Origin: a virus
Direction: 5' to 3' (one strand)
Virus record (IMG/VR): IMGVR_UViG_3300009027_000025
Coordinates: 1 to 27,247 of that record
Length of the DNA stretch: 27,247 bases
Position 1 is the stretch's first letter. The number at the start of each line of letters is the position of its first letter. The notes below the pieces were generated by a model. It worked only from the letters and a program-made list of their open reading frames with translations. It searched no databases and was not told where the DNA came from. This document shows positions 1-27,247 of this stretch, one piece after another. A program made the position numbers and the translations under genes.

Positions 1-1784
1 GTGTCAGCATCAATGTCCTGATAAGGTGCTTGCTGATATGTATGCTCACTGAATGGCAGGAAGCTGATACCGCTGACCTCATCAAAGTGTTCGTAGACCC
101 ACGCACCTACAGCCATCCATTCATTCTCTTTTACAGAGATGGTGACTGATGGTTTGTGTTCACACCAGTGACGCTGATAAGTCAGCCACAGTTCAAGCTG
201 TTCAATGGCTGTCATACCTGTGCGTGTCACTGCGTTCTTAGGTGACTTCATAGGGAAGCTAAACACTGTCGTTGAGTCGGGCTTCATTACGTCAGGTTCA
301 GCAGGTATATCCTGTGAAATCAAGAACTGTGTCAATGGGTCTTTGTTATCCCCACGGACAGTGCGAATGTAGTATGGGTTGTGTCTGGCGTGAATGCCAC
401 TAGCACTATCTACAAGCTGCGATACCGTACCACTAGGCTTGACACAAGTGATAGCAGCAGACTGCTCAATGCCAAGTTCAAATGCCATAGCTGCATTAGC
501 TTCAATGGCAGTGACACGCAGCATCTCAAGTGTATCTGCTACTTGCTTGCCCTTGTGTAGTTCAGCACAATCCATGATGCCTGTCAGGGATACACCAAGC
601 AAGCGTTCCTGCTCTGTATTCTGCCGCCAAATCTTACGTAGGTAACGAAAGTTTGTCAGTGTAGATTGGAATGTACCTAGAATAGTGGCAAGGCGTACCT
701 TCTCTTTCAATGATGCCAGCGTGTCCGTTTCACGTGCAACAACCTCTGACAAGTTACAGAACTGGTATGGACGTAGGATAATCTCAGAGCAAGGGTTGCA
801 ACCAAAGTCTTGGTCAGCATCACGCCTACCATTCTTAGCTGCTTGCTTCCTAGCTGACTCACGATTGAAGATACCACGCTCACCTGACTTACTATCATAC
901 AACGACAACCACTCACGCATGAATGTACCCATCTCTGGCTTCTGCTTGTACGCTACAGAGTTATTAGCCAGCGCACGTTGACCTTCATTCTCCCACCACT
1001 GACCTGACTTGGCATGAGCCATCTGGTCATCATTAAGATTAGACAATGAAATCAATGCGCTACGGCGTACGCCACCAACCACAACAACTTCACCAATCTT
1101 GCACATGATGTCGTGACACTCGATTGGATACAGTCTGCGACCTGCTGCACCTTTGAACTTCTGTATGACAAACTCAAATAGTTCAACTAAAGGCTGTGGG
1201 CCTGATGCACGACCGCCGAATGTCTTCAGTCTTGCACCTGCAGGGCGAACCTCACTCACATCAAACTTTGGAACTTGTCCAGCATATAGCATGAAGATAA
1301 GTTCCTTCAGTGACTTTGCCCAACCGGGGCGGCTGTCACCTACCTTGATTACTGTGTCTGTCTCGTGAAACTCTTCATTTACCATAGGCAGCTTCTCAAT
1401 GTTATGACGTTCTACACTGAAGCCTACACCTGTACCACACATGAGGATGTACATAGTCTCATCAAACGCACGTGGGCTATCCACTGGTACGTATGAACAG
1501 TTGTATCCACCCACATGGCAGCGGTCTAGTGCTGGTCCTGCAGTCATCAACGCCCTCATGCTAGGCATGATAGACTGATTGAGTACGGCTTCTTCTAGTT
1601 CCGCCCTCAGTGTATCTGGTAGCTTGTAACCGCAATAGCTACCCAAGTGATTAGCCATATAATCAAAATATCTTGTAACTGTTTCACCCCATGTCTCCCT
1701 TCGTTGCTCATCTTCTTTCCATCTTGCATAGCGTGAAAGGGCTATGAAGTTCTGGTAGTCTGTTGGTAATGTATTGCTAATCAT
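1..1784 (-). CDS. nrdJ: Adenosylcobalamin-dependent (class II) ribonucleotide reductase, C-terminus outside window
   Basis: Reduces ribonucleotides to deoxyribonucleotides for phage DNA synthesis, using a B12-derived radical. I translated 594 residues from ATG at 1784; the frame stays open to the window edge, so the C-terminus is missing. The active-site segment NPCSEIILRPYQFCNLSEV (about 331-349) carries Cys332, Glu334 and Cys343, the same spacing as Cys408, Glu410 and Cys419 of the Lactobacillus leichmannii monomeric triphosphate reductase. The N-terminal partner cysteine is probably Cys96 (GGYNCSYVP). The match is to the monomeric B12 class rather than the class I NrdA/NrdB type. The gene starts 3 nt after the small 1788-1946 gene and is last in the leftward replication operon. 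The C-terminal cysteine pair that re-reduces the active site cannot be checked here. Confidence 0.95.
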   Translation of the reverse strand, partial: MISNTLPTDYQNFIALSRYARWKEDEQRRETWGETVTRYFDYMANHLGSYCGYKLPDTLRAELEEAVLNQSIMPSMRALMTAGPALDRCHVGGYNCSYVPVDSPRAFDETMYILMCGTGVGFSVERHNIEKLPMVNEEFHETDTVIKVGDSRPGWAKSLKELIFMLYAGQVPKFDVSEVRPAGARLKTFGGRASGPQPLVELFEFVIQKFKGAAGRRLYPIECHDIMCKIGEVVVVGGVRRSALISLSNLNDDQMAHAKSGQWWENEGQRALANNSVAYKQKPEMGTFMREWLSLYDSKSGERGIFNRESARKQAAKNGRRDADQDFGCNPCSEIILRPYQFCNLSEVVARETDTLASLKEKVRLATILGTFQSTLTNFRYLRKIWRQNTEQERLLGVSLTGIMDCAELHKGKQVADTLEMLRVTAIEANAAMAFELGIEQSAAITCVKPSGTVSQLVDSASGIHARHNPYYIRTVRGDNKDPLTQFLISQDIPAEPDVMKPDSTTVFSFPMKSPKNAVTRTGMTAIEQLELWLTYQRHWCEHKPSVTISVKENEWMAVGAWVYEHFDEVSGISFLPFSEHTYQQAPYQDIDAD

Positions 1785-1787
1785 CTC

Positions 1788-1946
1788 TTACTCCGTTATC
1801 GTTCTAATGTTTCTAATACTAGCACCGTCAATATCATAAAAGTATTCTTGGATGCTTTCCTCTAATTCCTCGCCCACCTGCCCATCAGCAGGGACGGGAT
1901 ACTCTTCCTCGTCAATATCAATTGTAATGAACATCTTAACTCGCAT
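1788..1946 (-). CDS. Small hypothetical protein (52 aa)
   Basis: A short acidic protein read directly from the minus strand, beginning MRVKMFITIDIDEEEYPVPA and ending RNIRTITE. It overlaps the end of the DUF3310 gene by 11 nt and stops 3 nt before the reductase start, so it fills the only gap in this part of the operon. AGAGG lies about 10 nt before the ATG. The sequence alternates hydrophobic and acidic residues as in a small beta-rich domain. No family recognised. Its packing between two confident genes supports it being real. Confidence 0.6.
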   Translation of the reverse strand: MRVKMFITIDIDEEEYPVPADGQVGEELEESIQEYFYDIDGASIRNIRTITE

Positions 1947-2256
1947 CTGCCATTACCTCTTCAATCAACCTATCCAGATACCATCTGGCTTTCTGCAAAT
2001 CTTCAATGGGTTTATCCTTGTAGTCAAAACGCCATAGATATTTCATAATGTTACCCTGCAGGTAATACTTGAAGCCGCCGTCTGTGGCTGCACTGATAGC
2101 GTCAATACATTCAATGCCTGTCTGATTATAGTGTGGTGGACTGTTGACCATATCCACGTTACCATAAATCTCTTTACCTTCCTGCTCTGCTAAATCTGCC
2201 CATTTAGGATTTAACTCTGCTGCTTTGGCTTTCATAAACTGTTCGTGCTTCATCAT
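1936..2256 (-). CDS. DUF3310 family phage protein
   Basis: A 106-aa protein with the family signature: SPPHYNQTGIECIDAI (about 39-54), then GGFKYYLQGNIMKYLWRF and a closing helix EDLQKARWYLDRLIEEV. DUF3310 proteins are common in tailed phages and often lie near nucleotide-metabolism genes; some are annotated as nucleotide kinases, but the function is not established. Here the gene lies two positions upstream of the ribonucleotide reductase, which fits a role in nucleotide supply (inference). Its start overlaps the stop of the 123-aa gene by 4 nt. A second in-frame ATG follows immediately, at 2253. Confidence 0.85.
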   Translation of the reverse strand: MMKHEQFMKAKAAELNPKWADLAEQEGKEIYGNVDMVNSPPHYNQTGIECIDAISAATDGGFKYYLQGNIMKYLWRFDYKDKPIEDLQKARWYLDRLIEEVMADAS

Positions 2257-2624
2257 GCTGACCCCTTTGTCCTGCTGTTAAAGTTAAGGTGTACTACATT
2301 ACCATCATAGGTCTTTTCCACACCCGCTTCTTCCTCTAGTTCTACATCAATATCCATCTCGTTGTCAATAACTTTTGTGACATACTCGTGAACAATATTG
2401 CGTAGTTCCTCTACCTCTTCCATGACAGGCACAGCAGCACACATCATCTTAGCAAAGTGCATGACCTGATAGTAGTCGTCATCATCAAGAGGATTGTCAG
2501 GCATAGCCATTATAGATATATCAACTTCGCCTGACCACTTACCATCGTTATCAGCGAATGGTCTGACACGTATAAGGAAGTCCTCGTTTTGTATTTCTTT
2601 AGATAGTTTATCCATCATATTCAT
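2253..2624 (-). CDS. Conserved hypothetical acidic phage protein (123 aa)
   Basis: Begins MNMMDKLSKEIQNEDFLIRV and contains WSGEVDISI and an acidic stretch (PLDDDDYYQ) near residue 48. The C-terminal third is also acid-rich (DNEMDIDVELEEE). No domain with known activity recognised. A strong ribosome-binding site, AAAGGAG, lies 6-7 nt before the ATG and overlaps the end of the endonuclease I gene, so the two are probably translated together. Position between endonuclease I and DUF3310 suggests a role in DNA or nucleotide metabolism, but nothing in the sequence shows which. Confidence 0.75.
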   Translation of the reverse strand: MNMMDKLSKEIQNEDFLIRVRPFADNDGKWSGEVDISIMAMPDNPLDDDDYYQVMHFAKMMCAAVPVMEEVEELRNIVHEYVTKVIDNEMDIDVELEEEAGVEKTYDGNVVHLNFNSRTKGSA

Positions 2625-2626
2625 GC

Positions 2627-3058
2627 TTATCTCCTTTTTACTTTCGTGCCGCCAAACTTAATAAACTTTGGATGCTTGTTTTTACCCTTCTCCTTCAGCC
2701 ACTCTTCCGGGATAATCCTGTCGTAGTATCTGAAGCCGTGCTTGATGCACCAGTCTGCGTATGAAGACTTAGCACCCTTGCTTAGTTTAGCCTTGCTGTT
2801 AGTAAACACAAAGCGTATGTCCAGCTTGGGATGCTGCTTCTTAATAGCTATATGCTTTCGTCTATCTGCAGCCATGAACCTGCCCTTTGTCTCAATGATA
2901 ATACCATTGTCGAGAACAAAGTCAGGGGTATAGGTGCGGTAGGCTAGGTCTTCCCATTCAATCTTGATGTCCTCGTAGCCATATTTGACCTTGTTTTCAT
3001 CAAGATAAATGGATAGCTTGTATTCTAGCCCACTGCGATACCCATGTCGTATTGCCAT
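2627..3058 (-). CDS. Endonuclease I, Holliday-junction resolvase (T7 gp3-like)
   Basis: Cuts branched DNA such as Holliday junctions and replication forks, both to resolve recombination intermediates and to degrade host DNA. The 143-aa product matches T7 endonuclease I in length and motifs: SGLEYKLS with Glu12, TYTPDF with Asp46, and IIETKGR with Glu56 and Lys58. These correspond to T7 Glu20, Asp55, Glu65 and Lys67 of the PD-(D/E)XK site. The downstream block HPKLDIRFVFTNSKAKLSKG also matches. I chose ATG at 3058, not the TTG at 3079, because AAGG lies 8 nt before it and the TTG would overlap the nuclease gene. A lysine-rich tail follows the core fold. Confidence 0.92.
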   Translation of the reverse strand: MAIRHGYRSGLEYKLSIYLDENKVKYGYEDIKIEWEDLAYRTYTPDFVLDNGIIIETKGRFMAADRRKHIAIKKQHPKLDIRFVFTNSKAKLSKGAKSSYADWCIKHGFRYYDRIIPEEWLKEKGKNKHPKFIKFGGTKVKRR

Positions 3059-3068
3059 ACGCCGTGCC

Positions 3069-3923
3069 TTATGGAGCAATTACATCTCCAATGTAGCTGA
3101 CGGTAGGCGGATTCTTGGCCTGTGACATTACAGATGGACGCTCAGTAAGACTATCCCAACAATCAAAACGGTAGTTACAAAATCTGCATCCGTCATTAAG
3201 GACTTTATTACCTGTGGGCTTGCCACGAAAAGTCTCAGGCACTGGTTCAAAACATCTTTCAAACTTGTTCTCCTTTACTTTATCTACGGTATTTTTAATC
3301 TTGGATACTTCGGTATCCACGTCAAGACCTGTAGCTGGTACATACTTGAACTGACCATTGGCTTTGTTGACTACCCACCAGCCACCCGCCTTCTTGTCTG
3401 CAGCTTTAGCATAACCAGCTAACTGAGCCACATACCCGAAGCCATCACCGCTGGCAAGAGTGTCATAGGATTCAAACTTGTTTCTATATGACCAGTCTGA
3501 AGCTGATTTAATATCATCAACTGCACCATCAATGATGAGGTCATAAGAACCAGAAACGCTATCGTCACCAAGGTCAAGAGAAACTTTATCGGTGTCTTCA
3601 TACTTAACTCCTGCTTCTTTAAGGATGCCTTTGAACACTGCTTCAACAATGTCACCAATCATCATGTTCATTACGAATGTTGTCGGAAAGGGTAACGCTA
3701 CCTCTGGCTTGTTCTTATCATACCAGAGTTGGCAAGTTGGCCTACCTACGTTTGACATACGTAGACCGAACTTGTCACGCTTGTTACCCCCACCGAACTG
3801 ACGTGCTGCCGCAGCCATCACATCAAGACCAATCTGTGTGATTGTCCGTTGTGACATACTTGATTTGCCTGTTACGGCATTCTCAAGATACTGATGCAGT
3901 GCCAGTTCAGCAGGATGGTTCAT
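3069..3923 (-). CDS. Cas4/RecB-like PD-(D/E)XK nuclease with probable 4Fe-4S cluster
   Basis: A 284-aa exonuclease-like protein. The nuclease core is SGSYDLIIDG (Asp128) followed by VDDIKSASDW (Asp137 and Lys139), the D...(D/E)xK pattern, with the downstream motif YVAQLAGYAKAA. One cysteine lies upstream (RPTCQLWYD, Cys64) and three near the C-terminus (CRFCNYRFDC: Cys246, Cys249, Cys255), the 1+3 layout that holds an iron-sulfur cluster in Cas4 and AddB nucleases. It probably takes the place of the T7 gp6 exonuclease in recombination and host DNA turnover (inference). No CRISPR array or other Cas gene is near. The ATG overlaps the previous stop (TAATG), with GAGG upstream. Confidence 0.85.
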   Translation of the reverse strand: MNHPAELALHQYLENAVTGKSSMSQRTITQIGLDVMAAAARQFGGGNKRDKFGLRMSNVGRPTCQLWYDKNKPEVALPFPTTFVMNMMIGDIVEAVFKGILKEAGVKYEDTDKVSLDLGDDSVSGSYDLIIDGAVDDIKSASDWSYRNKFESYDTLASGDGFGYVAQLAGYAKAADKKAGGWWVVNKANGQFKYVPATGLDVDTEVSKIKNTVDKVKENKFERCFEPVPETFRGKPTGNKVLNDGCRFCNYRFDCWDSLTERPSVMSQAKNPPTVSYIGDVIAP

Positions 3924-4801
3924 TATGCTACCTCTTCTTCAAACTCGACATCAACCACACCGTCAATGTCTACTTCATCCAAGTCCATATCGTTTTTACT
4001 TGACGCTTTCTCTGCGTAAGTATTGATGATGTACTCGTTGTAGTTAGTAACCCACGACATGAAGTCAGCAAACTTTGTCTGGTCATCCTGTGTGAGTTCC
4101 ACTGTGTTAGTGATGTCCAAGGATGTAGTAGGCAAGTAGAAGCTATTACCGTTAGGCAGCTTACGCTCTTCAGTATTCAGCGTAACATTGTGCTGCACAG
4201 GAAGACGTTTCATCTTGGCAAGCTGTGTAAACACACCACCAATAGTCTTGAAGGCGTCACGATTCTCTACTTCCCAGATGAATGGCGTAGCTTCTAAGTC
4301 TACAGGATTACCATCCGCATCCTTTGGGTTAACCAACTCAACTGTACCAAGCACTACACGTACACGCTTGATGGAACGGATGAGTTCCTTAGTAGCATCT
4401 GGCAGGGACTTGAAGTCTTCAATCCAACCAGAAGGCTTACCACAGTTGAAGCCGCCATCGTTATCTTTCAAGTCCATGTTAAGCGTATCAGCCATAACAG
4501 TCTTGACGTAACGATTAGGTGTGCCACCATTGCCCATCACAAACTTCTTGTACATGAAGCGTTGTAGGAATGGACGCATTACTGCCGACTCTGCATAGTA
4601 CGTAGGGCCATCAGGAATCTCCAGCTTGTATGTACCACCCTTGACCTTGATGGTATCCGAACCAAGGATAGGTGTGTGGTTGATGCGCAGACGAGCAAGG
4701 AACATACCCTGTTTCTTCTGTGCAGGTGCCTCGTTAGCAAGACCCATAGCCTTTGCCATTTCAGCGTAGTTATTAGTATCAATCGTTGTAATATCGTTCA
4801 T
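3923..4801 (-). CDS. Hypothetical protein with acidic tail, possible ssDNA-binding protein
   Basis: A 292-aa protein lying directly between DNA polymerase and the Cas4-like nuclease. ATG at 4801 is chosen because AAGGAG lies 8 nt upstream; the in-frame ATG at 4834 lacks such a site. The middle has a beta-rich pattern (DTIKVKGGTYKLEIP, YYAESAVMRPFLQRFMY). The last 25 residues are strongly acidic and end EVDIDGVVDVEFEEEVA. An acidic C-terminal tail on a beta-rich protein in the replication cluster is the hallmark of phage ssDNA-binding proteins such as T7 gp2.5. The function is inferred from position and tail only; the OB fold was not verified. Confidence 0.5.
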   Translation of the reverse strand: MNDITTIDTNNYAEMAKAMGLANEAPAQKKQGMFLARLRINHTPILGSDTIKVKGGTYKLEIPDGPTYYAESAVMRPFLQRFMYKKFVMGNGGTPNRYVKTVMADTLNMDLKDNDGGFNCGKPSGWIEDFKSLPDATKELIRSIKRVRVVLGTVELVNPKDADGNPVDLEATPFIWEVENRDAFKTIGGVFTQLAKMKRLPVQHNVTLNTEERKLPNGNSFYLPTTSLDITNTVELTQDDQTKFADFMSWVTNYNEYIINTYAEKASSKNDMDLDEVDIDGVVDVEFEEEVA

Positions 4802-4841
4802 GTTTATTAACTCCTTTTCAGTTGTAAGATGCATAGTTATA

Positions 4842-6884
4842 TCAGATTACGTCCTTCACGTCAAGCCAATTCGGGCCTATTTTTGCCTCTAATAATAAAG
4901 GCACATTGAACTCAACACCCCAGCGTTGGGTGATGAGATAAGGTAGTGCATCATTAGTCTGCTGTATGACATTGATTACCTGCGCTTCTTCGTCAGGATG
5001 TATGTCAATAACAATACTGTCATGCACTGAGTTCACTATACACGATTGCATACCCTTGAGCAAGCTATCAATGTGCAACAATGCAATAGGCACTATGTCT
5101 GCTGTAGCAAACGATTGCACAGGGTAGTTCTTAATCTGTGTAAAGTGTGAGACACGTCCAGTGTGCTTACGCACCACATCAGGGAACGCAAACTCACGAC
5201 CACTGGGCGTGGTAATCTTTCTTGTGTTCACAGCCTCTTTAGCCAGTCGGGAATGCCAATCGGCAACACCTTGGTATTTGTCTGTGAAGTGGGTGTAGTA
5301 CTCTGCTTCCGCTTTTGTTCTGCCGTAGCCTGTCGCACCGTAGAGTGGCGCAAACGTGTGAGCCTTCGCATCCTGTCTACTCGTAGGTTGACCAGCATCA
5401 CTAATAACTTTAGCGGTATATGAGTGTACATCAAATCCAGTAGATACTTCTTCAATAGCAACCTCATCTTGTGATAGGTAGGCTGCAGCACGGAACTCTA
5501 ACTGTGCGAAGTCAGCTTCCATTACCTTGCCACCAGCAAATCGTGACACAAATACTTTCTTCACAGGAAACGTGCCGCCACGTGGCATGTTCTGCATGTT
5601 AGGGTCAGCACCAGAGAAGCGGCCTGTAGCTGTACGATGCTGTAACAAACGTACATGCAGCTTACCGTCTTGCTTTGTGTATGTACTAATGCCCTCAACA
5701 AAGGATGATAGGTATGTGTCTACTGCACTGAGCCTACGCACTTTGTATAGGAAGTCAACAGCGTCATTCATACCACGCTGCTTGGCAGCAGACTCTAGTA
5801 ACTCTAGGTTCTGCTTGCTTGTGCTGAAACCGTTGGCACTTGCCCACTTAGCTGAAGGTGGCTTAAACTTTAGCCCCGCCAAGTCCACACTAGGTATAAG
5901 AAGATAACCAGCCCCATCACAGCGTGTACATTTATTTGTTCTAGCAAATGGTGTTCCATCTTTTTTAACCTTTCGTATTTGTCCAGTACCATTGCAGTCA
6001 CTACACTGCTTTGCATTGGTCTTGTATATCTTCTCTGTGCCGCCAGCAATCAGGCTGCGGAAGTCTGCATCATCCATGTATGGGTCAATAGCGTTGCCCC
6101 AATACGGCTTGTCAACAACCTTACGACTGTAGATAACCCAAGACAATTGCTCTGGGCTGTTGAGGTTGATAGGTGTGTCACCCATCAGCTTACGCACATG
6201 AGCCTGTAGGTCATCGGTCAGTTGCCGCTTCTCATTCTCAAACTCCTCACGCACCTCATCCAACTTAGATAAGTCTACAGCAAAGCCACGCTGATAGATA
6301 CGTGACAGGCACACAGCTACCTGATTAGTCAGGTCTACTGTACCACGTAGGCCACTGTCTGCTGGTGTATTCAAACGATACATCAGCTTGTCAGCAAGTT
6401 GCTGCGTAGCATGAAGGTCAGCAGACAGATACTCAGACAACTCATCATGTGGTATGTCACGAGTACTGTAGCCCTGCTTGAAGTATTCCTTCAGTGTGTC
6501 CTGCTTCTTGGTGTCCAACTCATAGCGTTCTGCACAAGCCTCAAGAGATAGCGGCTCTTTGATACCACGCTGCAGAACATACTCTGCCAGCATCGTGTCA
6601 AATACTGCGCCATCGTACTTGAAGCCTGACTCCCATAGCCACAGCAAGTCATGCGCTGCATTGTGGCAGATGAGTACAGTAGCTGCATCAAGGAACTCCT
6701 GCACTAATACATGACCATACTCATCTGCATTCACGTCACTATGGTCAAACGTGACGATGCGTTTAACGCCTTGGTCATTGAGCATACCCACCATAGTCAG
6801 TGAGTTATCAGGCTCAAATGGGTCAAGGTGCATCTTACCATCACGCTTGGTGACGGTGTTCTCTACATCAAGTGTTAGTTTCAT
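4842..6884 (-). CDS. polA: Family A DNA polymerase with DnaJ-like zinc insertion
   Basis: Replicative polymerase, 680 aa. The N-terminal 3'-5' exonuclease has Asp6 and Glu8 (LTLDVEN), HNAAHD (74-79) and YLSAD (152-156). The polymerase domain has RTATGRFSG (417-425), motif A EADFAQLEFR (Asp458), the O-helix from Arg503 to Gly516 with Lys507 and Tyr515, and motif C VHDS (620-623). Phe511 aligns with E. coli Pol I Phe762. Between thumb sequence (LNSPEQLSWV, 241-250) and the palm lies a zinc module, CSDCNGTG (294-301) plus CTRCDGAG (319-326). This matches my memory of the DnaJ central-domain fragment reported in phage HMO-2011. AAGGA precedes the ATG. The start overlaps the upstream gene by 17 nt. 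Confidence 0.97.
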   Translation of the reverse strand: MKLTLDVENTVTKRDGKMHLDPFEPDNSLTMVGMLNDQGVKRIVTFDHSDVNADEYGHVLVQEFLDAATVLICHNAAHDLLWLWESGFKYDGAVFDTMLAEYVLQRGIKEPLSLEACAERYELDTKKQDTLKEYFKQGYSTRDIPHDELSEYLSADLHATQQLADKLMYRLNTPADSGLRGTVDLTNQVAVCLSRIYQRGFAVDLSKLDEVREEFENEKRQLTDDLQAHVRKLMGDTPINLNSPEQLSWVIYSRKVVDKPYWGNAIDPYMDDADFRSLIAGGTEKIYKTNAKQCSDCNGTGQIRKVKKDGTPFARTNKCTRCDGAGYLLIPSVDLAGLKFKPPSAKWASANGFSTSKQNLELLESAAKQRGMNDAVDFLYKVRRLSAVDTYLSSFVEGISTYTKQDGKLHVRLLQHRTATGRFSGADPNMQNMPRGGTFPVKKVFVSRFAGGKVMEADFAQLEFRAAAYLSQDEVAIEEVSTGFDVHSYTAKVISDAGQPTSRQDAKAHTFAPLYGATGYGRTKAEAEYYTHFTDKYQGVADWHSRLAKEAVNTRKITTPSGREFAFPDVVRKHTGRVSHFTQIKNYPVQSFATADIVPIALLHIDSLLKGMQSCIVNSVHDSIVIDIHPDEEAQVINVIQQTNDALPYLITQRWGVEFNVPLLLEAKIGPNWLDVKDVI

Positions 6885-7305
6885 ATTTGCTCATCCTTAC
6901 TCTTCCTGTCAGGGTTAATGGAATCTGGTAGAACATCTCGCCAGAAGCTATATATTTATTAGATACCTCTACTGGTGTCAAGTCTTTAATGTCTTCCGAC
7001 TTAAACATAAGTGCATCAGACAGTTCCTTATTCCATACAAAGAACAGGGTAGGCTTGTCAAAGAACTTAGACTTACGTTCAGGTAGCTGTAGTGTGTCAT
7101 ACGGAAACACTGAGCCACTCCATACTGTCTTGACTTCGCACTCCACATAGAACTTACCCTTGCTGCCTTCCGCAATCAAGTCCTGTCCATACGTATTCGG
7201 GTTCTCCCATATCTTGTAGCCTCGTATCTGCATGTACTCCATAGTACGAACACGAGCAGGTTTGTCATGCTTGCCATGTAAGGCTTCACTAAACTGTTTC
7301 CTCAT
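6868..7305 (-). CDS. Possible PD-(D/E)XK nuclease-like protein (145 aa)
   Basis: A small protein between helicase and polymerase. The segment YGQDLIAEG (about 39-47), followed by FYVECEVKTVW (about 52-62), fits the D...ExK arrangement of PD-(D/E)XK nucleases: Asp in a strand, then E-x-K on the next strand. The rest (YDTLQLPERKSKF, PTLFFVWNKE) resembles the later strands and helix of that fold. A structural, non-catalytic role is also possible. It overlaps the helicase stop by 4 nt and the polymerase start by 17 nt, so it is embedded in the replication operon. No specific family recognised. Confidence 0.6.
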   Translation of the reverse strand: MRKQFSEALHGKHDKPARVRTMEYMQIRGYKIWENPNTYGQDLIAEGSKGKFYVECEVKTVWSGSVFPYDTLQLPERKSKFFDKPTLFFVWNKELSDALMFKSEDIKDLTPVEVSNKYIASGEMFYQIPLTLTGRVRMSKYETNT

Positions 7306-8525
7306 CCTTCGTACCTCGCAGTCTGATAGTTAAGTTCTACGTTCACCATACCGTGCCAGCCATTCAGCTTGTTCTTCACGATGTTGATGTGACGCAATGG
7401 GCTGTCTTCCTCTTGGCCTTCCACACTAGGTGACTTGCCAATCAGTATCATCAAGTCAGCTTCAGCAGCCTTACCTGTACGTGAGCCTTCCATCATAGAC
7501 TGATTAAGCTGTGACCTACCCTCTGCCTCTGCAGATAACTGTGACATATAGAATACAGCACAGTCGTATGTCTTGGCAATCTGCCGTGCATAGATAGCAC
7601 AAGCCTTGAGTGCCTCATCAGGTCTGGCATAGTTACCTGCCACACCGAACTTGTCACCCATGTCAAGCACAAGGATGTCAGGGTTGTTAGCCTTGCAGAC
7701 TGATTCAACCCATGCCATGTCACGACCACCTGCATCTTTAATCCTGATGTTATTCATCACAGGTTCATACAGTGCCTTGGCCTTGCCTATGTTGTCACGC
7801 ACCTCACGTGCAGTCATGCCAGCCGCAGCAGTCAAGTACCTTGCACCGACACGGTGAGTAGGCTCCTCGTTACACAGGATGATACACTTTGCACCCTGAT
7901 GTGCAAACCCGCCCGGTGCAGCAATCAAGCTGGCGTGGAAGGATGTCTTGCCAGTGTTAGGCCGTGCGCCTACCTCAATCAACTGTCCACCTGACACGCC
8001 CTCTACCTTACGTGTTACGCTTGGTATATTGAATGTCCACTTGGCTTCCAGTTCAGCTTTAGCCATGAGTGTCTCAATGCTGATATCATCCCACTCAATG
8101 TTGAGGTTGGGAATGAAGTCATCACCATAACGCTCAAGCAAGTTGCGTAGCTTCTCAAGTGTGGCACCGTCACCATTCACCATGTCAAAGCCTATGTTAG
8201 CAACGTCCTCGCCAACAACCTGCTGGAATAGTTTAGACAGCACCTCTTGTGCTATGTCACTACCCATTGGCTGCTCACGCTTGATAGAAGAGAACATAGA
8301 TGAGTAGCCCTGCTTCTGTGCTGTAGTCAGCGTAGGATTGTTAGCCATAAACAATGCCTCAACCTCATCGGGTGTGACAGTACGCTCATACCTATCCATA
8401 GCTGTGTCGATAGCCTCTTTAATCTTACGTGCATCCTTGCTGAACAAGCGTGGTGGGCATTTGCTACCACGATGGTCATCATAGAATGACTTATCCATTA
8501 GGCTTCTAATGATTGATAATTCCAT
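7302..8525 (-). CDS. DnaB-like replicative DNA helicase
   Basis: Unwinds DNA at the fork, coupled to the separate primase gene upstream. The 407-aa protein has a RecA-type core: Walker A GARPNTGKT (186-194), Walker B DILVLDMGD (Asp288), and FYMSQLSAEAEGR followed by MMEGSRTGKAAEADLMILIG, matching helicase motifs H3 and H4 of DnaB and T7 gp4. The N-terminal 170 residues are mostly helical (TPDEVEALFM, AQEVLSKLFQQVV), like the DnaB N-domain plus linker. Unlike T7, primase and helicase are separate polypeptides. GGAG lies 7-8 nt before ATG 8525, supporting this start despite a 20-nt overlap with the primase gene. Confidence 0.93.
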   Translation of the reverse strand: MELSIIRSLMDKSFYDDHRGSKCPPRLFSKDARKIKEAIDTAMDRYERTVTPDEVEALFMANNPTLTTAQKQGYSSMFSSIKREQPMGSDIAQEVLSKLFQQVVGEDVANIGFDMVNGDGATLEKLRNLLERYGDDFIPNLNIEWDDISIETLMAKAELEAKWTFNIPSVTRKVEGVSGGQLIEVGARPNTGKTSFHASLIAAPGGFAHQGAKCIILCNEEPTHRVGARYLTAAAGMTAREVRDNIGKAKALYEPVMNNIRIKDAGGRDMAWVESVCKANNPDILVLDMGDKFGVAGNYARPDEALKACAIYARQIAKTYDCAVFYMSQLSAEAEGRSQLNQSMMEGSRTGKAAEADLMILIGKSPSVEGQEEDSPLRHINIVKNKLNGWHGMVNVELNYQTARYEG

Positions 8526-9276
8526 ATAAGTTCTCCATATCTGTCGGGTTACGATATTTCAAATCATCGTTCAAACGTAGGACACGAACATCGTTTACGT
8601 GACCACGTAGTTCCTTTGCCATCTGCAAAGTCTTGGGTAGTGCATCGGGGTCTAATGCAATTACGGCTGTTGAGAACTGTGCGAGATACCCTTTATGCGA
8701 CTCTTGTAGAGATGTACCAAGTATCGCAACCCCGACAAAGGATTTGCCACCAACCACGGCTGCACTCACACAGTCCTCAACAACAACTGCGACTTTACCA
8801 CACCCAACGGTGTAAGGCAAGCCACTTTTTCCATATCGTTTCCATTTAGGTAATCGCTTACCAATGGCACGGCCTGTAGCATCAACGGTCACACCGTCAT
8901 GCACTACAGGAAATACAATCCTGTCATCCTTCACATCATACATCACACCCAACTCATCTGGGTCTAGCCTGTACTGGTAACAGAAGGCAAGCACAGTACG
9001 CTTGTTTCTGTGCGGTATGATATACGATGGCATATCAAATGTCTCATCAGCAAACTCAGCTACGTTACCCATGCCTGACCGTATGTCATCCACTGTGAGA
9101 TGCACACGGTTGCCGCCACTTACATTACAGGATGCCTTGTAGCAATTCCACACAAGGCTACCCATGTTGTTAGTAACAGTGAAGGTCTTGTACCCACCAC
9201 AATTAGGACAGTTCATACGTTTAGTCTGTCCATTGGGTACATCTATATCACTTATAATGTTATATATATTATTCAT
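8506..9276 (-). CDS. DNA primase with zinc-binding and TOPRIM domains
   Basis: Makes RNA primers for the DnaB-like helicase and polymerase. At 256 aa it is a minimal primase. An N-terminal zinc ribbon has Cys23 and Cys26 (NCPNCGGYKT) and Cys45 and Cys50 (WNCYKASCN). A central region includes RIVFPVVHDG (119-128). A TOPRIM domain has VAVVVEDCVSAAVVGG (Glu167) and the acidic pair in VIALDPDA (Asp209, Asp211). ATG 9276 is chosen over an in-frame upstream start at 9318 because AAAGTGAG precedes it and the longer form would run into the recombinase gene. No C-terminal helicase domain follows; helicase is the next gene. Confidence 0.9.
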   Translation of the reverse strand: MNNIYNIISDIDVPNGQTKRMNCPNCGGYKTFTVTNNMGSLVWNCYKASCNVSGGNRVHLTVDDIRSGMGNVAEFADETFDMPSYIIPHRNKRTVLAFCYQYRLDPDELGVMYDVKDDRIVFPVVHDGVTVDATGRAIGKRLPKWKRYGKSGLPYTVGCGKVAVVVEDCVSAAVVGGKSFVGVAILGTSLQESHKGYLAQFSTAVIALDPDALPKTLQMAKELRGHVNDVRVLRLNDDLKYRNPTDMENLYGIINH

Positions 9277-9301
9277 TATATACTCACTTTCGTTGCGGCA
9301 G

Positions 9302-10180
9302 TTAAGTGCTTTTACCATGTGACTTACGTGCTGTCAAGGCACTATTTGCACTGGCGTATGTATTTTTCATGTACGGTTTTACTGACTGTGGATTACTATG
9401 TCCTGTAACCGACATGATTTGTCCCATAGGTACACCTGCCTCTACCATTTGTGTTGTGCCAGTACGCCGCAAGTCCATCAGGCGTAGTTCCTCAGACAGC
9501 CCAGCTTCACGCATGACAGCCCTTCCAGCTTTGGATAGACGTTCCATGCTGTACGGGTGATACTCGCCCTGTACGGGCGTTGTGCGGGGAACAACGTACT
9601 GTTGAAAGCCAAAGTCCTGCTCTTGTTGTGTCAGCATCTCAAGCAAGTCATCTTCGATAGGCAAAGTCACCTCTGCCCTGCGCTTAGACTGCTCAAGATA
9701 TAGCTTGTGTTCTTCCAAGTCAATGTTGTCCCACGTCAACAGACGCATATCACCTAGACGCTGGCACCACTCGTATGCCATGTGTACAATCAGGCCAATG
9801 CTGCGCCACTGAAACTCACCATAGGCAGTGTCAAGGAATTGACGCACATCATCCTCTGTCCACACAACTTTGCGTTGTGGTGGTGTCTTGCGCCTGACAT
9901 TGGCAAAGGGATTGACCGTTGCATACTCCATGTCAATGGCGTAACGAAACAGAATAGATGACACAGTACAGACGTGGTTGGCAAGGCTAATGCCTCGCTC
10001 AACCCAGCCTTCGTATGCATGTTTGGCTTGCTTACTTGTGAGTTCACAAAATTTCACAGAGCCAAAATCATCTAGCATGATGCCAAGAAAGTATTTATAG
10101 TCTTTCTTAGTTCTGCTTCGTAACATCTTGAAATCATTGGAATTGTAATACTTATCCACAAGATGTTTTACTGTCTTCAT
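9302..10180 (-). CDS. int: Tyrosine recombinase (integrase-like)
   Basis: A 292-aa site-specific recombinase. Residues 1-100 form a SAM-like core-binding domain (KMLRSRTKKDYKYFLGIMLD). The catalytic domain has Arg141 (WCQRLGDMRLLTW), a lysine-rich hairpin near 166, Arg238 in LRLMDLRRTGTTQM, His261 (TGHSN) and the likely nucleophile Tyr270, 9 residues after His261. The usual HxxR histidine is Met235 here. It lies inside the replication operon, 4 nt from DUF932 and just upstream of primase, rather than beside a repressor and attachment site. I see no repressor or attP in this window. It could serve lysogeny or resolution of genome multimers. Confidence 0.9.
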   Translation of the reverse strand: MKTVKHLVDKYYNSNDFKMLRSRTKKDYKYFLGIMLDDFGSVKFCELTSKQAKHAYEGWVERGISLANHVCTVSSILFRYAIDMEYATVNPFANVRRKTPPQRKVVWTEDDVRQFLDTAYGEFQWRSIGLIVHMAYEWCQRLGDMRLLTWDNIDLEEHKLYLEQSKRRAEVTLPIEDDLLEMLTQQEQDFGFQQYVVPRTTPVQGEYHPYSMERLSKAGRAVMREAGLSEELRLMDLRRTGTTQMVEAGVPMGQIMSVTGHSNPQSVKPYMKNTYASANSALTARKSHGKST

Positions 10181-11010
10181 GCTGCAATCAACTCCTTGAA
10201 CTGCTTGCTTTCAATCCACTGTGACACTTCATGCTCACGCTTGAACATGTTAACAGCGTTGGTATCGCCACCAGTGTTACGCAGCTTGAAGCCATTACGC
10301 TCATCAGCATACGATGCGTAGTTGGTGAATGCAGAATACAATGCCCACACATTCTGTCCACGCACACCCGCTTCCTGATTGTATAAGGTAAGCATCTTGT
10401 CGGCGGTGCGGTCAGACTTGAGCAGCGATTCAAGCATAGCTTTGACATTGCTCACATGCACAGGGGTGTTAGCCCAGCGTTGCATCTGCTGATGGTAGTT
10501 AGTGAAGTCATCATTTGACTTGCCCAACTGTGTAATGAATCTGTCAAGGCTAAAGCCGCTAGTGTTCTTACGGCGCACCTTGTCATGCTCACCACGAATC
10601 ATACCGTTGGTGCAAAAGAAGTCGATAGCACCAAACAACACAGTGTTTGAACATGTACCGTCCACACCATGCAGTGCAATGATACGCTGTGCTATCTCTG
10701 TCTCATGCTTTGGTGTAACGATGGTATGCTTCATGTTAGGCAAGGTCATGTCCATCATAGCCCAGCCATTGCGGTGAGCATCACGCCACACAATAGACGC
10801 ACCATCTGTCTGCTCATCAGTCAGGTTGTCTGTCACAGTTGACATAACGTCACGGAAGAAATCACCATGTGATGCACAGGTGAAGTCCTTGCCCACGATA
10901 GCGATAGGTTCGCCAGTGTTGCCATCAATGACATACTTCTTGTCAGCTACACGAGTAGGCTCAAAGGTTACATCAAAGTCGAGGTTCTCAGGGATGTATT
11001 CTAATGGCAT
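10177..11010 (-). CDS. DUF932 family protein
   Basis: A 277-aa protein with the DUF932 (phage/plasmid-like, TIGR03299-related) pattern: PIAIVGKDFTCASHGDFFRDV near the N-terminus, TCSNTVLFGAIDFFCTNGMIRG (about 121-142), and a helical C-terminal half (VKAMLESLLKSDRTADKML, NVWALYSAFTNYASY). DUF932 proteins occur on phages, plasmids and other mobile elements. Their biochemical role is unknown. Here the gene is translationally coupled to the tyrosine recombinase by a 4-nt overlap, so a role in replication or recombination is plausible but unproven. Confidence 0.85.
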   Translation of the reverse strand: MPLEYIPENLDFDVTFEPTRVADKKYVIDGNTGEPIAIVGKDFTCASHGDFFRDVMSTVTDNLTDEQTDGASIVWRDAHRNGWAMMDMTLPNMKHTIVTPKHETEIAQRIIALHGVDGTCSNTVLFGAIDFFCTNGMIRGEHDKVRRKNTSGFSLDRFITQLGKSNDDFTNYHQQMQRWANTPVHVSNVKAMLESLLKSDRTADKMLTLYNQEAGVRGQNVWALYSAFTNYASYADERNGFKLRNTGGDTNAVNMFKREHEVSQWIESKQFKELIAA

Positions 11011-11012
11011 AT

Positions 11013-11294
11013 CTATTCTCCTTTCAGATTGAATTGAAATTCAAGTGTGTCCTTTGCATCGGACAGTTCTTGCAGGTCATACGCAGACACCATCTTTATG
11101 CCACCCATGTCTGGGTATAGTGCGGTATCAAGTATGCTATCAAGCAGTCTATTCACTTCAACAACTGCCTTGCGTTGTTCAAGAGATAACTTGTTTATCT
11201 TGACTGCACGTTCAGCTTTGTCTTTCTCACGCAGCTTCTCCCAATACGCCATGCGTTGCTTGGGTGTCATGTTGTGATATTCTTTCTTCGACAT
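11013..11294 (-). CDS. Small helical hypothetical protein (93 aa)
   Basis: Begins MSKKEYHNMTPKQRMAYWEK and is rich in charged helical sequence to about residue 60 (REKDKAERAVKINKLSLEQRK). A likely coiled coil is followed by DMGGIKMVSAYDLQELSDA. AAGGAG lies 7 nt before the ATG, a strong start. It is the first gene after a 56-nt AT-rich gap, so a new transcript could begin here, and it leads directly into DUF932 and the recombinase. No family recognised. Confidence 0.7.
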   Translation of the reverse strand: MSKKEYHNMTPKQRMAYWEKLREKDKAERAVKINKLSLEQRKAVVEVNRLLDSILDTALYPDMGGIKMVSAYDLQELSDAKDTLEFQFNLKGE

Positions 11295-11350
11295 ATCATA
11301 TCTCCTTTATATAGCTAATATAATTAGTGGTAATATTACAGTCACAAAAA
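11295..11350 (-). promoter_or_regulatory. AT-rich intergenic spacer, weak promoter candidate
   Basis: One of the few gaps in the leftward arm. It holds the 10-bp palindrome GTAATATTAC (about 11328-11337) and, on the minus strand, TTGTGA followed after 19 nt by TATATT, a poorly spaced sigma-70-like pair. It ends in the AAGGAG site of the 93-aa gene. This may be a promoter for the DUF932-integrase-primase block. The support is weak. Confidence 0.25.
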
Positions 11351-11842
11351 TTATAACATCCATTGTGGCTTACTCCTTCCCTTGTTATACCGTGCAAAGG
11401 CAGTCTTGTCAACCTTGTAGAACGCACGGTACGCCATGATAGGCCACTCCTCATCTGTCTTACAGTCATCGTGTCCACTGAAACACTGTGGGTGTGCAGT
11501 CACATCACCGTCTGGCAACAAATCCCTTGCCTTGTATAAAGCGAGGCTATGCTTACCTGCACCATGCCACTTGCCATATCTGTGGTGATACTCGCACAGC
11601 ATGGCTGTGTATAGGCTGTATGCCCAGCGGTAATTAGCACGGTTCTCCATTGCCCACAGTGTGCAAGGATGCTTCTGATGCACAGGTTTATATAACCCAT
11701 GCTCCTCTGCATACTCAGGTGCATGATGCCATACGCTAGTGCATAGCATCTGCGCTTCTTCCAATGGCATCTTGACAATGTGTTGGTCACACAGTGACTT
11801 GGCTATATCACTAGGCTCCTGCTCAATTAGAAATCTATTCAT
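11351..11842 (-). CDS. Conserved phage protein, possible DNA glycosylase-like (163 aa)
   Basis: The start MNRFLIEQEPSDIAKSLCDQ continues to HIVKMPLEEAQMLCTSVW, YKPVHQKHPCTLWAMENRAN and NYRWAYSLYTAMLCEYHHRY, and the protein ends with a KGRSKPQWML motif. This pattern is familiar from a widespread phage family with D-(K/Q)H-(I/V)VKM and HPC..W motifs, some members of which are annotated as pyrimidine-dimer glycosylases. I cannot confirm that activity; several conserved His and Cys residues also suggest metal binding. ATG 11842 is chosen because GGAAGGAG lies just upstream. It overlaps the upstream 55-aa gene by 8 nt. Confidence 0.7.
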   Translation of the reverse strand: MNRFLIEQEPSDIAKSLCDQHIVKMPLEEAQMLCTSVWHHAPEYAEEHGLYKPVHQKHPCTLWAMENRANYRWAYSLYTAMLCEYHHRYGKWHGAGKHSLALYKARDLLPDGDVTAHPQCFSGHDDCKTDEEWPIMAYRAFYKVDKTAFARYNKGRSKPQWML

Positions 11843-12002
11843 CGTCAATCTCCTTCCACTCATGTCCTTCTCTTGGGTAGTATACTTCATATGTGCTACC
11901 ACAACTAGGACACCCAAGTATTGTAATCATACTATGCATGTCATTATCAATGTCATAGTCGCTTTCCCATATAACTTCGTGCTTACAGTGCCAGCAGTTC
12001 AT
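11835..12002 (-). CDS. Zinc-ribbon microprotein (55 aa)
   Basis: A short protein read directly from the sequence, with two CxxC knuckles: Cys3 and Cys6 (MNCWHCKHEV) and Cys31 and Cys34 (LGCPSCGSTY), spaced like a classic zinc ribbon. The linker is acidic (SDYDIDNDMHS) and the tail is EGHEWKEIDDE. The ATG overlaps the preceding TGA by 3 nt and the stop overlaps the next gene by 8 nt, so it is tightly coupled on both sides. Zinc ribbons of this size can bind nucleic acid or a polymerase subunit. The partner is unknown. Confidence 0.75.
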   Translation of the reverse strand: MNCWHCKHEVIWESDYDIDNDMHSMITILGCPSCGSTYEVYYPREGHEWKEIDDE

Positions 12003-12214
12003 CGTATAACTCCCAATACCCAGTTCTCTGCACAGTTTTCGGCATACACCTCACTGTGTCCTTGTATGTTACGTTCCTCAATGATAGCACCATCCTGCAT
12101 CATGTATACAGTGTAGCTACCGTCAGGCTCAAGAAAGACAGTAGCCTTGCGGTAACTGCCATCACCACGGCTACAATCTTCGTCACTATAAAACTCATGC
12201 AATAGCATCTTCAT
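11999..12214 (-). CDS. Small hypothetical protein (71 aa)
   Basis: Begins MKMLLHEFYSDEDCSRGDGS and ends HSEVYAENCAENWVLGVIR. The middle has alternating strands (YRKATVFLEPDGSYTVYMMQDG), as in a small beta-sheet domain with a helical end. It overlaps the upstream 104-aa gene by 20 nt and the zinc-ribbon gene by 4 nt. No known family. Support comes from its place in the unbroken overlapping gene chain and the usual codon use of the strand. Confidence 0.65.
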   Translation of the reverse strand: MKMLLHEFYSDEDCSRGDGSYRKATVFLEPDGSYTVYMMQDGAIIEERNIQGHSEVYAENCAENWVLGVIR

Positions 12215-12509
12215 TCTCCTCTGTTAGTGTCCAGCTATGGCGGCAGTTAGTTTTCCAGTTGTTCTGTGTGCCATCCCAATCGCACTCGTAGACTGTGCAG
12301 ACAATCTTTTCTTTGTCAGGGATGCCACCATAGTCAGTCCATACGTTTAGGTCAAACATCCTGTCACCTATTTGTACGCCATACCACAAGTCATCTTCTT
12401 TATCGACACGGTATTCTGGCAAACAATTGTCGTAGTAGTAGGCCATCAGCGTATTTAGTTCATCATTAGATAACACAAGGTCAAAGCCGCTGTCATAATT
12501 GTCAGTCAT
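12195..12509 (-). CDS. Small hypothetical acidic protein (104 aa)
   Basis: Start MTDNYDSGFDLVLSNDELNT. ATG 12509 was preferred over the start at 12551 because AAGGGAG lies about 9 nt upstream and it gives the 8-nt overlap with the preceding gene seen repeatedly here. Contains WYGVQIGDRMFDLNVW and a C-terminal part with Cys and Trp residues (VYECDWDGTQNNWKTNCRHS). Acidic overall. No family recognised and no membrane segment. Confidence 0.65.
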   Translation of the reverse strand: MTDNYDSGFDLVLSNDELNTLMAYYYDNCLPEYRVDKEDDLWYGVQIGDRMFDLNVWTDYGGIPDKEKIVCTVYECDWDGTQNNWKTNCRHSWTLTEENEDAIA

Positions 12510-12708
12510 CGTAGTCATCTCCCTTGTCACGTTCCTGTAGTTCATCCACATCTACACCATCACAGACGTATGAGTAGTCATAGTTAGGTATGTTGAACAG
12601 CTTGACTGTGCCATCCTCATTGCGAATGTAGTCATCCAGTTCGTTGTCAAATACAGCGACAGGCATATCCCATACGAGTACGCTGTATGATTTACCTATA
12701 TCAAACAT
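12502..12708 (-). CDS. Small hypothetical protein (68 aa)
   Basis: Product starts MFDIGKSYSVLVWDMPVAVF and ends LQERDKGDDYDD with an acidic tail. ATG 12708 gives the recurring 8-nt overlap with the upstream gene and puts AGGAG 7 nt away; a second ATG lies directly before it at 12711. Sequence such as NEDGTVKLFNIPNYDYSYVC suggests a small beta domain. Function unknown. Confidence 0.6.
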   Translation of the reverse strand: MFDIGKSYSVLVWDMPVAVFDNELDDYIRNEDGTVKLFNIPNYDYSYVCDGVDVDELQERDKGDDYDD

Positions 12709-12838
12709 CATCAATCTCCTCTACTTCAAACTCTGCACTACCAAAGTCAAAGCACTGTGCGGCAGTAATCTCTGCCTCTGTTTCACAGTCTGCTTCTACC
12801 TCAATCTCTGCTTCTATTCGCACTAAATATTTAGGCAT
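12701..12838 (-). CDS. Small acidic protein (45 aa)
   Basis: A short reading frame beginning MPKYLVRIEAEIEVEADCET and ending FGSAEFEVEEIDDV. Very rich in Glu and Ala with a hydrophobic-acidic alternation typical of a two-strand amphipathic sheet. AGGAG precedes the ATG, and both ends overlap neighbours by exactly 8 nt. The next upstream small gene has a related pattern (RIEVEADNMDDASDIAIETI), so the two may be diverged copies of one small fold. Function unknown. Confidence 0.6.
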   Translation of the reverse strand: MPKYLVRIEAEIEVEADCETEAEITAAQCFDFGSAEFEVEEIDDV

Positions 12839-13007
12839 ACCCATTCTCCTCTAACAGTTCTGGTGTGACAATGCAATTCACCATGTTGGTTTCATCCCAT
12901 ATGGTTTCAATAGCAATATCACTAGCATCATCCATGTTGTCTGCTTCTACTTCAATACGGTGGGTCAAGTCTACCCACACTACCCATGTCTTGCTCATGT
13001 CACTCAT
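12831..13007 (-). CDS. Small acidic protein (58 aa)
   Basis: Begins MSDMSKTWVVWVDLTHRIEV. Its core, RIEVEADNMDDASDIAIETI, resembles RIEAEIEVEADCETEAEITA of the adjacent 45-aa protein, suggesting a duplicated small domain. ATG 13007 gives an 8-nt overlap with the preceding stop. The in-frame ATG at 12998, with AAGG 9 nt upstream, is an alternative giving 55 aa. No family recognised. Confidence 0.55.
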   Translation of the reverse strand: MSDMSKTWVVWVDLTHRIEVEADNMDDASDIAIETIWDETNMVNCIVTPELLEENGYA

Positions 13008-13131
13008 CCTTAAACAGTTTATACATTATATAACATATTCCGACTACAGATACAACCAGATAACCGCCAATGAACACACTGTCCCACGGCATCTGGTTGT
13101 ATACGCATAGTGGTGTCACACACTCAGTCAT
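13000..13131 (-). CDS. Single-span small membrane protein (43 aa)
   Basis: The start is MTECVTPLCVYNQMPWDSVF. Residues about 20-38 form one transmembrane helix (IGGYLVVSVVGICYIMYKL), followed by the charged end FKDE. Both ends overlap neighbours by 8 nt. Early-region phage membrane peptides of this size can modify the host envelope or block superinfection. A pinholin-like role is less likely so far from the lysis genes. Function unknown. Confidence 0.6.
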   Translation of the reverse strand: MTECVTPLCVYNQMPWDSVFIGGYLVVSVVGICYIMYKLFKDE

Positions 13132-13297
13132 ACTCTTTAACATAGTCCAGTTCTACTCTATGGTCAGGGTATTGGCTTTGTGTCATCTCAATAGCGAACT
13201 CAACCGCACTTTCCCAGCCATGCTGAGTGAGTGAGGCAGGGTGTACATTCACTGCCGTGTCCTGTACACCCACTGTCATACCGACTTCCCAATACAT
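13124..13297 (-). CDS. Small hypothetical protein (57 aa)
   Basis: Reads MYWEVGMTVGVQDTAVNVHP at the start and ends YPDHRVELDYVKEYD, with a central helix (GWESAVEFAIEMTQ). The start overlaps the stop of the 137-aa gene by 1 nt (TAATG) and its end overlaps the membrane peptide gene by 8 nt. No ribosome-binding site of its own is obvious, so translation is probably coupled. No family recognised. Confidence 0.55.
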   Translation of the reverse strand: MYWEVGMTVGVQDTAVNVHPASLTQHGWESAVEFAIEMTQSQYPDHRVELDYVKEYD

Positions 13298-13710
13298 TAT
13301 GCCGCTACCTTTCTGCCAGTCTTGGCTCTGGCTAAGTCAATGGTATTCAAGTCATGTGTCCCCAAGTGAATTGTGATACCATTCTTGCGTTGCTCTTTGC
13401 GTTGGCGGTTTAGGCGCACCTCTTTGCCAATCTCTTTGTGCATCTTGTCGAGGAAGATGCCAGCAATGTCTTGCGCCATGTACTGTATGTACCCACCAAC
13501 ATCTGCCTTGGTAGCACGGGCATACTTGAGGCACATGTCATAGAAGGCTTCACGCCCCATACGCTTGCCATGCAACTCCAGATACAAGGCTTCTACCTTG
13601 CGGAACTTGGCAGACAGTTCAGCACTGCCCTGCACTTGCCCCTTCTTACCTGTAGTGCGCTTGAAGTATGTGCCAGCTTTGATTGTGTTCTCGATGTTGA
13701 ATGTTGTCAT
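13297..13710 (-). CDS. Basic hypothetical protein (137 aa)
   Basis: Begins MTTFNIENTIKAGTYFKRTT and is rich in Lys and Arg (AKFRKVEALYLELHGKRMGR, VRLNRQRKEQRKNG), suggesting nucleic-acid binding. The central part is helical (EAFYDMCLKYARATKADVGG). A strong AAAGGAG site lies before the ATG. The gene follows a copy of the AGTCCGACATCGGACT dyad by 33 nt, and the dyad may control it. No family recognised. Confidence 0.65.
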   Translation of the reverse strand: MTTFNIENTIKAGTYFKRTTGKKGQVQGSAELSAKFRKVEALYLELHGKRMGREAFYDMCLKYARATKADVGGYIQYMAQDIAGIFLDKMHKEIGKEVRLNRQRKEQRKNGITIHLGTHDLNTIDLARAKTGRKVAA

Positions 13711-13733
13711 AGTAATATCTCCTTTATGGTTGG

Positions 13734-14120
13734 TTAGTTTGTTAGTCCGACATCGGACTTAGGGATTGCATACACTTTGGGTTTACCATTCTCAGTGTAT
13801 ACAGAGATAGCTTGCACCTCAGTCACTGACTCACCAGTGTCAGCGAATACAAACGTATCATTCTCGTATGGGTTGTATGTGACTGGTCTGCCATGACCAC
13901 GAATAGCAATGCCATCACGGAAGCCAGCAGTGCCAACGGCAAAGGCATGAACATTCTTCTTGCCCTCACGCCGCACCTTGGCTTGCCCGGCAGGACGCAC
14001 AACAAACTTTGCGTCATACATTGTGAACGCAGTAACGTGCTGTTGAACACGTCCAGTCTTGCGGTCTTGTAGTGACCATTTCTTTTTGTGTAGGTTCCAG
14101 TAAAGTCTATACTTACCCAT
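13734..14120 (-). CDS. Conserved phage protein of unknown function (128 aa)
   Basis: Start MGKYRLYWNLHKKKWSLQDR at ATG 14120, with GGAG upstream and an 8-nt overlap with the preceding gene; the longer frame to 14255 lacks such a site. The blocks NLHKKKWSLQDRKTGRVQQH and KVRREGKKNVHAFAVG resemble a family I know from many phage genomes without an assigned activity. The C-terminus, KSDVGLTN, is encoded by one copy of the AGTCCGACATCGGACT dyad, so that element here overlaps coding sequence. Confidence 0.7.
   Translation of the reverse strand: MGKYRLYWNLHKKKWSLQDRKTGRVQQHVTAFTMYDAKFVVRPAGQAKVRREGKKNVHAFAVGTAGFRDGIAIRGHGRPVTYNPYENDTFVFADTGESVTEVQAISVYTENGKPKVYAIPKSDVGLTN
13744..13759. repeat. 16-bp perfect dyad, copy e
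   Basis: AGTCCGACATCGGACT: 7-bp perfect inverted arms around CA. This copy lies in the last codons of the 128-aa gene (reading KSDVGL) and 33 nt upstream of the start of the 137-aa gene. It is one of five exact copies in 3.6 kb. See the findings for interpretation. Confidence 0.9.
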
Positions 14121-14265
14121 AGTTTTTCTCCTGCATTGTACGCTTTGCATTACGAGCCGCCTTGCGGTCACGCTTCCAGTTGTCACGCTTTGGATTAGCA
14201 GTCTTACGCACTGGCAATTTCTCAAAGAGTGACAAGTCATTCCAATCGTGGTCAAACTCAGTCAT
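14113..14265 (-). CDS. Small basic hypothetical protein (50 aa)
   Basis: Reads MTEFDHDWNDLSLFEKLPVR and continues with a strongly basic half (KTANPKRDNWKRDRKAARNA). ATG 14265 gives the recurrent 8-nt overlap (ATGACTGA) with the 46-aa gene. An in-frame GTG at 14289 with AAGGA 8 nt upstream is a credible alternative, adding 8 residues. The basic second half suggests RNA or DNA binding. No family recognised. Confidence 0.55.
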   Translation of the reverse strand: MTEFDHDWNDLSLFEKLPVRKTANPKRDNWKRDRKAARNAKRTMQEKNYG

Positions 14266-14398
14266 TATCTTTTCGTGTTTTGTTTTCACGGTCTTGTTCC
14301 TTTTTGCGATTGTATTTCTTTTTGTCTGGCACAACGGCTGTCCTGCGGCGTGACTGTGCCACTGCCTTCGCCACAGGATTGATAGGTCTGATACGCAT
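14258..14398 (-). CDS. Small highly basic protein (46 aa)
   Basis: Begins MRIRPINPVAKAVAQSRRRT and ends KKYNRKKEQDRENKTRKDND. About a third of residues are Lys or Arg and there is no hydrophobic core, so it is probably a disordered nucleic-acid-binding peptide. CGGAG lies before the ATG, and a 16-bp dyad sits 13 nt upstream of the start, making this the first gene of a likely transcript. Its stop overlaps the next start by 8 nt. Confidence 0.6.
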   Translation of the reverse strand: MRIRPINPVAKAVAQSRRRTAVVPDKKKYNRKKEQDRENKTRKDND

Positions 14399-14411
14399 TG
14401 TAATCTCCGTT

Positions 14412-14427
14412 AGTCCGACATCGGACT
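14412..14427. repeat. 16-bp perfect dyad, copy d
   Basis: Exact copy of AGTCCGACATCGGACT, ending 13 nt before the ATG at 14398 and just upstream of its CGGAG ribosome-binding site. On the minus strand it follows TATACT, a possible -10 element, so it would fall near the transcript start. Confidence 0.9.
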
Positions 14428-14434
14428 TGTCTAG

Positions 14435-14495
14435 TATATCTAAGTAACAATATATACTTCACTAAAGTATCAGTATATATGTTACATAAGATATA
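14435..14495. repeat. Imperfect 24-bp AT-rich inverted repeat
   Basis: Left arm TATATCTAAGTAACAATATATACT and the reverse complement of the right arm, TATATCTTATGTAACATATATACT, match with one compensating insertion. They flank a short centre that contains another inverted pair, ATACTT/AAGTAT. The repeat fills the gap between the 233-aa gene and the 46-aa gene, directly upstream of dyad copy d. It could be an operator or a bidirectional terminator; there is no clear T-run. Confidence 0.6.
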
Positions 14496-14505
14496 CATAA
14501 GAGGT

Positions 14506-15207
14506 TTAGCAGTCAATCACAAAGCCTGACGTATCTTTTTTAGCTTTGCCCTTGGCAATCAAGCCAACGACTACACCCTTCGGGTCAAGAAAGCGCAAGT
14601 CATCCTTGTCGCCATCAATGACACGCAAGCCACGGAATGTATCGGGCAGCTTGTCACGGAATACCACAGCCATGTTGACACCTGTCTTGACCACAGCCAT
14701 GACCACAGCATCAGCATACTTCATATCGGCTTCGCTGTATGACAAGGTGATATGGTAGTTGTCAGGCAACTTTTGATAGGCACGTTTGATTACTTTAGTG
14801 TAATCATAAAACTGTGCATCAGGATAATTTGGTGCCAGCTTGATAGCGTCACCCTTGTCATCTGTGCCACCCAGACGGATACACGGCGTGATGCCGTTCT
14901 TGAGTTGGCGGCGAATGAATGTCTCAATGTCTTTGTTCAAGGCATCATAGAACCCGATAGGGTCAGACAGCATCCACATAGTCTTGCGTTCACGACCACG
15001 TTGCACAGCGTTCATAGCACCACGCCCTGCCGTATTGAGGCAACCGACATGGCACTTGGCTGTCTCAGCCATAGCGCATAGGTTATGCACCTTGCCCTTG
15101 AACATGGTCTTGAACGGCTTGAGATAGCGGATAGCTGTCACATATTCTGAGCCATCACCCTTGATTGTCTTGGCATTATTGCCAACGCCTAAGATTTGGT
15201 AAGTCAT
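14506..15207 (-). CDS. Gp88-like phage protein (233 aa)
   Basis: ATG 15207 with GGAG upstream gives MTYQILGVGNNAKTIKGDGS. A cysteine cluster, LCAMAETAKCHVGCLNTAGR (about 43-62), is followed by QRGRERKTMWMLSDPIGFYD and a segment with CIRLGGTDD. This C-x6-C-x3-C plus AGRG and R-x-G-T-(S/D)D layout resembles the phage gene product 88 family (mycobacteriophage Gp88-like), whose function is unknown. The cysteines suggest a metal or iron-sulfur site. The second half (YADAVVMAVVKTGVNMAVVF) looks like an alpha/beta domain. Family assignment is from memory of the motif. Confidence 0.65.
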   Translation of the reverse strand: MTYQILGVGNNAKTIKGDGSEYVTAIRYLKPFKTMFKGKVHNLCAMAETAKCHVGCLNTAGRGAMNAVQRGRERKTMWMLSDPIGFYDALNKDIETFIRRQLKNGITPCIRLGGTDDKGDAIKLAPNYPDAQFYDYTKVIKRAYQKLPDNYHITLSYSEADMKYADAVVMAVVKTGVNMAVVFRDKLPDTFRGLRVIDGDKDDLRFLDPKGVVVGLIAKGKAKKDTSGFVIDC

Positions 15208-15211
15208 AGTG

Positions 15212-15418
15212 TTACTCCGTAACAATGGTTGCAGTAAAGTCATTCGATAGCCAACGTATATCACCAGTCTCAAGAGACTGCAAGCGGAATGTACCAGTAG
15301 GCCATTCGGGTATACGCTTGGGTAGGTCAAGCACCTGCCAAAACTCGCCGTGTTCATTCACACGGTTTTTGCCATGACGGGTCTTGCCTTGTAGTTTAAC
15401 AATCTTTCCGGTTTGCAT
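15212..15418 (-). CDS. Small beta-rich hypothetical protein (68 aa)
   Basis: Start MQTGKIVKLQGKTRHGKNRV at the third of three consecutive ATGs; GCGGAG lies 7 nt upstream. The rest (GEFWQVLDLPKRIPEW, TGTFRLQSLETGDIRWLS) looks like a small beta barrel of SH3 or KOW type. It overlaps the 54-aa gene by 23 nt and ends 4 nt before the Gp88-like gene. No family recognised. Confidence 0.6.
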   Translation of the reverse strand: MQTGKIVKLQGKTRHGKNRVNEHGEFWQVLDLPKRIPEWPTGTFRLQSLETGDIRWLSNDFTATIVTE

Positions 15419-15560
15419 CATCATTCTCCGCTTGGCTAATGTCTGTAATAACAGCATTGCCATCATCATCCGTGTCCATAAGATACAAGCCACCGTCAAA
15501 CCTGAAAGGTAGACCAGTGATGGCATAGTATTTATCACAAAATTTATCCAATTTTGACAT
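15396..15560 (-). CDS. Small acidic hypothetical protein (54 aa)
   Basis: Reads MSKLDKFCDKYYAITGLPFR and ends DISQAENDDANRKDC. The DTDDDGNAV segment is Asp-rich and could be a loop or a Ca-binding turn. It starts on the preceding stop (TAATG) and overlaps the next gene by 23 nt. No family recognised. It fills an otherwise unexplained gap between two longer genes. Confidence 0.55.
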   Translation of the reverse strand: MSKLDKFCDKYYAITGLPFRFDGGLYLMDTDDDGNAVITDISQAENDDANRKDC

Positions 15561-15832
15561 TACACCCACTCCATATCATAGGCATCCTCAAGCCAACGCA
15601 TAGCCGTAGCTATGTCACTGGCACCACAGTCCATGCAAGCATTGATTGCACGGTCTTCCTGCTCACGTTCCCAGCGCAAGTCATCCTCAAGCTGACGCTG
15701 TAGCATAGCTACTTCCCACTCAAGGTCAGTCACTGACCAACGGTCATAGTCTATGCCACGAGGACGTACACCGTGTACATCCTTGAACAAATCCCACAAT
15801 GTTTGTATCAATTCATCTTTACGATTTTGCAT
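15560..15832 (-). CDS. Hypothetical protein (90 aa)
   Basis: Begins MQNRKDELIQTLWDLFKDVH and has a helical middle (LEWEVAMLQRQLEDDLRWER), probably a coiled coil, then a CMDC pair near residue 67 and an acidic end. The DVHGVRPRG motif followed by a W-S-V-x-x-L-E segment recurs in small phage proteins I have seen, without known function. CGGAG precedes the ATG and a 16-bp dyad sits 19 nt upstream, so it heads a transcript unit. Confidence 0.65.
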   Translation of the reverse strand: MQNRKDELIQTLWDLFKDVHGVRPRGIDYDRWSVTDLEWEVAMLQRQLEDDLRWEREQEDRAINACMDCGASDIATAMRWLEDAYDMEWV

Positions 15833-15851
15833 ATCAAACTCCGTTTGGTTA

Positions 15852-15867
15852 AGTCCGACATCGGACT
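15852..15867. repeat. 16-bp perfect dyad, copy c
   Basis: Exact copy of AGTCCGACATCGGACT, 19 nt upstream of the 90-aa gene start and directly before its ribosome-binding site. A 12-bp inverted repeat lies just beyond it. Confidence 0.9.
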
Positions 15868-15886
15868 AAGTTAGTAGTGTATATAA

Positions 15887-15922
15887 GTAAATACACTTTC
15901 ACTATGTTTCAAGTGTATTTAC
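15887..15922. repeat. 12-bp perfect inverted repeat with 12-nt loop
   Basis: GTAAATACACTT and AAGTGTATTTAC are perfect inverted arms around a 12-nt loop. A third partial arm, AGTGTAT at 15876-15882, can pair with ATACACT of the left arm instead, so two mutually exclusive stems exist. It lies in the gap after the 80-aa gene stop. The arms share the ACACTT/AAGTGT motif with the array at 17.8-17.9 kb. No T-run follows on the minus strand, so an operator or attenuator is more likely than a simple terminator. Confidence 0.7.
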
Positions 15923-15932
15923 GTTATTCACA

Positions 15933-16175
15933 CTAAAGCAAATTTTTGTCAAGCATCCTTTGCTTCAAGTCAAGCAAGGCTTGCATTTGTGCCTCACGCT
16001 TCAGCTTCGCTTCATACTCAGCTTGCATAGCTTCAGCTTGACCAGTCACAAAGCACCGAAACTCAGGCCGTGTCTCAGGCTCATATGACCGGCTGAAAGC
16101 CTGTGTATCCATAGCCGCCCAGCTTGAACGAACAGGCTTGTGGCGACCCATTGGGGTGATGAATTTACGAGCCAT
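15933..16175 (-). CDS. Hypothetical protein with C-terminal coiled coil (80 aa)
   Basis: Starts MARKFITPMGRHKPVRSSWA at ATG 16175, which overlaps the preceding stop (TAATG) and has ACGGAG upstream. The second half is a long charged helix (AEAMQAEYEAKLKREAQMQA) likely to form a coiled coil. The longer frame to 16244 runs into the membrane-protein gene and is not used. No family recognised. Confidence 0.6.
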   Translation of the reverse strand: MARKFITPMGRHKPVRSSWAAMDTQAFSRSYEPETRPEFRCFVTGQAEAMQAEYEAKLKREAQMQALLDLKQRMLDKNLL

Positions 16176-16342
16176 TATGACAACTCCGTTGCAATGATTA
16201 CCCAGCCACCGACAAAGCAAGCCACACAGCCAAGTGCAACCCAACCCATACCCGGCACACCAGCCGCTAGTGACATGACAGACAGCAGTCCAATGACTGC
16301 ACTGGTGACGATTAGAAACAAGGCGATGATAAAATCAATCAT
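16175..16342 (-). CDS. Two-span small membrane protein (55 aa)
   Basis: Begins MIDFIIALFLIVTSAVIGLL; the first hydrophobic helix spans about 3-26 and the second (WVALGCVACFVGGWVIIAT) about 34-52, joined by a short GVPGMG turn. Almost the whole protein is membrane-embedded. It could be holin-like or an envelope-modifying early protein; the lysozyme lies in the other arm, so lysis is less likely. CGGAG is upstream of the ATG and a 16-bp dyad sits 21 nt before it. Confidence 0.65.
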   Translation of the reverse strand: MIDFIIALFLIVTSAVIGLLSVMSLAAGVPGMGWVALGCVACFVGGWVIIATELS

Positions 16343-16363
16343 ATTCAATACTCCGTATTGTTA

Positions 16364-16379
16364 AGTCCGACATCGGACT
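16364..16379. repeat. 16-bp perfect dyad, copy b
   Basis: Exact copy of AGTCCGACATCGGACT, 21 nt upstream of the two-span membrane protein start. It lies between that start and the terminator-like hairpin at 16394-16414. Confidence 0.9.
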
Positions 16380-16393
16380 AGTGAAAAGGTAGA

Positions 16394-16414
16394 CTGTAGG
16401 GGATTACCCTACAG
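16394..16414 (-). terminator. Hairpin over the stop of the 212-aa gene, terminator-like
   Basis: CTGTAGGG and CCCTACAG form an 8-bp perfect stem with a 5-nt loop. The stem includes the stop codon of the 212-aa gene (stop at 16404-16406). On the minus strand TCTACCTTTT follows, only a weak T-run, so it may terminate or attenuate transcription rather than end it fully. It is also the leftmost member of the hairpin-dense tract. Confidence 0.45.
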
Positions 16415-17042
16415 CCTCAAATGGGACAACTTCGTTGTTCTGCTCAATCATGCCAATGGCATTTGCCATGGCAATCTTGAAGTCAGCAAGGCTGACCTCA
16501 TTAAGTTCTACTTGCAGTAGAACCTCAAGAGCCAAATCTTCAGCAGTCTTTTTAGACTGTGGTACAGCTTCGCTGGACTTATCTTCGATAGCCAGAACCT
16601 CTGGCTCATCAGCTACGATAGTAGCTTCAAGGACTGGCTCATCTTCAACCTTTGGGTTGACGATTTTGTCCACTGCTTTCAGCAGATCCTTCATGTGGCA
16701 AATCGTAGATTTCTTGCCGAGCAAATCGTTTTCAACGATTACATGGAAGTTCTCAAAGAACTTCATGGCTTCACTACGGCGTTGCTTTGCAACGGTATGA
16801 AGGTTGGCATTCTTCAGCAAAGCTGAATCAGTCCGGCTACCGCCGGATTCAGTCCGAAGCCGGACAAGGATTTCACCAAGGGTGAACCAGAAACCAGCAA
16901 ACTCACAGAGTTTCTTGAAGCGATTGACATCACCTTTGGTGATTGACTTGTCCCAACGGGACAATACCAAGCCTTTGGCTTCATTTGTGTTTGGTGCTTC
17001 AGCAAGCTGAATGGCGAAAGATTTTTTGATTGAGTTTTGCAT
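16404..17042 (-). CDS. Hypothetical protein encoded by hairpin-dense DNA (212 aa)
   Basis: The first gene of the leftward arm. It begins MQNSIKKSFAIQLAEAPNTN; residues 1-110 are basic and helical (NRFKKLCEFAGFWFTLGEIL), 120-165 are acidic and Pro/Val-rich (KVEDEPVLEATIVADEPEVL), and the end is helical. No known domain. AGAGG lies upstream of the ATG. Its coding DNA is a near-continuous series of perfect short inverted repeats, one about every 30-40 nt, which must constrain its codons heavily. An early phage regulator or host-takeover protein would fit the position (inference). Confidence 0.7.
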   Translation of the reverse strand: MQNSIKKSFAIQLAEAPNTNEAKGLVLSRWDKSITKGDVNRFKKLCEFAGFWFTLGEILVRLRTESGGSRTDSALLKNANLHTVAKQRRSEAMKFFENFHVIVENDLLGKKSTICHMKDLLKAVDKIVNPKVEDEPVLEATIVADEPEVLAIEDKSSEAVPQSKKTAEDLALEVLLQVELNEVSLADFKIAMANAIGMIEQNNEVVPFEAVG

Positions 17043-17303
17043 TTCGGTTCCTCTTATCTATCTTTAGGTTTTATAGGGATATAACCCTTTCACTACGTTC
17101 AAGGGGCTATATACCTTAAAACCGTAAGAAGATAGTTAAGGTTTGGGGTTGAAGCCTTGTGTGTGATCCTCTGCCCAAGCCGTTTCGCCTACGGTTGCAG
17201 CTATCTTCGATAGCGAAACTCGTGCGCTAAACTCGTGACACATAGCGAGGCTTGGCAGATTGTGGTAGCTGGTATGACTATCACCTTCAGTGATAGGGGG
17301 TGT

Positions 17304-17319
17304 AGTCCGACATCGGACT
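17304..17319. repeat. 16-bp perfect dyad, copy a
   Basis: Exact copy of AGTCCGACATCGGACT, the only copy not next to a supported start codon. It lies about 260 nt upstream of the 212-aa gene start and among the mini-hairpins. Confidence 0.9.
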
Positions 17320-17747
17320 TGTGGTTCACCTTTGGTGAAAAGATTAGATGCATCAACCTTGTAACTTCGTTACAAATCTGTATTGTTGGACTTTTACAGT
17401 CATACTTCGTATGGCAACTGATACTATAACAGTTGTTTACAACTGAATTGCCGGATTACTTACTGCATATTCTATGCAATATCAAGGGCTTACTCAGATG
17501 GCTCCCTAATGAGGCGGCTGGTTGCGCATAATGCAGAGGCATACACGCCTTAGATGAGGGGGCAGGCAGGAGCCACCGGGGGGTAGCGTAGATATGTATA
17601 CACAGAAATACACAGATCAGGTAAATTGATTGTTAACCACAAGAGCAACTGTCACTACCTATATGCACAAGCATTGTGCAACTGCCTAAATAATAGGCAA
17701 CTGTAAGGGGGTGTATGGACCATTTGAACTATTTTGCAAAAGGGGGG

Positions 17748-17776
17748 TTGACAGCCTATAAAAAATCTGATATAAT
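17748..17776 (+). promoter_or_regulatory. Consensus sigma-70 promoter, rightward
   Basis: TTGACA (17748-17753), a 17-nt spacer and TATAAT (17771-17776): a perfect match to the bacterial housekeeping promoter in both boxes and spacing. The start of transcription would be about 17783, roughly 195 nt before the first right-arm gene. It is the strongest promoter I can see in the window and would be read by host RNA polymerase. I see no phage RNA polymerase gene here. Confidence 0.85.
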
Positions 17777-17791
17777 TATGTATAACTAAAC

Positions 17792-17928
17792 TCACTTAAA
17801 GTGATACACTTAAATGTTTATATAATAATTCTTAAAAAACTTATTAACTATATCACTTAAATGTACATAAGTTAGTCCTTACTAAATTTTCTTTGTTAAT
17901 GCACTCTAAGTGATAACACTTATAGTGT
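17792..17928. promoter_or_regulatory. Operator-like array of ACACTT/AAGTGT dyads
   Basis: Downstream of the promoter are TCACTTAAAGTGA (17792-17804, a 13-bp dyad), ACACTTAAATGT (17806-17817), CACTTAAATGT (17854-17864), AAGTGATAACACTT (17908-17921) and the nested ACACTTATAGTGT (17916-17928). Together these give four or five related sites in about 135 nt. Their position just after the transcript start suggests repressor or activator binding, or an RNA leader structure. No regulator gene is identified in this window. Confidence 0.6.
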
Positions 17929-17977
17929 ATCCCTACGTGCAAAGATTATTCGTGCTATACAAAGAAAGTTCTTGACA

Positions 17978-18190
17978 ATGGCAAAGAAATCTGTAAAACT
18001 ATACACAGATAATGTTCTTGAAGCATTCTACGATGCTATTCGTAACAATTCATTAGACCGACTGCATATACCTCATAGTGATGTATTCTATGTGCGTAGT
18101 GCAGTCGAAGCCCATTACGGGCGTTCATTTACTTTGAAGCACGTAGAAGATGCTATGCGAGCAGAGGGGTGGACAGAGAAAGATGAATAA
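17978..18190 (+). CDS. First right-arm gene, hypothetical (70 aa)
   Basis: Starts MAKKSVKLYTDNVLEAFYDA. ATG 17978 is used, since the earlier in-frame TTG has no better ribosome-binding site. It reads as mostly helical with HSDVFYVRSAVEAHYGRSFT and HVEDAMRAEGW, a pattern that could be a small winged or helix-turn-helix DNA-binding domain, but I do not recognise a family. It is the first gene after the consensus promoter. Its stop overlaps the next start (TAATG). Confidence 0.65.
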   Translation: MAKKSVKLYTDNVLEAFYDAIRNNSLDRLHIPHSDVFYVRSAVEAHYGRSFTLKHVEDAMRAEGWTEKDE

Positions 18191-18402
18191 TGGTTTCACT
18201 CTTCCTATACCTATCCGTAATCATAACTCCTGCTGGTGAAGTAAAAGCCTACAGCGATGTTGTACAGGAATGCCCTAGCACAGAGTATGTGATGCAGTAT
18301 CATCAGTCAATGGTAGATGCTGGCGAAATAGTTGATTGGCGAGCAAGGTGTACTAAGGTTGACTTAGATATGGCTATGCCACAAAAAGGATTAAGTACGT
18401 AA
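18190..18402 (+). CDS. Small secreted or membrane-anchored protein (70 aa)
   Basis: The N-terminus MVSLFLYLSVIITPAGEVKA looks like a signal peptide or membrane anchor. The rest is polar with two cysteines (QECPSTEYV, WRARCTKVD) that could form a disulfide in the periplasm. It overlaps both neighbours by 1 nt (TAATG). It is similar in size and layout to the 64-aa protein in the lysis cassette. Function unknown. Confidence 0.6.
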   Translation: MVSLFLYLSVIITPAGEVKAYSDVVQECPSTEYVMQYHQSMVDAGEIVDWRARCTKVDLDMAMPQKGLST

Positions 18403-18695
18403 TGGCAATACCTGAACGTGTCAAAAACAAAATGAAAGAGGAAGGTCTGACTGGCGTTAACAAACCCAAGCGGACACCCAAGCACCCAACTAAGTCACAT
18501 TGCGTGATGGCATCCGAGGGTGGCAAGTATAAATTTATTCGCTTCGGTCAGCAGGGCGTAAAAGGTGCTGGCAAGAATCCTACAAGTGCTAAAGACAAAG
18601 CACGTAAGAAGTCGTACTACGCAAGACACGATGCGCAGGGTAAGCCTACCACTAAGCTGTCTGCGAAATATTGGTCACACAAAGTTAAGTGGTAA
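18402..18695 (+). CDS. Conserved small basic marine-phage protein (97 aa)
   Basis: Begins MAIPERVKNKMKEEGLTGVN. The core SHCVMASEGGKYKFIRFGQQ, then GVKGAGKN, AKDKARKKSYYARHDAQGK and KLSAKYWSHKVKW, is a pattern I recognise from many marine phage genomes near structural genes. The activity is unknown. The protein is strongly basic and may bind DNA or sit inside the virion (inference). The start overlaps the previous stop. Confidence 0.75.
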   Translation: MAIPERVKNKMKEEGLTGVNKPKRTPKHPTKSHCVMASEGGKYKFIRFGQQGVKGAGKNPTSAKDKARKKSYYARHDAQGKPTTKLSAKYWSHKVKW

Positions 18696-18707
18696 GGAGA
18701 ATACACT

Positions 18708-20000
18708 ATGGCTGGCGCAACTAGCATAATAAAATATATTTCTAGATTTGGAGTTACTGCTGCCAAAAACAAATTTGGTACAAGTAAAAAAAGTGGGGTT
18801 GGTCAATTAACAGACGAACAACTAGGCCAAGGTCTAAATAAATTTGAAGCTAAAAAAGCTGAAGAGAAAAGTGTAAAGGCTCCAAAAGATAAGCCAAAAC
18901 CAAAACCAAAGTCGCCGCCACGTAATGTAGAAGCCGCAGCAACGCAACGTGGACTGAGGTTTAGAGATAAGCCAGAGGTTGATATTGAAGTAGAAAGTGA
19001 TGCCTCACGGTCTGTGTCTGAAACTAATCAGGCACGTGGTGCGGCTAGTGCGGGTCGCAGTACTAATGCTCCCGGTAAAACTAATATAGGCTCTAGGTCT
19101 ATTGCTAACTTTATTAAAGACCAGAAAAATGCATCACCCGGAATGGCTGCACGTGATGTAGAAAATAAAGCCTATGCTGCTTACATTAAAGCTGCACCCA
19201 CTAAAGCCGAAAAAGCAAAACGTCAAGCAGAGTTTGACGAGATTAGAAAGAAACGTAAAGAGGCGGATGTACGAGCAGAAAAAAATAGACGTACTAATAT
19301 TTCCAGAGGAAGCAGAGGCAAACCTAGAGGAACACCTAAAACAGATAAAGATATTGCATTAGCTGCAATTATGCCAGACCCTAAAACGGGTAAAGGTGGA
19401 GGTGAGTTAGTTCCTGAGTTTTTTAAATTAAATAAAAATCTTCAAGAGCAACTTATTCGCAGTGCAAAAGCATCACTAGATGCTCCGGGTAAACGGCGAT
19501 TAGACGCTATCTTGGAAAAGGAAAGTTTAAAGCAAGGCAAAACTCCTCAGTTAGAATCTGCTGGTACACGTACAATTGACACTAGTGACAGAATGGTTCA
19601 GGATGCTAAGAAGTCTTTAATAGCTGTCTTTGGTCAAAGAAAAGGCACACAGCTATTCAACAAGATACTGGACGGCAGTAAAACTAAAAAAGAGTTTCTT
19701 GTAGAAATACGTTCTATGGTAAGTGGTAATTCTCAAGGACAAAAGGGTACACGTCCAAGTGAGACTGGCGCAATTGTAGGTGATAGAAAATATAATCTAC
19801 GGCCTGTGGACAGAAGTAATACACGACAACCCGGACGTAGAGAAGTTACATCACGCAGAGGTAAACCCGGAAATACTGAACTTGATTCACCCATGAACCG
19901 TGGCGGCAAAGTCACCAAACGTGCAACAGGCGCACATGACTTCCGTATGAACAAAGGCGGCTTGCTGCTGTCATCCGTAGACAATAGAAAGAAAAAATAA
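18708..20000 (+). CDS. Large basic low-complexity protein, possible internal virion protein (430 aa)
   Basis: Starts MAGATSIIKYISRFGVTAAK with a strong AAGGAG site. Lys/Pro-rich and disordered to about residue 150 (KAPKDKPKPKPKSPPRNVEA), then charged helices (AEKAKRQAEFDEIRKKRKEA), a short folded-looking part near 215-350, and a tail with two Gly-Gly motifs (MNRGGKVTKRATG and DFRMNKGGLLLSS). It resembles basic proteins packed with DNA in phage heads, but no homologue is recognised. Its base composition is more A-rich than the left arm. Function inferred only from composition and position. Confidence 0.65.
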   Translation: MAGATSIIKYISRFGVTAAKNKFGTSKKSGVGQLTDEQLGQGLNKFEAKKAEEKSVKAPKDKPKPKPKSPPRNVEAAATQRGLRFRDKPEVDIEVESDASRSVSETNQARGAASAGRSTNAPGKTNIGSRSIANFIKDQKNASPGMAARDVENKAYAAYIKAAPTKAEKAKRQAEFDEIRKKRKEADVRAEKNRRTNISRGSRGKPRGTPKTDKDIALAAIMPDPKTGKGGGELVPEFFKLNKNLQEQLIRSAKASLDAPGKRRLDAILEKESLKQGKTPQLESAGTRTIDTSDRMVQDAKKSLIAVFGQRKGTQLFNKILDGSKTKKEFLVEIRSMVSGNSQGQKGTRPSETGAIVGDRKYNLRPVDRSNTRQPGRREVTSRRGKPGNTELDSPMNRGGKVTKRATGAHDFRMNKGGLLLSSVDNRKKK

Positions 20001-20377
20001 TGTTTGAATCTAAGCTAGACAAAATGTCTTCATCAGAACTGCAAGCCTATGCGATGAAGTACGGCAAAGAAAACAATATGAGCGATGCAGCCGTACAGAA
20101 AATGTTTGGCTCTAAGATTAGACAAAAACAAAATGAAGAAAATCAGGGCAAAAAGAAAATGTCTAAAGGCGGTAAAGCCACAAAGAAAGTACCTGTTATC
20201 TCTATCGGTGTAGGCATGGCTGAATTACCTAAAGGCAAAGCTAAGATGATGCGTGGCGGTATGTCAGGCGGTAAGCAACATATGTATGCAGCAGGTGGTA
20301 TGGTTAAAGATAACCCCGGCCTGAAGGCACTCAAAGCTGCCAGCCCAGAGGCGTATAACAAAATTACTGGCAAGTAA
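20000..20377 (+). CDS. Basic protein with Gly-Gly motifs (125 aa)
   Basis: Begins MFESKLDKMSSSELQAYAMK. The first 50 residues look like a small helical domain (QAYAMKYGKENNMSDAAVQK). The rest is basic with repeated GG motifs (MSKGGKATKK, MRGGMSGGKQ, MYAAGGMVKDNPGLKALK). The C-terminus, SPEAYNKITGK, looks structured. The start overlaps the previous stop (TAATG). It shares the GG motif with three other right-arm proteins; function unknown, a virion role is likely. Confidence 0.65.
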   Translation: MFESKLDKMSSSELQAYAMKYGKENNMSDAAVQKMFGSKIRQKQNEENQGKKKMSKGGKATKKVPVISIGVGMAELPKGKAKMMRGGMSGGKQHMYAAGGMVKDNPGLKALKAASPEAYNKITGK

Positions 20378-20905
20378 ATGCATCCAGTAGAAGCTGACAT
20401 ACGTAAGTGGTCGCACGACTTCCTAGAAGTATCCAACAAAAAACTTAACGGCCTACCACCCTGCCCCTATGCAAAACAAGCGTGGTTAGATGATAAGGTA
20501 TCCTTCAGTATCAATACAGGACTAGAGGGACTGGTATCTGAAGTCAAACAGTTTGAGCAGCACGACTATGACATAGTAGTGTGGGCAAATCAATACTTAC
20601 CTGACATGGAATACCTAGATGGATATTGTGATGGCATAAACGAAGCCATGTCCATAGCAGGTAAAGATATGCACCTCATGGTGTTTCATCCAGACTATGA
20701 CGCTGAAGAGGCGGGTCTGGATTTCCTTGTTGATGAGGATGCAACAGATGAAGGTCTTGTGTACTGCATGGTGTTTGTACAAAGACTGTCTACACTAGAC
20801 GATGCAGCATTAAGTCTGGAGAAGTCTGGGTATTATGAACACTTTCCAGAGGAAGTGTATAAGAGTCTAGTATTAGATAGAAGGGAACTTAGAAATGGTA
20901 GCTAA
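20378..20905 (+). CDS. Conserved marine-phage protein with LPPCPYAK motif (175 aa)
   Basis: Start MHPVEADIRKWSHDFLEVSN, immediately after the previous stop. The segment LNGLPPCPYAKQAWLDDKVS (about 23-42) matches a motif seen in hypothetical proteins of marine phages including cyanophages. The remainder is acidic alpha/beta sequence ending with a helix (PEEVYKSLVLDRRELRNGS). The single Cys in PCPYAK could be functional. No activity is known to me. The acidic charge contrasts with its basic neighbours. Confidence 0.65.
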   Translation: MHPVEADIRKWSHDFLEVSNKKLNGLPPCPYAKQAWLDDKVSFSINTGLEGLVSEVKQFEQHDYDIVVWANQYLPDMEYLDGYCDGINEAMSIAGKDMHLMVFHPDYDAEEAGLDFLVDEDATDEGLVYCMVFVQRLSTLDDAALSLEKSGYYEHFPEEVYKSLVLDRRELRNGS

Positions 20906-21053
20906 GAAAAAAATGCGTGGCGGCGGTATGGCTAAGATGGCATCTAAAAAGATGCGTGGTGGCGGTGTAGCAGCCAAAAAGATGCGTGGCGGTGGAATGG
21001 CTAAAATGGCTAAAAAGAAAATGATGCGTGGCGGAATGGCGAAAAAGAAATGA
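20895..21053 (+). CDS. Repetitive Lys/Met/Gly peptide with RGG repeats (52 aa)
   Basis: Composed almost wholly of the unit (K)KMRGGG(M/V)AKM: it starts MVAKKKMRGGGMAKMASKKM and has four R-G-G blocks. The matching DNA repeat is AAGATGCGTGGCGGC-like, repeated four times in 160 nt, so it probably grew by internal duplication. AAGGGA is 9 nt before the ATG, and it overlaps its neighbours by 11 and 4 nt. It is highly basic, and RGG-type repeats bind nucleic acids. It may condense DNA in the capsid (inference). Confidence 0.7.
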   Translation: MVAKKKMRGGGMAKMASKKMRGGGVAAKKMRGGGMAKMAKKKMMRGGMAKKK

Positions 21054-21175
21054 GGAAGCAAGCAGTAAAATACTTTGGATGGGCTTTGCTCTATATGGGC
21101 AAGCCTTTTACTTGTGTAGGCAACTGGTTTTGGAAGATGCACAAGCGTGTATTAGACTGGAACGATAATGCCTGA
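21050..21175 (+). CDS. Small aromatic-rich basic protein (41 aa)
   Basis: Reads MRKQAVKYFGWALLYMGKPF and ends WFWKMHKRVLDWNDNA. The N-terminal half is an amphipathic or membrane-associated helix flanked by basic residues. It overlaps the RGG peptide gene by 4 nt and the next gene by 8 nt. No family recognised. Coupling on both sides supports it being translated. Confidence 0.55.
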   Translation: MRKQAVKYFGWALLYMGKPFTCVGNWFWKMHKRVLDWNDNA

Positions 21176-21533
21176 TCTTAGTGTAGCTAAATTTACCACG
21201 GAAAGTAAAACAATAACCAGCACCTCTGCTGACGCAAGTGCTGACGTTATCTATACTGTGCCGGATAACTATAGTGCTATTGTTAGATTTTTACATCTAA
21301 GCAATGGTACTAATAGTACTAAGAAAGCATATCTACAGTTTTATCATAACGATGATACTACATACCACTATCTTATAAATGGTTTAAGTATGGCAGGTCA
21401 CTCAACACATGACGTAGTGTCTGGCAACTTTTTTACACTTCATCAAAAAGATAAATTGTTAGCGTATATTGAAAGTGGTATGACTTTAGATGTTACAATA
21501 TCTGTAGAAGAATATTTTGATCCCGCAAGGTAA
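21168..21533 (+). CDS. Probable virion protein, beta-sandwich type (121 aa)
   Basis: Begins MPDLSVAKFTTESKTITSTS and is Ser/Thr-rich with regular beta strands (ADVIYTVPDNYSAIVRFLHL, KAYLQFYHNDDTTYHYLING). Such small beta proteins near head and tail genes of marine phages are usually capsid decoration or neck/tail proteins. That assignment rests on composition and position only. It overlaps the previous gene by 8 nt. Confidence 0.55.
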   Translation: MPDLSVAKFTTESKTITSTSADASADVIYTVPDNYSAIVRFLHLSNGTNSTKKAYLQFYHNDDTTYHYLINGLSMAGHSTHDVVSGNFFTLHQKDKLLAYIESGMTLDVTISVEEYFDPAR

Positions 21534-21538
21534 TAATT

Positions 21539-21742
21539 ATGGCACCTAGAAAAAAGAGTACGCCAAAAAAGAAAAGCACGGTAAACAAAGCAGGTAACTA
21601 TACCAAACCTGCTCTGCGCAAAAGACTGTTTGAAAAAATCAAAGCAGGTTCACGTGGCGGTAAGCCGGGTCAGTGGTCAGCACGTAAAGCCCAACTATTA
21701 GCCCTTGAGTACAAAAAAGCTGGCGGGGGATACAAAAGTTAA
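21539..21742 (+). CDS. Small basic conserved protein (67 aa)
   Basis: Starts MAPRKKSTPKKKSTVNKAGN with AAGG upstream. The folded part is ALRKRLFEKIKAGSRGGKPG followed by QWSARKAQLLALEYKKAGGG, a motif I recognise from small proteins in marine phages and large algal viruses (possibly the DUF5872 family, from memory). The N-terminus is a lysine-rich tail, so DNA binding is likely. Its stop overlaps the oxygenase-like start by 1 nt (TAATG). Confidence 0.65.
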   Translation: MAPRKKSTPKKKSTVNKAGNYTKPALRKRLFEKIKAGSRGGKPGQWSARKAQLLALEYKKAGGGYKS

Positions 21743-22812
21743 TGTCACCACGTAATCATAAAGACTGGATTAAGAAACCTAAAGTAGAGTACATAAACTC
21801 TTTGATATATTCTGACCACAGTTTATACAAACAAGAACAAGAAAACATATTCTCTAAAGTATGGGTGCCTATGTGCCACATCAGTGAGATGTATAACAAG
21901 GGTAACTTTAGAACAACGCAAATAGCAGGTGTAAATGTTATAGCATGGAACACAGGCGATGGCGTAAAGGCATATAAAAATCACACTATCAATAAACCTA
22001 GTGGAACACTGGCTGTACCTATGGTATCACTTGAACCAGAACTACACTGTGAAGTTAAACACGGTGGAATGGTCTGGGTTACACTAGACCCTAACCCAAC
22101 ACAAAGCGTAGATGAATGGACAGCAGGTGCATTTGATTGTATTGCTGATGCCATTGACGCAGAAGAGATGGAAGTATTTCACTATCACAAGGCAGTGATA
22201 GACACTAATTACAAACTGTGGCACGATACTAACAGCGAGTTCTACCATGACTTCATGCATTACTTTAACCGTGTGTCAGGATTTAACGATGAGTACTTTG
22301 CTAGAAAAAATATCCCATTTGATAACGGACACGTCAACGTCAGTAGCTTTACAGTTAACTACGAAGAGTACGATGGTTTTGAAGACAGAGGAGAACTTAG
22401 TTTCCCTAACCTTCCGCCTAACCAGTGGTATATGGTAGACTTGTTTCCCGGCTACAACTTTAACCTGCGTGGCAGTGCATATCGTAGCGACAGTGTAACG
22501 CCACTAGGACCAAACAAAGTACTGATTGAGTTCCGTGGCTATGGCCTAAAAAAAGATACCCCCGAAGAACGGCAGACACGTATCAAACACCACAACTCTA
22601 TATGGGGGCCGTTTGGTAGAAATTTACATGAAGACCTGATTGGTGTCGCAGGTCAAGGCACTACAATGCGAGAAGGTACAGAACCCCGTAACATCTTGCA
22701 TGGACGACATGAGAATAGCACAATACACGATGAAGTAGGTATGCGCCACTACTACGCAGAGTGGTCTAAGTGGATGCAACTGGATGCTAGTAATCCCGCA
22801 CTGGCAGCTTAA
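21742..22812 (+). CDS. Ring-hydroxylating-oxygenase-like protein lacking the Rieske cluster motif
   Basis: Resembles the alpha subunit of Rieske non-heme iron oxygenases (MsmA-like), 356 aa. The N-terminus matches the family: EQENIFSKVWVPMCHISEM (32-50), GNFRTTQIAGVNVIAW (54-69) and AYKNHTINKP (77-86). The CxH...CxxH segment is absent: GTLAVP follows within a few residues, as if the [2Fe-2S] loop were deleted. The catalytic domain keeps NSEFYHDFMH (His169, His173) and HEDLIGVAGQG (Asp298), a likely 2-His-1-carboxylate site, though the His pair is one residue closer than usual. No reductase gene is adjacent. It may be an altered enzyme or a structural or binding protein. Confidence 0.75.
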   Translation: MSPRNHKDWIKKPKVEYINSLIYSDHSLYKQEQENIFSKVWVPMCHISEMYNKGNFRTTQIAGVNVIAWNTGDGVKAYKNHTINKPSGTLAVPMVSLEPELHCEVKHGGMVWVTLDPNPTQSVDEWTAGAFDCIADAIDAEEMEVFHYHKAVIDTNYKLWHDTNSEFYHDFMHYFNRVSGFNDEYFARKNIPFDNGHVNVSSFTVNYEEYDGFEDRGELSFPNLPPNQWYMVDLFPGYNFNLRGSAYRSDSVTPLGPNKVLIEFRGYGLKKDTPEERQTRIKHHNSIWGPFGRNLHEDLIGVAGQGTTMREGTEPRNILHGRHENSTIHDEVGMRHYYAEWSKWMQLDASNPALAA

Positions 22813-22846
22813 ACAATGACTATCAACCAACCAATGAGGAACAGAG

Positions 22847-23320
22847 ATGATTGCAGAAACCCTTGCGGGTATCGCACTGGTGAAGAGTGCCGTAGATGGT
22901 ATTAAGTCTACCATTAATACCGCCAACGATATAGGCGACATCGCAAAGTATGTAGACAATCTACTTGAGGGTGAAAAGCAAACACAACAACAACGGTCTA
23001 AGAAGTCTGGCAACAGTCTAGGCGACCAGTTTGGTATACAGTCCGTAGCACAGGAAGTGATTGACGCTAGACTTGCACAGGAAAAAGTGCAGGAGATGCG
23101 TACCCTAGTAGACTTACGTTTTGGCCCCGGCACGTGGCAGAGCATTGTAGATGAAAGAGCCAAGCGTATACGTGAGGCAAAAGAAGCTGCAGAGCAAGCT
23201 AGACGTGAAGCTATACAGCGACAGAACGAAATAATGGAAAATATAAAGATGGGAACTGGCGTTGCAGTTATTGTGTTAGCGGCGGTAGGTCTTTTAATTT
23301 TTCTCTTGACAATCCTATAA
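22847..23320 (+). CDS. Membrane-anchored helical protein (157 aa)
   Basis: Begins MIAETLAGIALVKSAVDGIK with an amphipathic or hydrophobic N-terminal region. A long charged coiled coil covers about 60-135 (DERAKRIREAKEAAEQARRE), and a C-terminal transmembrane helix (GVAVIVLAAVGLLIFLLTIL) ends the protein. GAGG lies 9 nt before the ATG. The layout fits a virion protein that enters the host membrane, or a spanin-like tether. It lies just ahead of the lysis genes. No family recognised. Confidence 0.6.
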   Translation: MIAETLAGIALVKSAVDGIKSTINTANDIGDIAKYVDNLLEGEKQTQQQRSKKSGNSLGDQFGIQSVAQEVIDARLAQEKVQEMRTLVDLRFGPGTWQSIVDERAKRIREAKEAAEQARREAIQRQNEIMENIKMGTGVAVIVLAAVGLLIFLLTIL

Positions 23321-23340
23321 GATAATGGTATAACTTATTC

Positions 23341-23589
23341 ATGGCATTAAAATCACCACAACAAAGTTTAAAGAACTGGACTAAACAAAAGTGGAGAACC
23401 AAGAGTGGTAAACCATCCGCCAAAACAGGTGAGCGTTACTTACCAGAGGCTGCTATCAAATCGCTTTCGCCGCAAGAATACGCAGCCACCACCGCTGCTA
23501 AAAGAGCAGGAACTCGTGCTGGTAAGCAGTTCGTCAAGCAGCCTAAAAAGATACAAAAGAAAACGGCGCAGTTTAGACGGGGAGCCTAA
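23341..23589 (+). CDS. Small basic conserved protein (82 aa)
   Basis: Starts MALKSPQQSLKNWTKQKWRT. The block KNWTKQKWRTKSGKPSAKTG, then ERYLPEAAIKSLSPQEYAAT and a basic tail, is a pattern I recognise from many marine phages without known function. No ribosome-binding site is visible before the ATG; it follows a 20-nt AT-rich gap. It is likely a DNA-binding or virion-internal protein. Confidence 0.7.
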   Translation: MALKSPQQSLKNWTKQKWRTKSGKPSAKTGERYLPEAAIKSLSPQEYAATTAAKRAGTRAGKQFVKQPKKIQKKTAQFRRGA

Positions 23590-23972
23590 TGCTTAACTTA
23601 CTTATTGGACCTATTGCTGAACTTGCTGGCACATGGATGTCCGGCAAAGTAGAAGAAAAGAAAGCGCAAGCAAAGACACGTGTAGCTAAAGCTGAAGCTG
23701 AAGCTATCGTAATGCAAAAGAAAGCTACGGGTGAAATTGACTGGGATTTGGAGATGGCTAAAGGTAGCGCATCTTCGTGGAAAGATGAGTGGCTTACTAT
23801 TTTATTTAGCATCCCATTGATACTGGCATTTATTCCCGGCATGGAAGAGGTGGTGGCAAATGGATTCTTACAGTTACAAGCAATGCCTGAGTGGTATCAA
23901 TATTCCTTGGGCGTTATCGTTGCCGCTTCTTTTGGGGTACGTTCAGCTACAAAATTCTTTGGAAAAAGGTAA
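23589..23972 (+). CDS. Holin of the 3TM (gene-transfer-agent release) family
   Basis: A 127-aa protein ending in the typical GTA_holin_3TM block: SWKDEWLTILFSIPLILAFI (about 60-79), a short loop with PEWYQYSLGVIVAASFG (about 99-115) and a basic end RSATKFFGKR. The N-terminal part is an amphipathic helix (EEKKAQAKTRVAKAEAEAIV). Holins open the inner membrane so the lysozyme reaches the wall. The start overlaps the previous stop (TAATG), and the lysozyme gene lies 0.8 kb downstream in the same direction. Confidence 0.85.
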   Translation: MLNLLIGPIAELAGTWMSGKVEEKKAQAKTRVAKAEAEAIVMQKKATGEIDWDLEMAKGSASSWKDEWLTILFSIPLILAFIPGMEEVVANGFLQLQAMPEWYQYSLGVIVAASFGVRSATKFFGKR

Positions 23973-23977
23973 GGATA

Positions 23978-24418
23978 ATGGCAGACAAAGATAAATATGG
24001 TGGTGCTGCGGTCATAGGAACTGCAGCAACGGCAGCAGGTGCTACTGCATTAGCGAGTAAAAAATCGCCTAGACAAAAAAGAAGTGAGCAGATTCGTAAA
24101 CAGCAAAAACAACGTACAGAAGCAAGACAAACTAAAACTACAAATATGCGTAATACTGCTAATGCAACCAATGCGCAAAATAAATTAGAAAGACTAAAAA
24201 ATATTAAACCTTCTAATTTAAGTGACAGAGATAAACTTGTACGTAAAGCCCTTATCCAAGAGCAAAAAAATATTATACAAGGTGCCACAAAAAGTACGGC
24301 AAAGGAAATTGCTAAAAAAGTTGGACTTCGTTCTATTCCATTAGTAGGTGCTTTTTTAACTGCTTTTGAGTCTACTCCCGCATATAATCGGGGCGGATAT
24401 AACAAAAAGAAAAAATGA
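23978..24418 (+). CDS. Basic protein with C-terminal RGG motif (146 aa)
   Basis: Starts MADKDKYGGAAVIGTAATAA at ATG 23978, with AAGGATA upstream. An Ala/Thr-rich N-terminal helix could insert in a membrane. A long basic coil follows (KSPRQKRSEQIRKQQKQRTE), then a hydrophobic helix (LRSIPLVGAFLTAFES), and the end is AYNRGGYNKKKK. It shares the terminal RGG/KGG signature with the other basic right-arm proteins, and lies within the lysis cassette. Function unknown. Confidence 0.6.
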   Translation: MADKDKYGGAAVIGTAATAAGATALASKKSPRQKRSEQIRKQQKQRTEARQTKTTNMRNTANATNAQNKLERLKNIKPSNLSDRDKLVRKALIQEQKNIIQGATKSTAKEIAKKVGLRSIPLVGAFLTAFESTPAYNRGGYNKKKK

Positions 24419-24621
24419 CCTACACAATGGAAAAGATTCTAGCGTGGAAGTTACTACCTAGAGCAATGATGTTGGCTATGACGTTCATGGCTTATCAGGT
24501 AGTACAGTGGTTTATGGAATTAGGCCCAGCAGCTACAACGCAGCAGACAGCATTTGTGTCTACAGTAGTTGGGGCAATGACTGGTGCTTTTGCTGTCTGG
24601 ATGGGGCATGAACAAAAATGA
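24415..24621 (+). CDS. Two-span small membrane protein, second holin or antiholin candidate (68 aa)
   Basis: Begins MTYTMEKILAWKLLPRAMML. Two hydrophobic helices are visible (about 15-32 and 45-63, FVSTVVGAMTGAFAVWMG) with a short polar loop between them and a charged C-terminus, GHEQK. It overlaps both neighbours by 4 nt and sits between the 3TM holin and the lysozyme. A class II holin, antiholin or superinfection-related role is likely; none is proven. Confidence 0.65.
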   Translation: MTYTMEKILAWKLLPRAMMLAMTFMAYQVVQWFMELGPAATTQQTAFVSTVVGAMTGAFAVWMGHEQK

Positions 24622-24812
24622 GTATAATGATTTGGGCATTAGTACTTACTATATGTACCTCAGACGGTAAATGCTTTAATCAAACTGTTCAGTGGTTCGA
24701 TAAAGAGAATGAATGTATACGATATAAGCAAATATATGAAGAGATACCAAAAGATGGTTCATGGGCATCTGTTGAATATAAATGTGGTATCGTAGGGGCT
24801 ATGGAAACATGA
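24618..24812 (+). CDS. Small exported cysteine protein in lysis cassette (64 aa)
   Basis: Starts MSIMIWALVLTICTSDGKCF with a short hydrophobic leader. Four cysteines follow or overlap it (CTSDGKCF, NECIRY, YKCGIVG), consistent with a periplasmic disulfide protein. It overlaps the membrane protein by 4 nt and the lysozyme start by 4 nt. Position and leader suggest a periplasmic role in lysis; a spanin would need a lipobox or a second TM partner, and neither is clear. Confidence 0.55.
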   Translation: MSIMIWALVLTICTSDGKCFNQTVQWFDKENECIRYKQIYEEIPKDGSWASVEYKCGIVGAMET

Positions 24813-25294
24813 AGTACCGTAGAGAACATTTTATTGATGAATTAATCAAGCACGAAGGCTTGAAGCTACAAGTGTACAAAGACACTCTTGGAATTGATAC
24901 TATTGGTATCGGACGAAACCTAGAAGACCGTGGCATTACAAAGCAGGAACTAGATGAATTAGATATTCCTAATATTAACCACGTGTACGAATATGGAATC
25001 ACTGAAGCTGATGCGGTCTATCTAGCAACAAATGACGTGCAGATTGTCGAAGAAGAACTGGTACGTGCGCACCCTTGCGTGGACAGGTTGGACTCTGTAC
25101 GTCAACTTATAGTTATGGATATGGCTTTCAATATGGGCGTACCTAGACTTTGTAAGTTTAAAAAGATGTGGGCTGCTATCCACGAAGAAAAATATGACAT
25201 TGCAGCAAAAGAAATGCTTGACAGCAGGTGGGCAAATCAGGTAAAATCACGTGCAGTGAAATTAGCTAACGCAATGCATAATGGAGAATTTTGA
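24809..25294 (+). CDS. T4-type lysozyme (GH24 endolysin)
   Basis: Cleaves peptidoglycan glycan strands at lysis. The 161-aa protein begins MKYRREHFIDELIKHEGLKL. The catalytic triad matches T4 lysozyme spacing: Glu16 (KHEG), Asp25 (VYKDTLG) and Thr31 (IDTIGIG), equal to T4 Glu11, Asp20 and Thr26. The C-terminal lobe has VMDMAFNMGVPRLCKFKKMW. ATG 24809 is chosen over 24782 because it overlaps the preceding stop (ATGA). No signal peptide is seen, so export depends on the holin. Confidence 0.95.
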   Translation: MKYRREHFIDELIKHEGLKLQVYKDTLGIDTIGIGRNLEDRGITKQELDELDIPNINHVYEYGITEADAVYLATNDVQIVEEELVRAHPCVDRLDSVRQLIVMDMAFNMGVPRLCKFKKMWAAIHEEKYDIAAKEMLDSRWANQVKSRAVKLANAMHNGEF

Positions 25295-25455
25295 TGAGTA
25301 AAAACATTCGGACAGTTAGCTCTTCAAGAAAAGGTAGAATAGTTGTGGGTGTTGACCCTAAAAAGAAAACAACTTTTTTGCCACATACGATACAGGATAA
25401 TATAAAAAGAGCAGCAAAGAATGTAAGTTCTTTTGTAAGGGGTTTAAGTAATTAA
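25294..25455 (+). CDS. Small basic hypothetical protein (53 aa)
   Basis: Begins MSKNIRTVSSSRKGRIVVGV and is basic with two short helical parts (NIKRAAKNVSSFVRGLSN at the end). It begins on the lysozyme stop (TGATG) and ends on the small-terminase start (TAATG), so it is coupled on both sides. No family recognised. Confidence 0.6.
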   Translation: MSKNIRTVSSSRKGRIVVGVDPKKKTTFLPHTIQDNIKRAAKNVSSFVRGLSN

Positions 25456-25829
25456 TGGCTAGAGAACTAACAGAAAAGCAACAAGCATTTTTAAACGTCT
25501 TGTTTGATGAAGCTGGTGGTGACATGGTTGCTGCCAAGAAACTGGCAGGGTATGCTGACACTTCTAGCACTGGCGAAATTATCAAAGGTCTTAAAGAAGA
25601 AATTCTTGAGGCAACGCAAATGTACATGGCTCGTAATGCGCCTAAAGCTGCGATGGCGATGACAGGTGCTTTGTATGACCCGACTGAGTTAGGCATTCGT
25701 GATAAGATGTCTGCAGCTAAAGAACTGCTTGACCGTGTGGGTCTGGTAAAGACAGAAAAGATGCAGGTAGAAGCATCGGGTGGTGTCATGCTTATGCCAC
25801 CTAAAGCTATTGTAGAGGATGATGACTGA
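25455..25829 (+). CDS. terS: Terminase small subunit candidate
   Basis: The start MARELTEKQQAFLNVLFDEA is the typical opening of small-terminase proteins (LTEKQxxFL), followed by a helix-turn-helix region (GDMVAAKKLAGYADTSSTGE) and helical sequence to about 100. The end is acidic (PPKAIVEDDD). Small terminases recognise phage DNA and load the large ATPase. It lies 0.85 kb upstream of the large subunit. The 133-aa HTH protein just before the large subunit is a competing candidate for a DNA-recognition role. Confidence 0.75.
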   Translation: MARELTEKQQAFLNVLFDEAGGDMVAAKKLAGYADTSSTGEIIKGLKEEILEATQMYMARNAPKAAMAMTGALYDPTELGIRDKMSAAKELLDRVGLVKTEKMQVEASGGVMLMPPKAIVEDDD

Positions 25830-26215
25830 TGACTGATAGACAAAAAGAAAATATTGCTAATCTTAAAAAACTTAGAAACAGAATTAAAAAAGATATAAAA
25901 ACTGTTGCATCTGTTAATGCGGCACAGAAGGCTCTTGAAAAATTAAGCCCATCTGAAAGGCGACTTTTTAATAAAGAATTTCCCGGTGAAATGCAAAAGT
26001 TCAGGGACATGAGAAAAAATGTTTTGGCTAGAAAAGAAGAACCTAAATATAGGGCAGACCCAAGCACTAGAAAGTCTATGCCTTTACCTAAACCAAAACC
26101 CAAAAAGAAACCTTTACCAAAGACGTTACCTAAACCAAAACCTAAAAAGAAAAATGGTGTTACGTTTGATACTACAGGAACTTTGCCGGGTAGAACCATA
26201 CGTAAAAACAAATGA
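25829..26215 (+). CDS. Basic protein with Lys/Pro repeats (128 aa)
   Basis: Starts MTDRQKENIANLKKLRNRIK. The N-terminal 70 residues are charged helix. The stretch about 84-108 contains the unit LPKPKPKKK twice (PLPKPKPKKKP and again near TLPKPKPKKK). The end is GTLPGRTIRKNK. The DNA behind this is a direct repeat around 26083-26152. Pro/Lys repeats form extended DNA-binding arms. The start overlaps the small-terminase stop by 1 nt (TGATG). Confidence 0.6.
   Translation: MTDRQKENIANLKKLRNRIKKDIKTVASVNAAQKALEKLSPSERRLFNKEFPGEMQKFRDMRKNVLARKEEPKYRADPSTRKSMPLPKPKPKKKPLPKTLPKPKPKKKNGVTFDTTGTLPGRTIRKNK
26083..26152 (+). repeat. Direct repeat encoding LPKPKPKKK
   Basis: Two imperfect A-rich copies of TTACCTAAACCAAAACC(C/T)AAAAAG, the first starting about 26085 and the second about 26127. 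They are in frame with the 128-aa gene and look like a recent internal duplication. A similar KPKPKPK run occurs in the 430-aa gene. Confidence 0.55.
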
Positions 26216-26227
26216 GGATGATGACTA

Positions 26228-26404
26228 ATGGCTAAATCAAAAGAACCAGTTTCAACTATGGAAAGTATAGGCATGGATATGTCTGACTTCTATGATACAG
26301 ATTTAATTAAACCAACGAAGACAAAGGGGACTAGAAAGTCGTCCACTAAAAAAACTTCGTTTCTTAAACACACAACAAAAGATAATAGGAAAAATGTCAC
26401 GTAG
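26228..26404 (+). CDS. Small basic hypothetical protein (58 aa)
   Basis: Begins MAKSKEPVSTMESIGMDMSD and is Lys/Thr/Ser-rich to the end (KGTRKSSTKKTSFLKHTTKD). GAGG lies upstream of the ATG. It overlaps the 133-aa gene by 11 nt. It is mostly disordered in appearance, with a short motif MSDFYDTDLIKP in the middle that could be a binding site for a partner protein. Unknown function. Confidence 0.6.
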   Translation: MAKSKEPVSTMESIGMDMSDFYDTDLIKPTKTKGTRKSSTKKTSFLKHTTKDNRKNVT

Positions 26405-26795
26405 TATAGGCAAGTGGAAACTTCCACAGCCAACAGACATCAAAGAAGAAAACGAATGGATACCCATCCCACGTATTGCACGTACTGTACCATTCGGATA
26501 TAAACAGGATGATGAAGACCCCGACATTCTTCAACCTATCCAAATTGAATTGGACTTGTTAGAGAAAGCTAGACAGCACGTAAATCAATACAGCTACCGT
26601 GAAGTAGCTAATTGGCTGAGTACACAGACTGGCAGATACATCTCGCACGTAGGTTTGAGGAAACGATTGAATAATGAGCGAAGACGTAAGAATCAAGCTG
26701 CAAGCCTCCGCAAGTGGGCAGAATATGCGAAAACGGCAATCGCCAAAGCGGAAGAAATCAGTAACCAAAGAACAGGCTCCAAAGCCGAAGGTTGA
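26394..26795 (+). CDS. HTH protein adjacent to terminase (133 aa)
   Basis: Starts MSRSIGKWKLPQPTDIKEEN. The block QYSYREVANWLSTQTGRYIS followed by HVGLRKRLNNERRRK is a helix-turn-helix (helix, turn at Q-T-G-R, recognition helix), a pattern I have seen in marine phage proteins next to the large terminase. The C-terminus is a charged helix. It may bind the packaging site, as a second small-terminase candidate. Its last 122 nt overlap the large-terminase reading frame if the first ATG of that gene is used. Confidence 0.7.
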   Translation: MSRSIGKWKLPQPTDIKEENEWIPIPRIARTVPFGYKQDDEDPDILQPIQIELDLLEKARQHVNQYSYREVANWLSTQTGRYISHVGLRKRLNNERRRKNQAASLRKWAEYAKTAIAKAEEISNQRTGSKAEG

Positions 26796-27247
26796 GATAC
26801 AGGAAACTGTATCACCTGAATATGACAGCAGCGAGATAGAACAACACGCTAATGTTTTGTTCAAGCCAAACGAAGGACCACAGACAGAGTTCCTAGCGGC
26901 GGCTGAACGAGAAGTATTGTATGGTGGTTCTGCAGGTGGTGGCAAAAGCTACGCTATGCTTGCTGACCCATTACGTTACATGGGACATCCACAGTTTAGT
27001 GGGCTGCTACTGCGACACACAACGGAAGAGTTGCGGGAACTTATATTTAAGTCGCAGGAGTTGTACCCAAAAATCTGGCCCGGTATTAAGTGGTCAGAAA
27101 GAAAAATGCAGTGGACTGCGCCATCTGGTGCAAGATTGTGGATGTCTTATCTCGACAGAGATGATGATGTATTGCGCTATCAGGGTCTAGCTTTTAGCTG
27201 GATAGGGTTTGATGAGTTAACACAATGGGCCACACCATACGCATGGA
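26674..27247 (+). CDS. terL: Terminase large subunit, N-terminal part (cut by window edge)
   Basis: The ATPase that pumps DNA into the capsid. I translated 191 residues from ATG 26674. A basic N-terminus is followed by the adenine-binding region (KPNEGPQTEFLAAAEREVLY), Walker A GGSAGGGKS (84-92), LLLRHTTEELREL, and Walker B SWIGFDE (about 175-181) with the coupling motif beginning LTQW. The frame is open to the window end, so the nuclease domain is missing. Two starts are possible: ATG 26674, which overlaps the HTH gene by 122 nt with a weak ribosome-binding site, or ATG 26725. Confidence 0.92.
   Translation, partial: MSEDVRIKLQASASGQNMRKRQSPKRKKSVTKEQAPKPKVEIQETVSPEYDSSEIEQHANVLFKPNEGPQTEFLAAAEREVLYGGSAGGGKSYAMLADPLRYMGHPQFSGLLLRHTTEELRELIFKSQELYPKIWPGIKWSERKMQWTAPSGARLWMSYLDRDDDVLRYQGLAFSWIGFDELTQWATPYAW

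Follow-up and report, generated by a model that had tools for sequence, protein, structure and literature searches.

The virion RNA polymerase of phage N4 uses three hairpin promoters, which have perfect 5-7-bp stems with GNA-type triloops and act as single-stranded DNA. Single-strand initiation sites (those of phage G4 and of the phiX174 type, primosome assembly sites and the mitochondrial OriL) are stem-loops of the displaced strand near an origin which serve for priming or helicase loading, and they are one or a few in number and of defined sequence. Many perfect inverted repeats, with gains and losses, have been described in the protein-coding genes of Nematomorpha mitochondria, where they are scattered and have a mean of 43 bp with arms up to 142 bp (PMC6649704). 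Template switching is a general mutational process and also gives hairpins with perfect stems, covarying arms and inverted loops (PMC8794818, PMC8604942).

The window studied here (the whole stretch of DNA analysed, 27,247 bases) is from a marine phage of HMO-2011 type and holds a tract of perfect mini-hairpins that can be compared with each of these systems. Its stems and triloops resemble those of the N4 promoters, whereas it comprises 20-50 sequence-unrelated hairpins, many of them inside genes, and no virion RNA polymerase was found. It is like the single-strand initiation sites in the role proposed for it, but it is a graded field of dozens of hairpins without a common sequence. Unlike the Nematomorpha palindromes, its hairpins have stems of 6-7 bp and loops of 2-5 nt and lie in one place beside one protein family; unlike the products of template switching in general, they occur in a single region of a single phage lineage and are linked to a gene. 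HMO-2011 (a Puniceispirillum phage) and the Roseobacter phages CRP-1 and CRP-345 have the tract, the P212 protein and the leader element all in common with the window. We know of no phage element in which DNA is constrained by secondary structure over kilobases, as it would be here if the tract is selected.

Setting and census of the hairpins

The polymerase encoded in the window has 84.7% identity to that of Puniceispirillum phage HMO-2011 and carries a DnaJ-type zinc insert. The tract sits where the leftward (minus-strand) early and replication operon begins, immediately to the left of a divergent control region (Table 1). A DnaB-type helicase and a family-A polymerase, and probably also a primase, are encoded by the phage itself, and the leftward operon with the tract also includes a tyrosine recombinase gene. 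The AT-rich region with repeated motifs beyond the rightward promoter may possibly be an unwinding or initiator region.

The sequence-only reading had listed 23 perfect hairpins (stem of 6 or more, loop of 3-5), and each one was found at its position; it had counted fourteen 3-nt loops, and the recount gave 15 of the 23. Two hairpins beyond that list, at 16899 (aaactcACAgagttt) and 17304 (agtccgACATcggact), bring the tract to 25. That the tract crosses from a gene into non-coding DNA was also borne out, with 14 of the 23 listed hairpins starting inside the gene and 9 outside it. About one hairpin had been expected by chance, and 1000 dinucleotide shuffles of the tract gave a mean of 0.96 (largest 6) against the 25 present. 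Two further controls named by that reading, codon shuffling and the rest of the same DNA, gave low counts too, so that its own grounds for rejecting the tract did not apply: 50 synonymous-codon shuffles of the gene averaged 1.04 hairpins (largest 4), where the gene itself has 15, and outside 15-18 kb the count in a 1306-nt stretch of the window never exceeds 5. Taken together, 67 homologous genes have 486 hairpins, against 57 after synonymous-codon shuffling. The same scan found at most 3 per 1306-nt stretch in T7 and at most 8 in the first 20 kb of N4.

The extent of 1.3 kb holds for the peak and fails as a limit, since it tops a longer gradient; the window has about 1 hairpin per kb in general, rising to 8-9 at 15-16.5 kb and to 19-21 at 16-17.5 kb. 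Similarly, the claim that the stems are unrelated and form no repeat family stood for most stems, with one family as the exception, the dyad AGTCCG-N4-CGGACT, of which five exact copies lie from 13744 to 17319. Copies of REP or mobile palindromes share sequence, whereas the stems of the tract, save for this dyad, do not. The dyad sites lie between early genes at 13744, 14412, 15852, 16364 and 17304 (16 nt each), with a variant at 16851, and in relatives all copies switch together (AGTCCA..TGGACT, TGTCCA..TGGACA, TGACGA..TCGTCA). They change jointly, as would be expected of the operators of a regulator that co-evolves with them.

Table 1. Positions of the tract, its hairpins and the neighbouring elements in the window
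Feature	Position	Strand	Basis or remark
AT-rich region, repeated CACTTAAA-type motifs	17793..17930		also in HMO-2011
Perfect sigma-70 consensus promoter, TTGACA-17-TATAAT	17748..17776	+	reads right; right-hand limit of region; also in HMO-2011
Tract core, 25 perfect mini-hairpins	16394..17699	-	hairpin scan, shuffles
Hairpin, stem 6 loop 5	17683..17699	-	hairpin scan
Hairpin tgcacaaTGCttgtgca	17664..17680	-	stem identical in HMO-2011, L007, L008, L009
Conserved hairpin-free block, GTGGTTAACA..CTGATCTGTGTA..TGTATACAT..CCCCCC	17558..17641	-	tract reference point; in 67/67 tract loci
Hairpin tgcataGAAtatgca	17464..17478	-	hairpin scan
Hairpin, stem 6 loop 4	17430..17445	-	hairpin scan
Hairpin ttgtaacGAAgttacaa	17359..17375	-	L007 counterpart is ttgcatcGAAgatgcaa
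Hairpin ttcaccAAAggtgaa	17325..17339	-	hairpin scan
Hairpin agtccgATGTcggact	17304..17319	-	member of AGTCCG-N4-CGGACT dyad family
Hairpin ctatcacTGAAGgtgatag	17278..17296	-	hairpin scan
Leader element, CACGAGTTTAGCGCACGAGTTTC, variable hairpin, TGCAACCGTAGGCGAAACGGCTTGGGCAGAGGAT	17166..17237	-	conserved, covarying; found in tract loci
Hairpin gctatcGAAgatagc	17200..17214	-	apex of leader element; replaced entirely in relatives
Long imperfect hairpin	17050..17132	-	directly upstream of 212-aa gene; folds in window and HMO-2011
212-aa gene (P212 family), first gene of leftward operon	16404..17042	-	15 hairpins inside; family only in tract-bearing phages
Hairpin ttgtcccGTTgggacaa	16948..16964	-	hairpin scan
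Hairpin atcaccAAAggtgat	16929..16943	-	hairpin scan
Hairpin aaactcTGTgagttt	16899..16913	-	absent from earlier list
Hairpin ttcaccCTTggtgaa	16872..16886	-	hairpin scan
Hairpin tccggcGGTAgccgga	16832..16847	-	hairpin scan
Hairpin ttcagcTTTgctgaa	16813..16827	-	hairpin scan
Hairpin cgttgcAAAgcaacg	16780..16794	-	hairpin scan
Hairpin gaagttctTTGagaacttc	16746..16764	-	hairpin scan
Hairpin aatcgttGAAaacgatt	16724..16740	-	hairpin scan
Hairpin tcaaccCAAAggttga	16645..16660	-	hairpin scan
Hairpin agctacTATCgtagct	16611..16626	-	hairpin scan
Hairpin agccagaGGTtctggct	16590..16606	-	hairpin scan
Hairpin cagtctAAAAagactg	16544..16559	-	hairpin scan
Hairpin gttctactGCAagtagaac	16505..16523	-	hairpin scan
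Hairpin gtcagcCTTgctgac	16482..16496	-	hairpin scan
Hairpin ctgtagggTAATCccctacag	16394..16414	-	at end of 212-aa gene
Hairpin caatacGGAgtattg	16346..16360	-	Shine-Dalgarno-like GGA in triloop, before next gene
Thinning shoulder of tract along leftward early operon	13744..16393	-	hairpin scan; same decay in relatives

The tract, P212 and the leader element in related phages

The isolates HMO-2011, CRP-1 and CRP-345 and more than 60 environmental contigs have the same tract at the same place, where the leftward early operon begins, and its presence in cultured phages means that it is no assembly artefact. In CRP-1 the hairpins per kb along the tract are 12, 6, 7, 5, 2, 2 and so on. Among 48 loci fetched by the P212 protein, the mean per kb is 0.4-0.6 at distances beyond 1 kb upstream of the gene; it reaches 9.4 in the leader and 11.6 and 10.2 over the gene region, and then drops from 5.6 to 2.5. 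With the conserved block as the reference point, the density climbs steeply some 100 nt beyond it and falls off over 3.5 kb; overall the thinning extends over 3-4 kb. HMO-2011-type phages are described as dominant and widely spread in the sea (PMC9038755), and hence the feature is common in nature, although it has gone unnoticed in the literature searched; the open-access literature searched on this phage group makes no mention of hairpins, stem-loops, palindromes or inverted repeats.

The tract is lacking in CRP-2, CRP-603, CRP-207, CRP-3 and HTVC033P, and CRP-2 has its host strain in common with the tract-bearing CRP-1. Relatives without P212 and the leader element, CRP-2 included, have no tract. 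A hairpin peak is still present 300-400 nt past the block in P212-lacking relatives, and in homologous downstream segments the P212-bearing and P212-lacking phages have hairpins alike beyond about 1.4 kb, so that the contrast between the two groups rests on the leader and the first gene. Two side observations concern the tract-lacking phages: mini-hairpins are fewer genome-wide than in shuffles (29 against 48 in L095, which is CRP-2, and 32 against 42 in L096, which is CRP-603), and a DNA methylase gene is located in the early region of CRP-2, CRP-603 and CRP-207.

P212 is a divergent family (A1, 18-79% identity). Searches with the 212-aa protein gave no family in Pfam and PHROGs and no match by sequence in the PDB. 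Its predicted structure is all-alpha (pLDDT 76), and the predicted fold had no match in the PDB; the structure search returned the HMO-2011-like homologue and one weak viral match, Orf4 of Leptospira phage LE1 (E 0.04). No P212 relative was detected in 84,980 bacterial and archaeal species genomes at the sensitivity used. Within the phage collection P212 occurs in HMO-2011, CRP-1 and CRP-345 only, the same isolates that have the tract. The contig searches, run with single family members as queries, led to the same association, the tract being present in 48 of the 48 loci fetched by the protein. A search with the DNA pattern of the leader element, which is independent of the protein, found the tract in every contig with a P212 match, at 2.5 to 17.5 per kb; P212-bearing loci overall range from 2.5 to about 18. 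The apparent exceptions, L041, L044 and L115, have a distant P212 homologue (hhalign E 2.9e-6, probability 88%) together with the densest tracts of all. P212 is proposed to be a hairpin binder.

The apex hairpin of the leader element is wholly replaced between phages while its frame is kept. Over all cap types the consensus RNA fold of the element is weak, whereas covariation is clear at one cap size, where 16 sequences gave 97.8% of cells paired, with two-sided cells numbering 32 where shuffles gave 12. The conserved block is proposed to be the promoter and/or origin core. It is also present in several tract-poor relatives without P212, and therefore the tract, together with P212 and the leader element, behaves like an optional module beside a more general control block; phylogenetic inertia may share in their linkage alongside functional linkage. 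By our own unscored comparison, 9-mers in the block (TTAACCACA, GTATACACA) differ from the DnaA box consensus at a single position.

Single-stranded DNA as the probable folded molecule

Only loops of 2-5 nt are enriched in the tract. Across 22 tract-bearing loci, 390 distinct hairpins were counted against 46 after shuffling, and the enrichment by loop size is 6.9x at 2 nt, a maximum of 15x at 3 nt, 7.3x at 4 nt and 3.9x at 5 nt, with about 1-2x at 6 nt and more. Stem lengths concentrate at 6-7 bp and collapse at 8, few stems being of 8 bp or more. Coding sequence contains about half of the window's tract hairpins and many of those in relatives. Compensatory change, which the sequence-only reading had suggested looking for in homologues, was found: two-sided changes that keep the pair number 439 against 103 that break it, these pairwise counts between relatives being of non-independent events, and tract-poor relatives have no clear excess of such pair-keeping double changes. 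The tract is shaped by structure and not by sequence. Exactly inverted triloops were also seen on identical stems, for example between L053 and L146 and between L129 and L146 (GGT/ACC, GAA/TTC).

C-GNA-G triloops are unusually stable in DNA. They had been noticed on the minus (operon-sense) strand, and the counts across tract loci agree, with GNA to TNC at 70:18; the loop-closing pair on the sense strand is C-G rather than G-C at 110:16. The non-coding leader alone gives 29:11 for the loops and 66:6 for the closing pair on the same strand. DNA folding energies do not differ between the strands, and the strand bias is thus drawn from the loop and closing-pair counts. Since a double-stranded cruciform is not expected to be strand-biased, single-stranded DNA of the operon-sense strand is the best reading, and the folded molecule appears to be DNA rather than RNA.

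The sequence-only reading had offered, among other explanations, a structured single-stranded region for a replication origin or primer sites. The single-stranded part fits best, in view of the 2-5-nt loops, the GNA and C-G strand bias, the adjacent block and the nearby GC-skew minimum. The part concerning an origin did not stand equally: the cumulative GC-skew minimum lies near the tract (54,249 in HMO-2011 and 53,982 in CRP-1) and coincides with the switch in gene orientation, which GC skew also follows. The minimum and the AT-rich repeats fit an origin without proving one.

Our tentative explanation, possible and put forward with reserve, is that the tract may be a zone kept for single-stranded DNA folding where leftward replication, early transcription or both begin. 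When a fork, displacement loop or R-loop moved left from the block, it would expose the operon-sense strand, which would be both the lagging-strand template and the non-template strand of the early operon, and the one that leading-strand synthesis going left from the block would displace. The exposed strand would collapse immediately into mini-hairpins, and these would keep the duplex open, limit re-annealing and provide structure-specific landing sites to load or prime the phage DnaB-type helicase and primase; P212, encoded within the tract, would bind the hairpins. The decaying hairpin field on the operon-sense strand fits an exposure that is rarer with distance. A displaced strand held open, with structure for loading P212, helicase or primase, is, we infer, the most economical functional reading. 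The pairing kept in the hairpins over evolution and their constant place beside one uncharacterised protein gene point to an undescribed device acting on single-stranded DNA. The fuller claim is doubtful, namely that P212, a graded field of dozens of sequence-unrelated mini-hairpins and a composite leader structure together make up such a device to open, hold and prime the displaced strand, with the hairpins selected for shape alone, even inside genes. Several findings speak against the single-stranded zone: the skew minimum falls at the switch in gene orientation, folding energies are alike on the two strands, P212 matches no recognisable family and gave no convincing fold match, the same-host CRP-2 does without the tract, codon phase is ignored as it would be by a passive process, hairpin density varies widely among P212 loci, and P212-lacking relatives show a hairpin peak. 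If the tract is selected, several kilobases of coding and non-coding DNA are constrained by secondary structure rather than by sequence, with a dedicated protein, and the cultured CRP-1 (with the tract) and CRP-2 (without it), both on one host, would be an accessible system for studying displaced-strand handling in a double-stranded DNA virus.

Competing explanations

The main rival is an origin by template switching, which we consider rather unlikely. It holds that the region is often single-stranded or recopied, and that fold-back template switching makes and perfects palindromes and inverts loops with no function; P212 phages would simply have the replication mode that lies behind the hairpins. 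Template switching is known to homogenise the arms of inverted repeats and to invert their spacers (PMC8604942, PMC8794818), and the palindromes in Nematomorpha mitochondrial coding sequence have tentatively been put down to it (PMC6649704). The sequence-only reading had raised such correction of quasi-palindromes, and part of it survives. Between relatives, 10 of 163 pairs of stem-identical hairpins show an exact loop inversion, and 5 of these are among the 11 triloop pairs in which all three bases differ; the hairpins, examined for signs of building at synonymous sites, show no preference for codon phase, and they decay with distance from a fixed point. However, the null for loop inversion has a mean of 3.5 and a maximum of 12, so the signal is weak overall. 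The evolution of the stems also argues against it: in close relatives (flanks at least 90% identical) there are 63 one-sided stem changes, far above the compensated two-sided ones, with few multi-base runs confined to one arm, and stem divergence is about half that of the flanks. The strict size limit, the link to a protein family and the conserved structured element are all unpredicted by it. If the tract is a mutational scar, it would be a strong natural record of the sites of single-stranded DNA and template switching in a phage genome.

An RNA-level function is less probable still, and we regard it as improbable. According to it, the leader and first gene are a highly folded early mRNA whose folding shields the transcript, blocks Rho or regulates translation, much as had been suggested from the sequence. 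The tract does begin near the presumed leftward start and follow the transcript, the RNA of the leader is better folded than its shuffles (z -6.8), and several covarying helices make up the structure of the leader element. Shine-Dalgarno-like sequence lies in loops, and 39 of 53 GGA-triloop hairpins have an ATG within the next 14 nt (at 16346-16360 in the window and at homologous sites in relatives). If RNA were the selected molecule, G-U would be tolerated, and this is not clearly so in these stems: single stem changes between relatives give G.T 225 against A.C 187, the near-perfect hairpins in the 212-aa gene 8 against 16, and the leader element has no G-U pair; a modest G.T preference was seen in a smaller first sample and downstream of the 212-aa gene. 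The sense RNA shows no stability advantage over the antisense once the offset seen in shuffles is allowed for. Moreover, none of 49 leader tetraloops is GNRA, an Rfam search of 13-19 kb gave no match at gathering score (two sub-threshold chance matches were returned), and the enrichment extends to 2-nt loops but not to those of 6-8 nt, which are ordinary in RNA. The folded-mRNA explanation is accordingly disfavoured.

Only a small chance is given to some other DNA-level role of a region that enters or is replicated first, such as protection from nucleases or recombination, a pause in injection, counter-defence or regulation by the tyrosine recombinase; the early-region location and the recombinase gene in the same operon speak for it.

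Single-stranded hairpin promoters of the kind read by the N4 virion RNA polymerase, acting as many weak promoters along the early operon, are very improbable, for although the geometry is that of the N4 hairpin at 557-573 (AAGAAGC-GGA-GCTTCTT, found by the same scan) and C-GNA-G loops recur, six large HMO-2011 proteins gave no polymerase match, a PF00940 search was without a match (its controls were silent too), most genes have their hairpins within coding sequence and not at their starts, and N4 itself is without such a tract and shows little loop preference. N4 was also considered as a second case of the tract and set aside, its excess being mild and genome-wide (L165, L167; 130 against 55 in shuffles) and slightly higher in the first 5 kb.

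Elsewhere in the window, the gene at 21742-22812 matches in position and size the gene for a methanesulfonate monooxygenase-like (Rieske) protein of HMO-2011, and it is possibly an auxiliary metabolic gene.
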